A stretch of 64,000 nucleotides of DNA. It comes from Sulfitobacter noctilucicola (lineage in GTDB: Bacteria; Pseudomonadota; Alphaproteobacteria; Rhodobacterales; Rhodobacteraceae). The notes below the pieces were generated by a model. That model made no database searches. It saw nothing but the letters and a program-made list of their open reading frames with translations, and had not been told where the DNA came from. Of the stretch, positions 1 to 64,000 are shown piece by piece. A program made the position numbers and the translations under genes. Where the stretch lies: assembly GCF_000622385.1 (NCBI RefSeq), contig NZ_JASD01000008.1, positions 806,001 through 870,000 of the forward strand, read 5' to 3'. The stretch's first letter is position 1; every line of letters starts with the position of its first letter.

Positions 1-487
1 CTCTATACAGTTTTTGCGTGACCCCCTGCCGCAGCTGAATACGCTCAAGATCGAACCAGAGTATCTCAAGACCAGCGGCGATGCTGTCACCAACTACTCG
101 GAATGGACCATCCCGCTTGGCCGACGGTTTCGCGCGCTCAAGCTTTGGTTTCTTATCCGTTCATACGGACTGGAAGGGTTGCAGCAGCGCATCCGCAATC
201 ATGTGAACTGGGCGCACGAACTGTGCGAGGAGCTTCGTGCCCTCGAAGGGTTCGAGATTGTGACAGAGCCTATTCTTAGCCTGTTTTCGTTCCGCTGCCC
301 GGGCGACGACGCCATGCAACAGCGTCTAGTAGACCGGATAAATGATGACGGGCGTATCTATCTTACGCAGGGGTCCTTTGAGGGAGCCAAGATCATTCGC
401 GTGCAGGTCGGCCAATTCGATTGCACACGCGAAGACGTGATGACGATCCCGCCCGTTGTTCAGGAAATATGGGACATGATAAAATGA
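1..487 (+). CDS. Pyridoxal-phosphate group II aromatic amino acid decarboxylase, C-terminal part (cut by window edge)
   Basis: The reading frame is already open at base 2 and has no start codon in the window, so only the last ~160 residues are seen. They match the C-terminal end of PLP-dependent group II decarboxylases (tyrosine/DOPA/tryptophan type): an EYLKT stretch followed by a 'plgRRFRALKLWFLIRSYG' segment and a closing 'IIRVQVGQF' strand. The PLP lysine would lie upstream, outside the window. The stop codon overlaps the next gene by 4 bases (ATGA at 484-487), so the three left-edge genes form one transcript. Inference: the enzyme may make tyramine or dopamine, which amine oxidation would carry toward hydroxyphenylacetate and homoprotocatechuate, the substrate line of the next two genes. 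The exact substrate cannot be read from this fragment. Confidence 0.85.
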   Translation, partial: SIQFLRDPLPQLNTLKIEPEYLKTSGDAVTNYSEWTIPLGRRFRALKLWFLIRSYGLEGLQQRIRNHVNWAHELCEELRALEGFEIVTEPILSLFSFRCPGDDAMQQRLVDRINDDGRIYLTQGSFEGAKIIRVQVGQFDCTREDVMTIPPVVQEIWDMIK

Positions 488-1338
488 AGTTTGCAAGCTA
501 CCGCAGTGACGGCAGGCCCTTTTATGGAGCGGTTACAGAGGCCGGCATGATCGCCCTGAATGACATTTGGCCGCAATGGTCCACCCTGTTCGAGGCTGTC
601 TGCGCGGATGGGCTTGGCGCGCTGGCAAAGGCAGCACAGGATCGCGCAGTCACCCACACCGATTTTGAATATGAGATGGTGATGCCCGATGCGCGGCGTA
701 TTCTTTGCGTGGGCGTGAATTTTCCCGACCGGAACGCCGAATACAAAGACGGGTCTGAACAGCCGAAATTCATGTCACTTTTCCCGCGCTTCGCGTCCGG
801 TTTTACCGGACATGACCAACCGCTGATCCGTCCACCCGAAAGCCCACAACTTGATTATGAAGGGGAAGTCGCGGTTATCATCGGCAAGGGGGGTCGGCGT
901 ATTGCGCAAGCGGACGCTTACGATCACATCGCGGCGCTTACCTTGTGTAACGAGGGAACGATCCGCGACTGGGTGCGCCATGCCAAATTTAATGTCACGC
1001 AAGGCAAGAACTGGGATCGCTCCGGTGCCATGGGGCCATGGCTTGTCCCGTTCACCGATGCCGCACAGCTGGACGATGCGCGTATCGTCACCCGCGTGAA
1101 CGGTGAGGTTCGACAGGACGATGTTCTATCACGGATGATGCACCCGATACGGCGCGAAATAGAATACATTTCAACGTTCATGACCTTGCAGCCCGGCGAT
1201 ATCATTGTCACGGGCACGCCCACGGGTTCGGGGGCAAGGCTCGACCCGCCGCAATTCCTGAAACCTGGCGACGTGGTTGAGGTTGAAGTGAACGGTATCG
1301 GTATCCTGCGCAACTCGATCGAGGACGAAACGCCATGA
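484..1338 (+). CDS. Fumarylacetoacetate hydrolase-family protein (HpaG-like isomerase/decarboxylase)
   Basis: This is a 284-residue protein of the FAH fold. The start at 484 was chosen because its ATG overlaps the previous stop; an in-frame ATG 63 bases upstream would run into the decarboxylase gene. An N-terminal ~65-residue FAH_N2-like part is followed by the catalytic domain. The acidic metal-ligand pattern is visible at E126 and E128 (YEGEVAVIIG), with a third acidic residue near E157. Family members act on 5-carboxymethyl-2-hydroxymuconate or 5-oxopent-3-ene-1,2,5-tricarboxylate in the homoprotocatechuate pathway, and the HpaH-like partner immediately downstream fits that. It is one FAH module, about half of the fused E. 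coli HpaG, so isomerase or decarboxylase activity alone is possible. Acylpyruvate hydrolase activity is the main alternative. Confidence 0.8.
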   Translation: MKFASYRSDGRPFYGAVTEAGMIALNDIWPQWSTLFEAVCADGLGALAKAAQDRAVTHTDFEYEMVMPDARRILCVGVNFPDRNAEYKDGSEQPKFMSLFPRFASGFTGHDQPLIRPPESPQLDYEGEVAVIIGKGGRRIAQADAYDHIAALTLCNEGTIRDWVRHAKFNVTQGKNWDRSGAMGPWLVPFTDAAQLDDARIVTRVNGEVRQDDVLSRMMHPIRREIEYISTFMTLQPGDIIVTGTPTGSGARLDPPQFLKPGDVVEVEVNGIGILRNSIEDETP

Positions 1339-2135
1339 CACCCGAAGATCACGCGCAAGCCGCGGCCGATTTACTGCGGGCGGAGGAGACGGGTGCGCAA
1401 ATCGACCTGCTGACAATGCGCCACCCGAAGATGCGCATGGATGACGCCTATGCCATCCAGAACGAAATCTATCGCGCTAAAGTTGCGCAGGGGCGTTCTG
1501 TCGTCGGCTGGAAAATCGGGCTGACGTCCAAAGCAATGCAATCTGCCCTCAACATCGACATCCCCGACAGCGGCATCCTGTTCGACGATATGATCTTTGA
1601 GCATGGTGCTATTGTGCCAAAGGGGCGCTTTATCCAACCGCGGATCGAAGCAGAGATTGCTTTTGTCATGCGGGCACCGATCGGGGGTGCGGATGTGACC
1701 CGCGAAGATGTGCTTGAAGCGACAGACTACGTCGCACCCTCCATCGAAATTCTGGATACACGTATTCTGCGTGCGGACCCAAAGACGGGAAAGACCCGCA
1801 GTGTTTTTGACACGATCAGCGATAATGCTGCCAATGCCGGCATCGTTCTGGGGCCGGAAAAGCACGCGATAGATGACTTCGATTTGCGTTGGGTCGGGGC
1901 CATTACGTCAAAAAACGAAGAGGTTGAGGAAACCGGCCTTGGCGCTGGCGTTCTTAACGATCCGGTGGAAAGCATCGTATGGCTGGCCCGTCGCATGGCG
2001 CAATACGGACAAAGCATCGCACCGGGGCAGATCGTTCTGTCCGGCAGCTTTATCCGGCCCGTTGAATGCACACCAGGTAGCCGTATCAACGCGGACTTCG
2101 GACCGTTTGGCGCGGTCAGTATCGCATTTGCCTGA
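1335..2135 (+). CDS. hpaH: 2-oxo-hept-4-ene-1,7-dioate hydratase (HpaH-like)
   Basis: The 266-residue protein has the length and signature of the 2-oxopent-4-enoate/2-oxohept-enedioate hydratase family. It has 'VVGWKIGLTS' around residues 57-65, the metal-binding 'IEAEIAF' with E106 and E108, and 'APSIEILD' later on. It would add water to 2-oxohept-4-ene-1,7-dioate, giving the substrate for the HpaI aldolase. The start overlaps the previous stop (ATGA at 1335-1338), so translation is coupled. hpaI, hpaE and hpaD are not in the window and may lie to the left. The neighbouring 2-oxopent-4-enoate hydratases (MhpD type) are similar, and only the HpaG-like partner favours HpaH. Confidence 0.8.
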   Translation: MTPEDHAQAAADLLRAEETGAQIDLLTMRHPKMRMDDAYAIQNEIYRAKVAQGRSVVGWKIGLTSKAMQSALNIDIPDSGILFDDMIFEHGAIVPKGRFIQPRIEAEIAFVMRAPIGGADVTREDVLEATDYVAPSIEILDTRILRADPKTGKTRSVFDTISDNAANAGIVLGPEKHAIDDFDLRWVGAITSKNEEVEETGLGAGVLNDPVESIVWLARRMAQYGQSIAPGQIVLSGSFIRPVECTPGSRINADFGPFGAVSIAFA

Positions 2136-2162
2136 CCGCTAGGAGATTGGCATTAAGGCACC

Positions 2163-3476
2163 TTACGCCTTGGTCACCTGCTCCATCGGAAGGCCCCGCT
2201 TCGATATGGCGTTGCGGGTGTCCACAACAGGACAATCAAGATCAAGCAACGCGGTGTAGTCGATTTGATCGTGGTCCGTGGCAATCACAACAGCATCAAA
2301 GCTCCCCGCCATCACCTCCGACGGATTCAAAGCAGTGCGCCCCTCGAACAGTCCATACTCCCTCATGGGCGGGATTTCGGGAACATGCGGATCAATAAAA
2401 TCAATCTTCGCTCCCGCTTCTTCAAACAGTTGCATCAGGCGCATCGCAGGGCTTTCACGCATATCAGAGACGTTCTTTTTGTAAGCCACGCCAACCAACA
2501 AAAGCCGTGCTCCGTTCAGACCCCTGCCCGATGCGCGATCAAGCACTTCGCGCGTCCGGTGCACGATATGATTTGGCATATTCGTATTGATCTCACCGGC
2601 AAGCTCAATGAAGCGTGTCGGCACATCAAACTTGCGCGCGCGCCATGCCAGATAGAATGGGTCGATTGGTATGCAGTGGCCCCCAAGACCGGGACCGGGG
2701 TAGAAAGGCATGAATCCAAAGGGTTTGGTTGCAGCGCCGTCGATCACCTGCCAGACATCAATACCCATCTCATCGTACACCAGCTTTAATTCGTTGACCA
2801 AAGCGATGTTCACTGAGCGAAAGATGTTCTCGGTGATCTTTACTGCTTCTGCCACGGTCGGAGAAGGAACGGACACCACCGTTTCAACCACTGCGCCGTA
2901 GAAAGCCTCCATCAAAGCCTGAGCTGTGGGACCATCACCTGCAATGATCTTGGGGATCGTTTTGGTTCGGAAGGTTGCATTTCCGGGGTCTTCACGCTCG
3001 GGTGAATAGCCCACGAACACATCTGATCCCAAAGTCAAACCGCTTGCGGACAGCAGCGGCTTGAGCACCTCTTCGGTCGTCCCCGGCCATGTGGTGGATT
3101 CGAGCACGACTAGTGTTTCGGGTGTCATGTGCTTGGCAATCACCTTCGCTGTCTGTTCGACATAAGACAGGTCCGGTTCCCGATGGTGGTTTAGCGGTGT
3201 CGGCACACAGATAATAATGACATCGCATTTGGATAGGTCCGCAAAATCGGTCGTCCAAGCACATTTGTCGGACACCGCTACAAGATCAGAAGCCTCAACA
3301 GCTTCAATGTAGCTCTCGCCAGCATAAAGCCGCTCAATCTTGGTGGCGTCTACATCAAATCCAATGACAGAATACCCGGCCTTGGCAGATACAACCGCCA
3401 GCGGCAGACCCACATAACCCAAGCCGATCACGCCAACGGTCGCTTCCACTTGATGAAGCTTCTCGATCAATCCCAT
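2163..3476 (-). CDS. Nucleotide-sugar dehydrogenase (UDP-N-acetylhexosamine 6-dehydrogenase type)
   Basis: The 437-residue protein has the three-part UDP-glucose/GDP-mannose dehydrogenase layout. The N-terminal Rossmann motif is 'VGVIGLGYVGLPLA' (14-27). The substrate region ends in 'GPGLGGHCIPIDPFY' with catalytic Cys at ~268. The C-terminal UDP-binding domain contains 'VAYKKNVSDMRESPA'. The spacing and the 'GHCIPIDPFYL' wording are typical of the WbpA/TviB branch that oxidises UDP-GlcNAc (or UDP-ManNAc) to the uronic acid, rather than of the shorter UDP-glucose dehydrogenases. It converges on hpaH and faces a sulfotransferase gene across a 358-base gap, so it probably supplies an acidic amino sugar to the adjoining capsule locus. 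Substrate choice is inferred. Confidence 0.88.
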   Translation of the reverse strand: MGLIEKLHQVEATVGVIGLGYVGLPLAVVSAKAGYSVIGFDVDATKIERLYAGESYIEAVEASDLVAVSDKCAWTTDFADLSKCDVIIICVPTPLNHHREPDLSYVEQTAKVIAKHMTPETLVVLESTTWPGTTEEVLKPLLSASGLTLGSDVFVGYSPEREDPGNATFRTKTIPKIIAGDGPTAQALMEAFYGAVVETVVSVPSPTVAEAVKITENIFRSVNIALVNELKLVYDEMGIDVWQVIDGAATKPFGFMPFYPGPGLGGHCIPIDPFYLAWRARKFDVPTRFIELAGEINTNMPNHIVHRTREVLDRASGRGLNGARLLLVGVAYKKNVSDMRESPAMRLMQLFEEAGAKIDFIDPHVPEIPPMREYGLFEGRTALNPSEVMAGSFDAVVIATDHDQIDYTALLDLDCPVVDTRNAISKRGLPMEQVTKA

Positions 3477-3834
3477 TCGGGTCTTCCTTATCTCTGCACT
3501 GCCATAACAGACATGTATCGTTCCCGGGCCAATTCAGCCCGTCAGGTTTTAGCAGCCCGTCGGCTTCAGTACCGCTGTGACGCTGGATACCACATATGGT
3601 TGGCGACCGGCGTCACCGCAACCGCGGCGTGGTTACTTGGAGGTCGGTTGTGCAGGGTAAACTACATTTCTAAGCGCCTGAATACACGAGGTGGAGGGCC
3701 ATGCTGCCTACCGGTCAAACGCACCTCCAACGCCAAGCAACCTTGAAAATGCCGCGTTGCTTTCATTTGCATCGGTGCCTTGTGTTGAATAGAAGGCCAG
3801 AAGTAACGAATTCTAGCAGAGTAGATACAGCATC
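3477..3834. other. Divergent intergenic region between a nucleotide-sugar dehydrogenase and a sulfotransferase
   Basis: These 358 bases have no convincing gene. Short open frames here lack codon-use support and ribosome-binding sites. The region must carry the promoters for both flanking genes. It contains a loose pair of complementary stretches, GGTGGAGG near 3690 and ACCTCC near 3722. I see no strong -35/-10 pair and call no operator. Confidence 0.5.
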
Positions 3835-4719
3835 ATGTCAGAATACTTCCAAGACAAAGAGACGCTCAACCGCGAACGTTTCGCGAAAGACATGATGCTC
3901 CCTCCTGCCAAGATCCGTTACATCATGTACTTCACGCCTCGCTCCGGCAGTTCATGGGTGACCGACATTGCCACGCGCACAAAGCGGCTAAGCAACCCCG
4001 GCGAATGCTACAACCCAAGCTTTATGCCGAACATGTCAAAAGCGCTAAACGCTGCCAACATGAGAGAATATCAGGACATTCTGGAACGTAGGCGTAATAC
4101 AAACAATGTTTACGGCTTTCAGATCACCTATCACCAGCTCAAGAGAGTTTTCGGCAGCGATGAGGCATTCATTGAAATGTTTCCCGTTGATGACTGGCAC
4201 AGCTTCTGGCTGATCCGAGAAAATATTGTAGCACAGGCTATTTCCCTGTTCAAAATGCAGCAAACACAGATCAGCCACGCGCCGCAAACCAGCGACGAAG
4301 AGCTCGCGTCAAAGGACAGCGGATTCGCGTATGACGGGGATGAGATCAAGCGCTGGCTCTCGCATATACTTTTCGCCGAACAGAAAAACGAAGAATTGTT
4401 TGAGAACCAAGGGATCAAACCCTTCCGACTAAGCTATGAGCAGAATACTTCGATACGGCCCAATCGCGTCTTGAACACGATGGGTCGCCACATCGGCATC
4501 CCGCACATGAGAATGCCGTTGATCGAGAGCGGTCACAAAAGGATCGCTACGAGCATCAACGACGTTTACGCAGAGCGTTTCCGCGAAGAATATGCTGATT
4601 TCGTAAAGGAAGTTGACGAAAAACGCCAAAAGACGCTTTCGCTTATCGACAACTACAGGCCAGTCCCAGGCAATAATAAGCTTAAAAACAAACCAAGCCA
4701 ACGCAACACCACCAACTGA
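3835..4719 (+). CDS. Stf0-like PAPS-dependent sulfotransferase
   Basis: The 294-residue protein starts at the ATG at 3835. The 5'-phosphosulfate-binding loop is plain: 'YFTPRSGSSWVTD' at 32-44. A second conserved part, 'LIRENIVAQAISLFK' near 126-140, is where Stf0-family enzymes carry the 3'-phosphate-binding residues. Such enzymes move sulfate from PAPS to a hydroxyl of a sugar. The 'YGFQITYHQL' strand and C-terminal helices also fit Stf0. It stands alone on the plus strand between the dehydrogenase and the capsule-export genes kpsT/kpsE, which argues for sulfation of the exported polysaccharide or its lipid-linked precursor. The gene reads visibly richer in A+T than its neighbours, with a lysine/asparagine-rich tail, so recent acquisition is possible. 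The acceptor is unknown. Confidence 0.85.
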   Translation: MSEYFQDKETLNRERFAKDMMLPPAKIRYIMYFTPRSGSSWVTDIATRTKRLSNPGECYNPSFMPNMSKALNAANMREYQDILERRRNTNNVYGFQITYHQLKRVFGSDEAFIEMFPVDDWHSFWLIRENIVAQAISLFKMQQTQISHAPQTSDEELASKDSGFAYDGDEIKRWLSHILFAEQKNEELFENQGIKPFRLSYEQNTSIRPNRVLNTMGRHIGIPHMRMPLIESGHKRIATSINDVYAERFREEYADFVKEVDEKRQKTLSLIDNYRPVPGNNKLKNKPSQRNTTN

Positions 4720-4761
4720 TACGGCAGCGGTGCTTATGTACCAAGAATCCCGTCGTTGGGA

Positions 4762-5418
4762 TCAGCCCTTCATATTACGTTCATGATGCTCAATGCCTTC
4801 TTCAAGGTCATCGTAGTATGTGATTCGCCCTTGCTCCAGAACAGCAGCGGCATCACACAAACGGCGCACCATAGAAGGACTGTGCGATACAACAATCGAC
4901 CCTGAATTCTGCATCCGCGCATTAAATAGTTCACTGCTTTTGTCTCTGAATGCGGCATCGCCAACCGAAGTGACTTCATCAACGAGATATGTGTCGAACG
5001 AGATACCCATAGAGACACCGAACGCCAAACGTGACTTCATTCCGGAGGAGTAGGAAAACAGCGGCTGGTGAAAATGCTTACCCAAATTCGCGAAATCCTG
5101 CACGAATTCAACAAGCGCGTCGGTCTCCACGCCGTATATGCGGGCGATGAAACGTGTATTCTGCGCACCGGTCAGATCAAGGTGAAACGAGCCAGCGAAG
5201 CCTACAGGCCAAGAAATTGTCCCAGTCGACACGATTTTTCCCGATGTCGGGTCCATGGTTCCTGCGATCATCTTCAGCAATGTGGACTTACCGGCACCGT
5301 TTCGTCCCAGCAGCGCCACAGAACGTCCGGTTGGAAACGTCATGTTCACATTGTCCAAGACAGTATTTCGCTGCCCTTTCAGCCGAAAGACTTTTGTCAG
5401 GTTCTGAAACTGGATCAT
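4762..5418 (-). CDS. kpsT: Capsular polysaccharide ABC exporter, ATP-binding subunit KpsT
   Basis: The 218-residue ATPase has Walker A 'GRNGAGKST' (38-46), signature 'YSSGMKSRL' (~123-131) and Walker B 'YLVDE' (~144-148) followed by 'SVGDAAF'. The short length and the 'SYSSGM' signature are those of KpsT/CtrD/BexA, the motor that drives export of capsule or O-antigen chains across the inner membrane. It lies 9 bases behind kpsE on the same strand, and the permease kpsM is read divergently just upstream of kpsE, so the three encode one export machine. It converges on the sulfotransferase gene, with 42 bases between stops. Confidence 0.93.
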   Translation of the reverse strand: MIQFQNLTKVFRLKGQRNTVLDNVNMTFPTGRSVALLGRNGAGKSTLLKMIAGTMDPTSGKIVSTGTISWPVGFAGSFHLDLTGAQNTRFIARIYGVETDALVEFVQDFANLGKHFHQPLFSYSSGMKSRLAFGVSMGISFDTYLVDEVTSVGDAAFRDKSSELFNARMQNSGSIVVSHSPSMVRRLCDAAAVLEQGRITYYDDLEEGIEHHERNMKG

Positions 5419-5427
5419 TGCCTTTTC

Positions 5428-6750
5428 CTAACGGCGATCCCGCAAAGAGTACCCGACAAGAACAGCGATCGACCACGTCAAAAAGGCAAAGATAGTGAAC
5501 AGGCCTAGCAACAACCCGCGTTCGGGAAATTCTGAACGTTCAGCAAGCGTAGGCAGAACATGCGCTGCCAAGTATCGGCTTTGTCGCCGCGCTTCGGCAA
5601 CAGCGGCATCATAAGCGGCCAGTGCGCCGGTATAGCTCCGTTCGGCAAATTCTCGATCAGCTGCCAGTCGCTCGAACTCACCCACCAGATCGGCGAAAAC
5701 ATTGCCCTCATCCGCACCAGTTCCGATGCCCAGTTTGCGCCTTTCCTGAACAATCATATTTTCAATGACCCGCACTCGCCTTTGGGTCTGTGTGATCCGT
5801 GGGTCGCCCTCGCCCGCAGTCTCCAAAAGCAGATTCATCTCGATCATTGCTTCGGTAAGTTGCCCCTGGAGGGTACCCAAAAGGCCAGCCTGAGTTGCGA
5901 TATCAGCGGAGGGATCGACCATCTGTGTTCGATTGCGGAATTCTGTGACCGCTGTTCGTGCGTCTCGCAAACGATCTTCTGCGCGGGTCAGATCGTCACG
6001 GGCAAACCTGATAGAATCCTCTCGTGCGATGTCAGACAGCGCATTTATCATCGCCGAGCTCTCGTCATAAATACCTTGAGCGATCGCGGTGGCATCTTCG
6101 GCAGTGAACGCAAGTACGCGCACTTCGATCAATCCACTGCCACTGTCATAGTAAATCTTGACCAGACGTTCCCAGTGATTCACCAGATCTTCGATGGTGC
6201 CGGGAGGCTCATAAGAAAAGTACGGATCGTTCTCGGGTTTCGACCAGATCGTGCGAAGGTCCAGATCTCTGTCAATCTCTGCAACCAGCTTCTGGCTTTG
6301 TATGAATTCATAAAGAATATCTGTGTCCGAAGACGATGATCCAGACAGTTCAGTAATCCCGCCAAGCAGCTCAACAGCAGATGCGGCTTCTTCCTTGCGA
6401 ACGGAAAAGCCTACGGTTGAACTGTATTGATCAGCCGCCCGATACCAAAGATACCACCCGACAATAGTGGCTGGCAGCAGGACAAAGATCACAAAACTGG
6501 AGATTACGCCCCAATGCCGTTTCCTGACGCGGGCCGGTGGTGCCGCGGGAGCCGCGTTCTTGGGTTTTTGAGCCTGCTGCGCTGGCTTAGGAGCAGGTTT
6601 AGGGTCGGCATTTGGCGTGTTTTTAGGACCAGCATTTTGAGCAGGTGCATTCGGACCCGGCTTCTTCGGTCCTTGTCCCTTGGGTCCCTGCCCTTTTTGT
6701 TCACCTGGTATTTTCGCGGGGGTAGCAGTATCTGTCACAGTGTAAGCCAC
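5428..6750 (-). CDS. kpsE: Capsule export inner-membrane/periplasmic adaptor KpsE (BexC/CtrB family)
   Basis: This is a 440-residue polysaccharide co-polymerase-type protein. Residues 15-75 form a low-complexity, Gly/Pro/Lys/Ala/Gln-rich cytoplasmic tail. One membrane segment spans ~81-102. A long periplasmic region predicted to be coiled coil (Arg/Glu/Ala-rich, ~210-390) follows, and a second membrane segment at ~413-433 ends in SLRDRR. KpsE links the KpsMT transporter to the outer-membrane export channel. The open frame begins with GTG at 6750, with AAAGG only two bases upstream; a GTG four codons later has better spacing, so the true start is uncertain by a few residues. It is the promoter-proximal gene of the kpsE-kpsT pair and diverges from kpsM across 137 bases. 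The basic Pro-rich tail is longer than usual for the family. Confidence 0.9.
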   Translation of the reverse strand: MAYTVTDTATPAKIPGEQKGQGPKGQGPKKPGPNAPAQNAGPKNTPNADPKPAPKPAQQAQKPKNAAPAAPPARVRKRHWGVISSFVIFVLLPATIVGWYLWYRAADQYSSTVGFSVRKEEAASAVELLGGITELSGSSSSDTDILYEFIQSQKLVAEIDRDLDLRTIWSKPENDPYFSYEPPGTIEDLVNHWERLVKIYYDSGSGLIEVRVLAFTAEDATAIAQGIYDESSAMINALSDIAREDSIRFARDDLTRAEDRLRDARTAVTEFRNRTQMVDPSADIATQAGLLGTLQGQLTEAMIEMNLLLETAGEGDPRITQTQRRVRVIENMIVQERRKLGIGTGADEGNVFADLVGEFERLAADREFAERSYTGALAAYDAAVAEARRQSRYLAAHVLPTLAERSEFPERGLLLGLFTIFAFLTWSIAVLVGYSLRDRR

Positions 6751-6887
6751 AGCCTTTGGTCAATTGATCCTGACGTCATATTCGTACATAGTTTGTCCAT
6801 CGAACACCAGCGCGGAATAGGCGGCATTCGGAACGCGTCACTCCCCTTAAGCGCGACGCCATAGACAACGAAGGGCCTTCCCCGCTC

Positions 6888-7712
6888 ATGACATCTCCGA
6901 TAGATCCTCAGGTTCCACTACGCGCCAGCGCGGTCAGGAACACCCGGCGCTTTGCAAGCGCCCGTACGATCTTGGCCCTGATACTGCGCGAAATGTCGAC
7001 GACCTATGGTCGCTCTCCCGGTGGGTATATCTGGGCCGTTCTTGAGCCTGCTCTTGGCATCGCGCTGTTGACCGCAATCTTCTCGCTCGGCTTCAAGTCA
7101 CCACCTATCGGGATCAACTTCCCGATTTTTTATGCAACTGGCATGGTGCCGTTTTTGATGTTTTCCTCTCTGTCAGGAAGTATCGCGACCTCACTACTTT
7201 TCTCAAAGCGTCTACTTGCCTATCCAAGCGTCACGTTTGTTGATGCTATTATCGGACGCCTGATCGTCAATGGCTTAACGCAACTCATGGTCGCCTATTT
7301 CATTCTTTTTGGTATCCTGATGATGTTCGAAACCCGAACGGTACCCGACCTGCTTGTTATTTTTCAGACTTTCTTCTTGACGATCGTACTTTCACTGGGT
7401 GTCGGCACCATGAATTGTTTCTTGTTCACCATGGTTCCAGTGTGGCAGAGAGCGTGGTCAGTAATTACGCGTCCGCTGTTTATCCTTTCGTGCGTCCTGT
7501 TCCTGTTTGAAACTGTCCCGCAGCCTTACCGCGATATCCTCTGGTACAATCCGTTGGTACATGTTGTAGGCCGCATGCGAAGCGCTTTCTATCCAAGCTA
7601 TGACGCCGCCTATGTGTCATACACATACGTTTATAGCGTCGCGCTTATATCACTCGCTGTCGGCCTCGTATTTCTTAGCCGGTATCACCGCGACATGTTA
7701 AACGACGGCTAG
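6888..7712 (+). CDS. kpsM: Capsular polysaccharide ABC exporter, permease subunit KpsM
   Basis: The 274-residue ABC-2 type permease has about six hydrophobic segments. Its N-terminal amphipathic stretch 'ILALILREMSTTYGRSPGGY' is typical of KpsM/Wzm proteins, as is 'FYATGMVPFLMF'. It would form the inner-membrane pore for capsule export with KpsT. It is divergent from kpsE and ends two bases before the stop of a large glycosyltransferase gene on the other strand (7710-7712 TAG against 7714). A split arrangement, with kpsM apart from kpsET, is less usual than one operon, but the shared 137-base promoter region would allow co-expression. Confidence 0.93.
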   Translation: MTSPIDPQVPLRASAVRNTRRFASARTILALILREMSTTYGRSPGGYIWAVLEPALGIALLTAIFSLGFKSPPIGINFPIFYATGMVPFLMFSSLSGSIATSLLFSKRLLAYPSVTFVDAIIGRLIVNGLTQLMVAYFILFGILMMFETRTVPDLLVIFQTFFLTIVLSLGVGTMNCFLFTMVPVWQRAWSVITRPLFILSCVLFLFETVPQPYRDILWYNPLVHVVGRMRSAFYPSYDAAYVSYTYVYSVALISLAVGLVFLSRYHRDMLNDG

Positions 7713-7713
7713 C

Positions 7714-10230
7714 TTAGGCCTTCGTTTCAACCAGACTGCTGATGGTCTGAGAAACAGATGGCTTTCCATGCGTCAAGCCAACGATGCCACCTTGGCCGCT
7801 TTCCTCAAGATGACTGGCAACGATGTCTGCAGGTGCGCCAAGATCAAAGCACCAGACTGGCAATCCGGTCGCCAAGGCTTCGTGCGTTGTGTACGAGAAA
7901 GTTTCAGGCCAGATCGACGGGATAAGCCAGCAGGTGATGCCGTATCGCTTGACCAGTGACGGGATGTCGCCAATTTTGTAGTCGCCGTGAATTTTCGCAG
8001 GAGCCACCAAAGGGTAGGTCGGGTCCACGTTACCAATCACAACCAGACGGGCAGCTTTCGATTTCGCCAACTGTGCTGCCATATCACGCAAAACAGCAGC
8101 ACCTTTCTGATATCCGATATTTCCCAACACACCGATCACGACCTCGTCCGCTTGACGTGTTTCACAAGCCAGCTCCTCCGCGTTTATAAAGAGGGTATGT
8201 GGCCGTAAGGAAATATGCTCTGCCACGTCAGGATAGGCATCCAGAACAAGTTTCTGACTGTTCTCCGAAAAGACCGTCACAGTCTCGGCCTCGCGAAGCA
8301 ATGCACCCCACGCCGCGCGCCATTCTGCAAGGGACACTTTTCGACCGTCACCGCCCCGCGATTGGTGTGCAGGATCAAGACTCTCAGCAGGCGGGACACC
8401 ATCAAAGAAGCCCTTAGCGTTCAACAAGGTGTAAGACGGACTTATGGGAAGAAAATCATGAAACAAGATTTCGATAGTATCGCGGTCGTCTTGCTTTAAA
8501 GACTGTATGCGCTGCGGCAGTGTCACCGGATCGCGATGACCGACACCGTTCGAATAAACGATATGACGCTCTGTGATAGGTTCCAGCAATCGCTCGAGAA
8601 AGGAGAAATCGTTCGTTGCACTTGATGTGACGCCCATCTGAGTATGCAACTCGACCTGCCATTCATGTGCGTGTCCGACACGTAGGACAATTGCGCTGTT
8701 AGCATCTTCAACTTCTGAGGCGATACGTTTTTTCAAGTAATCTTCGGCCCCGCCACCCAGCGCATGGGCGATGTAAATAGAGAGCGGCCCTTGTTGATTT
8801 TCAGCGGCCCAGCCTATCGCGAGCGCCAATCGTGCTGCCGACATAGGATCATGCCGAATAAAGGTTTGCACTTCCGCATCGTAGTACGGATACCGCTTTG
8901 AAATAATGGCGTTATTAGTTTCCACCAGCTTGAGCTTTTCCGCGCTCCCAAAGGATGTACCCCCTCGGTGTTCCACGTACAGGCTAGGCAATCCCAGATG
9001 CCGACCGCCTTTCTTACGAACCTTCTGGCACCAGTCGACTTCTTCTCCGTATCCGCGACCGAAAGTAGTATCGAGCTGAGGAACGTCGTTAAGATACTTA
9101 TGGTTGATTGCCATGCAAAACCCCACGCCAGTCGGGGCCGAAGCTAACGCGCTGTCTGGATTGAACTGCTTCGCCAGCTCATCAATACGGTCTGCCTGAC
9201 CTACCGCGAGGTCATGGCGCTGACAGATAACAGGAGACGTGAAAATTTCGGCATCGTTGGACATAGGTGTAACGCTGGCAACATTGTCATGAGCCAAAAT
9301 GGGTCGAACCAATCTTGAGGCCCAGCCCGCGGGCACAAATGCGTCCGAGTTCAGCAACACAACATGATCATTTCTGCTCAGGGACATCTTCAGCGCGGCG
9401 TTCACCGACCGGATAAATCCCTGATTGGTCGCGTTTTCAATCAGTGTCACACGTTCTGGTTCGCTCCGGTTCAAGTCAGCAACGAAATCCTGCAAAAACG
9501 GACGGACGCGCTCATCCGTGGAGCAATCTTCAACGATGATAAGATGCCACGGCAAGTCTGTATGCTGCACCACTCGGTTAAGGACTTCCTCCAGCAACTC
9601 AAAGGCGTTGTAGACCGGCAGAACGATGGTAATCGGCGTTTCCATCAAACTTGGCGGATCAGCCTTCACCGGGCGATTTTCATTGGGAAACAGGTCGGGG
9701 TTTGAAAGAAACGCTGTTACTGGATCGTCCAGTCCGAATGCGTTTTTGAGCTTTGCGCGGGCAGAAGGATCACGTCGCATTTTCCAGCTGATCAACGCCG
9801 GCACCATGCGCACAACAGTCGCGGCAAAGGGCAGCATCAAGCGGCTCCGCGCGAAGCGCAGGTTCAATTTCGGGACCTGATAGACATATCGAACATCATC
9901 AAATTCAAGGCCTAACGTTCCGGAGCTGTGTCCAGAATAGGAGGCATCGACGACAAAGCCGAGCGTTTGCGTCTCGTCCCAATCATAGAGCTTACTGACA
10001 TCTGTTCGAACCAGATTCGGGAAAACCATTTGACGCTGCCGGTCAACGGTAAGCGTAGCTCTGTTTGCCAAAGTCCAGCCTTCAAGAGTAAGACGCCCGT
10101 CCACTAGGCTGATCCGATCCAGATGCCCAATTGGCTGCTCAGCATCGTCAAACATCGGGAAGCCGGGGACCGACGCCTTGAGATGACGCCCGCAATACCG
10201 ATTGAACAGCTGCCAGAGTTGGTTGATCAT
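7714..10230 (-). CDS. Large multidomain glycosyltransferase: N-terminal beta-rich module + GT2 + GT4-like domain
   Basis: The protein has 838 residues from the ATG at 10230, which has AAGGG eight bases upstream; a TTG at 10254 also opens the frame but has no such site. Three parts are visible. Residues ~27-120 are a beta-rich module with a 'GHLDRISLVDGRLTLEGW' signature. Residues ~198-450 are a GT-A family-2 domain ('ITIVLPVYNAFELL', 'NSDAFVPAGW', and a late 'GYGEEVDWCQKV' typical of rhamnosyl/galactofuranosyl GT2). The C-terminal third is a GT-B-like domain with 'VIGVLGNIGYQKGAAVL' and 'IWPETFSYTTHEALATGLP', where the conserved acidic residue sits. Two catalytic domains in one chain suggest it adds two different sugars in capsule assembly. 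It converges tail-to-tail with kpsM. Donors and linkages are unknown. Confidence 0.85.
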   Translation of the reverse strand: MINQLWQLFNRYCGRHLKASVPGFPMFDDAEQPIGHLDRISLVDGRLTLEGWTLANRATLTVDRQRQMVFPNLVRTDVSKLYDWDETQTLGFVVDASYSGHSSGTLGLEFDDVRYVYQVPKLNLRFARSRLMLPFAATVVRMVPALISWKMRRDPSARAKLKNAFGLDDPVTAFLSNPDLFPNENRPVKADPPSLMETPITIVLPVYNAFELLEEVLNRVVQHTDLPWHLIIVEDCSTDERVRPFLQDFVADLNRSEPERVTLIENATNQGFIRSVNAALKMSLSRNDHVVLLNSDAFVPAGWASRLVRPILAHDNVASVTPMSNDAEIFTSPVICQRHDLAVGQADRIDELAKQFNPDSALASAPTGVGFCMAINHKYLNDVPQLDTTFGRGYGEEVDWCQKVRKKGGRHLGLPSLYVEHRGGTSFGSAEKLKLVETNNAIISKRYPYYDAEVQTFIRHDPMSAARLALAIGWAAENQQGPLSIYIAHALGGGAEDYLKKRIASEVEDANSAIVLRVGHAHEWQVELHTQMGVTSSATNDFSFLERLLEPITERHIVYSNGVGHRDPVTLPQRIQSLKQDDRDTIEILFHDFLPISPSYTLLNAKGFFDGVPPAESLDPAHQSRGGDGRKVSLAEWRAAWGALLREAETVTVFSENSQKLVLDAYPDVAEHISLRPHTLFINAEELACETRQADEVVIGVLGNIGYQKGAAVLRDMAAQLAKSKAARLVVIGNVDPTYPLVAPAKIHGDYKIGDIPSLVKRYGITCWLIPSIWPETFSYTTHEALATGLPVWCFDLGAPADIVASHLEESGQGGIVGLTHGKPSVSQTISSLVETKA

Positions 10231-10401
10231 TCGAAGTAACCCTTGGTCAGGCAAGCCGTACTGGTCTTTGCCGATATAAAACGATGATCGCTATAAGTGT
10301 TTTCCTCTTGCAGGTGAAGGGGCCGCAGAAAATGAGGGGGCTCAGCTGGCCGCAAGACGCTCATATCCGCCATTGCCGCGCAAAGGTGACTTTCCTGTGG
10401 A

Positions 10402-11352
10402 TCAGACTCGTCCCAAGAATGCAGCCAACCAAAGCACGGCGTTGCCTGCGCGCGTCTGTTGGTAAATTCCCAGCCGCTTCAACAGGCGGATACGCGCAAG
10501 ACCATACCGGGCGGGATCGTTTAGCAGTTCTTCGACAGATGCGTTGGTGGCCTCGGGGAGCTCGTCTTTCAATTCGGACAACGCATGAAGATTACAGTCG
10601 ATCCAGTCACCATATTCCCGCTGAAGAACCATCCGTACCCGAGCCGTTTTTGCCCGCCACCCTCGGTGTGCACCAAGAATATTGCTTTCGTGCTGACGGT
10701 ATTTCAGGGTAGCGGCGTCGTCGATTAAGATGCGGCCTCCTGCTGCAGCCACCAGCAGGTACAGCCACCAGTCATGATAGGGAATGCCATCCGGCGCACC
10801 TGTGCGCCTGACAAGACCGACAGCCGCAGGTGACAGAATGCAACTGTGTCCGCTTACCACGTTTTGAACCAGCGCGTTGCCGAACGTCGCCGGACGACTA
10901 GGCTTCACCGACCTGCCAATTGGCCTGAGCTTTGCATCAGTATGAATGCTCTGGGCACCGTAGATCACCGGTATTTCAGCCGGATTGTTTACGGCATCTG
11001 CTGTCATCTGCGTCAAAGCCCGCGTCAGTTTCTCGGGCTCCCAGACGTCATCCTGATCCGACAACGCAATATATCCGACCGGCAGCTCGGCATTGCAAAG
11101 CGTCGTCATGAAATTCTGTGCAGGACCTTTGCCTGGTCCTGACAAGATGCGGATTTCGTAAGCATCTTCGTGATCGGCCTGGAAGCGCTCGAGTATCTGC
11201 ATGGTATCATCAGTCGAGCCGTCATCGCTGACCCAAAGCGCCCAGTTCTGATGGCTCTGCGCAACATACGACTGAAGCTGTGCCGATAGATGCTCTGCAC
11301 CGTTATATGTACACAGCACGATCGTTACGGGTATGTCGGAAATGTTCTTCAA
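10402..11352 (-). CDS. Family 2 glycosyltransferase (rhamnosyltransferase-like)
   Basis: The 316-residue GT-A enzyme shows 'VTIVLCTYNGAEHL' at 9-22, 'VSDDGSTDDT' at 41-50 and the metal/nucleotide motif 'SDQDD' at 98-102, followed by 'VW' as in RfbN/RmlT-like rhamnosyltransferases. The frame opens with TTG at 11352, which has AAGG four bases upstream; no in-frame ATG appears before residue 51, which would delete the first motif, so the TTG start is preferred. It lies 171 bases upstream of the large glycosyltransferase on the same strand and probably acts on the same glycan. The C-terminal ~100 residues are helical and basic, as expected for membrane association. Confidence 0.85.
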   Translation of the reverse strand: MKNISDIPVTIVLCTYNGAEHLSAQLQSYVAQSHQNWALWVSDDGSTDDTMQILERFQADHEDAYEIRILSGPGKGPAQNFMTTLCNAELPVGYIALSDQDDVWEPEKLTRALTQMTADAVNNPAEIPVIYGAQSIHTDAKLRPIGRSVKPSRPATFGNALVQNVVSGHSCILSPAAVGLVRRTGAPDGIPYHDWWLYLLVAAAGGRILIDDAATLKYRQHESNILGAHRGWRAKTARVRMVLQREYGDWIDCNLHALSELKDELPEATNASVEELLNDPARYGLARIRLLKRLGIYQQTRAGNAVLWLAAFLGRV

Positions 11353-11564
11353 GAAACCTTGCGTGCCGTATTGGAGAAGGCTTCTGTGTGCCCTTTGCGC
11401 GACCCTACGCTATATCGTGGGGGCGGTCCAACCCCGGTCATGCCCGAGCAGGAACCGCTACGCGATTTACCGCGCCCAAACGCCCCGGGAAACAGGTCTT
11501 CCAACTATAGCGGCCCTTGGTTAGGGTGGCGAAAAGACGGATTTAACCTAAGTTCTGGACTGGC

Positions 11565-12446
11565 ATGACTGACAATTTTGAGACTGAAAAAACACAGGCT
11601 GCCGCATGGTTTCGCCAGTTGCGCGATGAAATCGTAACGTCCTTTCACGCGCTGGAAGACAGCCATTCAGACAATCGCCCTGCCGGTCGGGCCGAAGTTA
11701 GAAAGACGTCGCGCACATCAGATGATGGATCCGATGCCGGTGGCGGTGAAATGAGCATCATCCGCGGTGGTCGTGTGTTTGAAAAAGCGGGCGTCAATAT
11801 CTCTACCGTTTATGGAACGCTGGGCGAACGTGCACAGGCCGCAATGATGGCCCGCAAAGGCATTCCTGAAATGAAAGACGATCCCCGCTTTTGGGCATCC
11901 GGCATTTCACTGGTCGCTCATATGCAAAACCCGCACGTTCCAGCCGTACACATGAACACCCGCATGTTCTGGACCCCACATGCATGGTGGTTCGGCGGCG
12001 GCGCCGATCTGAACCCTTGCATCGAATATGATGAAGACACCGCGCATTTTCATCAAATCATGCAGGGTGCCTGTGATCCGCACGGCGACGACTTGTATGC
12101 CGACCTCAAAAAATGGGCGGATGAATACTTCTACATCCCCCACCGCAAACGCGCACGCGGCGTAGGCGGCATTTTCTATGATGACAGGAACACCGGCAAC
12201 TGGGCCGAGGATTTTCAGCTTACCAAAGATGTAGGCGCAGCGTTTCTGCCTGCCTTTGCACCACTTGTGAAAAGGCGGTTCAACACACCTTGGGACGAGG
12301 AAGACAGGGAAACACAATCACGCCACCGCGGTCTCTATGCGGAATACAACCTTGTATATGATCGGGGTACCAAATTCGGCCTTGAGACCGGTCATGATCC
12401 CGAAGCTGTTCTGATGAGCCTGCCGCCTGTGGCGAAATGGTACTAG
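11565..12446 (+). CDS. hemF: Oxygen-dependent coproporphyrinogen-III oxidase
   Basis: The 293-residue protein matches HemF over its whole length: 'GGGEMSIIRGGRVFEKAGVN', 'VHMNTRMFW', 'WWFGGGADLNPCIEY' and a C-terminal 'YAEYNLVYDRGTKFGL'. It oxidatively decarboxylates two propionates of coproporphyrinogen III to give protoporphyrinogen IX in haem (and, in phototrophic relatives, bacteriochlorophyll) synthesis, in the cytoplasm as a dimer. It stands alone between polysaccharide genes on the other strand, so it is probably its own transcript. The 212-base upstream gap shows no clear FNR-type box, and the ribosome-binding site is weak. There are no missing key residues. Confidence 0.96.
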   Translation: MTDNFETEKTQAAAWFRQLRDEIVTSFHALEDSHSDNRPAGRAEVRKTSRTSDDGSDAGGGEMSIIRGGRVFEKAGVNISTVYGTLGERAQAAMMARKGIPEMKDDPRFWASGISLVAHMQNPHVPAVHMNTRMFWTPHAWWFGGGADLNPCIEYDEDTAHFHQIMQGACDPHGDDLYADLKKWADEYFYIPHRKRARGVGGIFYDDRNTGNWAEDFQLTKDVGAAFLPAFAPLVKRRFNTPWDEEDRETQSRHRGLYAEYNLVYDRGTKFGLETGHDPEAVLMSLPPVAKWY

Positions 12447-12520
12447 CACAGTCGCAAGAAGCGCTGGTTTAACGCAGACCTGATGGTGGCGGCACGATAG
12501 ACGCTGGACGCGTAAAGCTC

Positions 12521-13174
12521 TTAGAAGTTGTAGACCGTCTGGATTGACAATGCGCCTAGAAACTCGCCGCTCCACTGGATGGATTTGACGATACGGCCAC
12601 GGCGGGTGTCGACCCAATAGGTATTTTCAAAAGACTGCGCGTCGTTCTGGCAGTTCTCGGACATACGGCGTGTTGATGTAGCACCGGTATCAAGTGAAAT
12701 CGTTTCGGTGCCACGGTTCTCAACCCGACAAGAGAAGACCTGTGAAACAGCAAGATCGTTGCCTGTCAGAAAGGTATGCACGCGCTTCACATTGGCGTTG
12801 CGCCCCGCCAAGACAGCGCTGGCGGACGCTGAAACGTCTGATGCCAACATGCCCGCACCGATGCCTCGTGTGCCATGCAGCACACCACGATCAAACGTCA
12901 GGGACACCCCGTCATTTCCCAACCAGCTTTCGATGTTACCGTTCGAGCTTTCGCGCAGGAAACCGCCCTTCAGGTTCTTTGCCGGAATACTCACCTGCAA
13001 AGCAGGACCTTGCTTGGCCTGTAGCAGAGGCGTGAAACGCGGGAACTGAACCGAAGGATCTACTGCGGGCTCCTCGTCCAGAATAAGGCTGATCGCGCGA
13101 TCTTGAAGATTTGAGGCCGAACACGCAGCAAGAAACAGTGCCGCACCGGCCAAAATTCCGAAATTCCATTTCAT
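12521..13174 (-). CDS. YjbF/GfcB-family exopolysaccharide lipoprotein
   Basis: The 217-residue protein starts at the ATG at 13174, which overlaps the yjbH-like stop by four bases (ATGA). Its first 18 residues form a lipoprotein signal with lipobox LAAC (Cys ~18), so it should be lipid-anchored in the envelope. The rest is beta-rich and resembles the YjbF/GfcB group found with YjbH. In E. coli the yjbEFGH operon makes an exopolysaccharide under Rcs control, but the molecular role of YjbF is not settled. A third and fourth partner (YjbE, YjbG) are not seen here. It converges on hemF. Confidence 0.78.
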   Translation of the reverse strand: MKWNFGILAGAALFLAACSASNLQDRAISLILDEEPAVDPSVQFPRFTPLLQAKQGPALQVSIPAKNLKGGFLRESSNGNIESWLGNDGVSLTFDRGVLHGTRGIGAGMLASDVSASASAVLAGRNANVKRVHTFLTGNDLAVSQVFSCRVENRGTETISLDTGATSTRRMSENCQNDAQSFENTYWVDTRRGRIVKSIQWSGEFLGALSIQTVYNF

Positions 13175-15291
13175 CGCAGGTACCGTCCCCAACCATCAAG
13201 CAATTCATTCCCGCGCACATCGCGGATTTGACGATGCAGACGGTTGTCTACATTCAGTCGCGCGCCACCATCCCGCTGGACAGGACGGATTGTCTGTTTC
13301 AGCACCGTCTTGGATGACTTACCGGTCAGGAAGCTGAGGGGTACTTCAAACCGGATGCCTTTATCGAACGATCCTTCACCGAAATCATCCGATGAAACAT
13401 CTGTAAGGGTGAAAAAGCCCCCGACCCTGAAGCCATTGTTGAATTCGCGGTCAAGCGAGAATGTGGCCCCCCAATCCCCTGCCAGATACCGGCCCGCATC
13501 AACCTGCGCATGAAAACCACGGCCCATATCGTAGTAAGCAGAGGCATGGCCGGTCACGACACCGTAATCCTGAAACCCGAATAGCATGTCGAAATCACGC
13601 TGACGGGCATAGTTCACCTCAGCGCCCAGCGCGAGACGGCTGCCGACAGGATACCAAAGCAGTTCGGTCGATACGCCGCCGAACATGCTTTCGAGGTAAC
13701 CCACCGTGACGCGACCAAACAGGTCCTTACCAGGGCGGAACTGATACTCGGCCGTCAGCTTGTTAACTTCCAGATCGGATTCACGTGCATACAGAACAGC
13801 ATTCGTGCGCACTGGTTCAATCTTGGAATCCGACACCCGATCAGAGTCCTCAATGTTTCCAGTTACAGGATAGCGGAATTGTCCTTTGAAAGTCAGACCG
13901 GGCGCAGGGCGGAAAGACGCGGTCAACTGCGCGCCGACATCGACCCTTACAGGATTGTCAGGGTCGAAGAACGAAAAGGCAGCGTAAGGCGACAGGCCAT
14001 AGTCAAAGATCGGGTAAGTTCCTGCGATCTCGCCTGCACGGCCAATACCGGCGGCATCTTGCACCACTGCACGCTCGTAGCTTTTTCTGGATCCATCAAA
14101 ATCGTACTGAAGGTTTTCCAGATCAGAGCGACGGGTGATCACACGGGTTGTCGGCACACCGCGCTCCTGAAAGACGACTGTCAATTGCTCGACATCAGGC
14201 GGCAGCGTTGTGGCCATAGCACGGGCCGCACGACCAGCAGCCTGAGCCGCTGTTCCGAAACGGGTATTTTCAATGCGGATGGTGGCACCGTTCGAGGTCA
14301 TTTCAAACCCTTGCAAGGTAAGACCTTCATCAGCCAACCGTGCCTTCAGAACCCTTTGCGCCGCATCCTTGCCACCGCCGCGTGCGGAGTTGTTCCAGTC
14401 AGCAACCGCCAGATCGCGACGCGACCCGATGGGACGAGGTGAACGATCACCACCCCCGGGAATGGCCCGCTTTGCGGGATCAATAACATAACTGAACTGC
14501 GCGCCAATTTCGTTGCCACCAAGCACAAAGGCTTTCATGTCAAAGCCGTTCTTGAAACGGTACTGAAACCCGACGTTCAGGCCGGATGACAAATCAATCT
14601 GGTTTGTCGCAGTTTCAGCCTCATAGGAATCTGTCGAATACTCGGCAAAGAAAGATGAACGTTCATTCAGGTCGAACTTCACACCGCCGAAAATTGATGC
14701 CGGACCACGGAACCAATTGCCCGCTTCAACCTGACCGCCCGGACCAGAGAAGCCGGTTGGACGCGTTTCAAATCGGTCACTGATCGCTGACAACGGGTTC
14801 TTAAAGCTGTCGCGACCCGCGAACCGACCCCATCCGATGCCGCCGGTGACCTCCCATCTGGAGCCCAGAGACTTGGTCGCCACCAGATACTCACCGCTAA
14901 ACAGGCCCGTGCCCAGAAAATCGCGCAAGCCCAAAGTTACCTCGGGACGAAAGTCGCTTTCTTTGGCGAGCTGGAACGCGATATCAAAGCTGCGGTCAAA
15001 CGTGGCGCTGCCATCCGCGCGCTGGCCGGATATCCGCGCATAACGAAAGCTGCCTGAAATCCGTGGCAAAATCTGGAAAGTGATGGTGTTGCGAAGCGTC
15101 GGCCCGACGATGCTGGACGTGAACGCAAGCTCACCATCGCGAAGTGTGCGGGCCGTTGGCATATCCACAAGTCCGGGCGTGCCGTACGTGGACAACATCG
15201 GGCTGGTCGATTGCGCCAACGCTGTTGTCGACCCCAGACCGAGCGCCGCAGCACATAGCCATGCCAAGTTTCCAGTTGCCCGATACATCAT
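13171..15291 (-). CDS. YjbH-family outer-membrane exopolysaccharide protein
   Basis: The protein has about 706 residues from the ATG pair at 15291/15288, giving a clean Sec signal (hydrophobic core then ALA-Q). An ATG at 15303 would add four residues; further upstream codons add a poor N-terminus. The mature part begins 'TYGTPGLVDMPTARTLRDGE', the opening motif of YjbH proteins, and continues with many alternating beta strands rich in Gly/Tyr/Phe, consistent with one or two outer-membrane beta-barrels. YjbH-like proteins are linked with exopolysaccharide secretion. It is translationally coupled to the lipoprotein gene behind it and divergent from the dehydratase operon, whose sugar pathway it may serve. 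Confidence 0.82.
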   Translation of the reverse strand: MMYRATGNLAWLCAAALGLGSTTALAQSTSPMLSTYGTPGLVDMPTARTLRDGELAFTSSIVGPTLRNTITFQILPRISGSFRYARISGQRADGSATFDRSFDIAFQLAKESDFRPEVTLGLRDFLGTGLFSGEYLVATKSLGSRWEVTGGIGWGRFAGRDSFKNPLSAISDRFETRPTGFSGPGGQVEAGNWFRGPASIFGGVKFDLNERSSFFAEYSTDSYEAETATNQIDLSSGLNVGFQYRFKNGFDMKAFVLGGNEIGAQFSYVIDPAKRAIPGGGDRSPRPIGSRRDLAVADWNNSARGGGKDAAQRVLKARLADEGLTLQGFEMTSNGATIRIENTRFGTAAQAAGRAARAMATTLPPDVEQLTVVFQERGVPTTRVITRRSDLENLQYDFDGSRKSYERAVVQDAAGIGRAGEIAGTYPIFDYGLSPYAAFSFFDPDNPVRVDVGAQLTASFRPAPGLTFKGQFRYPVTGNIEDSDRVSDSKIEPVRTNAVLYARESDLEVNKLTAEYQFRPGKDLFGRVTVGYLESMFGGVSTELLWYPVGSRLALGAEVNYARQRDFDMLFGFQDYGVVTGHASAYYDMGRGFHAQVDAGRYLAGDWGATFSLDREFNNGFRVGGFFTLTDVSSDDFGEGSFDKGIRFEVPLSFLTGKSSKTVLKQTIRPVQRDGGARLNVDNRLHRQIRDVRGNELLDGWGRYLR

Positions 15292-15688
15292 CAATTTCCA
15301 CATTCTTCGCCCGAGTTCGACCAACCATAGGATAACTATCGGCAAACTACACGGGACCTTTTCCACACCATCCCGCATTCAACATCCAATGCGTTTGTTA
15401 TGCAACAAATGACCTGTTGGCAGCAGATTATGAGTAGCACTCGCAGCGAATCTCCTCTGATCCGAAGCGGCACCTAACGAATCAACCTTGGGCTGTTTAG
15501 ACCACGCAAAAGACTCGTACCGGCAAGAATCCGCGTAAACGATAGGCGCTTTTCAAAGGTTTTCCGTTGAATCGCCGCGGAAATGTGCACTAACAGGCCT
15601 GCGCGTTGCATTGATCATTCGGAATTTGTTAAGTTTTCGAGTAGGCCGAGGTCGTATTCAAGGCCAGTTGGTTACGGAATTCGAGTTT
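15292..15688. promoter_or_regulatory. Divergent control region between the yjbH-like gene and the dehydratase operon
   Basis: These ~400 bases carry no gene that I can support. They include an inverted repeat TTTGTT-ATGC-AACAAA at 15394-15409, a plausible operator for a dimeric regulator placed to affect both directions. I cannot assign a regulator. The exact 3' end depends on the start of the dehydratase gene (15689 preferred). Confidence 0.4.
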
Positions 15689-17566
15689 ATGTACAACTAT
15701 CTCATCGCGCTCTCCCGGCCTGCAAAACAGCGCATCCTTCTGCTTATCGACTGTCTTCTTGTGGTACTCAGCATGCTGGTTGCCCTGTCGCTGCGTTTCG
15801 GGCGCGACGTATCGGTGGAGCAGTATCAAGCGGCATTGCCGTTGATCGCAATCGTCACCCTCATTGCTGTGCCTTTGTTCGCCACATTGCGGATCAACCG
15901 CATCAAGCTCAGCGATTTTGAGGTTCAGGATATCACCAGAGGCGCTGTCGCTGCTGTAAGCCTGACAATCATCGCTATGGTTCTGGGGAATGTGCTGACG
16001 CTTCAGGGGCCAAGCTCCGTACCACTGATTTTCGGGCCGATCTTCCTGATGGTTCACATCATGGCACGGCTCATGGCACGGGCCTGTCTTCTTTATCTTT
16101 CCGGACGGGACAACAGTCGCATACCGGTTGCCATTTTTGGCGCAGGCACCATCGGCGTTCAGTTGCTTGCATCATTACGTCGGAACTACGACATGCGGCC
16201 GGTCATCTTTATTGATGACAATCCGACACTACACAACATGACGGTTTCTGGCCTTCCCGTTGCTTCACGCCAAAAGCTTAAGACGATGGTAGAGCGGAAG
16301 AAGGTCGAACGTGTCATACTCGCAATCTCATCCGAATCCGACGAAATTCGCCGGCAGTATATTGAAGAGCTGTCCACGTTGGGCTGCGAGGTCTACACGC
16401 TTCCTTCCTTCAACGAGCTAATCAACGCGAAAACCATCACAGACACCTTGCGCCCGGTTACGGCAGATATGCTTTTGGGTCGCGACAAAGTTAACCTTGA
16501 GACGCCCGAAGTGGTGCGCAGCTATGCGGGACGTACAGTGCTTGTTACCGGCGCTGGCGGATCTGTGGGATCGGAACTCTGTCGTCAGATTTTGGGATGT
16601 AATCCCCATCGACTGGTAATGTTCGATCACAGCGAATTCGCGCTTTATAACATCGACAATGATCTAAGGGCGCACGCCGATGCACAGGGCGTCGAGTTGA
16701 TTACATCGTTGGGATCTGTCTGTGACCGCAGTGCAGTTGACCGTGTGATTAAAGAATCCGATGTCGATATCATTCTTCACGCGGCAGCGTACAAGCATGT
16801 GCCTTTGGTTGAGCGGAACGAGATTGTTGGCGTTTGGAACAACGTCGTGGGCACGCAGGTCGTTGCCGATGCGGCACAGGCAGCCGGTGTCGAGCGCTTC
16901 ATTCTGGTTTCAACAGACAAGGCCGTGCGGCCGACGAACGTGATGGGAGCTAGCAAGCGCCTTGCTGAGCTGGTTGTCCAAGACTTACAGACCCGGTCCG
17001 AAAAGACCAGATTTTCCATGGTACGCTTTGGAAATGTGCTTGGGTCATCCGGCTCTGTCATTCCGTTGTTTCACAAACAAATCATGGCCGGTGGCCCGGT
17101 CACACTGACCCATAACAAGATCAACCGTTACTTTATGACCATCTCCGAAGCTGCCAGACTTGTTCTGCTGGCCGGTGCTTATTCCAAAGGTGGCGACGTG
17201 TTTGTTCTGGATATGGGTAAGGCCGTAAACATTATCGATCTCGCCCGCAGAATGATCGAACTGTCCGGCTTGAAAGTACGTAACGAACATAATCCGGACG
17301 GTGATATCGAGATCAAGATCGTAGGTCTGCGCCCAGGTGAAAAACTATTCGAAGAACTGCTTATCGGCGACAATACGCTCCCTACGCCCCACCGCAAAAT
17401 TCTGCGCGCTCAGGAATCGAAACTGTCACAGATCGAAATCGCGCGTATCCTCAAAGACCTCGATATTGCGACGAAAGCGAACAGCAGCAGTGCGGTGCGC
17501 AAAATTCTTGAGGACTATGTCGAAGGATACCATCTGCAACACAACACCCTTGAGCAGGTCCAATAA
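15689..17566 (+). CDS. Membrane-bound UDP-N-acetylhexosamine 4,6-dehydratase (WbpM/PglF/CapD family)
   Basis: The protein has 625 residues from the ATG at 15689; an upstream in-frame start at 15611 would add a non-conserved Arg/Gly stretch ahead of the membrane domain. Four N-terminal hydrophobic segments (residues ~15-130) are followed by a first Rossmann-like domain ('VAIFGAGTIGVQLL'). The SDR dehydratase domain has 'GAGGSVG' at ~288-294, 'STDKA' near 408-412 and 'NVMGASKR', in which Met replaces the SDR Tyr, as in WbpM-type enzymes. The reaction is UDP-GlcNAc to UDP-2-acetamido-2,6-dideoxy-4-hexulose. With the transferase and reductase that follow, it can make and load UDP-QuiNAc, or another 6-deoxy amino sugar. 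Confidence 0.92.
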   Translation: MYNYLIALSRPAKQRILLLIDCLLVVLSMLVALSLRFGRDVSVEQYQAALPLIAIVTLIAVPLFATLRINRIKLSDFEVQDITRGAVAAVSLTIIAMVLGNVLTLQGPSSVPLIFGPIFLMVHIMARLMARACLLYLSGRDNSRIPVAIFGAGTIGVQLLASLRRNYDMRPVIFIDDNPTLHNMTVSGLPVASRQKLKTMVERKKVERVILAISSESDEIRRQYIEELSTLGCEVYTLPSFNELINAKTITDTLRPVTADMLLGRDKVNLETPEVVRSYAGRTVLVTGAGGSVGSELCRQILGCNPHRLVMFDHSEFALYNIDNDLRAHADAQGVELITSLGSVCDRSAVDRVIKESDVDIILHAAAYKHVPLVERNEIVGVWNNVVGTQVVADAAQAAGVERFILVSTDKAVRPTNVMGASKRLAELVVQDLQTRSEKTRFSMVRFGNVLGSSGSVIPLFHKQIMAGGPVTLTHNKINRYFMTISEAARLVLLAGAYSKGGDVFVLDMGKAVNIIDLARRMIELSGLKVRNEHNPDGDIEIKIVGLRPGEKLFEELLIGDNTLPTPHRKILRAQESKLSQIEIARILKDLDIATKANSSSAVRKILEDYVEGYHLQHNTLEQVQ

Positions 17567-17697
17567 AGTCGAGCGCTGTTTTAGATAGGTGAGCGCGATC
17601 AGCCGTTTCCTGTTTTACAGTCCGTTGCCCACCCCACAGACGCAATTGCGCATACATCAGCAAAGATATAGCAACCCCGAAAAACCCGACAAAAGGT

Positions 17698-18270
17698 GTG
17701 AAAAAGCGAATGACGCGACTGGCGATATCACTTTTATGCGTCTTCATGATCGTTTTGTTATCACCGGTCTGGATCATCGCCGCCTTTTTGATTGCCTTTG
17801 AAGACGGGGGGAGCCCGCTGTTGAGTCAGAAAAGGGTCGGTCGCCACAAAAAGGTGTTCTATTGCTATAAGTTGCGCACCATGCACACCGAGACAAAGCA
17901 TGTCGCGTCACATGATGCCTCAACATCCCAGATTACAAAGATCGGCAAAGTACTCCGCAAAACGGGCCTTGACGAACTGCCGCAGCTTTTGAACATCATA
18001 AAGGGCGATATGAATTTCGTGGGGCCGCGCCCTTGCCTGCCCTCTCAGTCAGAGCTGATCGCGGCAAGGGAAGCAGAGGGCGTTTTTGAGATCAGACCCG
18101 GCGTTACCGGACTGGCCCAGATACAGGGTGTAGATATGTCCGAGCCCGCAAAGCTTGCCGCAATCGATAGCAAGTACGTCCGCAATAGAACCTTCCTGAT
18201 GGACCTGAAGATTATCCGCGCCACGCTTGGCGGCAAAGGGTCAGGCGACGCTATCAAGTCAGATTCCTAA
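17698..18270 (+). CDS. Initiating polyprenyl-phosphate sugar-1-phosphate transferase (PglC/WreU-size)
   Basis: The ~190-residue monotopic transferase has one N-terminal membrane segment, then 'GSPLLSQKRVGRHKKVFYCYKLRTM' in the usual place (a longer form of the QxRvG...KfRtM motif), 'KTGLDELPQLLNIIKGDMNFVGPRP' with the catalytic Asp-Glu pair, and 'RPGVTGLAQIQG'. It moves a sugar-1-phosphate from UDP-sugar to undecaprenyl phosphate and so starts a polysaccharide repeat. The small size is that of PglC and of the Rhizobium QuiNAc transferase WreU, without the extra domains of WcaJ. GTG at 17698 opens the frame, and ATG at 17710 is an equally good start. It sits 131 bases after the dehydratase gene. 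Confidence 0.9.
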   Translation: MKKRMTRLAISLLCVFMIVLLSPVWIIAAFLIAFEDGGSPLLSQKRVGRHKKVFYCYKLRTMHTETKHVASHDASTSQITKIGKVLRKTGLDELPQLLNIIKGDMNFVGPRPCLPSQSELIAAREAEGVFEIRPGVTGLAQIQGVDMSEPAKLAAIDSKYVRNRTFLMDLKIIRATLGGKGSGDAIKSDS

Positions 18271-18292
18271 CCTTGATGCTGCGTTCAATCCC

Positions 18293-19213
18293 ATGACCCC
18301 GTCCGCAGACAGCAAGCTGACGATCCTTGTCACTGGCGCAGGTGGCTTTGTTGGTCGGCATCTGTGCACATCGCTTGCCGAAGGTGGACATACTGTCAGG
18401 CGGATTGTTCGCTCCGGTGCCATTGCCGACAGTGACTGGCTTGTGGAAGACCTCGCGACAAAAGATATCCCCGATGCTGCCTTTGAGGGCGTCAACATGC
18501 TGGTGCATCTGGCAGCAAGCATGCCGGGCGACAAGGATGATCCGAACGGAACCAAATCAGCAGCTATGGCACAGCGCGTGGCGACAAGCGCCAAAAAGCA
18601 AGGTGTGCCCCGTGTAGTTCTGCTCAGCTCAGTCGCGGTCCGTCTACTTCTGGAAAAGAAGACACGACCACGCCCTTATTCAGTTCAAAAACGTGACGCC
18701 GAAGACGCCTTTCTCAAAAGTTTGGGACCGCTCAACAAATGTGTTATCCTGCGCCCCCCTCTGATTTACGGCCCCGGTGCACGCGGAAGCTTCGGCTTGT
18801 TGTTGAGCCTCGTACGGCGTGGTGCCCCGATGCCTGTCGGAAAAGCAGATGCGCCGCGGTGCTACCTGTCCGTCTCAAACCTCTGCGAGCTTATCGAAAC
18901 CTTGGCACAGGCACCGGATGCGCAATGGCAAGCGGCTGATCGCAAAACGTTCGAACCCCATGACGGAACACCAATTTCGACCCTTGATCTGGTCAGGCAA
19001 ATTGCGAACGTGACCGGTCGGAAAGCAAGAATTCTCAACGTAACAAACAATTTGCTACATCCTTTTGGACGGTTGATAGGCAAAGCGGATCAGATCGACG
19101 CCATGTTCGAACCATTGGTTTGTGACGATATCGAAAAACTTCATCAAGCCTTCGGGTGGATGCCGCATGAACACGTACCAAACAGCTTGTCCTTTCTGGA
19201 TGATGCGGAATAA
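18293..19213 (+). CDS. NAD(P)-dependent sugar reductase/epimerase of the extended SDR family (WbpV/WreQ-like)
   Basis: The protein has 306 residues from the ATG at 18293, which places the 'ILVTGAGGFVG' nucleotide loop near residue 10 as expected. 'LLSSVAV' and 'YSVQKRDAED' give the catalytic Ser and the Tyr-x3-Lys pair, so it is a normal extended SDR unlike the Met-containing dehydratase two genes upstream. After a dehydratase and a sugar-phosphate transferase, the likely job is reduction of the 4-keto sugar to UDP-QuiNAc (or UDP-FucNAc), as for the R. etli WreV-WreU-WreQ trio. A 4-epimerase role is the alternative. No strong ribosome-binding site precedes it; 22 bases separate it from the transferase stop. 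Confidence 0.82.
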   Translation: MTPSADSKLTILVTGAGGFVGRHLCTSLAEGGHTVRRIVRSGAIADSDWLVEDLATKDIPDAAFEGVNMLVHLAASMPGDKDDPNGTKSAAMAQRVATSAKKQGVPRVVLLSSVAVRLLLEKKTRPRPYSVQKRDAEDAFLKSLGPLNKCVILRPPLIYGPGARGSFGLLLSLVRRGAPMPVGKADAPRCYLSVSNLCELIETLAQAPDAQWQAADRKTFEPHDGTPISTLDLVRQIANVTGRKARILNVTNNLLHPFGRLIGKADQIDAMFEPLVCDDIEKLHQAFGWMPHEHVPNSLSFLDDAE

Positions 19214-19217
19214 CTTC

Positions 19218-19386
19218 CATTTCGATCAATTGATTGCCGGTTAGTTGGTTGATCTACGCTGGCCATCCTAACTACGATCTGTGAACCAATCTAAACCGCC
19301 CCCTCCGCGAAAGAGTGGTGACGCAAAGCCACAGATTCCCGCTTATCGTTTCGAGAATGCGAATGCCTGTCTTTCATTTCGATCAA
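19218..19386. repeat. Spaced 12-base direct repeat CATTTCGATCAA upstream of the export lipoprotein gene
   Basis: CATTTCGATCAA occurs at 19218-19229 and again at 19375-19386, 157 bases apart, in the short gap between the reductase and the Wza-like gene. The first copy runs into the palindrome ATCAATTGAT (19225-19234). Two copies placed before a start codon could be regulator sites, but chance cannot be excluded for 12 bases. Confidence 0.35.
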
Positions 19387-19427
19387 AATCAACTTAGACC
19401 TTGTCGAGGTTAAGCAGAGACGAGCAG

Positions 19428-20543
19428 ATGTTCCAAATCCTGAGATTCACAATTCTAATCGTACTCAGCCTGACGTTGACGGCGTGTAACCTGCCGCGAG
19501 GCGCCGCGTTACAGTCAGAAATCATCAAAACGTCAAAGTCCGAAGAGCCGCAGGTTGCCGTCTATCCCATCACCAAAGATCTGCTGCCCCGCTATGCAAA
19601 ATGGCCCAGCACCGGAGATGTGAAACACTATAGCTGGATCGGCAAGCGCCGCGGGCCGATTGGCCGCGTGATCCTTCCGGGTGATTCAGTTTCGATCGCG
19701 GTCTGGGACAGTTCTGAAAACTCGTTGCTTACAGCCAGAGAGCAGAAGGTCGCGCAGCTTCAGGTTTCCCGCGTGTCCACAAACGGCAGCATCTTCCTCC
19801 CCTACGTTGGCTCGATCAACGTCGGCGGTATGACCGAGCATAACGCACGTCAGAAAATCCAAGACGCGTTCACATCCGTTTCGCCATCTGCCCAAGTCCA
19901 ATTAAGTGCCGCAGTAGGGAAACGTCATTCGGTTGATGTGGTGTCCGGTGTGAACAATCCTGGCTCTTACCCGATCGAAGAACGCGACATGACAGTACTG
20001 AGCGCATTGACGCTGGGCGGTGGTGCAAAGGAATCCTTCGAGAACCCCCAGATCAGGTTGTTGCGCCGCAATGACATCTACGCGATTTCGCTTGGCAAAC
20101 TCCTCAGGTCCCCGCAACTGGATACGACCCTCGTAAGCGGTGACAAGATCGTCGTTGCAGAAGATGAGCGTTATTTTCTCGCACTCGGCGCGACAGGCAA
20201 AGAAGAGATTATTACCTTTCCAAGCGATACTGTAACGGCGATCGATGCGGTGACCCTTATGGGCGGTTTGTCTGATTCACGTGCCAACATCCAAGGTATT
20301 CTGATCCTTCGCGAATACTCCGCACGGGCCTTGCGCTCGGATGGTGTTAGCGGACCCGCGAACCAGAGGGTCGTGTTTACAATGGATTTGTCGACGGCGG
20401 ACGGCCTGTTCAGCGCCGGTAAATTCCACATCAATCCAAAAGATGTCGTCTATGCTACCGAAAGCCCCGTCAGCAATGTGCGCACGGTATTCGGCCTGAT
20501 CGGTTCTGCATTCGGTGTCGTCGCAACCGCGTCGAGCAACTGA
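19428..20543 (+). CDS. Outer-membrane polysaccharide export lipoprotein (Wza/KpsD family)
   Basis: The protein has 371 residues from the ATG at 19428. A signal peptide ends in lipobox LTAC (Cys 20). The Poly_export domain begins near 'YILPGDSVSIAVWDSS'-type sequence ('RVILPGDSVSIAVW'), followed by SLBB repeats with 'VSTNGSIFLPYVG', 'VDVVSGVNNPGSYPI' and 'TVLSALTLGGG'. Such proteins form the periplasmic ring and outer-membrane pore for polysaccharide export. A TTG 27 bases upstream opens the frame but would spoil the signal. It follows the dehydratase-transferase-reductase group on the same strand after a 214-base gap that may have its own promoter. It is the only outer-membrane export candidate in the window, so it may serve KpsMTE, a Wzy-type system, or both. 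Confidence 0.9.
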   Translation: MFQILRFTILIVLSLTLTACNLPRGAALQSEIIKTSKSEEPQVAVYPITKDLLPRYAKWPSTGDVKHYSWIGKRRGPIGRVILPGDSVSIAVWDSSENSLLTAREQKVAQLQVSRVSTNGSIFLPYVGSINVGGMTEHNARQKIQDAFTSVSPSAQVQLSAAVGKRHSVDVVSGVNNPGSYPIEERDMTVLSALTLGGGAKESFENPQIRLLRRNDIYAISLGKLLRSPQLDTTLVSGDKIVVAEDERYFLALGATGKEEIITFPSDTVTAIDAVTLMGGLSDSRANIQGILILREYSARALRSDGVSGPANQRVVFTMDLSTADGLFSAGKFHINPKDVVYATESPVSNVRTVFGLIGSAFGVVATASSN

Positions 20544-20638
20544 TCGAAATCTCAAGCATTCTTCTAGGCATGCGCGCTTGGACGTAGCTGGTTGGCTACC
20601 TCCTGTGCTGGCTGAATTCGGGCTGAAACCAATAATCT

Positions 20639-20651
20639 AGGTATATTACCT
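20639..20651. repeat. Short inverted repeat AGGTA-TAT-TACCT between the export gene and hmgA
   Basis: A perfect five-base inverted repeat with a three-base centre lies 96 bases after the export-gene stop and ~130 bases before hmgA. It has no U-tract, so it is more likely a protein site than a terminator. No regulator is assigned. Confidence 0.3.
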
Positions 20652-20728
20652 CTGACTGTCCTAGGTCGGCAGTTTGCAGGCTATCCGGTGGGTACCGTCA
20701 CGATAGCGGTCAACGGCACACTCATGTG

Positions 20729-20757
20729 TTGTTAGTTACAAATAGAACCAATATGAC
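20729..20757 (+). promoter_or_regulatory. Candidate sigma-70 promoter of hmgA
   Basis: TTGTTA (20729-20734) and TATGAC (20752-20757) are 17 bases apart. Transcription would start about 15-20 bases before the AUG at 20782, which has AAGGGA at 20770-20775. The position and spacing fit; the -10 match is moderate. Confidence 0.45.
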
Positions 20758-20781
20758 GGTTTTGAACGAAAGGGAATCAAG

Positions 20782-22143
20782 ATGAACAAACAGACTTTGA
20801 TTTCAGGGATGCAGCAGGCATCGACTTCTGTTGGCACCCTTGCAGGATACATGCCCGGCTTTGGTAACGATTTCGAAACCGAAGCGTTGCCGGATGCCCT
20901 GCCCCAAGGCATGAACTCTCCGCAAAAGGCGAACTACGGGCTTTATGGCGAACAACTTTCAGGGACCGCGTTCACCGCACCCAGCCACCAGAACGAACGC
21001 ACCTGGTGCTACCGTATCCGGCCGTCGGTAAAACATACCCACCGTTTTGAGCGGATCGATCTGCCCTACTGGAAAACCGCCCCGCATGTGCAGAACGATG
21101 TCACCTCGCTGGGCCAGTACCGCTGGGATCCGGTGCCGCACAGCGATCAGGATCTGACGTGGTTGACCGGCATGCGCACCATGACCACGGCAGGTGACGT
21201 GAACACGCAGGTCGGCATGGCCAGCCACATCTATCTGGTCACCAAAAGCATGGAAGACGCCTATTTCTATTCAGCCGATTCCGAACTGTTGGTGGTGCCG
21301 CAGGAAGGCCGTCTGCGGTTCTGCACCGAACTGGGCATTATCGACCTCGAACCGAAAGAGATTGCAATCCTTCCACGTGGTCTGGTCTACCGCGTCGAAG
21401 TTCTTGAGGGCCCGGCGCGGGGCTTTGTCTGCGAAAACTACGGCCAGAAATTTGAGCTGCCCGGTCGTGGCCCCATCGGGGCGAACTGCATGGCAAACCC
21501 GCGTGATTTCAAGACACCGGTGGCAGCATACGAAGACCGCGATGCGCCCTCAACGGTCACTGTGAAGTGGTGCGGGCAGTTTCATGAAACCAAGATCGGG
21601 CATTCACCATTAGATGTGGTCGCGTGGCACGGCAACTATGCGCCCTGCAAATATGACCTGCGGACCTATTGCCCGGTTGGAGCGATCCTGTTCGACCACC
21701 CCGATCCCTCCATCTTTACCGTGCTGACCGCACCATCGGGGCAGGAAGGTACTGCGAACATCGACTTTGTCCTATTCCGCGAACGCTGGATGGTGGCCGA
21801 GGATACGTTCCGCCCGCCATGGTACCACAAGAACGTCATGTCGGAATTGATGGGCAACATCTACGGCCAGTACGACGCTAAGCCCAAAGGGTTTATACCC
21901 GGCGGTATGTCGCTGCACAACATGATGCTGCCGCACGGTCCTGACCGGAACGCTTTTGAAGGCGCGTCCAATGCCGATCTCAAGGCCGAAAAGCTCGACA
22001 ATACCATGAGCTTTATGTTCGAGACACGTTTCCCCCAGCACCTGACGCAGTTTGCCGCCGGTGAAGCACCACTGCAGGATGACTACATCGATTGCTGGGC
22101 GGATATCGAAAAGAAGTTTGACGGCACCCCCGGCAAGAAATGA
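20782..22143 (+). CDS. hmgA: Homogentisate 1,2-dioxygenase
   Basis: The 453-residue protein has the full family sequence from '[19 protein letters not shown]' onward. The iron ligands are visible as His349 (PPWYHKN), Glu355 (SELMG) and His385 ([11 protein letters not shown]), with the same 6- and 30-residue spacings as in the human enzyme (335, 341, 371). It opens the ring of homogentisate with O2 to give maleylacetoacetate, the central step in tyrosine/phenylalanine breakdown. It is the first gene of an operon with fahA. No HmgR-type regulator gene is adjacent. AAGGGA precedes the start. Confidence 0.97.
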
Positions 22144-22147
22144 CACT

Positions 22148-22191
22148 CCGGTAAATACCGGTGGAGGATACCTCCACCTTACGTAAGGTGG
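22148..22191 (+). promoter_or_regulatory. Three nested, mutually exclusive hairpins between hmgA and fahA
   Basis: Three perfect inverted repeats overlap in 44 bases: CCGGT-AAAT-ACCGG (22148-22161), GGTGGAGG-ATA-CCTCCACC (22160-22178) and the palindrome CCACCTTAC/GTAAGGTGG (22174-22191). Each arm overlaps its neighbour, so the middle stem cannot form with either outer stem. The block starts four bases after the hmgA stop and ends 33 bases before the fahA AUG (AAGGA at 22214-22218). It could be an RNA switch, an mRNA-stability element or a dimeric-protein site. No U-tract follows. Confidence 0.6.
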
Positions 22192-22224
22192 CACTATGGC
22201 CCACACTCCTGACAAGGATCGAAT

Positions 22225-23481
22225 ATGACACTGATGACCTCATGGGTAGAGAGCGCCAATTCAGCCTCTACCGACTTCCCACTCAACAACCTGCCCTATG
22301 GCGTTTTCTCGACCAATACGCTTGAGGCACGCTGTGGCGTGGCCATCGGTGACATGATCCTTGATATGGCGGCTGTCGAAGAGGCTGGCCTTGTTACCCT
22401 CGCGGATGAGCCGGTCTTTGACGTGCCCTATTGGAACGACGTCATGGAGATGGGGACCGAGGCGTGGGATGCATTGCGTGCGCGTCTCATCGAGCTTTTG
22501 ACGGCTGACGCGCCTGAACAGGCACAGGTTGCACAACACCTCGTGCCAATGTCGGACGCTCGGCTTGAGATGCCGTTTGCCGTTTCCGAGTACACCGACT
22601 TTTACGCAGGCCGCCACCATGCGACAAACGTTGGCACGATGTTTCGCGGTGCCGAAAACGCGCTACCGCCGAACTGGCTCCACATTCCGATCGGCTACAA
22701 CGGTCGCGCCTCTTCGGTATTTGTCTCCGGCACGGATATCCGCCGCCCTTGGGGCCAACTCAAAGGGCCAAACGATGAAAAACCCCGTTTTGCCCCGTGC
22801 GCCCGCTTTGACATCGAACTTGAAATGGGTGCTGTTGTGGGCACCCCTTCCGAGGGGCCGATCACGGTCGCAGAAGCAGACGCCAACATCTTTGGCTATG
22901 TACTGCTGAACGACTGGTCCGCACGCGACATTCAAGCGTGGGAATACCAGCCGCTCGGACCTTTTCAGGCCAAGGCAACTGCCACCACAATCAGCCCATG
23001 GATCGTGACCCGTGCAGCGCTCGAGCCGTTCCGCTGCGACACACCCGACCGCGAATTTGAACTGCTGGATCACCTCAAAGATGTGGGGCCGATGCTTTAT
23101 AATATTGATCTCGAAGTCACGCTCGCGCCCGAAGGAAAGGACGCGTCGACTATCGCAACGACGAACTACAACGAGATGTATTATTCCGCCGCCCAGCAAC
23201 TGGCGCATCACACAACATCCGGCTGTGCGATGCAGTCCGGCGATCTGCTTGGGTCGGGCACCATCTCCGGTCCGGAGAAAGAAAACTTTGGCTCTCTGCT
23301 TGAGCTCAGCTGGGGTGGCAAGGAACCCTTCACGCTCGACACAGGCGAGGAACGCAGCTTTGTCGAAGACGGTGACACGCTCACCCTCAAAGGCGGCGCA
23401 CAGGGGGACGGCTACCGTATCGGGTTCGGCACCTGCACCAGCAAAGTGCTGCCCGCGCTTGATGACCCCTACAAACGTTAA
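22225..23481 (+). CDS. fahA: Fumarylacetoacetase
   Basis: The 418-residue protein has the two-part FAH layout: an N-terminal SH3-like domain ('LPYGVFS' to 'YTDFYAGRHHATNVG') and the hydrolase domain with 'FDIELEMGAVVG' (metal-binding acidic residues), 'NDWSARDIQAWEYQPLGPFQAK' across the active site, and a C-terminal 'SGDLLGSGTISGP'. It splits fumarylacetoacetate into fumarate and acetoacetate, ending the homogentisate pathway. AAGGA precedes the ATG. The intermediate step, maleylacetoacetate isomerase (maiA), is not encoded between or after these genes in the window. Confidence 0.96.
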   Translation: MTLMTSWVESANSASTDFPLNNLPYGVFSTNTLEARCGVAIGDMILDMAAVEEAGLVTLADEPVFDVPYWNDVMEMGTEAWDALRARLIELLTADAPEQAQVAQHLVPMSDARLEMPFAVSEYTDFYAGRHHATNVGTMFRGAENALPPNWLHIPIGYNGRASSVFVSGTDIRRPWGQLKGPNDEKPRFAPCARFDIELEMGAVVGTPSEGPITVAEADANIFGYVLLNDWSARDIQAWEYQPLGPFQAKATATTISPWIVTRAALEPFRCDTPDREFELLDHLKDVGPMLYNIDLEVTLAPEGKDASTIATTNYNEMYYSAAQQLAHHTTSGCAMQSGDLLGSGTISGPEKENFGSLLELSWGGKEPFTLDTGEERSFVEDGDTLTLKGGAQGDGYRIGFGTCTSKVLPALDDPYKR

Positions 23482-23525
23482 TTGAATACACCGCCGCCCA
23501 GATCGCGGCACGAAGGAGACGACAC

Positions 23526-24476
23526 ATGGCCAAGGCATTCGCATCCCAAGGGGACATGACCGAGAAGAAAATCACCTTTGACGAGGTGGGCCGCGATCTG
23601 TGGGCTTTCACTGCCGAGGGCGATCCGAATTCGGGCGTCATCATCGGCGACGAAAGCGTGATGATTGTCGAAGCACAAGCCACACCGCGACTGGCGGGCA
23701 AGGTCATCGAAAAGGTGCGTGAAGTCACCGACAAGCCCATCACGCACGTGGTCCTGACGCACTATCATGCGGTGCGCGTGCTGGGTGCCTCTGCTTACGG
23801 TGCCGATCAGATCATCATGTCCGATGTCGCGCGTGGTATGGTCGAAGAGCGCGGACAGGAAGATTGGGACAGTGAATTCCAACGCTTCCCACGTCTGTTC
23901 GAGGGCCATGAGAGCATTCCGGGTCTGACCTATCCGACCACCACATTCAGCGACAGCATGACCGTTTACTTGGGCAAGCGCCGTGTGGATATCAAACACA
24001 TCGGTCGCGCCCACACGGCTGGTGACGCGGTGATCCATGTCCCGGACGAGAACGTGATGTTCACCGGCGATATCGTCGAGGACCACTCTGCCTGCTATTG
24101 TGGTGACGGGTATTTTGGCGATTGGGGCGGCACGCTTGACAACATCGCGGCCTATGACGTTGACGCGATTGCCCCCGGTCGTGGGGGTGCACTGATTGGC
24201 AAGGACGCCGTAGCGCGTGCCATCGACAGCACCCGCGACTTTGTCGACAGCACGTATGCACCAGCTGCCAAAGTGGCGGCGCGCGGTGGGTCGCTCAAAG
24301 AAGCATGGGATGCGGTACGGGCTTCCTGCGATCCCAAATTCAAAGACTACGCCATCTACGAACACTGCCTGCCCTTCAACGTCTCGCGTGCTTACGACGA
24401 GGCCCGCGGCATCCTGCATCCGCGCATCTGGACCGACAAACGCGATCTGGAAATGTGGGCAGAATTGCAGGGTTAA
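23526..24476 (+). CDS. Metallo-beta-lactamase-fold hydrolase with altered zinc motif
   Basis: The 316-residue MBL-fold protein is preceded by AAGGAG. The usual HxHxDH motif reads H79-Y-H81-A-V-R84, so the Asp and second His that bind the second metal are missing. The later ligands are kept: H163 in 'RAHTAGD' and D182 in 'MFTGDIV'. A one-metal site or a changed chemistry is therefore likely. It lies 44 bases after fahA and 27 before an FAD monooxygenase gene, so it belongs to the homogentisate operon. The family is known from similar aromatic-degradation operons, but I know of no settled function. A role as hydrolase or isomerase for a ring-cleavage intermediate is a guess. Confidence 0.8.
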   Translation: MAKAFASQGDMTEKKITFDEVGRDLWAFTAEGDPNSGVIIGDESVMIVEAQATPRLAGKVIEKVREVTDKPITHVVLTHYHAVRVLGASAYGADQIIMSDVARGMVEERGQEDWDSEFQRFPRLFEGHESIPGLTYPTTTFSDSMTVYLGKRRVDIKHIGRAHTAGDAVIHVPDENVMFTGDIVEDHSACYCGDGYFGDWGGTLDNIAAYDVDAIAPGRGGALIGKDAVARAIDSTRDFVDSTYAPAAKVAARGGSLKEAWDAVRASCDPKFKDYAIYEHCLPFNVSRAYDEARGILHPRIWTDKRDLEMWAELQG

Positions 24477-24503
24477 ACCACGGTCAGGACAAGGGAGGTT
24501 CCG

Positions 24504-26126
24504 ATGGTTGCCGTTCGGTATGAGACGACATTCCAGCTCTATCCATATCAAAAGGTCGCCGCACAAGACGGCCCTGCCCGACGCCATCCGGTTGTGATTA
24601 TCGGTGGCGGGCCTGTTGGTCTCGGCATCGCGCTCGACCTGGGCCGAATGGGCACGCCGGTTCTGGTGCTGGACGATCACGATGGCGCCGGCACCGGATC
24701 AAAAGCGATCTGTTTTGCCAAACGCACCCTCGACATTGCGCACCGTCTGGGCGCGGGGAAAAAGATGGTGGACAAAGGTGTGGTCTGGAATGTGGGCCGT
24801 GTTTTTCGCGCCGAAGATCCGTTGTTCGAGTTCAATTTGCTACCTGAAACAGGTCATCGCAACCCTGCGTTCATCAATCTGCAACAACCCTATTTTGAAC
24901 GCTACCTTGCTGAAAGCATCCGAACCGCGCAGGCCGAAGGAGCCCCGATTGAATTGCGTGGCCGTAATCAGGTCACAGACCTTGAAGATCACGGCGACTA
25001 CGTCACGCTGACCGTCGATACGCCGGATGGCGCTTACAAGCTTGAGGCTGATTGGCTGATCGCCTGCGATGGGGCACGTTCCCCGACCCGCGATATGCTT
25101 GGCCTCGATTTCGAGGGGCGGGTTTTTGAGGATAACTTCCTGATTGCCGATGTGCGGATGAAAGCAGACTTCCCGACAGAGCGTTGGTTCTGGTTCGAGC
25201 CGCCCTTTGAAGGCGCTGGCCAGTCCGCGTTGCTTCACAAACAGCCCGACGACATCTGGCGCATCGACTTTCAACTGGGCTGGGATATCGACCGCAAGGC
25301 GGAGCTCGACCCCGCCAAAATCCGTGCCCGTGTGGACGCGATGCTGTCCAGCCAGACAGGAACCGTGCCGGACTATGAACTTGTCTGGACGTCGATTTAT
25401 ACTTTCCAATGTCGGCGCATGCGCGATTTCCGCCATGGTCGCATCTTCTTTGCGGGAGACAGCGCGCATCAGGTGTCCCCCTTTGGCGCACGCGGTGCGA
25501 ATTCTGGTATGCAGGACGCCGAAAATCTCAGCTGGAAACTGGACGCTGTACTCAAAGGCCTCGCACCCGAAGGGTTGCTGGACACCTATGCGCATGAACG
25601 CGGGTATGGCGCGGACGAAAATATCCTCAACTCCTCTCGTGCCACCGATTTCATGACGCCTAAAACCGACATCTCCAAGGTGTTTCGTAACGCCGTGCTG
25701 GACCTTGCTGGCAAACACGCATTTGCGCGGCCTTTGGTAAATTCCGGCAGGCTGTCCGTCCCGTGCGTCTACGACGACTTTCCGTTGTTCGGCGAGGATG
25801 ATCTGCAAGGTCCGGTCGCGTCCCGCCCAGGCGCTGCCTGCCCCGATGCCCCTGTGGATGACGGCTTTTTGCTGGATCATCTGACAGGGCGTTTTCAGAT
25901 CCTTGCCATTGGCGGCACCGCACCAGATCCGATTCACGTCGCGGGTTTCGACCTTAATGTGGTGCATATCGCTGAACCGTCAGAGAACCTGCGCGCGCGA
26001 TATCTGGGGGACGCGGCGTCGGCGATCTATCTGATCCGCCCGGATCAACATGTGGTCGCCCGCTGGAAACAGCTTGACGCGACCAAGATCACGGTCGCTG
26101 TGCACAACGCGATAGGAAAGGGATGA
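24504..26126 (+). CDS. FAD-dependent aromatic hydroxylase (MhpA-like, class A flavoprotein monooxygenase)
   Basis: The 540-residue protein starts at an ATG behind AAGGGAGG. FAD-binding 'VIIGGGPVGLGIALDLGR' begins at ~31, the mid-domain 'LIACDGARSPTRDML' and the 'FFAGDSAHQVSPFGARGANS' ribityl-binding motif near residue 315 are all present, and a thioredoxin-like C-terminal domain follows as in phenol and 3-(3-hydroxyphenyl)propionate hydroxylases. Such enzymes add a hydroxyl ortho or para to an existing phenol group using NAD(P)H and O2. Its position after hmgA and fahA suggests it feeds homogentisate from a hydroxyphenylacetate-like substrate; that is inference. It is followed after four bases by a small DUF2783 gene. 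Confidence 0.88.
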   Translation: MVAVRYETTFQLYPYQKVAAQDGPARRHPVVIIGGGPVGLGIALDLGRMGTPVLVLDDHDGAGTGSKAICFAKRTLDIAHRLGAGKKMVDKGVVWNVGRVFRAEDPLFEFNLLPETGHRNPAFINLQQPYFERYLAESIRTAQAEGAPIELRGRNQVTDLEDHGDYVTLTVDTPDGAYKLEADWLIACDGARSPTRDMLGLDFEGRVFEDNFLIADVRMKADFPTERWFWFEPPFEGAGQSALLHKQPDDIWRIDFQLGWDIDRKAELDPAKIRARVDAMLSSQTGTVPDYELVWTSIYTFQCRRMRDFRHGRIFFAGDSAHQVSPFGARGANSGMQDAENLSWKLDAVLKGLAPEGLLDTYAHERGYGADENILNSSRATDFMTPKTDISKVFRNAVLDLAGKHAFARPLVNSGRLSVPCVYDDFPLFGEDDLQGPVASRPGAACPDAPVDDGFLLDHLTGRFQILAIGGTAPDPIHVAGFDLNVVHIAEPSENLRARYLGDAASAIYLIRPDQHVVARWKQLDATKITVAVHNAIGKG

Positions 26127-26130
26127 TCCG

Positions 26131-26316
26131 ATGCCACTGATCCTCACACCGAACATCCCTGATCCTGACGGGTTCTACGACGAACTGCTCGCCGCACACA
26201 CCGGGCTAAGCAAGGATGAAAGCGATGCGTTGAACGCCCGCCTGATCCTGACGCTTGCCAACCATATCGGTGATCGAGAGGTCCTGCGCGCCGCCTTGGG
26301 TGCCGCCAAAGCGTAA
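26131..26316 (+). CDS. DUF2783-family small protein
   Basis: The 61-residue protein ('LTPNIPDPDGFYDELLAAHT' to 'RLILTLANHIGD') resembles DUF2783, a family of short acidic proteins found behind flavoprotein hydroxylase genes. Its ATG is four bases after the hydroxylase stop, so the two are coupled. The function is unknown; a helper or small subunit of the hydroxylase is the natural guess. It has no signal peptide and no metal-binding cluster. Confidence 0.75.
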   Translation: MPLILTPNIPDPDGFYDELLAAHTGLSKDESDALNARLILTLANHIGDREVLRAALGAAKA

Positions 26317-26409
26317 TCCCCTATCCCATTTATCGGTTTTTCTGTTGGCGCATCAGCGTTGAGATGCAACTCTGTCAGAGAAACGCAGAGATCGCGAGGG
26401 GGATGACCC

Positions 26410-27855
26410 ATGAAGCTCTTTATCGCCGGACTGGCCACCGAAACCAATTCGTTCTCACCCATCCCCACCGGCACCCTTGCGTTTGAAGACGCCTATGTTG
26501 GCAAAAACGCAACGCAGGAACCACCAAACCTCTTCTCGGCACCTATGCACGAATGGCGCCATATGGCCGAAGCTGAAGGCTGGTCAGTGACCGAAGGGTT
26601 GTGTGCCTTTGCCCAACCCGCCGGTCCGACAATCCGCAGCACATACGAGAGCTTTCGGGACGATATTCTGGCAGACTTGAAAGCAGCAAAACCCGACATC
26701 GTATTGCTCACCATGCACGGTGCCATGATCGCCGAAGGCTATGACGATTGCGAAGGTGATCTGCTGACCCATGTCCGCGATATTGTCGGACCGGATGTGA
26801 CAGTCGGGCTGGAGATTGATCCGCATAACCATCTGACCGACGCGATGTTGTCGGCGGCGAACCTGATTGTCAGCTACAAGGAATACCCCCACACCGACGG
26901 GCCCGACCGTGCGCGCGAACTGTTTACGCTCGCCGCAGACACCGCAGCCGGAAAGATCAATCCGGTGATGCGCGACTACGATTGCCGGATGATCGCCATG
27001 TTCCACACCTCCCGCTCTCCTATGCGAGAGTTCGTTGACGATATGATGGCGCGTGAGGGATCGGAGGGTATCCTGTCGCTGTCGCTCAGCCACGGTTTCC
27101 CTTGGGGAGATTGCGCACGCGTCGGTGCGCGGATGCTGGCGATCACCGATGGCGATGCGGACAAGGCGTCAGCCGTTGCACAGGAATTTGGTAAACGGCT
27201 CTGGGACAACCGCGAGAGCTTTCGCCCCGATTGGCCAAGTATTTCGGAAGCACTGGATAAGGTGCAGACAGGCACGGACAAGCCTCTGGTGTTGGCTGAT
27301 TTTGCGGATAATGCCGGTGGCGGTGCACCTGCCGATTCAACTTTTGTCCTGCAACAGGTGCTGGACCGTGGCATGCGTAATGTTGCGCTGGGCATCTTTT
27401 GGGATCCGGTACTGGTCCGGATGTGTCAGGATGTTGGTGTTGGTGGCACGATGCGGGTGCGACTGGGCGGCAAGGTCGATGTCTGTTCTGGCGATCCGGT
27501 AGACCTGACTGTCACAATTCGCGGGATCAAGACTGGCATGCATCAAATGATGGGGGCCACCGCGATGCCGATGGGCACGGGTGTCTGGCTGGAGGCAGAC
27601 GGTGTGCATATGGTGCTGAGCGACAAACGCACACAGGCCTTTCACCCCGATGCCTTTAAAGAGCTGGGATTGGACCTTGGAAGCCTTGACGCGGTGATCG
27701 TCAAATCATCGCAACACTTCTACGCGGGTTTCGCGCCCATCGCGTCCGACGTCATTTACATCAACGGACCCGGTGCGATCACACCGGACTATGCGAACAT
27801 CCCCTACACCAAGCGGGACGGAAATTTTTGGCCCAAAGTTGAGAACCCGTTCTGA
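26410..27855 (+). CDS. M81-family metallopeptidase (MlrC/microcystinase C type)
   Basis: The 481-residue protein has the DUF1485 + MlrC C-terminal layout. The N-terminal half starts 'KLFIAGLATETNSFSPIPT' and includes 'TMHGAM', the metal-binding 'EIDPHNHLTD' and 'YPHTDGPDRA'. The C-terminal half has 'LADFADNAGGGAPAD' and 'VIVKSSQHFYAGF'. MlrC hydrolyses linearised microcystin peptides, but most family members occur in bacteria that do not meet microcystin, and their substrates are unknown. A strong purine-rich site (GAGGGGG) precedes the ATG. Its stop abuts the stop of the amidase gene on the other strand (27855/27856). A peptide-type ABC importer and M20 hydrolase follow, pointing to a small-peptide or amide substrate. 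Confidence 0.87.
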   Translation: MKLFIAGLATETNSFSPIPTGTLAFEDAYVGKNATQEPPNLFSAPMHEWRHMAEAEGWSVTEGLCAFAQPAGPTIRSTYESFRDDILADLKAAKPDIVLLTMHGAMIAEGYDDCEGDLLTHVRDIVGPDVTVGLEIDPHNHLTDAMLSAANLIVSYKEYPHTDGPDRARELFTLAADTAAGKINPVMRDYDCRMIAMFHTSRSPMREFVDDMMAREGSEGILSLSLSHGFPWGDCARVGARMLAITDGDADKASAVAQEFGKRLWDNRESFRPDWPSISEALDKVQTGTDKPLVLADFADNAGGGAPADSTFVLQQVLDRGMRNVALGIFWDPVLVRMCQDVGVGGTMRVRLGGKVDVCSGDPVDLTVTIRGIKTGMHQMMGATAMPMGTGVWLEADGVHMVLSDKRTQAFHPDAFKELGLDLGSLDAVIVKSSQHFYAGFAPIASDVIYINGPGAITPDYANIPYTKRDGNFWPKVENPF

Positions 27856-29271
27856 TTAACCACGCTCGAACAATCGTTCCGCCATAACGCCAACACGGGC
27901 TTCGACCGCTTCGCAGGCATCCAGAATAAGGTCCTCCCGGAACCGCCGCCCAACGATCTGCACGCCGACAGGCAGACCGTCATTGTAGTTGGCCGGCACA
28001 TTTCCCGCAGGTAGCCCCATAAAGTTCATCGCAAAGGAATAGAACCCTTTCAACATGATCTCTTCTGCCCCCTCGCGCCCTTCATAGTCGCGCGCATGGG
28101 CATAGGTCGGGGACAGCAGAAAGGGCGTTAGCACCAAAGGTGTTTCGGCCAATAACCCCAGCCATTGCCGCACATACATTGCGCGCTTCGCATAGGCGGT
28201 CAGCAGCGCATCGCCCTCATAGGGTGGCGCAATGTCAAAGCAGTGGTCAAAATACGTGTTGAACTCCGGCGAGCCATGCTCACGCATCACCGCCAACATC
28301 ATTGCCTTGGTCTCTCCGAACAGCGTACGCGTACCCTCTGTCCCGATCTCGAAGACATCCGGCGTCTTGATTTCTTCGACCAGATAACCGGCATCTTTCA
28401 GCGCCTCGGCAGCATTGGTCAGCGCTTGGTCAACAGCCGGGTCCATGTCAAAGCCATAGGTCTCGCGGGTGATCCCCACCTTGATCGGCCCTTCCACCTG
28501 TGGACCTTCCCAGGGCATCGGCACCTGCCAAGGATCGGTTGGAGAATAGCCAATGGCCGATTTCATCGCGAGACGGACGTCACGCACTTCACGGCAGATC
28601 ACACCCTGTACGGATGAAATTTGCGCCAGAATTCCACGCTCGGCCACCTGCGAAGGATTGTAGGCAGGTGTACGCCCAAGCCCCGGCTTCACTGTGGCGG
28701 CACCGGTACAGGTTGCCGGAAAACGCAGCGATCCGCCGATGTCATTGCCATGGGCAATCGCCCCCATGCCCGACATCACAGCAGAAGATGCACCACCGGA
28801 AGACCCTCCCGCACTCGCCCAATCGTTCCATGGATTAAACGTCCGCCCATGCAGTGGATTGTCCGTCGTTCCGCGAAAAGAGAACTCCGGTGTGTTCGTG
28901 CGCCCGATGACAACCGCGCCCGCGTTCTTGAGGTTAGTCACAAACGGGCTGTCCGCAGGGCCGATCAGGTCTTTGAAGCCGGCAACCCCGTTGGGAGTAG
29001 CGCGACCCTCCTGGTCGATGTTTTCCTTGATGGTCACGGGCACACCATGCAGGGGTCCCACCGGACCGCTCTTGGCAAATCTTCCGTCCAGCTTTGCGGC
29101 TTGTGCCAGCGCCTGTTCCGATAGATCGTCCACAACCGCGTTCATTGCCGGATTGCGATCTTGCATGCGGTCAATACTCGCACCGACGGCTTCCCGCGCG
29201 GACATATCACCAGCTGCAATCCTTTCGGCCTGATCACAGGCTGACAGCTTCCAAATATCAGAATCAGCCAT
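27856..29271 (-). CDS. Amidase-signature family hydrolase
   Basis: The 471-residue protein carries the Ser-cisSer-Lys triad of the amidase signature family: Lys82 in 'VTIKENID', Ser157/158 in 'SAGGSSGGASSAV' and Ser181 in 'GNDIGGSLRFPA'. It hydrolyses a carboxylic amide in the cytoplasm. There is no GatA-specific partner (gatB/gatC) nearby, so it is not the tRNA amidotransferase. It is divergent from the ABC importer operon across 122 bases and convergent with the M81 gene. It therefore shares a control region with the importer and may act on what the importer brings in. Confidence 0.92.
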   Translation of the reverse strand: MADSDIWKLSACDQAERIAAGDMSAREAVGASIDRMQDRNPAMNAVVDDLSEQALAQAAKLDGRFAKSGPVGPLHGVPVTIKENIDQEGRATPNGVAGFKDLIGPADSPFVTNLKNAGAVVIGRTNTPEFSFRGTTDNPLHGRTFNPWNDWASAGGSSGGASSAVMSGMGAIAHGNDIGGSLRFPATCTGAATVKPGLGRTPAYNPSQVAERGILAQISSVQGVICREVRDVRLAMKSAIGYSPTDPWQVPMPWEGPQVEGPIKVGITRETYGFDMDPAVDQALTNAAEALKDAGYLVEEIKTPDVFEIGTEGTRTLFGETKAMMLAVMREHGSPEFNTYFDHCFDIAPPYEGDALLTAYAKRAMYVRQWLGLLAETPLVLTPFLLSPTYAHARDYEGREGAEEIMLKGFYSFAMNFMGLPAGNVPANYNDGLPVGVQIVGRRFREDLILDACEAVEARVGVMAERLFERG

Positions 29272-29297
29272 AAATTTCCCCTACGTAAGTTAAATTT

Positions 29298-29310
29298 GTA
29301 TTCAGTATAC
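29298..29310. promoter_or_regulatory. Imperfect palindrome in the amidase/importer divergent promoter region
   Basis: GTATTCAGTATAC is symmetric at 10 of 13 positions. It is 26 bases before the amidase start and ~84 bases before the importer start. GTAT...ATAC half-sites resemble those used by some GntR-family repressors. No regulator gene is adjacent, so this is only a candidate site. Confidence 0.35.
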
Positions 29311-29393
29311 GCTCAATGTTTGACTCAACAACCTGCAGGGTGGTTAGTTGGACCCATGCGGAGCGGAGACTTCGCGCCAACAGGGAGACTATA

Positions 29394-30989
29394 ATGCTGC
29401 ACTTTTTTCGACGCGGTGCACTGACGGGGGCTGCCGCTGCGGCAGCACTGGCCGTTGGACTTGCTGCTACCGCACCTGCCGCACAGGCAGAGACAGTTTT
29501 GAAAGTGGTACCACACTCGGGATTGAAAATCCTCGATCCGATCTGGACCACTGCCTACATCACGCGCAACCACGGCTACATGATCTATGACACGCTGTTC
29601 ACGCTGGACCCCGAAGGCGAGATCCAGCCGCAGATGGCCGATACGGTGTCGCGGTCGGAGGACGGGCTGACAGTCACGATCACGCTGCGCGATGGCCTGA
29701 AATGGCACGACGGCGCGGATGTAACGGCTGAGGATACAGTCGCCTCCATCAACCGCTGGGCCAGCAAAGACGCCATGGGCCAAAAGATGATGACCTTTGT
29801 GGACAGTCTTGAGGCCACCGACGCCAAGACGATGACCTTCACGCTCAACACACCCACCGGGTTGATCGAGCTGGCATTGGCCAAGCCCTCGTCTAACGTT
29901 CCTTTCATGATGCCCGCCCGCATTGCGGCAACGCCGGGCTCAGAGCAGATCGAAGAATACGTCGGTTCCGGTCCGTTCATGTTCAACAATGAAGAGTGGG
30001 AGCCGGGTACCAAAGTTGTCTACGACAAGTTCGACGACTACGTGCCGCGTTCAGAGCCGGCAAACGGTCTTGCCGGCGGCAAAGTTGCCAAGGTCGACCG
30101 CGTTGAGTGGACACCCAACCGCGACATGCAACAGGCCGTGAACTCCCTGCTCGCGGGTGAAGTCGATATCATCGAAAGCATGCCACCGGATCTGCTGCCG
30201 CTGATCGAAGGTAAGGACGATGCATATACGTCGATCTTCAACCCTGCTGGTCTGCAGTACACCTTCCGTTTCAACGTACTGCACCCACCATTCGACAACC
30301 CCAAGATCCGTCAGGCGGTGCTCTACGCATTCAATCAAGAAGACTTCCTTGATGCGACAATCGGTGATCCGGACTACTACCAGACCTGCAAGGCAATGTT
30401 CGTCTGCGGCCTGCCGTTCGAAACAACCGCGCACATGGATGGCCTGCTGGAGTCCGACTTCGCAACAGCGCGCAAGATGCTGGAAGAAGCAGGGTATGAC
30501 GGCACACCCGTTGTGCTGATGCACTCCACCAACGTGCCGGTTCTTACAAACCTTGCGCCAGTTGCAAAAGACCTGCTCGAAGCGGTTGGCTTTACTGTCG
30601 ACATGCAGTCTATGGACTGGTCCACACTGGTGGCACGCCGCTCCAAGAAGGACGCGCCTGCTGACGGAGGCTGGAACGCTTTCGCAACGGCATGGGATGC
30701 GGGTGACCTGTTTAATCCGCTTGCGATGGCATTCCTGAATGCCGGCTGTGACAACGCATTGTTTGGCTGGCCTTGCGATGACAATATCGAAAAGCTGCGG
30801 GACGACTTTGCGCGCTCCACATCTTTCGATGATCAAAAAGCAATCGTAGAGCAGGTTCAGGCCGCATGGGTCGAGTATCCAACCCACGTGCACTTGGGTC
30901 AGTTCAACACTCCGACCGTGCTGCGTTCCAACGTGCAAGGTTTCCTCAACGGCGGTATCTTCGCTCTCTGGAATATCGAAAAGCAATAA
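29394..30989 (+). CDS. Peptide/nickel-type ABC transporter substrate-binding protein (SBP family 5)
   Basis: The protein has 531 residues from the ATG at 29394, which is preceded by AGGGAG. An upstream in-frame start at 29316 would put 26 non-hydrophobic residues before the signal. The Sec signal is Ala-rich and ends near AQA-E (~32). The mature part shows the family pattern 'LDPIWTTAYITRNHGYMIYDTLF', 'LTVTITLRDGLKWHDGADVTAEDT' in two pieces, and 'FRFNVLHPPFDNPKIRQAV'. It would catch a dipeptide, oligopeptide or glutathione-like ligand in the periplasm for the permeases downstream. The 116-base gap after it holds stable hairpins. The ligand is unknown; the M20, M81 and amidase neighbours favour a peptide or acyl-amide. 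Confidence 0.92.
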   Translation: MLHFFRRGALTGAAAAAALAVGLAATAPAAQAETVLKVVPHSGLKILDPIWTTAYITRNHGYMIYDTLFTLDPEGEIQPQMADTVSRSEDGLTVTITLRDGLKWHDGADVTAEDTVASINRWASKDAMGQKMMTFVDSLEATDAKTMTFTLNTPTGLIELALAKPSSNVPFMMPARIAATPGSEQIEEYVGSGPFMFNNEEWEPGTKVVYDKFDDYVPRSEPANGLAGGKVAKVDRVEWTPNRDMQQAVNSLLAGEVDIIESMPPDLLPLIEGKDDAYTSIFNPAGLQYTFRFNVLHPPFDNPKIRQAVLYAFNQEDFLDATIGDPDYYQTCKAMFVCGLPFETTAHMDGLLESDFATARKMLEEAGYDGTPVVLMHSTNVPVLTNLAPVAKDLLEAVGFTVDMQSMDWSTLVARRSKKDAPADGGWNAFATAWDAGDLFNPLAMAFLNAGCDNALFGWPCDDNIEKLRDDFARSTSFDDQKAIVEQVQAAWVEYPTHVHLGQFNTPTVLRSNVQGFLNGGIFALWNIEKQ

Positions 30990-31003
30990 GCTTTTGATCG
31001 CCT

Positions 31004-31077
31004 GTCGGGCTGCCCCCTTTCGGGTCGCGGCCTGACACCACGCAGAACCTATTGCCCCCGGACCAGCTTCGGGGGCA
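31004..31077 (+). promoter_or_regulatory. Two consecutive mRNA hairpins between the binding-protein and permease genes
   Basis: Stem 1 pairs 31004-31013 (GTCGGGCTGC) with 31027-31036 (GCGGCCTGAC), allowing two G-U pairs. Stem 2 pairs 31053-31060 (TGCCCCCG) with 31070-31077 (CGGGGGCA) around a nine-base loop. The binding-protein stop is at 30989 and the permease start at 31106. Such hairpins after a binding-protein gene usually protect its mRNA or partly stop transcription, so that more binding protein than permease is made. No U-tract follows either stem. Confidence 0.6.
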
Positions 31078-31105
31078 CCATACGGTACACATCTCTGAGG
31101 GGCGC

Positions 31106-32047
31106 ATGGCCAGCTATCTAATCAAACGCATACTGGCGACCATTCCGGTGATGCTCTTCGTCGCTGTCTTCATTTTCCTTTTGCTGCGTTTGACACCCGG
31201 CGACCCTGCAGCGATGCTTGCCGGCGACTTTGCAAATGACGCGCAGATCGCAGAAATCCGCAACAAGCTTGGCCTTGATCAACCGCTCTGGAAACAGTTC
31301 GGCCTTTGGATTTCCGACATGCTCCGCTTTGAGTTGGGCGAAAGTTTTTACTACAAAAAGCAGGTCAGCGAATTGATACTGCAACGGATAGAACCGACGC
31401 TGTCCCTGTCCTTGCTCACCATCATAATGACTGTCCTGATCGCTGTGCCCTTCGGCACGCTTGCAGCCTACAAACAGGGCAGCTGGCTTGATCGTGGCAT
31501 CATGGGCTTTTCTGTTATCGGCTTTTCCGTGCCGGTCTTTGTGATCGGATACGGGCTTGTTTACATCTTTTCGGTGCAACTGGGCTGGTTGCCGGTTCAA
31601 GGGTACCAACGCATAGGGGACGGCGTGGGCGGCTGGCTTTACCGTTTGATCCTGCCCGCCATTGCCCTTTCGGTGATCTTTGTCGCTTTCATCGCACGCA
31701 TGACACGCACTTCGGTGCTTGAGGTACTGGGCGAAGATTACATCCGCACCGCCCGCGCCAAAGGCCAGACAGAATTTCGCGTCCTGATGCGCCATGCCCT
31801 GCGCAATGCTGCGGTACCGATTGTCACCGTGATCGGCCTTGCCATCGCGATCCTGATCGGCGGCGTTGTCGTAACTGAAAGCGTCTTCACCATTCCCGGT
31901 CTGGGGCTTTTGACGGTCGAAGCAGTTCTGAACCGTGACTTCCCCACCATTCAGGCCGTGATCCTGTTTTTCTCTGTTGTTTATGTGCTGATCAATCTTG
32001 CTGTGGATGTCAGCTATACTCTTCTCGACCCAAGGATCCGCTACTGA
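31106..32047 (+). CDS. Peptide-type ABC transporter permease, DppB family
   Basis: The protein has 313 residues from the ATG at 31106, preceded by GAGGGG. Six hydrophobic segments are seen. The N-terminal 'YLIKRILATIPVMLFVAVF' and 'LRLTPGDPA' are hallmarks of DppB/OppB, and the EAA loop is at 'EDYIRTARAKGQTEFRVL'. It pairs with the DppC-type permease whose ATG shares a base with its stop (TGATG at 32045-32049). An ATG-less start upstream at 31052 has no ribosome-binding site and is rejected. Confidence 0.94.
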   Translation: MASYLIKRILATIPVMLFVAVFIFLLLRLTPGDPAAMLAGDFANDAQIAEIRNKLGLDQPLWKQFGLWISDMLRFELGESFYYKKQVSELILQRIEPTLSLSLLTIIMTVLIAVPFGTLAAYKQGSWLDRGIMGFSVIGFSVPVFVIGYGLVYIFSVQLGWLPVQGYQRIGDGVGGWLYRLILPAIALSVIFVAFIARMTRTSVLEVLGEDYIRTARAKGQTEFRVLMRHALRNAAVPIVTVIGLAIAILIGGVVVTESVFTIPGLGLLTVEAVLNRDFPTIQAVILFFSVVYVLINLAVDVSYTLLDPRIRY

Positions 32048-32949
32048 TGGCCGCCGTTGACCAATCTCCGTTCCGCCAGACCCTTGGCCGTGTTTTCTCC
32101 AATACATCCGTTTTGATCGGCGGAGGACTGGCGCTGGTGATTGTGCTGATCGGTCTGTTGGCACCCTTCCTTGATACCCGCGATCCCTCCGGCATCAGCC
32201 CCTCCAACCGTAACAAGCCGCCCGGGTTTGAAACCACAATCCGCGACTATGACACCGGCCAGAAAATACCGGTTACATACCGCATGGGGTCGGACACGCT
32301 GGGCCGCGATATCTATAGCCGTGTTGTCTATGGCGCGCGCACGTCGCTGATTGTTGGCGTGTCGGTCGCCGGAATTGCCATCATTATGGGCACGCTCATC
32401 GGGCTGATTGCGGGGTATTTCCGCTGGGCTGACGGCATTATCATGAGGATCATGGACGGGATGATGGCCATACCCGCGATCCTCTTGGCTATTGCTGTTG
32501 TCTCGCTGTTCTCTGCGGGGCTTCTGTCGGTCATCATCGCCATCGTTGTTTCAGAAATACCGCGCGTCGTGCGTTTGGTCAGGTCTGTCGTGCTCTCGAT
32601 CCGCGAAGAGCCCTACGTGGAGGCGGCGATAACCGCTGGTACGCCCACACCAACCCTTTTGATCCGCCACGTTCTGCCAAATACCCTCGCCCCGCTGATC
32701 GTCCAAGGCACATTTATCGTCGCCAGCGCCATCATTGTTGAGGCGATCCTCAGCTTTCTGGGCATCGGTATCCCGCCGGATATTCCAACGTGGGGTAACA
32801 TCATGGCCGAAGGGCGTCAGGTGTTCCAACTACATCCACATAACATCCTTTATCCCGGCATCATTCTGGGACTCACCGTTTTGTCCGTGAACATCCTCGG
32901 CGACGGTCTGCGCGACACGATGGATCCGCGCTTTTCCAAGCGGGTGTAG
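32047..32949 (+). CDS. Peptide-type ABC transporter permease, DppC family
   Basis: The 300-residue protein has an N-terminal membrane segment, a periplasmic loop ('DPSGISPSNRNKPPGFE' region) and five more segments. 'GSDTLGRDIYSRVVYGARTSL' is the family signature, and the EAA loop reads 'EPYVEAAITAGTPTPTLLIRH'. It forms the heterodimeric channel with the upstream DppB-like protein. Its start overlaps that stop by one base, and three bases separate it from the fused ATPase gene. Confidence 0.94.
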   Translation: MAAVDQSPFRQTLGRVFSNTSVLIGGGLALVIVLIGLLAPFLDTRDPSGISPSNRNKPPGFETTIRDYDTGQKIPVTYRMGSDTLGRDIYSRVVYGARTSLIVGVSVAGIAIIMGTLIGLIAGYFRWADGIIMRIMDGMMAIPAILLAIAVVSLFSAGLLSVIIAIVVSEIPRVVRLVRSVVLSIREEPYVEAAITAGTPTPTLLIRHVLPNTLAPLIVQGTFIVASAIIVEAILSFLGIGIPPDIPTWGNIMAEGRQVFQLHPHNILYPGIILGLTVLSVNILGDGLRDTMDPRFSKRV

Positions 32950-32952
32950 CAG

Positions 32953-34569
32953 ATGGCAAATGTACTCGATGTCAAAGGGCTGACCGTTCGCCTGCCCGGC
33001 TCCTCTGATCGCATGAATGCGGTTGAGGATATCTCGTTCTCCGTTGGCGCGGGGGAGTTGGTCTGTGTTGTCGGTGAAAGCGGGTCGGGAAAATCAGTCA
33101 CTGCACAGGCTGTGATGGGTCTGCTCCCGAAAGAGCTGAAGCCCAGCGCGGGCGAAACCCAATTGCAGGGCGAAGATACTCTGGCGGCTTCGCCCAACCG
33201 CCTGCGCGATTTGCGCGGCACGAAGATGGCGATGATCTTTCAGGAACCGATGACCGCACTGAACCCTGTGACGCGCGTCGGCGAACAGATTGGTGAAGTT
33301 CTGGAAATCCACACCGACCTGAGCAAATCAGACCGTCGCAATCGCGCGATCGAGATTATGGAAGCCGTTCATCTGCCCGATCCAGAACGCATGGTCGACA
33401 GCTTTCCACACCAACTTTCGGGAGGACAGCGACAGCGCATCATGATCGCCATGGCGCTGGTGCTCGACCCCGTTCTCCTGATCGCTGACGAACCCACCAC
33501 TGCTCTTGATGTGACCACGCAGGCGCAAATACTGAAACTGGTCAAGGAAATGCAGGAACGCCGTGGCACGGGTGTCTTGTTCATCACCCACGACTTCGGC
33601 GTCGTCGCCGAAATCGCTGACCGCATCGTTGTCATGCAAAACGGGCGCATCATCGAACAAGGCCCGCGTGAGCAGATCCTACAGTACCCGTCAGAACCCT
33701 ACACGCAGATGCTGATGTCATCGGTTCCGTCGATGACACCGCCGTCCCGAACACCCGTTGTGGGCGATCCGGCGATTACAGTGCGTGGGTTGAACAAAAT
33801 CTATGGACGCACAGGCATCCTGTCGCGCGACCGCATTGTGCATGCGGCCAAGGATATTGATTTGGACGTTGTGCGCGGCGAAACGCTTGGCATTGTCGGT
33901 GAAAGCGGATCTGGCAAATCAACGGTCGCGCGTTGTATTGCGCGCTTGATCAGTCCGACCAGCGGCACGATCAACCTGCAAGGTACCGAAATTGCGACCC
34001 TCAAGGAAAGCCGCCTGCGGCCGATCCGCTCGCGCATCCAGATCGTATTTCAGGACCCCTACCGCTCGCTCAACCCCCGCCGAACGATCGGGATGTCCCT
34101 GATCGAAGCGCCGATGAATTTCGGCGTCACCAAAGAGCAGGCGATCACGGAGGCCCGCGGTCTGATGGAGCTTGTGGGTCTGTCGGCAGATGCGCTCGAA
34201 CGCTATCCGCACCAGTTCTCGGGCGGCCAAAGGCAACGTATTTGCATTGCGCGCGCTCTTGCGGTGAAACCTGAAATCCTGATCGCGGATGAAGCAGTCT
34301 CCGCTTTGGATGTTTCCGTACAGGCGCAGGTGCTGGAGCTGCTCGATGACATTCGCGACAAATATGCGCTCGCCATGTTGTTCATCACGCACGATTTACG
34401 CGTCGCTGCCCAAATCTGCGACCGCCTGATGGTGATGCAAAACGGCGTAGTGGTAGAGCAGGGACCAACCGAAGCGCTCTTTGCCAACCCGACACAGGAA
34501 TACACCCGCCTGCTGCTTGAGGCGGCACCGGGGACAAACGTTGAATTCGGGTCCGGCATCGCTGTCTGA
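32953..34569 (+). CDS. Fused double ATP-binding protein of the peptide ABC transporter (DppD-DppF fusion)
   Basis: The 538-residue protein contains two complete ATPase domains. Domain 1 has Walker A 'GESGSGKSVTAQ' (~37-48), signature 'LSGGQRQRI' and 'LIADEPTTALD'. Domain 2 has 'GESGSGKSTVARC' (~315-327), 'FSGGQRQRI' and 'LIADEAVSALD'. Both carry the C-terminal peptide-transporter extension ('PYTQMLMSSVP' and 'EYTRLLLEAAPG'). One gene thus replaces dppD and dppF. It lies three bases behind the DppC-type gene and 65 bases before the M20 hydrolase gene. Confidence 0.95.
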   Translation: MANVLDVKGLTVRLPGSSDRMNAVEDISFSVGAGELVCVVGESGSGKSVTAQAVMGLLPKELKPSAGETQLQGEDTLAASPNRLRDLRGTKMAMIFQEPMTALNPVTRVGEQIGEVLEIHTDLSKSDRRNRAIEIMEAVHLPDPERMVDSFPHQLSGGQRQRIMIAMALVLDPVLLIADEPTTALDVTTQAQILKLVKEMQERRGTGVLFITHDFGVVAEIADRIVVMQNGRIIEQGPREQILQYPSEPYTQMLMSSVPSMTPPSRTPVVGDPAITVRGLNKIYGRTGILSRDRIVHAAKDIDLDVVRGETLGIVGESGSGKSTVARCIARLISPTSGTINLQGTEIATLKESRLRPIRSRIQIVFQDPYRSLNPRRTIGMSLIEAPMNFGVTKEQAITEARGLMELVGLSADALERYPHQFSGGQRQRICIARALAVKPEILIADEAVSALDVSVQAQVLELLDDIRDKYALAMLFITHDLRVAAQICDRLMVMQNGVVVEQGPTEALFANPTQEYTRLLLEAAPGTNVEFGSGIAV

Positions 34570-34634
34570 GTCGGCTTGCACCTTGGCCGATTCCGGTCAA
34601 ACGTGTCCTGAACCAATTACAAGGAGCGCTTGCT

Positions 34635-35804
34635 ATGGGAATTCTGCCAATCATCGACGAAAGCACAGCCGAGCTGACCGAGATATTCGAGGATTTGCAC
34701 GCGCACCCCGAAATTGGATTTACCGAAGTCCGCACAGCGGGCATCGTCGCTGAAAAACTACGCGCTTACGGCGTGGATGAAGTGCACGAGGGCATCGCAA
34801 AAACCGGCGTTGTGGGCATTATCAAAGGCAAAGGCGATGGCAAGCAGCGCATCGGTTTGCGTGCCGACATGGATGCGCTGCCGATTGATGAACAGACGAA
34901 CCTGGCGTATTCCTCCAAAAATCCTGGCGTCATGCACGCCTGCGGTCACGACAGTCACACAACCATGTTGCTCGGCGCGGCCAAGCACCTCGCAGCTACC
35001 CGCGATTTTGACGGCACCGCCGTGGTGATTTTTCAGCCTGCCGAAGAAGGTTTGGGCGGCGCGCGCGGCATGATCGCCGAAGGGCTGTTCGACCGCTTTC
35101 CAGTCGATGAAGTGTACGGCATGCACAATTATCCCGATGGTCAGCCCGGAAAATTCGCCATCTGCAAAGGTACCGCGATGGCGGGCGCATCCTTTTTCGA
35201 CATTCATGTGCAAGGGCGCGGCAGCCATGCGGCAATGCCTCAAGCGAGCCGTGATCCGGTGGTGATCGCCTCTGCACTTGTCGGGCAAATCCAGTCAATC
35301 GTCTCGCGCAACGTGGCACCGCTGGATGCTTGCGTTGTGTCTGTCACGCAAATCCATTCCGGTTCTGCCTATAACATCGTTCCTGATACCGCGACGCTGG
35401 CAGGGACAATCCGCTATTTCAAAGACGAGGTAATCGAACTGGCCGAGGCGCGGATGCAGGATCTCTGCGATGGCTTTGCCAAAGCGTATGGCGTCGAAAT
35501 CACCCTTGATCTGCGCAACATCTTCGATGTGTTGGTCAACGACGACAGTCTGTCAGATGCCTATATGGAAGCCGCCGCCGATATCGTCGGTGCCGAAAAT
35601 GTCTCTGATGACGCCCAGCCCGCGACAGGGTCAGAGGACTTTGCCGATATGCTCAAGGTTGTGCCCGGTGCCTACTGCCGCGTGGGACACATGGGCACGA
35701 TGCCCCTGCATAATCCGGGGTTTGTGCTTGGGCCGGAGCTTTTGCCTGTGGGTGCATCGATCATGGCGCGTCTGGTAGAGCGTCGTCTGCCGATAGGGGC
35801 CTAA
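34635..35804 (+). CDS. M20-family amidohydrolase (hippurate hydrolase / N-acyl-amino-acid hydrolase type)
   Basis: The 389-residue M20D-type enzyme is preceded by AAGGAG. The metal ligands are visible in 'HACGHDSHTTMLLGAAKHL', 'FQPAEEGLGGARGMI', 'MHNYP' and a C-terminal 'HNPGF', and a dimerisation domain is inserted in the middle ('FFDIHVQGRGSHAAMPQ'). Such enzymes cut N-acyl or N-benzoyl groups from amino acids, or split small peptides, in the cytoplasm. As the last gene of the importer operon it probably acts on the imported compound. It converges on the amine oxidase gene with 19 bases between the stops. Confidence 0.93.
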   Translation: MGILPIIDESTAELTEIFEDLHAHPEIGFTEVRTAGIVAEKLRAYGVDEVHEGIAKTGVVGIIKGKGDGKQRIGLRADMDALPIDEQTNLAYSSKNPGVMHACGHDSHTTMLLGAAKHLAATRDFDGTAVVIFQPAEEGLGGARGMIAEGLFDRFPVDEVYGMHNYPDGQPGKFAICKGTAMAGASFFDIHVQGRGSHAAMPQASRDPVVIASALVGQIQSIVSRNVAPLDACVVSVTQIHSGSAYNIVPDTATLAGTIRYFKDEVIELAEARMQDLCDGFAKAYGVEITLDLRNIFDVLVNDDSLSDAYMEAAADIVGAENVSDDAQPATGSEDFADMLKVVPGAYCRVGHMGTMPLHNPGFVLGPELLPVGASIMARLVERRLPIGA

Positions 35805-35823
35805 GAAGCAGTCGATTCAGACC

Positions 35824-36873
35824 CTACTCACCCATCCGTAACAAAACATCCTCAGCAGCTTCCAACGCGCCTTCGAGGTAGCCACCAAATTGCTGCGCAA
35901 CCTCTGTGCCAGCGAACTGGAGCCTTCCGTCCCAAAGGTTATCAAGCGCCGGCGGGAAGCCATAAACCGGATGCTGCATCAGTGGCATCTGATCGGCTTG
36001 CGTCGCGGTTTCTTTCGCTTGCGCCCAGTCCGCGATGATGAACTTGGCGGGTGTCAAAGCCTGCGCACCAAATAACCGACCAAGTTGTTCAATAACGGCC
36101 CCCTTTAACGCCGTCTGATCCGTCCGCATGGCAGGTGGCACACCGATAAATCCGAACAGGGCGTATGGCCCATCCATCATCGCAGAAGCGTCATGGATTT
36201 CGACCATCGGTCCTCGCCTGCTCATTGCGTCACCCGACAGCCCCGCTTCGCGCCAGAACGGGGCATCATAGATCGCAAGCGCCTTGGCCTGTCCGGCCAT
36301 CCACGTCGGGACATTTCGAAATGTAGTCGTGACCTTATCCGGCAGGACAGGATCAAACCGCAGGTCCCCCACCAATCTGGGTGGCATGGCGAAAACGATC
36401 CGCTCTGCCGTGATGATCGAACCGTCGGCAAAGGTCACCTCGACACGCTCTTCGATACGCCGGATCGCCGTTGCGGTTTGCTTCAAACGAATACGCCGTT
36501 GGGGAATGGATTGAGCCAACGCCTCCACAAGCGCCGTAAAGCCACCCGCGACCCGTAGCGATCCCTGCATCGCCGACATCCCCTGCCCGCGCTGCACTTG
36601 CCCCTGGCCGTCTTCGTACATCAGATCGCCCTGTGCGTATTGCTCAAACACCTGCAGGCCAAGCTGATTGATCAATGTCGCTATGCGCGGTTGGCCTTGC
36701 CAGAACCATGCCGGCCCCAGATCAAAAGCGGCACCCTGATAATGCGCAGCATTGATGCGCCCGCCCAACCTGTCGCGGGCGTCTACCAGCTGGTATTCTT
36801 TAGATTGCGCCTCAAGCGCCTGCGCGACACGCAAGCCTGAAAGGCCCGCGCCGATAATAAGCGTTTGCGTCAT
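35824..36873 (-). CDS. FAD-dependent amine oxidase family protein
   Basis: The 349-residue flavoprotein begins with the Rossmann motif 'LIIGAGLSGLRVAQALE' and an 'RLGGRI' arginine motif near 37-42, as in monoamine oxidases. The C-terminal 'LQFAGTEVAQQFGGYLEGALEAAEDVL' closes the FAD site. It is about 100 residues shorter than typical MAO or putrescine oxidases, so part of the substrate domain is reduced. It has no signal peptide. It is the last gene of a minus-strand set with a Rieske oxygenase and a cupin protein; the six bases between the cupin stop and its start suggest coupled translation. The substrate is unknown: an amine, or a desaturation reaction. Confidence 0.85.
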   Translation of the reverse strand: MTQTLIIGAGLSGLRVAQALEAQSKEYQLVDARDRLGGRINAAHYQGAAFDLGPAWFWQGQPRIATLINQLGLQVFEQYAQGDLMYEDGQGQVQRGQGMSAMQGSLRVAGGFTALVEALAQSIPQRRIRLKQTATAIRRIEERVEVTFADGSIITAERIVFAMPPRLVGDLRFDPVLPDKVTTTFRNVPTWMAGQAKALAIYDAPFWREAGLSGDAMSRRGPMVEIHDASAMMDGPYALFGFIGVPPAMRTDQTALKGAVIEQLGRLFGAQALTPAKFIIADWAQAKETATQADQMPLMQHPVYGFPPALDNLWDGRLQFAGTEVAQQFGGYLEGALEAAEDVLLRMGE

Positions 36874-36879
36874 GGAAGA

Positions 36880-37533
36880 TCAGACGTCGGGCGCCGCAGC
36901 GAACGGCAGGTGTCCCGTCTTCATCCACAAGGTTGCGCCATCAGCCCCCGCAGTCAGGTCCAATGCCATCCCGTCAGGCAGGCGTAACCAACCACCCTGA
37001 TCCAAGGTGTCACCGCTTTCACTGATCGAACCGGATAGCACGAGCACTTCCGTCCCTCCGGGACCTTCTTGACTCATATCCTCGCCCGCGCGCAGCTCAT
37101 GGTACGTGACCTTTTCGCGTGCATCCTCGTGCAAAACGGCATGTCCCTCTTGAGCTGCTGCGCTCATGTCCAGATGGAATTGTGTGCGGTCTTCGGGATC
37201 GAATTGCCAAAGCTTTACGAAAATGGTGCACCCGCTCGCAGATCCCGGTGTGTGTGCCGTCGTCGGCGGATTGCGCACATAGGTCCCTGCGGGGTAATCT
37301 CCGTGCTCATCCTGAAAAACGCCTTCGAGCACGATGAATTCCTCACCACCCGAATGGGTATGAGCAGAGAAGGAGGAACCGGGCGCGTATCTTACAATGC
37401 TGGTGGCGCGGGCCACTTCATCGCCGATCCGGTCCAGCATGCGCCTGTCCACACCCGGCATCGGAGAAGCCTGCCAATCCAGTGCGCTGGATTGCACGGC
37501 AACCCGTCTGGTAAAATCTGCGTTCAATTCCAT
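36880..37533 (-). CDS. Cupin-domain protein (ChrR-like, two cupin halves)
   Basis: The protein has 217 residues from the ATG at 37533, with GGGA upstream; a start at 37575 would overlap the Rieske gene. Cupin motif 1 is clear, '[22 protein letters not shown]', with His/His/Glu metal ligands, followed by '[17 protein letters not shown]'. The C-terminal half repeats a weaker cupin ('[14 protein letters not shown]'), in which most metal ligands are lost. This is the shape of the ChrR cupin-like part, but the zinc anti-sigma domain of ChrR is not present. It may be a small dioxygenase or a metal-dependent partner of the Rieske oxygenase 23 bases upstream. Confidence 0.8.
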
Positions 37534-37555
37534 CGGAGTTCCCTTTGACAACACG

Positions 37556-38614
37556 CTAGCCGCGCATTTTGGCATCGACCATCGCTTCTTCAGCGATCAT
37601 CGCTTCTTCAGCGATCATCGCTTCAAGCTGTCTGCGGAATCTGAGCGGTCCTGCGTCGATACTCAAATCAATATGCGGTGAGGTCTTCTCTGTCATACCG
37701 ATCTGGACCTGATCCAGAACGGCGCGGTCTTCTTCAAAAGCATGGCGCACGTCTTCGGACATCATCTCGGAAAGGGCCTCATCGTCGGGACGTAGATTGC
37801 GCAGCTGGAACCAATAATACCGCGTTTCTGTCGCGCTGATCGGTGTCATAAAGTTATAGCTGTCCATGATGAATGTATCCTCATGCAACGGACCATCGAC
37901 ACCACCTGTACCCGCCGGCGTGAACACGGCGCGGATCAACGCATGGCCGGGATAGCGCACTTCATAATGCTGCAAACGGTCGCAGTTCCCCTCAAACGCT
38001 ACGATCTTTTTGTAGAATGGTGCAGGCGCGTGATCCATCATCCAGCGATGAACAATCACACCATTCTCCGTTTTGGTCACACGCAGCGGTGTGTCCTTGG
38101 TCGCAGGTGCCGCAAAGGACCCTTGATGCACCCAAGCGACATGTGTGGGATCCAGCAGGTTGTCGCACATCAGCAAGTAATGACAGTTCAGATGCATGGC
38201 CGCACCTGTGTTGAGGCCCCATGCCGGATCGTCGAAGTTGGCGATCTCCATAATGTCGTCCGGATCGGCAATCGCTGCGTTGCCCATCCAGATCCAGACC
38301 AGTCCGTAGCGTTCTTCGATCGGGTAAGCGCGCACCTGCGCCTGTGACGGGATACGCCCACCACCGGGTGCCCAGACACATTGACCCGCACAATCAAACG
38401 TCAGGCCGTGATACCCGCATTCAACCGTCTCGCCCTTGATACGTCCCTTGGATAACGGCAGCTTGCGATGTGGGCATGCATCCTCCAGCGCGATCACCTC
38501 GCCAGCTGTGGTGCGAAACATGCATATCTTTTCTTCCAGCACGATAACCTGCTGCAAAGTATCAGTTATCTCGTGACCCCAAGCCGCAACATACCACGCA
38601 TTTTTTAGAAACAT
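37556..38614 (-). CDS. Rieske [2Fe-2S] aromatic oxygenase, VanA-like alpha subunit
   Basis: The protein has 352 residues from the ATG at 38614, with AGGAAGG upstream; an in-frame start at 38647 lacks a site. The Rieske cluster ligands are 'CPHRKLPL' and 'CGYHGLTF' (~48-70), and the mononuclear iron motif is '[15 protein letters not shown]' (~140-155), as in vanillate O-demethylase and related one-component oxygenases. It would hydroxylate or O/N-demethylate an aromatic or cyclic substrate, with electrons from a reductase not encoded here (PaaE lies 5 kb away but belongs to another complex). The C-terminus ends in repeats of MIAEEA encoded by an 18-base tandem repeat. It is the first gene of the Rieske-cupin-amine oxidase set. 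Confidence 0.9.
37581..37624. repeat. 18-base tandem repeat in the 3' end of the Rieske oxygenase gene
   Basis: The unit ATCGCTTCTTCAGCGATC occurs at 37581-37598 and 37599-37616, with eight further matching bases to 37624. On the coding strand it gives the hexapeptide MIAEEA repeated in frame near the C-terminus. Being a multiple of three, the copy number could change without shifting the frame. Confidence 0.85.
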
Positions 38615-38759
38615 CTTTGCTGCCTTCCTACTACACCGGTTGCACATCCTACCGCTGGGTTATCAGACGATTTCCACATCGCAGGCAAATTTATGTGTTC
38701 TAGCAAACCTTTGTTTACCTTTCATTTCTATCCATTTTCGTACCGAAAAAGGAAATGCG

Positions 38760-39479
38760 ATGTTTCAGACGCTATCAATACCAAAACTGGAAGAACTTCT
38801 CGACCAATTTTCTGTGCCGATGTTTGTCATTGAACGGACCGGTCCAAGAGAGAGTTTCATTCTCGCGACCCTCAACCGCGCGTTCGAAGAGCTTTCAGGC
38901 ACGTCCCGCCACGACTTGCTAGGCCAACCAATCATTCGGCTCGCCTCAACCGGGATGCCAGAAGAAGCGATATCGTACTACCGAAACTGCATACGAACAG
39001 GGGAGACTGTCCGTTTCTCATACACCTATACAGATGAAAACGGCGACGTGTTGTGGGAGACAACGCTTCAACATGCAAACGGACCTGATAACGAAGACCG
39101 CATTATTGCAACCGCCATGAAGTTGCCGCGAGAGCAGTCAGCGCTTCAGGACCAGCTTGCCTTTGATGATCTGCACTACTTTTCGTCTATGGCCGATTTA
39201 CAGCTTGAGAACCTGAGCTCTGCATTCGACAGTGTGGTCTGTCGGCCAGGTTTCACGGAGATAGACGAAGATCGCGTGATGCGCTTGCATGCCGTTTGCC
39301 GAACCGTTCAGCGAAGTGTCGCTGACATCAAAGATATCGTGAGGCGCGCCCAGATCAGACATGCGCGCCAAGTTGCGCCGCCTATCGCGTCATGTACCCA
39401 CAAAATGGACACTGGCCCGCAGTTGGACACAGCGCGCGCCATTGTGGCAACCAGCGGTGTGCGAAACACGTTCCGCTAG
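38760..39479 (+). CDS. PAS (LOV-like) sensor protein without an output domain
   Basis: The protein has 239 residues from the ATG at 38760, preceded by AAGGA. A PAS domain covers ~12-125 ('FVIERTGPRESFILATLNRAFEELSG' in the first part, then 'FSYTYTDENGDVLWETTLQ'). The LOV cysteine motif (NCRFLQ) is absent. The C-terminal ~110 residues are helical with no histidine-kinase ATPase, GGDEF or HTH signature, so signalling would be by protein contact. It is divergent from the Rieske gene (145 bases) and 102 bases before the paa operon on the same strand. The A+T-rich upstream region suggests its own promoter. Confidence 0.72.
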   Translation: MFQTLSIPKLEELLDQFSVPMFVIERTGPRESFILATLNRAFEELSGTSRHDLLGQPIIRLASTGMPEEAISYYRNCIRTGETVRFSYTYTDENGDVLWETTLQHANGPDNEDRIIATAMKLPREQSALQDQLAFDDLHYFSSMADLQLENLSSAFDSVVCRPGFTEIDEDRVMRLHAVCRTVQRSVADIKDIVRRAQIRHARQVAPPIASCTHKMDTGPQLDTARAIVATSGVRNTFR

Positions 39480-39486
39480 ATGATAC

Positions 39487-39522
39487 GTTACCGAATTTTT
39501 TCACCCACGATTTTTTCGTAAC
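39487..39522. promoter_or_regulatory. Inverted repeat upstream of the paa operon: candidate regulator site
   Basis: GTTACCGAA (39487-39495) and TTCGTAAC (39515-39522) form an inverted repeat with one extra base in the left arm and a 19-base centre. It lies just upstream of the candidate paa promoter. As the operon ends in paaX, PaaX binding here is a reasonable guess, but I have not matched it to a known consensus. Confidence 0.45.
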
Positions 39523-39529
39523 ATTTAAC

Positions 39530-39558
39530 TTGCCAGATTGCTCCTGTTCCCATATTTT
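39530..39558 (+). promoter_or_regulatory. Candidate sigma-70 promoter of the paa operon
   Basis: TTGCCA (39530-39535) and TATTTT (39553-39558) are 17 bases apart, 24 bases before the thiolase ATG at 39582. The GGGGA ribosome-binding site lies between. The short leader leaves no room for an attenuator. Confidence 0.5.
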
Positions 39559-39581
39559 CTTGAGAGAATGGGGAACTTACT

Positions 39582-40784
39582 ATGACAGCTTTTATTTGTG
39601 ACGCGCAGCGCACACCAATCGGACGTTTCGGTGGAAGCCTTTCTTCGGTGCGTGCCGATGATCTGGCAGCAATACCGATCGCAGCCTTGATGGCGCGCAA
39701 CCCGGATGTGGATTGGTCACGTGTGGACGACGTTATCATGGGCTGTGCCAATCAGGCCGGTGAAGACAACCGCAACGTGGCGCGTATGGCGTCTCTTCTT
39801 GCTGGCCTGCCTGTGGATGTCCCCGGTGCCACAATCAATCGGTTATGCGCGTCCGGAATGGATGCTGTAGGTGCCGCATCCCGTGCGATCCGTGCAGGCG
39901 ATATCGATCTGGCCATCGCGGGCGGTGTCGAAAGCATGACCCGTGCGCCCTTTGTGATGCCGAAAGCCGAAACCGCGTTCTCTCGCGGGAATGCAGTTTA
40001 TGATACGACCATCGGCTGGCGCTTTGTGAACCCCAAGATGAAAGCACAGTATGGTGTCGATTCGATGCCTGAAACTGCCGATAATGTCGCCGCGGACTAT
40101 GATGTAAGCCGTGCCGATCAGGATGCGTTTGCCTACCGCAGCCAGCAACGCTGGGCTGCTGCCGATGCTGCCGGTGTGTTTGCAGAAGAAATTACGCCCG
40201 TCACTATTCCTCAGCGCAAAGGCGATCCGGTTACCGTAGACCGCGACGAGCATCCTCGCCCCGATACAGCACTTGAAAAGTTGGGTAAACTGCGTGGCAT
40301 CAACGGTGCCGACCTCACTGTGACGGCGGGCAACGCGTCTGGCGTCAATGACGGTGCCGCCGCTATGTTGCTGGCTTCTGAACAGGCCGCCAAAGATCAC
40401 AACCTGACACCCATCGCCCGCGTTGTCGCCATGTCTGCCGCTGGTGTTGAGCCTCGTGTCATGGGCATCGGTCCGATCCCGGCCTGTCAGAAGGTGCTTG
40501 CACGCGCCGGTCTGACGATCGACCAAATGGACGTGATCGAACTGAACGAGGCATTTGCCTCGCAAGGTATCGCCACTCTGCGCGCACTTGGCGTGGCGGA
40601 TGATGCCCCGCACGTTAACGCCAACGGCGGCGCTATTGCCATCGGCCATCCGCTGGGCATGTCCGGCGCACGTCTGGTGATGACTGCAGCCCTGCAACTG
40701 AAACGAACCGGCGGCCGCTATGCCCTTTGCACCATGTGTGTGGGTGTAGGTCAGGGCGTCGCCATGATCTTAGAGCGCACCTGA
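39582..40784 (+). CDS. paaJ: 3-oxoadipyl-CoA/3-oxo-5,6-dehydrosuberyl-CoA thiolase (PaaJ/PcaF type)
   Basis: The 400-residue thiolase has the acyl-accepting Cys in 'NRLCASGMDAV' (~90), 'GGAIAIGHPLGMSGAR' with the active-site His (~355) and the second Cys in 'CTMCVGVGQG' (~385). It cleaves 3-oxoadipyl-CoA, and in the phenylacetate route also 3-oxo-5,6-dehydrosuberyl-CoA, with CoA. Its position at the head of the paa operon, 32 bases before paaA, supports the PaaJ role; the enzyme may equally serve a beta-ketoadipate pathway as PcaF, since the two are not separable by sequence alone. Confidence 0.88.
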   Translation: MTAFICDAQRTPIGRFGGSLSSVRADDLAAIPIAALMARNPDVDWSRVDDVIMGCANQAGEDNRNVARMASLLAGLPVDVPGATINRLCASGMDAVGAASRAIRAGDIDLAIAGGVESMTRAPFVMPKAETAFSRGNAVYDTTIGWRFVNPKMKAQYGVDSMPETADNVAADYDVSRADQDAFAYRSQQRWAAADAAGVFAEEITPVTIPQRKGDPVTVDRDEHPRPDTALEKLGKLRGINGADLTVTAGNASGVNDGAAAMLLASEQAAKDHNLTPIARVVAMSAAGVEPRVMGIGPIPACQKVLARAGLTIDQMDVIELNEAFASQGIATLRALGVADDAPHVNANGGAIAIGHPLGMSGARLVMTAALQLKRTGGRYALCTMCVGVGQGVAMILERT

Positions 40785-40816
40785 AAACGCTGCTCATTCT
40801 TGAAAGGACCTGAACG

Positions 40817-41809
40817 ATGTATGCACAGATGATCAAGTCTACCGGTCAGGGGGTCAAATCCCTTGATGAAATGGAACCGCAAGAACGCGCCTTTCAGGAA
40901 CGCATCAACGCGGGCGGCAAGATTGAGCCAAAGGACTGGATGCCGGAAGGCTACCGCAAGAACCTGATCCGCCAGATCGGTCAGCACGCCCATTCGGAGA
41001 TTGTAGGCCAACTGCCCGAAGGCAACTGGATCACACGCGCACCCACGCTGGAGCGCAAAGCGATACTTCTTGCCAAGGTGCAGGATGAAGCCGGTCATGG
41101 CCTGTATCTTTACTGTGCCGCCGAAACGCTGGGTGTCACGCGTGACGATCTCACCCGTGATCTGCTTTCTGGCAAGATGAAGTATTCTTCGATCTTCAAT
41201 TATCCGACCCTAACATGGGCCGATATGGGAGCTGTAGGTTGGCTGGTCGATGGTGCCGCGATTATGAATCAGGTGCCTTTGCAGCGTACGTCTTACGGCC
41301 CCTATGCCCGTGCGATGGTCCGCATCTGCAAAGAGGAATCCTTCCACCAGCGGCAGGGTTTCGACATCATGATGAAGATGGCCAACGGCACGGAGGCACA
41401 GCGCAAAATGGCGCAGGATGCGCTCAATCGTTTCTGGGGCCCGGCGCTGATGATGTTCGGCCCGTCGGATGCAGAATCTGTTCATTCCGCGCAATCCATG
41501 GCGTGGAAGATCAAGATGAATTCGAATGATGAGTTGCGCCAGAAATTCGTGGATCAGACCGCCCCGCAAGCCGAGTATCTTGGCCTGACGATACCGGACG
41601 AGACCTGCAAGCTGAACGAAGAAACCGGTCATTACGACTTTGCCCAACCCGACTGGCAAGAGTTCTTTGATGTGCTCAAGGGCAATGGCCCCTGCAACAC
41701 GGAACGGTTGGAAGCACGTAACAAGGCGTGGGATGACGGTCGCTGGGTGCGTGAGGGTCTGCTGGCCCATGCCGCCAAGAAGCGCAGTGCAAAAATGGCG
41801 GCGGAGTAA
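40817..41809 (+). CDS. paaA: 1,2-phenylacetyl-CoA epoxidase, catalytic subunit A
   Basis: The 330-residue ferritin-like protein has the di-iron ligands in '[10 protein letters not shown]' (E91, H94) and '[10 protein letters not shown]' (~171-180). PaaA, with PaaC as scaffold and PaaB as bridge, epoxidises the ring of phenylacetyl-CoA using O2 and electrons from PaaE. AAGGA precedes the ATG. It is followed after five bases by paaB. Confidence 0.97.
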
Positions 41810-41814
41810 CTGAA

Positions 41815-42159
41815 ATGAGCAGCCCTGAATCAAGTCCTTACAAGGCAACCAAAGCAACCGAACATGCAGAGACACGTAAAACCGAATGGCCCCTTTGGGA
41901 GATTTTCATTCGGGGGCAGCATGGCCTGAGCCATCGTCACGTTGGATCCTTGCACGCGGCAGACGCTGAGATGGCGATCAAAAACGCCCGCGACGTCTAT
42001 ACTCGTCGCAACGAAGGCGTGAGCATTTGGGCTGTTGAAGCATCGGCCATCGCTGCCTCCTCCCCCGAAGAAAAGGGTGCGCTCTATGAGCCAGCGAACG
42101 ATAAGGTATACCGCCACCCCACATTCTTCGACATTCCTGACGAAGTGGGGGCGATGTGA
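41815..42159 (+). CDS. paaB: 1,2-phenylacetyl-CoA epoxidase subunit B
   Basis: The 114-residue protein has the PaaB core 'WPLWEIFIRGQHGLSHRHVGSLHAADAE' (shown in the family as one block; residues ~24-51) and 'YTRRNEGVSIWAV'. It bridges PaaAC dimers and is needed for epoxidase activity. Its stop overlaps the GTG start of paaC (GTGA at 42156-42159). Confidence 0.95.
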   Translation: MSSPESSPYKATKATEHAETRKTEWPLWEIFIRGQHGLSHRHVGSLHAADAEMAIKNARDVYTRRNEGVSIWAVEASAIAASSPEEKGALYEPANDKVYRHPTFFDIPDEVGAM

Positions 42160-42911
42160 CCGACCCGCTGTTCGAATATCTGTGCCGATTGGGTGATAAT
42201 ACGCTGGTTTTGGGTCATCGCGTATCCGAATGGTGCGGCGTTGCACCGGTGATCGAAGAGGACATTGCCCTCGCCAATACCGCACTTGACCTTATCGGTC
42301 AGACGCAACTGTGGCTTGGTCTGGCCGGGGAGGTCGAAGGAAAGGAACGTGATGCCGATGCGCTTGCGTTTCACCGCGATGCCTGGGACTTCAGGAACGT
42401 CCTTTTGGTTGAGCAACCCAACGGAGATTTCGGTCAGACGATGATGCGGCAGTTCCTGTTCGACAGCTGGCATCTGCTGATGCTTAAGGGACTGATGACC
42501 TCTTCTCACGACCAGATTGCAGCAACTGCGGAGAAATCAGTCAAAGAGGTCACGTACCACCTTGAGCGGTCTCAGGACACTGTAATTGGTCTTGGTGACG
42601 GGACAGAGGAAAGCCATAACCGCATGCAAGCAGCCCTTGATCGGCTTTGGCCCTATGCGGGCGAGATGTTTCTGTCCGATGATGTAGACAACGCGATGGT
42701 AGAACAGGGTCTAGCACCCGATACCGCCGCACTGCGTCCTGCGTTCGACGCACACCTTTCCGATGTTTTGTCAGAGGCGACACTGACCAGACCCGAAGAC
42801 GACTTCACTCACAAAGGTGGCAAGAACGGTGTGCGCCATACTGAGCATCTAGGTCATATGCTGACGCAAATGCAATGGCTGCAACGCGCCTATCCGGATG
42901 CGACATGGTGA
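42156..42911 (+). CDS. paaC: 1,2-phenylacetyl-CoA epoxidase, structural subunit C
   Basis: The 251-residue ferritin-like protein resembles PaaC. It starts at GTG 42156, overlapping the paaB stop. It shows 'RLGDNTLVLGHRVSEWCG' at the start and 'HLERSQDTVIGLGDGTEES' in the middle; PaaC lacks a working di-iron centre and holds PaaA. The end overlaps the start of paaD by seven bases. Confidence 0.95.
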   Translation: MTDPLFEYLCRLGDNTLVLGHRVSEWCGVAPVIEEDIALANTALDLIGQTQLWLGLAGEVEGKERDADALAFHRDAWDFRNVLLVEQPNGDFGQTMMRQFLFDSWHLLMLKGLMTSSHDQIAATAEKSVKEVTYHLERSQDTVIGLGDGTEESHNRMQAALDRLWPYAGEMFLSDDVDNAMVEQGLAPDTAALRPAFDAHLSDVLSEATLTRPEDDFTHKGGKNGVRHTEHLGHMLTQMQWLQRAYPDATW

Positions 42912-43372
42912 TAGAAAAACCAGCGTTAGAGACTGTTTGGTCATGGCTTTCTGATGTGCCAGATCCGGAAATTCCGGTGATATCTCTTACGGATCTGGGG
43001 ATCATCCGCGATGTGCAATGGCAGGGTGACACACTGGAAGTCACCGTGACGCCAACCTATTCAGGTTGCCCCGCGACCAGCATTATAAATCTGGACATCG
43101 AAACCGCTCTGCGCGAACGGGGCATCGAAAACCTGACTTTAAAACGGCAATTGTCGCCGGCATGGACGACGGACTGGCTCACCGAGAGCGGCAAAGCCAA
43201 GCTTGAGGCGTACGGCATTGCACCGCCCCAACCCGCAGGTGGTCCGCAGCATTGCCCTCATTGCAAATCCAGGGCCGTGGAAAAGATTAGCCAGTTCGGT
43301 TCGACGCCCTGCAAAGCACAGTGGCGTTGTACCGATTGCCTCGAACCCTTCGACTATTTCAAATGTATCTGA
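42905..43372 (+). CDS. paaD: Phenylacetyl-CoA epoxidase assembly protein PaaD
   Basis: The protein has 155 residues from the ATG at 42905 (a GTG at 42908 is equally placed). It is built from a MIP18/DUF59 domain ('VPDPEIPVISLTDLGIIRDV', 'YSGCPATSII') and a C-terminal zinc-ribbon-like part, 'CPHCKS' and 'CTDC'. PaaD is thought to help mature the Fe-S cluster of PaaE. It sits between paaC and paaE in the standard order. Confidence 0.94.
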   Translation: MVIEKPALETVWSWLSDVPDPEIPVISLTDLGIIRDVQWQGDTLEVTVTPTYSGCPATSIINLDIETALRERGIENLTLKRQLSPAWTTDWLTESGKAKLEAYGIAPPQPAGGPQHCPHCKSRAVEKISQFGSTPCKAQWRCTDCLEPFDYFKCI

Positions 43373-43381
43373 GGCGCTGAC

Positions 43382-44446
43382 ATGAGCCAGTTTCACCCCT
43401 TATTAGTGACTGATATCCACCACACGATCCGCGATGCTGTGGTCCTCACGCTTGAGCCGGAAAATCCGCAAGCGTTCGATTTCACACAAGGTCAGTATCT
43501 GACGTTCAAACAGGATTTCGACGGGACAGAGTTGCGCCGCAACTACTCGATTTGTGCAGGCCTTGATGACGGCAAGCTGCAAGTGGGTATCAAACGTGTA
43601 GACGGCGGTGCTTTTTCCACCTTCGCCAACACCGAACTGAAAGTCGGGGACACGCTGCATGCAATGCCGCCGCAAGGTAAGTTTTTCACTGCATTAGAGC
43701 CTGATACAGCGAAAAACTATCTGGGTTTTGCAGGTGGGTCTGGGATCACGCCGGTGCTGTCGATCCTCAAAACGGTGCTGAAGCGTGAACCGCAAAGCAC
43801 CTTCACGCTTGTTTATGCCAATCGCGCGGTAAACACGATCATGTTCCGAGAGGAGCTAGAGGACCTCAAGAACCACTATATGGGTCGGCTCACAATCATC
43901 CATATGCTCGAATCCGGTCAGGATATTGACCTGTTTACCGGCCGCGTGGATCAGCAAAAATGCGAAGCGTTGTTTAAGCATTGGATAGACGTCGACGGGA
44001 TCACAACCGCATTCATTTGTGGTCCTGAGCCGATGATGCTGGCGATTGCGGATAGCCTGAAATCCCACGGGTTAGAGCCTGATCAGATCAAATTCGAGCT
44101 GTTCAGCGAAAGCCAGCAAGGCCAGCTTGCCAAACAGGAGATGGCAAAACGCAGCGAAGGTCAGAAGGGCACAGAGCTCACGGTGATTATCGAAGGGGCG
44201 CAGCGCAGCTTTGAGATGCCAAAAGGCCAATCGGTTCTGGAAGCCGCGCTTGCGAACGGACAGGACGCACCTTTTGCCTGCAAGGCTGGCGTGTGCTCCA
44301 CCTGCATGTGCAAGGTCATCGAAGGTGAAGTCGAGATGATCAGCAATCACGCGCTCGAAGACTATGAAGTGGAGCGCGGCTATGTCCTGTCGTGCCAATC
44401 TTACCCGCTTACTGACAAACTTGTTGTCGACTACGACACCCATTAA
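43382..44446 (+). CDS. paaE: Phenylacetyl-CoA epoxidase reductase subunit E
   Basis: The 354-residue protein is a flavodoxin-reductase-like module ('LRRNYSICAG' FAD site, 'GFAGGSGITPVLSIL' NADPH site) fused to a plant-type ferredoxin at the C-terminus ('CKAGVCSTCMCKV' with the remaining Cys in 'VLSCQSY'). It passes electrons from NADPH to PaaA. It starts nine bases after the paaD stop and is followed by paaZ, which has AAGGAG upstream. Confidence 0.97.
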   Translation: MSQFHPLLVTDIHHTIRDAVVLTLEPENPQAFDFTQGQYLTFKQDFDGTELRRNYSICAGLDDGKLQVGIKRVDGGAFSTFANTELKVGDTLHAMPPQGKFFTALEPDTAKNYLGFAGGSGITPVLSILKTVLKREPQSTFTLVYANRAVNTIMFREELEDLKNHYMGRLTIIHMLESGQDIDLFTGRVDQQKCEALFKHWIDVDGITTAFICGPEPMMLAIADSLKSHGLEPDQIKFELFSESQQGQLAKQEMAKRSEGQKGTELTVIIEGAQRSFEMPKGQSVLEAALANGQDAPFACKAGVCSTCMCKVIEGEVEMISNHALEDYEVERGYVLSCQSYPLTDKLVVDYDTH

Positions 44447-44457
44447 GGAGCCGCCCC

Positions 44458-46485
44458 ATGCTCGACGTTCAAAGCTTTGCCGCTGGTCAATGGATCGCGC
44501 CTGACAGTGGCGCACGAGAGATTGCCAGCGCCATCACCGGCGACGTCATAGCGCAGGCGGGCACGTCGGCCTTAGACGTTCAGGCGATGCTTGGTTATGC
44601 TCGTGATGTCGGCGGCCCCGCATTACGCAAGCTTACTTTCCACGACCGCGCCCGCATGCTTAAGGCAGTCGCGATGTACCTGATGGAGCGCAAGCAGGTT
44701 CTTTATGATCTGAGCTATGATACGGGTGCCACGCTGAGCGACCACAAAATCGACGTGGACGGCGGGATCGGGACCATGCTGGTGTTTGCCTCCAAGGGCC
44801 GGCGCGAGATGCCGGACGGTCATGTGTTTCTGGATGGCCCGCCCGAGCAATTAGGCCGCACCGGTGCATTTATGGGGCGCCATATATGCACACCTCTGCA
44901 AGGCGTTGCAGTCCATATAAACGCGTTCAATTTCGCTGTCTGGGGCATGCTAGAAAAACTGGCCCCGACCCTGCTTGCAGGTGTACCCGCGATCGTAAAG
45001 CCAGCCACAGCTACCTGCTATGTAACCGAAGCTTGTGTTCGTATGATGCTTGAAAGCGGCCTGTTGCCCGAGGGTTCTTTGCAACTCGTTAGCGGCGGTC
45101 TGGGTGATATGCTGGATCATCTCGGTTGTCAGGATGCGGTGGCTTTCACAGGCTCCGCTGACACCGCGCTCAAGCTGCGGGCAAATCCGGTGCTGCTGGA
45201 AAATTCCGTCCGCTTTGCATCGGAACAGGACAGCCTGAACGCCTCCGTATTGGGCACTGATGTAACACCTGACACGCCCGAGTTTGAACTGTTCGTCAAG
45301 GAAGTGCAGCGCGAGATGACCGCAAAGGCAGGTCAGAAATGCACCGCGATCCGCCGGATTATGGTGCCTGATGCCCTGATAGAGCCTGTTATCGAAGCTT
45401 TGAAAGGCCGTCTTTCGAAAATCGCCGTGGGTGATCCGCGTCTCGAAGACACTCGGATGGGCGCGCTGGTATCCGCCAGTCAGAAACAGGACGTTCTCGA
45501 AAAAGCGTCTCTGATACAGGCGGAAGCTGAGATAGTTTCCGGTAATATGGATGAATTTACCGTAAAAGGTGCCGACAAGAACAAAGGCGCGTTTGTTCCG
45601 CCCATGTTGTTTCATTGCGCTGATCCCGATGCAGCCGTGCGTGTCCACGACACCGAAGCCTTTGGTCCCGTCTCGACAATTATGCCTTACCGCGATCTGC
45701 CACATGCCATCGACTTGCTGAACAAGGGCAAAGGCTCGCTTGTTGCTTCCGTGATCACCAACAACAGTGATGTTGCGCGGGAAATTACGCTGGGGAGTGC
45801 GACGTTTCATGGCCGTCTTTATTTCAACAATCGCACTTCAATGGCGGAAGCCACAGGCCACGGCGCACCTTTGCCTCATATGGTTCATGGCGGTCCCGGC
45901 CGCGCTGGTGGTGGCGAGGAATTGGGCGGCATCAGAGGCGTCATGCATTATATGCAGCGCACCGCGGTTCAGGGCAGTCCTGACATACTGAGCGCGATCA
46001 GCGACCAATGGGTGCCGGGCGCGTCCGAGATCACGCACAAAGACCATCCCTTTACCCGTACTTTCAATGAGGTCGGGCTGGGAGAAACCTTCAACTCTCC
46101 CTCCCGCGAAATCACGCTGGAGGATATCGAAACATTTGCGCATTTCACCGGCGACACGTTTTACGCGCACATGGATGACGAAGCCGCCAAGGCCAATCCG
46201 TTCTTTCCCGGTCGTGTCGCGCATGGTTACTTGCTGCTGAGCTTTGCGGCGGGGCTTTTTGTGCAACCTGATCCCGGTCCGGTTCTTGCCAATACCGGCC
46301 TTGATAACCTGCGCTTTATGGCACCCGTTGCCGCAGGAGATAGCATCCGCGTGCGCCTGACCGTCAAACATAAGACGCCGCGCAACGATGAATATGGCGA
46401 AGTGCGTTGGCACGTGACGCTTTACAATCAGGACGATGCCGTGGCCGCAGAATACGAACTGCTGACGATGAATGCATACGGATAA
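44458..46485 (+). CDS. paaZ: Oxepin-CoA hydrolase / 3-oxo-5,6-dehydrosuberyl-CoA semialdehyde dehydrogenase
   Basis: The 675-residue fusion has an aldehyde dehydrogenase domain (1-~510) with Glu256 ('FASEQDS') and Cys295 ('AGQKCTAIRR'), at the same numbers as in E. coli PaaZ. The C-terminal MaoC-like (R)-hydratase domain has Asp569 and His574 ('HFTGDTFYAHMDD') and 'GRVAHGYLLLS'. The hydratase opens the oxepin ring and the dehydrogenase oxidises the reactive semialdehyde. In Roseobacter relatives, losing the dehydrogenase step diverts this intermediate to tropone and tropodithietic acid. Here both sites look intact, so normal breakdown is expected. Its end overlaps paaX by 14 bases. Confidence 0.97.
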   Translation: MLDVQSFAAGQWIAPDSGAREIASAITGDVIAQAGTSALDVQAMLGYARDVGGPALRKLTFHDRARMLKAVAMYLMERKQVLYDLSYDTGATLSDHKIDVDGGIGTMLVFASKGRREMPDGHVFLDGPPEQLGRTGAFMGRHICTPLQGVAVHINAFNFAVWGMLEKLAPTLLAGVPAIVKPATATCYVTEACVRMMLESGLLPEGSLQLVSGGLGDMLDHLGCQDAVAFTGSADTALKLRANPVLLENSVRFASEQDSLNASVLGTDVTPDTPEFELFVKEVQREMTAKAGQKCTAIRRIMVPDALIEPVIEALKGRLSKIAVGDPRLEDTRMGALVSASQKQDVLEKASLIQAEAEIVSGNMDEFTVKGADKNKGAFVPPMLFHCADPDAAVRVHDTEAFGPVSTIMPYRDLPHAIDLLNKGKGSLVASVITNNSDVAREITLGSATFHGRLYFNNRTSMAEATGHGAPLPHMVHGGPGRAGGGEELGGIRGVMHYMQRTAVQGSPDILSAISDQWVPGASEITHKDHPFTRTFNEVGLGETFNSPSREITLEDIETFAHFTGDTFYAHMDDEAAKANPFFPGRVAHGYLLLSFAAGLFVQPDPGPVLANTGLDNLRFMAPVAAGDSIRVRLTVKHKTPRNDEYGEVRWHVTLYNQDDAVAAEYELLTMNAYG

Positions 46486-47251
46486 TTTTTTCACCCTGAC
46501 CGAAGATTTGCGCGGTCTTGGCGGGCGGCGCGTCTGGTCTCTTATGATCAGCCTGTTCGGTGATCTAGTGCAGGACGAAGGCCAGACCATCAGCGGCCCT
46601 ACCCTATCTGCGATCATGGCCGCATTGCACGTCAAGCCGGAGGCGGCCCGCGTCGCCCTTCATAGATTGCGCAATGACGGCTGGATCGATTCCGACAAAT
46701 TGGGACGCATCAGCCGGCATAGCCTCACCGCAAAAGGGCGCGCAGAATCTGCTGCCGCCAGCCCCCGCATCTATGCGACGCCGCAACTGTCTGATGGTGC
46801 TTGGCAGGTCATTGTGACCCAAGGGCCGGATGACACGATGGACGGTCTCGGTTTTGTCCAGATCATTCCGCGCGTCTATGTCGGAGGCGTTGATCTGGTC
46901 GCACCAACCGATGCGCTTACGTTGCCTGCCAGTACTGTTCCTGACTGGCTCCGCCAACAGCTCGCCCCGCGCACGCAGCATGCCGGATATCGCAGCTTGC
47001 GAGATACCCTATGCAGAATCGGGGACACGTTGCCTGACGTTGCACAACTTACGCCCGTCCAGATTTCCGTTCTGCGGTGTCTTATCGTTCACAACTGGCG
47101 GCGGCTTGTGCTCAAGCATCCTCAATTGCCCTCCCCGCTTGTCGACCCTGACGGACCTGCGCACCAATGCCATATTGTCGTCGCCGGTCTGCTTGAGCGG
47201 TATCCCCGCCCCGATGTGTCAACGATTGAGCAGTACTGCGCCGCAGCATAA
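46472..47251 (+). CDS. paaX: PaaX-family transcriptional regulator of the phenylacetate operon
   Basis: The 259-residue protein has an N-terminal winged helix ('RRVWSLMISLFGDLVQ', 'ISGPTLSAIMAALHVKPEAARVALHRLRNDGWI') and the PaaX C-terminal domain ('HNWRRLVLKHPQLPSPL'). PaaX represses paa genes until phenylacetyl-CoA binds it. The start lies within paaZ (14-base overlap), so the regulator is made with the operon it controls. It is shorter than E. coli PaaX (about 316 residues). Confidence 0.93.
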   Translation: MHTDNFFTLTEDLRGLGGRRVWSLMISLFGDLVQDEGQTISGPTLSAIMAALHVKPEAARVALHRLRNDGWIDSDKLGRISRHSLTAKGRAESAAASPRIYATPQLSDGAWQVIVTQGPDDTMDGLGFVQIIPRVYVGGVDLVAPTDALTLPASTVPDWLRQQLAPRTQHAGYRSLRDTLCRIGDTLPDVAQLTPVQISVLRCLIVHNWRRLVLKHPQLPSPLVDPDGPAHQCHIVVAGLLERYPRPDVSTIEQYCAAA

Positions 47252-47293
47252 CAGCCGCTTTCCCAACCGCGCATTGCACGGTATAGCAAGCGC

Positions 47294-47908
47294 ATGACAA
47301 ATTATCTCTATCAGAACGATCTGCCTAATGACCTTGATCTGGGTCCGATGGTTGCCATTGATTGCGAAACGATGGGTCTGCATCCCCACCGTGACCGTTT
47401 GTGTGTGGTGCAGCTTTCCGGCGGAGACGGGAACGCACATCTTGTTCAGATCGCAAAAGGCCAGACGGAAGCGCCCAATCTGTGCCGGCTTCTTGAAGAC
47501 CCGCAAGTGCTCAAGCTTTTTCACTTTGGCCGCTTTGACATCGCAGCGATGCTGAATGCGTTTGGAGCGACGACTGCGCCGGTCTATTGCACGAAAATCG
47601 CAAGCCGACTGATCCGTACCTACACTGACCGGCACGGATTGGCGAAACTGTTACAAGAATTGCTGTCGATCGACATTTCCAAGCAGCAACAATCGAGCGA
47701 TTGGGGCGCTGAAACCCTGACGCAAGCGCAGATCGACTATGCCGCGTCCGATGTTTTGTACCTCCATCAATTGCGTGACAAGCTGAACGAAATGCTGGAG
47801 CGCGAAGGCCGGATGGAGATTGCGCAAGCCTGCTGGGATTTCCTGCCAATGCGCGCCAGGCTTGACCTTGAAGGTTGGCCCGATACGGACATCTTTGCCC
47901 ATTCATGA
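47294..47908 (+). CDS. rnd: Ribonuclease D-type 3'-5' exonuclease (short form)
   Basis: The 204-residue DEDDy exonuclease has motif I 'AIDCETMGL', motif II 'FHFGRFDIAAML' and motif III 'YAASDVLYLHQ' with the Tyr and Asp. It lacks the HRDC domains of E. coli RNase D, as is usual for alphaproteobacterial short forms. It trims RNA 3' ends, tRNA among others. Its stop overlaps the kdsD start (ATGA at 47905-47908), the common order in this group. Confidence 0.9.
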   Translation: MTNYLYQNDLPNDLDLGPMVAIDCETMGLHPHRDRLCVVQLSGGDGNAHLVQIAKGQTEAPNLCRLLEDPQVLKLFHFGRFDIAAMLNAFGATTAPVYCTKIASRLIRTYTDRHGLAKLLQELLSIDISKQQQSSDWGAETLTQAQIDYAASDVLYLHQLRDKLNEMLEREGRMEIAQACWDFLPMRARLDLEGWPDTDIFAHS

Positions 47909-48867
47909 AGACACCGTATCTTGATACCGCCGCAAGGGTCATTCGCACCGAAGCGGCCGCGTTGAACACCTTGGCCGATGCACTGGACGGGCGGTTTCGT
48001 ACGGCCATTGACCTGATGCGTGATACCAAGGGACGTGTGATTGTCACCGGCATAGGCAAGTCAGGTCACATCGCGAACAAGATTGCCGCGACCCTTGCGA
48101 GCACAGGCACGCCTGCACAGTTTGTGCACCCCGCTGAAGCAAGCCATGGCGATCTGGGTATGATCACTGCGGCCGATGTCGTCCTCGCCATCTCGAATTC
48201 CGGCGAAGCGCCGGAGTTGGGCAATCTGATCGCCTATTCGCGCCGCTACGAAATACCGCTGATCGGGATAACCAGCGTCGAAGATAGCACGCTGGGACGC
48301 CAATCCGATGTCATCCTGCTTCTGCCCCGCGTGGCAGAAGCTTGCGGAACGGGTATTGTGCCAACAACCTCGACAACGATGACGCTGGCGATGGGCGATG
48401 CGCTTGCCGTTGCGTTGATGGAAAACCGTGATTTCACTGCAGAGCATTTCCGCAACTTCCATCCCGGTGGCAAACTGGGTGCGCAGCTTAGTCTGGTCCG
48501 CGATTTGATGCACACCGGTGACAAATTCCCAAGTGTATCAGAAGCCGCCGATATGCCTGCGACGCTGACAGAAATTGGCAGTAAGGGTTTTGGCGTTACG
48601 GCTGTGCTGAACGATCAGGGAACGCTTGCTGGCATCATCACCACCGGTGATCTGGGTCGACACATGGAAAGGCTCATGTCGTTGAAAGCGGGTGACATCA
48701 TGACACGCAACCCTGTCACGATTGCACCCGATGCGCTTGCCGAAAAAGCGGTGGGCCTGATGAATACACGCAAGATCAATTGCCTGCTGGTCGCCGACCC
48801 TGACGCGCCAACCGTCCCGCTTGGCGTTTTGCACATCCATGATTGTCTGCGTGTCGGGTTAGGTTAA
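47905..48867 (+). CDS. kdsD: Arabinose-5-phosphate isomerase (KdsD/KpsF)
   Basis: The protein has 320 residues from the ATG overlapping the RNase D stop. An N-terminal SIS domain ('GRVIVTGIGKSGHIANKIAATLAS', 'HPAEASHGDLGMI') is followed by two CBS repeats. It converts ribulose-5-phosphate to arabinose-5-phosphate, the first step to Kdo, which is used for lipid A-core and for the Kdo linker of exported capsules. The lpt genes follow within six bases. It complements kdsB in locus B. Confidence 0.95.
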   Translation: MKTPYLDTAARVIRTEAAALNTLADALDGRFRTAIDLMRDTKGRVIVTGIGKSGHIANKIAATLASTGTPAQFVHPAEASHGDLGMITAADVVLAISNSGEAPELGNLIAYSRRYEIPLIGITSVEDSTLGRQSDVILLLPRVAEACGTGIVPTTSTTMTLAMGDALAVALMENRDFTAEHFRNFHPGGKLGAQLSLVRDLMHTGDKFPSVSEAADMPATLTEIGSKGFGVTAVLNDQGTLAGIITTGDLGRHMERLMSLKAGDIMTRNPVTIAPDALAEKAVGLMNTRKINCLLVADPDAPTVPLGVLHIHDCLRVGLG

Positions 48868-48872
48868 GGCGT

Positions 48873-49481
48873 ATGCAAGCCGACCGCTATTCCCGCTTTG
48901 TCGGTTGGCTCAAGGTGCTGCTACCGCTTTTGGCGCTGGGTCTGCTTTCAACCCTTTTTCTGCTCTCGCGTGCAATTGATACAGAAACCGTAATCCCTTT
49001 CGCTGACAAGGAAATTCAGGACCGTCTGCGCGATCAGCAGGTAACGGGGCCTGTGTACCAGTCCGTGACGGCCAACGGGGATCAGATATCTTTTGCGGCG
49101 CAGAAACTGACGACACCCCAAGGTCAGACCGATGGCAACGAAGCGGAAGAGATTGAAATTAACATGGAACTGGCTTCTGGCTCGACCTTGATGGTTACTG
49201 CGGATCGTGGTGTTCTTGATATCTCTCAGGACACTGCCGATCTATCGGGTGACGTGGTGATAACCACCTCGACAGGCTACCGGATTGAAAGCCAGAAATT
49301 GACCACGTTGATGTCTACGACACAAGTGACGTCGCCCGGTCCCGTTCATGCCGACGGTCCGATCGGCACGCTGGACGCAGGCGCTATGACGCTCAATCCT
49401 GCGATTGACGATGAACCTGCCCATTTGGTTTTCACAAATCAGGTGAAGCTGATATATATGCCCAAACAGGATGAAGAGTGA
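48873..49481 (+). CDS. lptC: LPS export protein LptC
   Basis: The protein has 202 residues from the ATG at 48873, with AGG a few bases upstream. One N-terminal membrane anchor ('WLKVLLPLLALGLLSTLFLL', ~14-33) precedes a periplasmic beta-jellyroll part of the LptC/YrbK type. It receives LPS from LptBFG and passes it to LptA. Sequence is weakly conserved in this family, and the position between kdsD and lptA makes the call firm. The stop overlaps the lptA GTG start. Confidence 0.9.
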   Translation: MQADRYSRFVGWLKVLLPLLALGLLSTLFLLSRAIDTETVIPFADKEIQDRLRDQQVTGPVYQSVTANGDQISFAAQKLTTPQGQTDGNEAEEIEINMELASGSTLMVTADRGVLDISQDTADLSGDVVITTSTGYRIESQKLTTLMSTTQVTSPGPVHADGPIGTLDAGAMTLNPAIDDEPAHLVFTNQVKLIYMPKQDEE

Positions 49482-49981
49482 TCCAAGTGAAACATCTGCG
49501 ACTCGTACTGCTGCCCTTGTTCCTGGGTGTTTTTACGCTGCCCGTTCTGGCGCAAGGGACGAACGTGGCCTTTGGTGCTCTGCGTCAGGATACCGGCCTT
49601 CCCGTTGAAGTGACGTCGGACAACCTGTCCGTTGATCAGGAAACAGGGACCGCCGTTTTCACCGGTAATGTGTTGATCGGGCAAGGCGAGATGCGTCTGT
49701 CTGCGCCGCGTGTACTGGTCGTCTATCTTGAGGCCCAAAAGGGGATAGAGCGGATGGAGGCCACAGGCGGCGTGACGCTGGTTTCCGGCCCGGACGCTGC
49801 AGAATCGGAGCGCGCTGACTACTCCATTACCGAAGGCACGATTGTGATGACAGGCAACGTTCTTTTGGATCAGGGGTTGAACGCACTAAGCGCGGATAAG
49901 ATGACGGTTCAGCTGTCGGATGGCACGGCGCAGATGTCGGGCCGTGTGAAAACCATCATCCAGACAGGTGGCGATAACTGA
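49478..49981 (+). CDS. lptA: LPS transport periplasmic protein LptA
   Basis: The 167-residue protein starts at GTG 49478 (GTGA overlap); a GTG three codons on would do as well. A Sec signal ends near 'VLAQG' (~24). The mature OstA/LptA domain has 'VEVTSDNLSVDQETGTAVFTGNVLI' across the first strands. LptA forms the periplasmic bridge that carries LPS to the outer membrane. The stop shares a base with the lptB ATG. Confidence 0.93.
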   Translation: MIQVKHLRLVLLPLFLGVFTLPVLAQGTNVAFGALRQDTGLPVEVTSDNLSVDQETGTAVFTGNVLIGQGEMRLSAPRVLVVYLEAQKGIERMEATGGVTLVSGPDAAESERADYSITEGTIVMTGNVLLDQGLNALSADKMTVQLSDGTAQMSGRVKTIIQTGGDN

Positions 49982-50736
49982 TGCCGCCAAAGCTACAGGT
50001 TGCCGAAGGCAGCGCAGGTTTGCGGATCGAGCACCTGCGCAAGTCCTATCGCAAGAAAACCGTCATTCGTGATTTCTCGATGCACCTGAACAGGGGCGAA
50101 GTGGTCGCGTTGCTGGGGCCAAACGGGTCAGGGAAAACCACAACATTCTATGCGGTCGCCGGGCTTGTCACACCTGAAGGCGGGACCGTCATGGTTGACG
50201 GCAAGGACGTGACAATGCTGCCGATGTATCGGCGTGCGCAACTTGGCATCGGCTATCTGCCACAAGAAATGAGCATTTTTCGCGGTTTGAGTGTTCAGGA
50301 CAATATCAGCGCGATTCTGGATATTTCGGTTCCGATCCGCCACCAACGACGCGAACGCCTGGAAGAGTTGCTGTCGGAATTTTCAATCGAACACCTGCGC
50401 CGCGCCCCTGCCCTTGCGCTATCTGGCGGCGAACGGCGGCGCGTGGAGATCGCACGCTGTCTTGCCGCCAATCCCAACTATTTGCTGCTCGACGAACCGT
50501 TTGCGGGCGTCGATCCGATTTCAGTGGGGGATATTCGGCATCTTGTCGCCGATCTGAAAAACCGCGGCATCGGCGTGCTGATTACTGACCATAACGTGCG
50601 GGAAACACTCGAGATCGTCGACCGTGCGTATATCCTACACGAAGGCAAAGTGCTGATGTCCGGCACGCCTGATGAGGTTGTTCAGAACGAGAATGTGCGC
50701 CGCGTCTATCTCGGTGATAACTTTAGAATTTCTTAA
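49981..50736 (+). CDS. lptB: LPS export ABC transporter ATP-binding protein LptB
   Basis: The 251-residue ATPase has Walker A 'GPNGSGKTT' (~41-49), signature 'LSGGERRRVEIAR', Walker B 'YLLLDEPFAGVDPISV' and a His switch in 'LITDHNVRETLEIV', all typical of LptB. It powers LPS extraction with LptFG (not in the window). In many other proteobacteria rpoN follows; here the next gene is hpf. Confidence 0.97.
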   Translation: MPPKLQVAEGSAGLRIEHLRKSYRKKTVIRDFSMHLNRGEVVALLGPNGSGKTTTFYAVAGLVTPEGGTVMVDGKDVTMLPMYRRAQLGIGYLPQEMSIFRGLSVQDNISAILDISVPIRHQRRERLEELLSEFSIEHLRRAPALALSGGERRRVEIARCLAANPNYLLLDEPFAGVDPISVGDIRHLVADLKNRGIGVLITDHNVRETLEIVDRAYILHEGKVLMSGTPDEVVQNENVRRVYLGDNFRIS

Positions 50737-50742
50737 GAACAG

Positions 50743-50768
50743 ACCGGCAAATCCGGTATTTATTTGCC
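50743..50768 (+). terminator. Weak terminator-like hairpin after lptB
   Basis: ACCGG-CAAAT-CCGGT (50743-50757) is followed by ATTTATTTG. The five-base stem starts seven bases after the lptB stop. It could end the rnd-lptB transcript in part, but the stem is short and the T-run broken. Confidence 0.4.
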
Positions 50769-50788
50769 TGCGCGACAGTCTCCCACCA

Positions 50789-50819
50789 TTGACTTTGAAG
50801 CCGTTTTCGCAGCTGATAT
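50789..50819 (+). promoter_or_regulatory. Weak promoter candidate upstream of hpf
   Basis: TTGACT (50789-50794) and TGATAT (50814-50819) are 19 bases apart, which is wider than ideal. The region between lptB and hpf (247 bases) has no gene. Confidence 0.25.
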
Positions 50820-50880
50820 AGGTATGGCAACACTGCGTTCCTGTTTGATCCTACCTTGGTCTCAATTGCGAGGCACCAAA

Positions 50881-50892
50881 CAGATTAATCTG
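50881..50892. promoter_or_regulatory. Perfect 12-base palindrome CAGATTAATCTG upstream of hpf
   Basis: The palindrome lies 92 bases before the hpf ATG in an otherwise empty 247-base gap. It looks like a dimer-binding site; the protein is unknown. Confidence 0.4.
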
Positions 50893-50983
50893 GACACAGC
50901 GCCATTTACCTAAATTCCCAAGCGTCCGAACACCACAAACGTGGTGCCTTTGGGCGGTGCGGAATGACCAGCAAGGAGAGTTT

Positions 50984-51547
50984 ATGCGGTACCAAATCAG
51001 TGGCAAACAAATCGACATTGGCGATGCGCTTCAAACACACGTAAAAGAAGAACTGGGCGAAGCGGTGAACAAATACGCACAGCGTCCGACAGATGCGCAT
51101 GTGGTATTTTCAAAGTCGGGACACGAGTTTGTCTGCGAAGCAACCGTACATCTTTCGACAGGACTAACAGCATCTGCCAAGGCACACAGCACCGAGATTT
51201 ACGCCGCTTTTGACGGCTGTAACGAGAAAATGCAGAAACAGCTGCGCCGGTACAAGCGGCGGTTGAAAGATCATCACAAGGACCGGGCGGAACCTGTTGA
51301 AATGCTCGGCGCTTCCTCTTATATCCTCGCCTCAGATAGCGATTCCGAAGCGCAAGAGCCGGACACGCTTCAGCCGATGATTATTGCAGAGATGCAGACA
51401 AAGATTGCAACTCTGTCCGTAGGCGAAGCGGTGATGCAAATGGAACTGGCGGGCGCACCGGTACTGGTGTTCCGCAACGAAGGTAAAGACGGGTTGAATG
51501 TTGTTTACCGCAGAGAAGACGGAAACATCGGCTGGATCGATCCATAG
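50984..51547 (+). CDS. hpf: Ribosome hibernation promoting factor, long form
   Basis: The protein has 187 residues from the ATG at 50984 (AAGGAG upstream). The N-terminal RaiA domain ('YQISGKQIDIGDALQTHVKE', then 'IYAAFDGCNEKMQKQLRRYKRR') binds the decoding centre. A linker leads to the C-terminal dimerisation domain ending 'VFRNEGKDGLNVVYRREDGNIG'-like sequence. Long HPF dimerises 70S ribosomes to 100S in stationary phase. An in-frame start 27 bases upstream has no ribosome-binding site. Confidence 0.94.
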   Translation: MRYQISGKQIDIGDALQTHVKEELGEAVNKYAQRPTDAHVVFSKSGHEFVCEATVHLSTGLTASAKAHSTEIYAAFDGCNEKMQKQLRRYKRRLKDHHKDRAEPVEMLGASSYILASDSDSEAQEPDTLQPMIIAEMQTKIATLSVGEAVMQMELAGAPVLVFRNEGKDGLNVVYRREDGNIGWIDP

Positions 51548-51556
51548 GGACAACGA

Positions 51557-51574
51557 CGAAGAGATAACTCTTCG
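51557..51574 (+). repeat. Perfect hairpin between hpf and ptsN
   Basis: CGAAGAG-ATAA-CTCTTCG begins ten bases after the hpf stop and ends 20 bases before the ptsN ATG. No T-run follows, so it may be a processing or stability element, or may restrain ptsN translation. Confidence 0.5.
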
Positions 51575-51593
51575 CTAGTACAGAGCGAGCTGA

Positions 51594-52058
51594 ATGAAAT
51601 TTTCGAAACTCCTCAAGCCGGAGGCCGTCAAAGTATTGACGTCGGCCTCCAGCAAAAAGCGCTTGATGCAAGAGCTGGGCGATCTGGTGCACGTGGCCTA
51701 CGGGCTGGACGCCGGTCGCGTGGTAGAGGCGCTGAACCAACGTGAGGCATTGGGTCCAACTGGCGTAGGGCATGGCGTTGCTTTGCCACACGCGCGGCTT
51801 GAAGGTCTTGATGAAGTTGTTGGTGCTTTTGTCGTTCTGGACAAGCCCGTGGACTTTTCATCGGTAGACCGCCAGCCCGTGGACTTGGCGTTTGCGCTTT
51901 TTGCGCCTGAGGATGCAGGTGTTGAACACCTGAAAGCACTGGCGTTGGTTTCACGTACCCTGCGGGATACATCAATCTGCACCAAACTGCGTGCAAATCA
52001 GGACGCGGGCACGCTTTTCACTATCCTGACAGCCGAGAACTCCGTTCAGGCAGCCTGA
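51594..52058 (+). CDS. ptsN: PTS IIA-like nitrogen-regulatory protein
   Basis: The 154-residue EIIA-Ntr domain has its phospho-acceptor His in 'GVALPHARLEGL' (~65). PtsN is the end point of the PtsP-PtsO phosphorelay, which links nitrogen and potassium state to transcription and stress. It follows hpf in the usual order. No PtsO or PtsP gene is in the window. Confidence 0.94.
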   Translation: MKFSKLLKPEAVKVLTSASSKKRLMQELGDLVHVAYGLDAGRVVEALNQREALGPTGVGHGVALPHARLEGLDEVVGAFVVLDKPVDFSSVDRQPVDLAFALFAPEDAGVEHLKALALVSRTLRDTSICTKLRANQDAGTLFTILTAENSVQAA

Positions 52059-52084
52059 TCTACTCAGAAAAGCAGGTAAGCTCG

Positions 52085-52101
52085 GGGGCAGAATACGCCC
52101 C
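52085..52101. terminator. Hairpin between convergent ptsN and sulfotransferase genes
   Basis: GGGGC-AGAATAC-GCCCC lies in the 49-base gap between two converging stops. It could act in both directions, but it has no T-run on either side. Confidence 0.35.
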
Positions 52102-52107
52102 TGACTG

Positions 52108-53538
52108 CTATGCCCAGCGCGAGAATCCGAACATCAGATAATCACGCTGATACGCTTCCGATGTCAGCTTTTCGATCTGGTCATCGTAGATGTCGGCCAG
52201 CGCAAATGGTTGTTCCTCTGGTGCGACTGGCACTTCGGGGACGTTCTGGCACCCGACTGAAAGAGCCAGATCGCCCAGCTCTTTCGCCAGATCAGCTTCT
52301 CTGAGCACGTGGTCGGGCAGACAGAATTCACCAAAGCCTGATATCGCCTGATGTTGCGTACACCACGCGGCGTCCACGCGTATTGAAGTCTGCCCAGACA
52401 GGTTCCCCTTCAGGAACTTGAGAAACGCCACAAAACCTTTGCGGTGGGCATTGAGGTCATATCCCGCATCCGGCCCGTTCTCAGGCAGCGGCAGCTTGTA
52501 GCGCCGCACCATCGTTCTTCGCAGCTGAAGGAAGGATCCGCTATCGGCAGGCAGAATGTGCCTGCAATATGCTTCATGGGCGCGCTGAACAGGGTGCCGC
52601 AACACAGTAAAGCTGCGATGGCCTGGATGCTTTCGCTTCCATTGACGCACCTCTTTTTGCGACATCTTTGTAATCAGGTCGGAGCGGGTCACACCGTCAA
52701 GATCCGCCAACCAGCGCATGACTTGCGCTTGCGGGCCACTGCGTAATGGCAGGTACAACAACGGGGCATCAGCTGCGGCAACGTAGGACGGCACAACCGG
52801 CCCGCGTCGCGGTTCGAAATTGGGTGTCCGGGTCAGATCAAACCGGTCCATCTGCGATAACGCTTTCAGCATATCGTCGTAGTTATGAACCTTGGCTGAA
52901 ATCGGGCTTGGGTTTTGCTTCTTCAGGCTTTTGTCCAGCGCTTCCAGCTCTTCATCAACCCCGAGATAACGCGCCAAGCCATTCATCACATCAACGCTTT
53001 GCAGGTCTTCGTAGGCCACGTAAAATGCGGTCTGACCTGAAATCTGCAACCGGTTAAGCAACGTCACCTGAAATGCTTGCAACGCCTCAAGATGTGCGGC
53101 GAATTCCTTTGGGTCGAATTGCGCCTGTGCAACCTTGTGCGCTTTGACATCTGTCAGTTTCCACTGGCCGGTCTCCTGCGCGATCTTCCAGCTGACATAG
53201 CTTTCAACAGGATTGCGGGTCAGAATGATCTTGGCACAGGATGTGTCTTCCATGACCGCATCAAAAACGCGCGGGTCGTGATCATGGAAATACCTGAAGC
53301 CGCTTAGTCGTGCTGTATTGTTCTTTATCGCCGAAAGCAGAACTTTCGGGTCGGCGTCGCGGGTCTTTTGATCGATGCCAAGGATTGGCTCACTTTTCGG
53401 ATAACCCATAAAATGGGGATTGAACGCTTCCCCATGACAGTTGATGCCTTCAAAAGCGTTCAGATTGGCCTCAAGAAAGTTCGAGCCCGTCCGCATTTCT
53501 GCAAAGACGACAAAGCTCTGGAATTTCGTGCTTTTCAT
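52108..53538 (-). CDS. Two-module sulfotransferase (Stf0/NodH-like N-half fused to a second sulfotransferase-like half)
   Basis: The protein has 476 residues. The N-terminal half has the PAPS loop 'MRTGSNFLE' (15-23) and '3PB' motif 'LTRNPVESYVSW' (106-117), and matches Stf0/NodH-type enzymes. The second half repeats the plan in weaker form: 'LYLPLRSGPQAQVMRWL' (~261-277), then 'FTVLRHPVQRAHEAYCRHI' (~310-328). The second loop has lost the Gly-Ser/Thr pair, so it may no longer bind PAPS. The start codon follows directly on the stop of the core-2-like gene (TAG then ATG, no space), giving tight coupling. A sugar acceptor made by the two preceding glycosyltransferases is likely. Confidence 0.8.
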   Translation of the reverse strand: MKSTKFQSFVVFAEMRTGSNFLEANLNAFEGINCHGEAFNPHFMGYPKSEPILGIDQKTRDADPKVLLSAIKNNTARLSGFRYFHDHDPRVFDAVMEDTSCAKIILTRNPVESYVSWKIAQETGQWKLTDVKAHKVAQAQFDPKEFAAHLEALQAFQVTLLNRLQISGQTAFYVAYEDLQSVDVMNGLARYLGVDEELEALDKSLKKQNPSPISAKVHNYDDMLKALSQMDRFDLTRTPNFEPRRGPVVPSYVAAADAPLLYLPLRSGPQAQVMRWLADLDGVTRSDLITKMSQKEVRQWKRKHPGHRSFTVLRHPVQRAHEAYCRHILPADSGSFLQLRRTMVRRYKLPLPENGPDAGYDLNAHRKGFVAFLKFLKGNLSGQTSIRVDAAWCTQHQAISGFGEFCLPDHVLREADLAKELGDLALSVGCQNVPEVPVAPEEQPFALADIYDDQIEKLTSEAYQRDYLMFGFSRWA

Positions 53539-55236
53539 CTATTGTACCAGATAAGGTTTTCGTTGCGCCTTGGGTGTGGCCGTCAGCCCGCGCTCTACGG
53601 GGAAATCCCCCATAAGGTAGGGGTGCATCCCCTGGTTCTTGAGATTCTGAAGGAATTGACCAAAGCCTGACAAATCAACCATCTTTGGCGCTTCGGAAAG
53701 ACGGCGCAATTTGGTGCGTCCGATCTCGTCCAGAATACCCTGCAAAGGCTCCATCGGTGCTTCGATAAATTCTGCCATTGTCCAGATGCGTACGCGCGCC
53801 TTGGTGTAAGGAGAGCGCAGAATGTCCATATGCTCGCTCTCGATCTTTTGCAGGTTGGCCGCCTTCGCACGAATCTCTGCGAAATCGAGGTTCGAGCGGA
53901 ACAACGGCACAGCCCATGCGCCGGTAATCACCGAAACCTGCGCATTCGGATCTTTGGCCACGCGCCAACAGACATCCTGATTGTCCGCAGGGCCGAACTG
54001 AAAACACTGGCGTTCACCACGTGTGTTCCAGATCAGATTGGTCAGAAACCCCTTGCCGTTGTAGTCACGCAGAACGGGGTTGTCGGACAGCGCCCCGTTC
54101 AGCGCAGTCTGGCCATCAGCGTAATGGACGCGGTCCTTTGCAAATAAATGCCCGTGGACGCGCGCGCCCGTCGCGGAAGCAAGCCAAGGTTCGAAATTCT
54201 CGAACAGCTCTGAAAAGCCCTGAAACATCGAATAGGGTGCAGCAGTCACACCGTTTTCCCAATCCTCGTTCGGGAAACGGCTTTGCATATACAGGCCGGA
54301 TCGGCCGCGCGTCCGCCGCTCCACCGCCTTTGAGAATATCCGGTCAATCTTGCCCGGATTGGGTTCGGTTTTTTTCATCGCGCCAGCGGCATCGGTCAGA
54401 AACGCATCATAGAGCCGCGCCGCATAAGGCCATATCTTGCGTGCTACAAAGCAGTCAGACCGGCGCAAAAGTTGCAGGTGGTCGTCATAGAAAATGTGTG
54501 GTTTCCCCTGAAAGTCGAATTTGGACAAGGTCAGGGAACGACTTTCGATGTTGTTCGAATATTGCCGCGCCAACGTCTGGAAGTAACTCTCATCCGGGAT
54601 CCAGACCTGCCTGAAGAACCGGTCGTAGGTTGCTCTTTCAGGGTCCTGCAAGATCGCTGACAGGGTGCGCCGCGACAGACACCACCACTGCGACCCCATG
54701 TGCGGAGTGATCCCGTTTGGCATTTTACGCGCCAGATGAAAGCGGCGCTGGATATCGACAAAGAAATCGAACAGGAACCGGTTGCGCTTCCATGACACCG
54801 GAAATCTCAGGGTGAACCGCTCTTCATCAAGGCCACCCACGGTCCATGGAACCTCCGACGTTGTCGCGCTTTCGATGAAATCCTTATGCGGACGTTCAGC
54901 CAGATAGTCGATCAATTCCTGCACAGGGCGCAGCGGCAGACAGGAGCCGGATGCGAGGTAGACATGTCGCACGTCGGCATGATGGGCCAACAGCATTTCC
55001 GATGCGGCCTGCGTTGCCTGCACGATACCCCAAGTGCCCCACTCACATCGGTATCGCCCACTAAAAGACACATCCTTGAGGTCGGACAGGGCCGTCACGA
55101 AGGATTCGTATGTCCGCTTGTCCACAATCTTGTCGACATGAATGACCACCGGACAGCCGGCTGCCGACCAATGGCGGGCCACCTGTTCGGCGCGCCCAAG
55201 GGCCGTGTGTACCAACATGACGATGCCAACAGTCAT
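53539..55236 (-). CDS. Core-2/I-branching-like glycosyltransferase with C-terminal DUF5927-type domain
   Basis: The 565-residue protein has an N-terminal GT14 (Branch) domain: 'VMLVHTALGRAEQVARHWS', 'YLASGSCLPLRPVQELIDYL', 'HMGSQWWCLSRRTLSAIL' and 'PDESYFQTLARQYS' in the expected order (~1-260). The last ~280 residues form a domain of unknown function (DUF5927-like) seen behind this GT in roseobacters, with 'SRFPNEDWENGVTAAPYSMF' and 'HMDILRSPYTKARVRIW'. Animal GT14 enzymes add beta-1,6-GlcNAc or xylose; the bacterial donor is unknown. Start and stop are coupled to both neighbours (ATGA with the upstream gene, zero spacing to the downstream one). Confidence 0.85.
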   Translation of the reverse strand: MTVGIVMLVHTALGRAEQVARHWSAAGCPVVIHVDKIVDKRTYESFVTALSDLKDVSFSGRYRCEWGTWGIVQATQAASEMLLAHHADVRHVYLASGSCLPLRPVQELIDYLAERPHKDFIESATTSEVPWTVGGLDEERFTLRFPVSWKRNRFLFDFFVDIQRRFHLARKMPNGITPHMGSQWWCLSRRTLSAILQDPERATYDRFFRQVWIPDESYFQTLARQYSNNIESRSLTLSKFDFQGKPHIFYDDHLQLLRRSDCFVARKIWPYAARLYDAFLTDAAGAMKKTEPNPGKIDRIFSKAVERRTRGRSGLYMQSRFPNEDWENGVTAAPYSMFQGFSELFENFEPWLASATGARVHGHLFAKDRVHYADGQTALNGALSDNPVLRDYNGKGFLTNLIWNTRGERQCFQFGPADNQDVCWRVAKDPNAQVSVITGAWAVPLFRSNLDFAEIRAKAANLQKIESEHMDILRSPYTKARVRIWTMAEFIEAPMEPLQGILDEIGRTKLRRLSEAPKMVDLSGFGQFLQNLKNQGMHPYLMGDFPVERGLTATPKAQRKPYLVQ

Positions 55237-56243
55237 GCCCAGTTCCCTTTGGACATCAGACCCAGAATCTCAAGCTGTCGCCAATTGATGTAGCGTTCAG
55301 ACCATTTACACCACAGCTGGGGGTCATGCTTGAGCTGTTCGGCATAGGCGAGGTATTCGACCGACCCCGCATAGTGCTGTGACCGCTCCAGCTCTTCCGC
55401 GGCTTTGGCCCCGAACGTATCCAGAAACTTTGCATGCAACAGAACGCCTGAAGCCTTTTCGCCGCCCCATTCATCGTAGACCTGATTAAGACCCCGAGGC
55501 AGCAACATATGCGTAGAGCTGACATAGGCGTAGCGTTTGTCCCATTTGACCAGCGGCACTTTGTTCAGCGCCGGAGCCTTCTCCGGATTGTTGGGGAAAA
55601 ACACCCGCGCACGGGGACCGCCCTGTATCCAGAGGTTTGTAAAACGGTGATTGCGAGAGATCGTGTAGTTCCCGCTATCAAACCAGCAGGCGATATCCAT
55701 GGGGTTCTGACCTGCTTGGTACGGTTGCTCATCCAGCCGTCCCTTGGGGTACATATCCAACAGCATCGCAGAAAAGGACTTGATCGACGATGCATCAAGC
55801 CAATCCGTCAGCGCCCGCAGCGGACGGGTATCGCAGAACGGAAAGACAAGAAATTCATCAGGATCGACGGTCAGCGCCCAATGACCATGGGCATATTTCA
55901 TTTGCAGCCAGTTCAACCAGTCGACGCCAAAGCGCGCGCGCTTATAGCTCGCCTTGGTAGTCCAGATGGACACATCGGGCTGATCGGCAAGGTAGTCCAG
56001 CGACCCGTCATCGCTATCGTTATCCACAAAGAAGAAATGGCCCACGCCCATCTTGCGGTAGTAGTCCAGGAAATAGGGTAGCCGGATCATCTCATTGCGC
56101 TGGGTGCAGAACAGCAAAAGGTCGTCCGCACGGATTTGCCCCGTGCGGTTCGCAATCCGCTTGAGTTCCCGGCGTTTACGGATCGCCCGGATACGCCAGC
56201 GCTTACGTTGAAGCCTCAGTCCATATGACCGAAAAATGCCCAA
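55233..56243 (-). CDS. Family 2/92-like glycosyltransferase
   Basis: The 336-residue GT-A enzyme has a basic N-terminus, then 'LLFCTQRNEMIRLPYFLDYY', 'FFFVDNDSDDGSLDYL' and the metal-binding 'ALTVDPDEFLVFPF' (~123-136). This is the Glyco_tranf_2_4 pattern shared with GT92 (DUF23). It lacks a signal peptide. It is the first gene of a coupled trio with the core-2-like transferase and the double sulfotransferase. 47 bases separate it from the upstream GT4 gene. Donor and acceptor are unknown. Confidence 0.85.
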   Translation of the reverse strand: MGIFRSYGLRLQRKRWRIRAIRKRRELKRIANRTGQIRADDLLLFCTQRNEMIRLPYFLDYYRKMGVGHFFFVDNDSDDGSLDYLADQPDVSIWTTKASYKRARFGVDWLNWLQMKYAHGHWALTVDPDEFLVFPFCDTRPLRALTDWLDASSIKSFSAMLLDMYPKGRLDEQPYQAGQNPMDIACWFDSGNYTISRNHRFTNLWIQGGPRARVFFPNNPEKAPALNKVPLVKWDKRYAYVSSTHMLLPRGLNQVYDEWGGEKASGVLLHAKFLDTFGAKAAEELERSQHYAGSVEYLAYAEQLKHDPQLWCKWSERYINWRQLEILGLMSKGNWA

Positions 56244-56290
56244 TCACCACCTCTTACCCTACCGGGATAACATCGTTCGTTGGGGTGATA

Positions 56291-57487
56291 TCATGTTAAC
56301 CTTAACACGGTCTTGAAATGATCAGCCCATGTCGGACCGTCAAAAATAACATCACTGCCTGCTGCTGACGACGTTTTCTGCCAGTTCTTGATCGTTTTTA
56401 ACCATAAATCAGCGTCTAAAACAGGTGCAAAAGAAGCCGAAGTACCTAAAACTTCACGTAAAACCGGTAGATCGTTGCATAAAACACGCGTTCCCAGACT
56501 GAGCGCTTCTATAGGAGGCAACCCATACCCTTCGGCGTGCGACGGGAACAGCAAGCCTGCGCTATTCCGAACCAACGTCATCAGCGCCTGATCTGATAGG
56601 TTCGAATGTTCTTTCACTGCCGATTGCGGTGGCAGGTGGTCCAGTCTGGAAAAGACATCTTCGTTGTTCCAACCACGCCGTCCGCAGATAAGTAGAGGCG
56701 GTGCCTCGGGCCCCATTTTTTCCCACAGATCCAGCAGAAAGCCGTGGTTTTTTCGCGGCTCGATCGTGCCAACTGCAATGAAATACGGCTGATCCGGTAA
56801 AGGACCGGAGGGTACAGATTCAATCTCTGTTGATGAGGTAATTGCCCCCAAATGCGCAACGATACCCATTGGCACCGAACCCCACCTGGACATGATTGCT
56901 TCGGTGCGCATTTGCGTGTCTGAAGAATTGTAGATGATGCGGTTCGCTGTCTTCGAGACCCGGCGCAGCTTTCTTTCAAAGGGTTTCACAGTACCAGGGC
57001 GCTGGAACTCGGGATATTCCAGAGGAATGACATCGTGAACCATAACCGATATATCGCCACCCGCAATCTGAACGCTGCGCAAAACCCGCTCTGTCAGGTT
57101 GCTGTGGCCGACGTTGAAATATTTAAAGCCGTCAGGCATCCGTCGCGCCAACATGCGCCGCAATCCGTTGGGCAAACACCGGCTGTTAGCATGCTGTCTC
57201 ACAAACGTTTCGGCTTGCATTACAAGCGCGTCGCGTCTTTTTGCCAGCCGCGACAACAGCTGCGCATCCGGCCAAGTATCATCGCCGTTCAAACGAAGCG
57301 AAAAAGCCCGAAGCCCGTCGCGGTCCAGCAAAACATATCCGAAGGCCGTTCGAAACAATCCGTATACAGGCACCTCATCAGTCAGGAACCGATCAAGATA
57401 GGCTCGCTCAACCCGATCCACACCCGTAGCAGTACGCCCTGCACGGCGCAGGCTCCTTGTCAGATCAAGCAGCCTAGGCTTTGACAT
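56291..57487 (-). CDS. Family 4 glycosyltransferase (GT-B)
   Basis: The 398-residue GT-B enzyme begins 'LLDLTRSLRRAGRTATGVDRVE', a form common in roseobacter and rhizobial GT4s. Its donor-binding half has 'YFIAVGTIEPRKNHGFLL' (~236-253) and 'LLFPSHAEGYGLPPIEALSLG' with the E-x7-E motif (~312-331, given here in part). It transfers a hexose or deoxyhexose with retention. One base separates its start from the galE stop, so UDP-galactose may be its donor; that is inference. Confidence 0.87.
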   Translation of the reverse strand: MSKPRLLDLTRSLRRAGRTATGVDRVERAYLDRFLTDEVPVYGLFRTAFGYVLLDRDGLRAFSLRLNGDDTWPDAQLLSRLAKRRDALVMQAETFVRQHANSRCLPNGLRRMLARRMPDGFKYFNVGHSNLTERVLRSVQIAGGDISVMVHDVIPLEYPEFQRPGTVKPFERKLRRVSKTANRIIYNSSDTQMRTEAIMSRWGSVPMGIVAHLGAITSSTEIESVPSGPLPDQPYFIAVGTIEPRKNHGFLLDLWEKMGPEAPPLLICGRRGWNNEDVFSRLDHLPPQSAVKEHSNLSDQALMTLVRNSAGLLFPSHAEGYGLPPIEALSLGTRVLCNDLPVLREVLGTSASFAPVLDADLWLKTIKNWQKTSSAAGSDVIFDGPTWADHFKTVLRLT

Positions 57488-57488
57488 A

Positions 57489-58472
57489 TCAGCCCTCGTA
57501 ATGGCCCGACTGATGCCATCTCCAAGCGTCCGTGATCATTTCTTTCATGTTTGACCGGTGCGGTTCCCATCCAAGCTCGTTGATCGCTCTTTGGGAGCCA
57601 GAGACCAGTTTGGTGCAATCTCCTGCACGGCGGGGGCCCTCAACATAAGGCACTGCGCGGTTGGTCACAGCATGACTTTCGTCCAATACCTCGCGCACCG
57701 AAAACCCCGTACCTGTACCCAGATTGAAGACCCGACTGTCTTTCCCCTCACGCAGCCATTTCAGGCCTAGAATATGCGCGTCTACCAAATCACAAACGTG
57801 CACATAGTCCCTGATACAGGTACCGTCCGGGGTGTCGTAATCTGTACCAAATATAGTTAACGCATCCCGCTTTCCGTCAATTGCATCAAGCATCAACGGC
57901 ACGAGGTGGGTCTCGGGTCTATGGTATTCGCCAACGTCACCCTCCGGATCAGCACCAGCGACATTGAAATAGCGAAAGATCACATGCCGAAGTCCGTGCG
58001 CGACTTCGAAATCGCGCAGCATATCTTCGATCGCCCTTTTAGACGCACCATAGGCGTTGATCGGCATCTGTACGCTGTCTTCGTCAAGCACCACGTTATC
58101 CTGATCGCCGTAGGTCGCGCAGGTGGACGAAAAAACAAAATCAAGACATCCGGCTGCGACAGCCGCTTCCATGAGGCTAAGCGATCCGGCGACATTGTTG
58201 CGCCAATATAGACCCGGATCTTGCATGCACTCCCCGACAAGGCTCAGCGCTGCGAAATGCATAACTGCAACAGGTTCATACTGGGCAAAAACAGAGTCTA
58301 ATTTGGCTCTGTCAAGCAGATCTCCCTGCTCGAAGGGCCCGAATTTTACCGCGTCTTTCCATCCGGTCACAAGACTATCGTAGGTAACGGGTATAAATCC
58401 CGCAGCCTTCAACGCTTTGCAGGCGTGTGATCCGATGTAACCGGCACCACCTGTCACCAACACATTTTTCAT
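57489..58472 (-). CDS. galE: UDP-glucose 4-epimerase
   Basis: The 327-residue extended SDR has 'LVTGGAGYIGSHACKAL' at the start, 'SSTCATYG' with the catalytic Ser/Thr and 'NAYGASKRAIEDML' with Tyr-x3-Lys, and 'GDGTCIRDYVHV'-like sequence ('DGTCIRDYVHVCDL'). It interconverts UDP-glucose and UDP-galactose. With galU 30 bases upstream it supplies both sugars to locus B. WbpP-type activity on N-acetyl sugars cannot be ruled out. Confidence 0.95.
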   Translation of the reverse strand: MKNVLVTGGAGYIGSHACKALKAAGFIPVTYDSLVTGWKDAVKFGPFEQGDLLDRAKLDSVFAQYEPVAVMHFAALSLVGECMQDPGLYWRNNVAGSLSLMEAAVAAGCLDFVFSSTCATYGDQDNVVLDEDSVQMPINAYGASKRAIEDMLRDFEVAHGLRHVIFRYFNVAGADPEGDVGEYHRPETHLVPLMLDAIDGKRDALTIFGTDYDTPDGTCIRDYVHVCDLVDAHILGLKWLREGKDSRVFNLGTGTGFSVREVLDESHAVTNRAVPYVEGPRRAGDCTKLVSGSQRAINELGWEPHRSNMKEMITDAWRWHQSGHYEG

Positions 58473-58502
58473 TAGCAGCTCCGAACGCAGTCTTTGTTCA
58501 TC

Positions 58503-59390
58503 TCACGCGTCATCATCAAGCGATATTGAGCGCAGATAGGTCCGCAAATCGTCTCGCAATTCAGGGCGCGCCAAACCGAAAGAGACTGTCGCCTGCAAGA
58601 AGCCGGACTTTGACCCGCAATCAAAGCGCTGACCTTTGAAGCGGTAACCGTGTACATTGTCTTCCTCTTCGATATCCTGCGCGATTGCATCCGTGAGCTG
58701 GATTTCACCATTCGCGCCGGATTTCATCTTGTTAAGATTGCGCAGGACACTTGGTGACAGAATGTAACGGCCGATCACGGCAAGATTGGAAGGTGCCTTA
58801 TCAGCGTCGGGCTTTTCGACCATTCCCTTCACTTTGACCATCTCACCGTCTTGCTTGCTGATGTCCAGAATGCCGTAGGCGGAGGCACGCTCCGGCTCTA
58901 CCTCCATTGCTGCAACCATGTTGCCACCAGTTTCCTCATAAGCCTCTACCATCTGCTGAAGGCAGGGCTTCTCTGCTGCAATGACATCGTCAGGAAGAAT
59001 GACAGCAAAAGGCTCGTTGCCGATTAGGCGACGTGCGCACCACACAGCGTGACCAAGACCAAGCGCCTTGTGCTGGCGGATATAGGCGATCGCACCGCTG
59101 TCCATATTGGTCGATTTGAGAACGTCGAGAAGGTCCGTCTTTCCCTTCTTTCGCAACTCCTGCTCAAGTTGCGGAGACAGGTCGAAGTAGTCTTCCAACG
59201 CACCCTTGCCGCGCGACGTAACAAAGATGAATTCCTTGATCCCCGCTGCACGGGCTTCGTCAATGGCATACTGGATCAGAGGACGGTCAACGAGGGTCAT
59301 GATCTCCTTCGGGACCGACTTTGTCGCGGGCAAAAACCGCGTTCCCATGCCTGCAACCGGAAAGATCGCTTTTGTTACCTTTTTGCGCAT
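58503..59390 (-). CDS. galU: UTP-glucose-1-phosphate uridylyltransferase
   Basis: The protein has 295 residues from the ATG at 59390, with GAGG upstream; a start seven codons earlier has no site. The nucleotidyltransferase motif 'AIFPVAGMGTRFLPATKSVPKEI' is at the N-terminus (given here in part of the usual form) and 'EKPDADKAPSNLAVIGRYIL' in the middle. It makes UDP-glucose for glycans and, through galE, UDP-galactose. It sits between the GT2 gene and galE in one minus-strand block. Confidence 0.96.
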   Translation of the reverse strand: MRKKVTKAIFPVAGMGTRFLPATKSVPKEIMTLVDRPLIQYAIDEARAAGIKEFIFVTSRGKGALEDYFDLSPQLEQELRKKGKTDLLDVLKSTNMDSGAIAYIRQHKALGLGHAVWCARRLIGNEPFAVILPDDVIAAEKPCLQQMVEAYEETGGNMVAAMEVEPERASAYGILDISKQDGEMVKVKGMVEKPDADKAPSNLAVIGRYILSPSVLRNLNKMKSGANGEIQLTDAIAQDIEEEDNVHGYRFKGQRFDCGSKSGFLQATVSFGLARPELRDDLRTYLRSISLDDDA

Positions 59391-59435
59391 CGAATACCTC
59401 AATCTGTCCAAGTCGACTATGTCGACCCTATGTCT

Positions 59436-60671
59436 TTACTCTTCATTCAAACCGCGTTGTTTGCCAACACGGGTTCTTTCCCTTTCAACACGCCGAGACC
59501 GCGTTGTCATGCAAATTAGCGGATCGGAGCGCACCGATCTGCCGAAAAGACCGCCTTTTTGCACCCAAATGCCTTCGCTATGGTACATTATGCGATGATA
59601 TCTAGCATCGGGTGACAGCGACATCAGGGTGACAATCTCATTCTTTTTCACCCGACTTAAGGCTTGTGCCAAATCTCTTTTAAACCGCATAGGACGGGTT
59701 GCGATCAGTACTGATTGTTTCTTTTCTGACGGGAAATTTTGAAAGGGCTGAACCGGATGGGTTGCGATCCTTTCGGGTGATATCTCCCGCTTACTACCCT
59801 CTGCAAACCCCTGATCGAGACGCTTCATCAAGTGCCGCACGCCTATTGGGTCTAATCCACCACTGACCAGATGGCGCAGGAGGCGACGCCGCTCCTCAGA
59901 TCTCAGGCGTTTCCACTGCGATTTCCACTCAGCCTCGACCAGATGTTTACGCATGAAAACGGCCCAGCTCGCGCCTATGTCAAAGAGATCCTTTGGTATA
60001 CGCTCCCGGTTGCGTATGCTGTTGGCTGCAAAGCCGTGGTGCACTTCGGCCAATGGAACGAGAGCCGTCGCAAACCCCGCGCGGCCCAACCTCATATTCA
60101 AGTCGGTTTCATCCAAAAAATAGTGGTACGCCGGATCGAACCCGCCCAACTCGACCAAGACACTACGGCGGAACGCCATGTTGGTGCCTTCGGTCTTGAT
60201 TGCCCGCCCTTTCGGTGGATGCAGGACCGTCGCCTGTTCGGGGTGCAGATCAAGATCATGGGCGATGCCTAACCGGTCCAGACTTCGACCTTTCCATTGG
60301 TAGGATATGCCGTTTCGTCCCCGAACAAATCCGCCCATCGCAGCGACATCACTTTGTGCAGCCGGTGCCACCAGATATCTTAGCCATTGCGGCTCAGGCA
60401 CAGCATCATCATCAATAAATGCGACGACGTCACCAGCCGCTTGTGCAATGCCTAGATTTCGCGCTGCTGAAATATTGGGCACATCGTAGGCCACCAGTTT
60501 CAAATCACTCGCAAAGGGGAGGTTTTCCGCGACAGCGATGCCCGCCGGATCAGCGACGACAACAACCTCGAAGTTCGAATACTGTAGTTGTGATATCCCG
60601 GTCAGACATCGTATCAGCGCATCAGCGCGATCTCGGCTTACGACGACGATACTGACAGGGATATCTGTCAT
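59436..60671 (-). CDS. Family 2 glycosyltransferase with a C-terminal extension of unknown type
   Basis: In the 411-residue protein the GT2 domain covers ~1-235 ('VSIVVVSRDRADALIRCL', 'VAFIDDDAVPEPQWL', 'YFLDETDLNMRLGRAG'). The last ~175 residues are not part of GT2: first a basic helical stretch, then a beta-like part with 'KKNEIVTLMSLSPDARYHRI' and 'VQKGGLFGRSVRSDP' and a very basic tail. I do not recognise this extension. The start overlaps the kdsB stop by four bases (ATGA), so it is coupled to CMP-Kdo synthesis and may act on a Kdo-containing acceptor. Confidence 0.83.
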   Translation of the reverse strand: MTDIPVSIVVVSRDRADALIRCLTGISQLQYSNFEVVVVADPAGIAVAENLPFASDLKLVAYDVPNISAARNLGIAQAAGDVVAFIDDDAVPEPQWLRYLVAPAAQSDVAAMGGFVRGRNGISYQWKGRSLDRLGIAHDLDLHPEQATVLHPPKGRAIKTEGTNMAFRRSVLVELGGFDPAYHYFLDETDLNMRLGRAGFATALVPLAEVHHGFAANSIRNRERIPKDLFDIGASWAVFMRKHLVEAEWKSQWKRLRSEERRRLLRHLVSGGLDPIGVRHLMKRLDQGFAEGSKREISPERIATHPVQPFQNFPSEKKQSVLIATRPMRFKRDLAQALSRVKKNEIVTLMSLSPDARYHRIMYHSEGIWVQKGGLFGRSVRSDPLICMTTRSRRVERERTRVGKQRGLNEE

Positions 60672-61468
60672 TCAAGGTCCATATTTGCCATCATAGACTC
60701 TATTCTCGGCACATCTTCGGGATTGTTGAGCTCCCAGAATTCTCTTCCCTGAGCTTTCACCTCGACACATAGAACCGCATGTCCATTTTCCATGAACCGA
60801 AGCTGCTCAAGCCCTTCGAGTTGCTCGAGCGGACCTACCGGCCAAGACGCATAGCTGGCCAAGGCTGCAGGCCGGTATGCATAAACCCCGACATGATGGA
60901 AAACTGGCGTTTGATCAGAGCCTGAATAAACTTCTGAGGTAAACGGTACGACTTCTTTCGAGAAATAGAGCGCCGTGTGACTGCGATCAAAAACTGCCGT
61001 TGTGCCACCGACGCGTCCAGCTTTCCGATCAGCAAGCAGCCCGTTCAAAGCAATGCCATCGCAACGCAAAACCGGAGTTGCGATACCCGCATCCGGCGCA
61101 TCACGCAGACCCTGTACAAGGCTTTCGACAAACCAATGCGGTGTAAGTGGCGCATCACCTTGTAGGTTCACCACGATGTCATAACCGCCGCCCAGCGCAT
61201 CATGCGCCTCTGCGCACCGTTCCGTCCCGTTCGCACAATCAGTCGAAGTCATGACAACTTCGGCCCCGAAACCTTCAGCCGCGTCCTTGATGCGACCATC
61301 GTCAGTAGCAACAACAACCTTATCGACGCCGGCAACCTGCATCGCAGCCAGCCATGACCGCTCAATCAAACTGCGCGATACGCCCCCCGCCCCTTTCAGA
61401 GCGGCGAGCGGCTTACCGGGATAGCGCGAAGACGCAAAGCGTGCTGGTATAACAATCAGAACCGACAT
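60668..61468 (-). CDS. kdsB: 3-deoxy-manno-octulosonate cytidylyltransferase (CMP-Kdo synthetase)
   Basis: The 266-residue protein has the KdsB/KpsU start 'VIPARFASSRYPGKPLAALKG' and later 'VVVATDDGRI', 'NLQGDAPLTPHWF' and 'HHVGVYAYRPAAL'. It activates Kdo as CMP-Kdo. Its place between cysQ and glycosyltransferase genes rather than among LPS-core genes resembles KpsU of group 2 capsule loci, where Kdo forms the lipid linker. It overlaps the cysQ stop by one base. The Kdo transferases KpsC and KpsS are not in the window. Confidence 0.95.
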   Translation of the reverse strand: MSVLIVIPARFASSRYPGKPLAALKGAGGVSRSLIERSWLAAMQVAGVDKVVVATDDGRIKDAAEGFGAEVVMTSTDCANGTERCAEAHDALGGGYDIVVNLQGDAPLTPHWFVESLVQGLRDAPDAGIATPVLRCDGIALNGLLADRKAGRVGGTTAVFDRSHTALYFSKEVVPFTSEVYSGSDQTPVFHHVGVYAYRPAALASYASWPVGPLEQLEGLEQLRFMENGHAVLCVEVKAQGREFWELNNPEDVPRIESMMANMDLE

Positions 61469-62265
61469 CAGGCAGGCTTAAGCGCGACTGTCGGGGCATG
61501 GGCGATAAAGAAAGGATTTGCGAAATCCTCTTTGCCATAAGTGAGCAGTGAATGGTCATCAAAGCGGACAACCTTCCCCCCAGCACCCGTCAACACTGCG
61601 TGCCCTGCTGCCGTATCCCATTCCATCGTGCGGCCCAGCCGCGGATAAAGGTCTGCCTCCCCCGTTGCGATCAGACAGAACTTGAGCGAAGAACCCGCGC
61701 TGGTCATGTCCCGAACACCGTATTTCCCGATATAGTCATCCGTCGCCTGATCCCTGTGAGATTTGGACGCAACCACCATCAAGGCGGAATTGTCCGCATC
61801 AGAGACTGATATCGGCTTGGTAGGACCGACTTGGTCCTTGTCAAAGTCACCGGTCTCTTCCACTGACTGACCGTCGGCCAAAGTGAAGAACATGCGCGAT
61901 TTTGCCGGTGCATAAACAACGCCCCGTGTGGGCTGACCCTTTTCGACCAGCGCGATGTTCACCGTGAAATCCCCACGGCGGTGAATAAATTCTTTGGTGC
62001 CGTCCAGCGGATCAACAATCAAAAAGGTATCACCCCGAGCTTCGTGCGTTGCTGCCTGCTCTTCGGTTACCAGCATCACATCCGGAAAGGCAGACCGCAG
62101 TCCCGCGCTGATAATTGCATCCGCCGCCTCATCTGCTTCGGTGACAGGACTGTCATCAGACTTCGATTTTACATCAAAATCATCGCGACCATAGATCTCC
62201 ATGATTTTGTCGCCCGCCTCCAATGATAGCTTGCGCATCACACTCACCAGTTTTTCGTAGTCCAT
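61468..62265 (-). CDS. cysQ: 3'(2'),5'-bisphosphate nucleotidase
   Basis: The 265-residue inositol-monophosphatase-fold enzyme has 'SPVTEADEAADAII' (~39-52), 'IVDPLDGTKEFIHRRGDFTV' (~83-102) and 'MEWDTAAGHAVL' near the end; the metal ligands Glu, Asp, Asp and the Thr are all present. CysQ dephosphorylates 3'-phosphoadenosine-5'-phosphate (PAP), the product of PAPS-using sulfotransferases and of sulfate assimilation. As the first gene of the polysaccharide block that ends in a sulfotransferase, it probably keeps sulfation running by removing PAP. It is divergent from an ABC permease gene across 115 bases. Confidence 0.95.
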   Translation of the reverse strand: MDYEKLVSVMRKLSLEAGDKIMEIYGRDDFDVKSKSDDSPVTEADEAADAIISAGLRSAFPDVMLVTEEQAATHEARGDTFLIVDPLDGTKEFIHRRGDFTVNIALVEKGQPTRGVVYAPAKSRMFFTLADGQSVEETGDFDKDQVGPTKPISVSDADNSALMVVASKSHRDQATDDYIGKYGVRDMTSAGSSLKFCLIATGEADLYPRLGRTMEWDTAAGHAVLTGAGGKVVRFDDHSLLTYGKEDFANPFFIAHAPTVALKPA

Positions 62266-62380
62266 GCCCGGTGTTTCCTTTAGCTTTTGTTGATCCTGCA
62301 GTTCAGCCTCCTTATGCTGGAGCGATAACGGAACAGCAAGAATTCCGTGCGATGGTCAAAAGCAGGTTCAAGGCAGCATC

Positions 62381-63205
62381 ATGTTTCAGACAAGACGCAA
62401 ACCGCAAGGTGGAATTACATCGGCCCTGTCTATCGCGGAACTCGTGTACCATTCGGTCGTCCGCAGCGTGCGCAGGCAACACAATAACGCCTTTGTCGCG
62501 ATTGCGATGAATATTATGCAGACGGTGCTGTTCATTGCAGCGTTCTATGTCATGTTTTCTGTTCTTGGTATGCGGGCCTCCGCAGTGCGGGGCGATTTCC
62601 TCATCTATCTGATGACCGGCATCTTTCTTTATATGACGCATATCAAAGCATTGAGCGCCGTGCTGGGTTCTGAGGGGCCAGCCAGCCCGATGATGCAACA
62701 CGCTCCGATGAACACAATCATCTCGATCCTGTCAGCTGCTGTGGGCGCGCTCTATATTCAGGTTCTATCCCTTGTTATTGTACTTTTTGCCTACCACGTG
62801 GCGTGGACACCGGTTGTGATTGATCAACCCTTCGCTGCTTTTGGCATGTTGGTCGTTGCTTGGTTTAGCGGATGTGCCCTTGGTCTCGTCTTTTTGGCGC
62901 TAAAGCCATGGTTTCCCTCAATCGTCGCTTTGCTTGCCATGGTATACCAACGGGCAAACATGGTCGCTTCTGGTAAGATGTTTCTCGCGAATTCACTGCC
63001 GAGCTTCATGCTGTCTATGTTTGACTGGAACCCGCTTTTTCATGTGATTGATCAGGCGCGGGGCTTTGCGTTCATCAACTACAACCCACGCTATTCGGAT
63101 TGGCACTATTCAATGTGGATCGGCGTTGTTGCGCTAATGATTGGGTTGATGGGCGAGTTTTACACACGCCGCCACGCCTCCCTCAGCTGGGATGCACGCC
63201 GCTAG
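62381..63205 (+). CDS. ABC-2 type polysaccharide export permease (second KpsM-like protein)
   Basis: The 274-residue protein has about six hydrophobic segments and the ABC-2 permease layout. The N-terminal 'AELVYHSVVRSVRRQHNNAF' resembles the amphipathic start of KpsM/RkpT permeases, and 'FDWNPLFHVIDQARGFAFINY' resembles the conserved 'NPLxHxxexxR' part near the C-terminus. It is similar in size to the KpsM at 6888-7712 but clearly diverged from it. No ATPase gene is next to it, so it would need KpsT from elsewhere. Other ABC-2 exporters cannot be excluded. Confidence 0.8.
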   Translation: MFQTRRKPQGGITSALSIAELVYHSVVRSVRRQHNNAFVAIAMNIMQTVLFIAAFYVMFSVLGMRASAVRGDFLIYLMTGIFLYMTHIKALSAVLGSEGPASPMMQHAPMNTIISILSAAVGALYIQVLSLVIVLFAYHVAWTPVVIDQPFAAFGMLVVAWFSGCALGLVFLALKPWFPSIVALLAMVYQRANMVASGKMFLANSLPSFMLSMFDWNPLFHVIDQARGFAFINYNPRYSDWHYSMWIGVVALMIGLMGEFYTRRHASLSWDARR

Positions 63206-63299
63206 ATTTGTGCCAGATGGGTTTCCGAGGTCTTTTGTAAGCCTACACATCCCGTGGCTGACCAGTTCAATCACCTCGCTGCGGACGGGGCACGATCAG

Positions 63300-64000
63300 T
63301 CACTCAACCTGCGTGCCGAATAGAGTGATTGCGACACCCAGTATCGCCAACGAGAAGAAGAACGCCGTCGCACCGTATCTCTTTCGCTCGTTTGCGCGAA
63401 GTGCAGCAATGCCGCACTGTAACGCATAATAAAGCGCGAAGGCCCGCGAGGCATAGCTGATGATTTCGAACAGGTTCGCCGTCCAGGTCATCATGATGCC
63501 AGCACCCACCAAGATGATATAGGCGCGCTTTTCGGTGACGACCCCCTTACTCACCTCGGCAATCAGCCCTCCCGACCCGCTCGTGTCCGCAATCGCGGCA
63601 CTAAATTGGGCGCTAAGTGCTGCAAGGACCAACAGCAGCGGCAGAACCGGCGCGACGGCTTGCATAAGAGAGATGATCGTAGTCTCGTCGAAAGCATCTG
63701 CATCCGTTTCAAACGCGTAGGTCAGAAGAAAGATATAGAGGCAGTAGATCCCGGCAGAAATCCACTGTGCGCGTCTCATGGAACGGATACGCATTTCCGC
63801 GTCGTAGGTCGCGCCAAGGTAGCGAGACGTTTCAAACCCCTGCACAGTCACGATGAGTCCCGCCATAAGCGTGACCCCCGCCCATCCGGTTATTCGCGGC
63901 GGATCAAACATCAGTCCGCCACCAGAAGCTTGCTGCCCGAAGTGCACAGCGAGCCCGAACACAAGCCCTGCGATGATCGACAGCTTCAAGCCGACTGAAA
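63300..64000 (-). CDS. Multi-pass membrane protein, possibly a transporter (C-terminal part, cut by window edge)
   Basis: The frame is open to the right edge, with a TTG at 63989 but no clear start, so the N-terminal part is missing. The ~233 residues seen hold about six hydrophobic segments. 'VQGFETSRYLGATYDAEMRI' resembles a loop in APC-type amino acid transporters, and 'AALSAQFSAAIADTSGSGGL' fits a broken-helix substrate site. I do not recognise a precise family. It converges on the permease gene with 94 bases between the stops. Confidence 0.6.
   Translation of the reverse strand, partial: SVGLKLSIIAGLVFGLAVHFGQQASGGGLMFDPPRITGWAGVTLMAGLIVTVQGFETSRYLGATYDAEMRIRSMRRAQWISAGIYCLYIFLLTYAFETDADAFDETTIISLMQAVAPVLPLLLVLAALSAQFSAAIADTSGSGGLIAEVSKGVVTEKRAYIILVGAGIMMTWTANLFEIISYASRAFALYYALQCGIAALRANERKRYGATAFFFSLAILGVAITLFGTQVE

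Follow-up and report, generated by a model that had tools for sequence, protein, structure and literature searches.

The window, i.e. the whole analysed stretch of 64,000 nucleotides from Sulfitobacter noctilucicola, carries on its minus strand a run of nine genes, CysQ-KdsB-GT2-GalU-GalE-GT4-GT-Branch/DUF5927-sulfotransferase, which is closed by two glycosyltransferase genes and a sulfotransferase gene. The features of this region are:

52108-53538, minus strand: two-module sulfotransferase (476 aa; module 1 approximately residues 1–245, module 2 approximately residues 246–476)
53539-55236, minus strand: probable core-2-like glycosyltransferase (Branch, PF02485) and DUF5927 (PF19349) in one protein (565 aa)
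55233-56243, minus strand: PF13704 glycosyltransferase (336 aa; TTG start)
56291-57487, minus strand: GT4-type glycosyltransferase (family match; variable slot)
57489-58472, minus strand: GalE, UDP-glucose 4-epimerase (TIGR01179, over the cut-off)
58503-59411, minus strand: GalU, UTP-glucose-1-phosphate uridylyltransferase (TIGR01099, over the cut-off)
59436-60671, minus strand: GT2-type glycosyltransferase (family match)
60668-61468, minus strand: KdsB, CMP-Kdo synthetase (NF003950, over the cut-off)
61468-62265, minus strand: CysQ, 3'(2'),5'-bisphosphate nucleotidase (TIGR01331, over the cut-off)
62381-63205, plus strand, divergent from the run: KpsM/VexB-like polysaccharide ABC transporter permease (VexB and KpsM matches)

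The initial annotation regarded the last three genes as a sulfated-glycan maker of their own and did not include the six co-oriented genes upstream of them. The sulfotransferase and the glycosyltransferases were confirmed, but the unit is the nine-gene run rather than the trio alone, and the synteny of the longer run led us to reject a stand-alone three-gene cassette. The nine genes are presumably read as one transcript. The three open reading frames lie where they had been placed, and both junctions are as described: positions 55233-55236 read TCAT on the plus strand, i.e. ATGA on the minus strand, where the PF13704 gene overlaps the Branch gene, and the Branch stop codon TAG (53541-53539) directly abuts the sulfotransferase ATG (53538-53536), with no base at the 53538/53539 junction. 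Among named loci the first junction is a 4-base overlap in 38 of 80 (approximate, from tblastn extents; the best 80 of 588), and the gap between the Branch stop and the sulfotransferase ATG measures most commonly 6 bases (36 of 77), less often 3 (18/77) or 0 (6/77); the tight packing of the three genes is a trend across loci and not an exact feature.

The fusion of Branch and DUF5927 in one protein was borne out by Pfam matches to both families (E 8.3e-18 and 1.7e-163, respectively), and the structure search carried out with the predicted model of the Branch protein revealed a GT-A fold. It is probably a core-2-like transferase, whose putative donor would be UDP-GlcNAc and whose putative linkage would be beta-1,6 if it acts as the core-2 enzyme does; compared with the GT14 core-2 beta-1,6-GlcNAc transferase C2GnT-L and xylosyltransferase 1 (15% identity) it is bacterial and possesses the DUF5927 tail. 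Its nearest named relative among the matches listed is from Sulfitobacter noctilucae (92% identity, in a scan that may omit records very close to the source genome). The label "GT92-like" for the 55233-56243 enzyme was abandoned, and membership in GT92 lacks support, as PF13704 (Glyco_tranf_2_4, E 1.2e-33), which we take to be a GT-A-type glycosyltransferase family, is the sole Pfam family reported up to E 10 and the GT92 model gave no match in that range.

The divergent permease matches VexB (E 1.2e-12) and KpsM (E 5.6e-8), both under the NCBIfam cut-offs, and among PDB entries it matches 8tsh alone with an E below 0.1 (E 1.3e-4), an entry of the KpsMT-KpsE study according to the available portion of PMC11041684. 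The genes next to it include no evident ATPase gene. On the other flank, convergent with the run, lies EIIA (PF00359). The convergent genes on this side are presumably raiA, lptB, lptA, lptC, kdsD and a ribonuclease D-like gene.

Conservation of the locus

The family draw comprised 149 genomes from 148 genera, approximately one per genus, the family being Rhodobacteraceae as judged from the named loci. DUF5927 was matched in 121 of them, single-copy in nearly all carriers, the PF13704 protein in 128 (122 when 6 weak matches are excluded) and the sulfotransferase in 122, including one weak match elsewhere in the genome of G074. The trio is colinear (one contig, one strand, within 3.5 kb) in 116/149, i.e. 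it is kept together in related genomes. Five more genomes possess DUF5927 with one partner missed: G028 and G118 at contig breaks, G085 with the sulfotransferase on another contig, and G057 and G074 with no adjoining sulfotransferase. Four have other parts of the locus only, three of them (G119, G142, G133) at contig ends and G148 as a sulfotransferase remnant, and 24 have no part of it at all; "with locus" below denotes the 125 genomes with any strong part and "without" the remaining 24. DUF5927 was found in 4 of 289 genomes of a class draw and in 27 of 398 of a phylum draw (non-matching genomes of both being listed in part), with every match in the same family. In the draws made, the locus is fixed in most of Rhodobacteraceae and confined to that family.

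The 80 named loci are the best of at least 588 confirmed candidates, so this sample leans to close relatives, and in 8 of them the Branch protein is identical to one from the family-draw genomes. The PF13704 gene adjoins Branch in all 77 loci with room for it, the sulfotransferase in 74 of 77, and both neighbours are present in 72 of 75. The GT4 slot varies: GT4 was matched in 42/80 loci, and a second PF13704 gene in 30/80, none of which has a GT4 match (0/30). It seems that the GT4 slot has been exchanged for the second PF13704 gene. This second copy is diverged (e.g. L074:7861-8811) and lies near the first, just upstream of it in five of the loci.

In the Roseobacter isolates L081, L082 and L090 the Branch-DUF5927 gene (near 11700) is followed directly by EIIA and the sulfotransferase is missing, which makes them natural candidates for an unsulfated version; the three losses may represent a single event. 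Together with G057 and G074 this gives five cases where the adjoining sulfotransferase is missing and PF13704 and Branch are retained, in keeping with sulfate being added as a late decoration. A separate observation concerns G148 (L050:7602-8777, rated 99% complete), where a C-terminal remnant of the sulfotransferase stands beside EIIA and no strong PF13704 or Branch match was found; this pattern suggests that the locus was deleted.

Sulfotransferase modules and the DUF5927 domain

The description of the sulfotransferase as a two-module protein holds, since Sulfotransfer_3 (PF13469, residues 13–194, E 6.2e-4, under the family cut-off) and Sulfotransfer_2 (PF03567, residues 297–473, E 2.2e-6, over it) match separate halves. 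Module 1 has the sulfotransferase fold and is similar (E 4.3e-4) to a structure whose title is LPS sulfotransferase NodH. In an alignment of 120 rows (112 distinct sequences), R16, G18, S19 and N20 are conserved in 119 rows, T17 in 116, R108 in 120 and S116 in 119; we take these residues to be the 5'-phosphosulfate-binding loop and the Arg/Ser motifs that bind the 3'-phosphate. Module 1 is thus a predicted Stf0/NodH-like, PAPS-dependent carbohydrate sulfotransferase, which differs from Stf0/NodH enzymes in its fusion to a second, Sulfotransfer_2-like module and in its position next to a transferase with a putative degenerate relative of module 1. Module 2 (residues 246–476) is Sulfotransfer_2-like with the motifs partly kept; it exhibits an invariant P316/R319 pair and lacks the usual PAPS serine. 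A kinship between the two modules (E 5.5e-4 over 47 columns) was considered and dropped, being unconfirmed with divergent rows (E 0.018), so the tie of module 2 to sulfotransferases rests on PF03567.

The profile comparison (hhalign, full profiles) identified a relationship between DUF5927 and module 1 (E 2.9e-5, probability 73.6, 150 columns), while ten other profiles from the same set of loci, including module 2, gave E from 0.14 to 0.77 against DUF5927; the lowest control pair was module 1 with CysQ (E 0.022). When only divergent rows were used (15 and 14), the match became stronger (E 1.8e-7, probability 93.7, 188 columns), against E from 0.10 to 0.62 for eight unrelated profiles. For the full DUF5927 profile, to which the column shuffles are confined, none of 150 shuffles scored as well as the observed 40.8 (at most 22.0; reversed profile 22.1). 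The alignment passes through 'SMFQGFSELFENFEPWL...VHGHLF' versus 'VVFAEMRTGSNFLEANL...CHGEAF'. In residues 335–505 the secondary-structure elements come in the order strand, helix, strand, a pair of helices, strand, helix, strand, long helix, strand, a pair of helices, as they do by our own comparison in module 1, with the exception that the two helices after the fourth strand of module 1 correspond to one short helix in DUF5927.

Against 15 independent Sulfotransfer_3-type proteins, chosen by motif from 30 loci, DUF5927 gave E 0.016, second only to module 1 and on a par with the nulls (reversed profile 0.024, best shuffle 0.025). Among 147 ORFs of those 30 loci the best E for the DUF5927 HMM was 0.026, and the module 1 HMM listed none. 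No direct Pfam sulfotransferase match was found for DUF5927 in 10 sequences at E 10, and in the fold search with the Branch-DUF5927 model every chain listed matches the Branch domain, so that this search is silent on DUF5927. The strong match to module 1 and the null-level matches to other proteins tie DUF5927 to its neighbour, and to the superfamily through that neighbour.

On the strength of these comparisons DUF5927 is very likely homologous to the sulfotransferase fold. PAPS-binding motifs were not found in it: the RTGSN loop of module 1 faces SELFE, and a 16-residue gap falls where module 1 has R108 to S116, which argues for a homologous but not active member. Provided that the homology is real, the predicted loss of PAPS binding is highly likely, and we read the domain as a probable sulfotransferase domain that has degenerated and is borne by a core-2-like transferase. 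Among animal proteins, the epimerase-like protein bears a sulfotransferase-like domain. This term occurs, in the available portions of PMC4920151 and PMC5784981, on dermatan sulfate and epimerases; in the animal proteins as in ours, a sulfotransferase-like part accompanies an enzyme that acts on sugars, a likeness by description only, and the animal ones carry a different enzyme and are not bacterial.

KpsC/KpsS and the putative product

KpsC/KpsS (PF05159) was found in 138/149 family genomes. All 125 carriers of the locus possess it, and 11 of the 24 genomes without the locus lack it, or 16 of the 24 under a loose definition that counts matches weaker than 1e-20 as absent, a threshold set after viewing the table; 8 of the 24 retain it. 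As in genomes with group 2 capsules, both KpsC and KpsS appear to be present in the source genome, where two PF05159 genes flank an SLBB export gene about 1.3 Mb from the locus; one protein has three matched stretches and the other one, and their assignment as KpsC and KpsS is our own reading. WaaA (PF04413) is missing in 2/125 genomes with the locus versus 7/24 without (Fisher 3.6e-5), Wzz in 13/125 versus 8/24 (0.0072) and APS kinase in 7/125 versus 5/24 (0.026), all as plain counts. Since these genes are also rarer without the locus, part of the co-loss signal is general. APS kinase, present in 137/149, was rejected as a discriminating partner: it is nearly universal, hence PAPS supply does not discriminate.

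Independent pairs were counted on a single-gene SecA tree of 81 genomes, with 20 of the 24 lacking the locus (the other four have an incomplete SecA or none) and 61 of the 125 carriers, chosen by hand to include divergent ones; 30 of its 78 inner branches are open. The locus requires 13 changes on this tree, at least 7 of them forced by well-supported branches. KpsC/S follows the locus in 6.0 of 7 independent pairs on average under the loose definition (0.0 opposite; median p 0.031) and in 5.1 of 7 under the strict one (median p 0.0625), compared to 0.9 for WaaA, 2.2 for Wzz and 1.7 for APS kinase. Of the four partners KpsC/S is the strongest, and none of the other three goes with the locus in the majority of independent pairs. 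As a side note, G101, G054 and G136 (97–100% complete) have neither a WaaA-family match nor the sulfated-glycan locus, and possibly possess an unusual lipid A or LPS.

We consider it reasonably likely that the nine-gene operon builds a sulfated glycan on a Kdo anchor made by KpsS and KpsC and exported by a KpsM-type transporter, with the trio as the assembly-and-decoration end. KdsB would provide CMP-Kdo, and GalU with GalE would provide UDP-Glc and UDP-Gal; the GT2, GT4 and PF13704 enzymes would lengthen the chain, the core-2-like enzyme would add a branch or side sugar, and module 1 would transfer sulfate from PAPS to the new glycan, CysQ removing the PAP left by the reaction. DUF5927, with no PAPS site, probably serves to hold either the acceptor or the sulfotransferase beside it, and the KpsM-type ABC transporter would export the glycan. 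The fuller version, in which DUF5927 is a PAPS-less sulfotransferase turned into a docking or acceptor-reading domain that pairs with its active neighbour and couples branching to sulfation, the product being a Kdo-anchored sulfated glycan in most of the family, is put forward tentatively.

Alternatives and known systems

Several observations speak against the Kdo-anchored glycan: the distance of the KpsS/KpsC genes from the locus, their retention in a third of the genomes without it (8/24), the KpsM-like matches under both cut-offs, the strict median p and the post hoc loose threshold, the near-universality of APS kinase, and the single-gene tree with its open branches and hand-chosen carriers. 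The absence of WaaA tracks that of the locus in the plain count, though not in independent pairs, and the convergent genes, if they are lptC-lptA-lptB and kdsD as we presume, would suit LPS too. It could accordingly be argued that the operon serves LPS, making and sulfating its core or a short glycan linked to it from Kdo, Glc and Gal precursors, its near-universality reflecting a conserved core oligosaccharide; the kdsB gene in the run, the single-copy state of DUF5927 and the resemblance of module 1 to the NodH structure agree with this. We nevertheless regard it as unlikely, because a WaaA-family match persists in 17 of the 24 genomes that lack the locus, WaaA is concordant in 0.9 of 7 pairs against 5.1–6.0 for KpsC/S, and the divergent gene encodes a KpsM-like exporter.

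A short, conserved, sulfated "transition" glycan that joins a poly-Kdo anchor to strain-variable capsules would explain why the locus is fixed while capsules usually vary. KpsC/S is never missing where the locus is present, yet is kept in some genomes without it, the GT2/GT4 part varies against a fixed PF13704-Branch pair, and Actinobacillus is known to have transition transferases that make a linker joining glycolipid to capsule (PMC11666461, available portion); since the locus is tied to no variable polymer locus, this option appears improbable. Still less credible is that the operon makes some other sulfated molecule (an exopolysaccharide, a glycolipid or a glycoprotein) independent of KpsC/S, with the co-loss due to general envelope simplification: the weaker plain-count correlations with WaaA, Wzz and APS kinase would fit it, but KpsC/S gives the strongest signal and, alone of the four, tracks the locus in the majority of independent pairs.

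Sulfated capsules with kpsSC, cysQ and sulfotransferase genes are already known from Cobetia marina KMM 1449, whose capsule cluster also has ABC transporter, glycosyltransferase and PAPS genes (PMC11766843), and a sulfated capsule with sulfotransferase genes from Vibrio (PMC11641403), in the portions of these papers available. The Cobetia cluster shares with our genome kpsSC, glycosyltransferase, sulfotransferase, cysQ and PAPS genes and, if the KpsM-like permease belongs to one, an ABC transporter; it comprises about 70 genes in several regions with dTDP-Rha/GDP-Man, whereas ours has nine genes in one compact run that includes UDP-Glc/Gal genes and the Branch-DUF5927 fusion, has its kpsSC in another part of the genome and is near-fixed in the family. 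Group 2 (KpsSC, ABC-transporter-dependent) capsules resemble our system in the KpsC/KpsS-type genes, here present and co-lost, the KpsM-like permease and KdsB, and differ in that our KpsC/S genes are unlinked to the glycan genes and sulfation is predicted. In the available portion of PMC10090131, KpsC and KpsT are named in Roseobacter expression data only. One strain of Sulfitobacter brevis has a teichoic acid-type polymer, not sulfated, according to the part of PMC3210612 available, which neither supports nor excludes the Kdo-anchored sulfated glycan. A link to the receptor genes of the R. capsulatus gene-transfer agent was considered and set aside, as the available part of PMC10218006 gives rcc01081-01086 and rcc01932 other functions. 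In agreement with the initial annotation, which knew of no described system of this kind, no description of the operon was found in mainly open-access literature on the operon, roseobacter capsules and sulfated glycans (subscription journals lay mostly outside the search), nor was its family-wide occurrence, its link to KpsC/S, the origin of DUF5927, or DUF5927 by name.

The locus is usually single-copy and syntenic, so its deletion should be simple. For DUF5927 the results suggest where it probably came from and a role that can be tested, and the fusion would provide an example in which a glycosyltransferase carries a decayed relative of the adjoining modifying enzyme. If our prediction is true, roseobacters and their relatives have in common a sulfated glycan on their surface, the genes for which occur in most of the Rhodobacteraceae genera sampled; it could bear on algal attachment, on receptors for phages and gene-transfer agents, and on the marine pool of sulfated carbohydrates.
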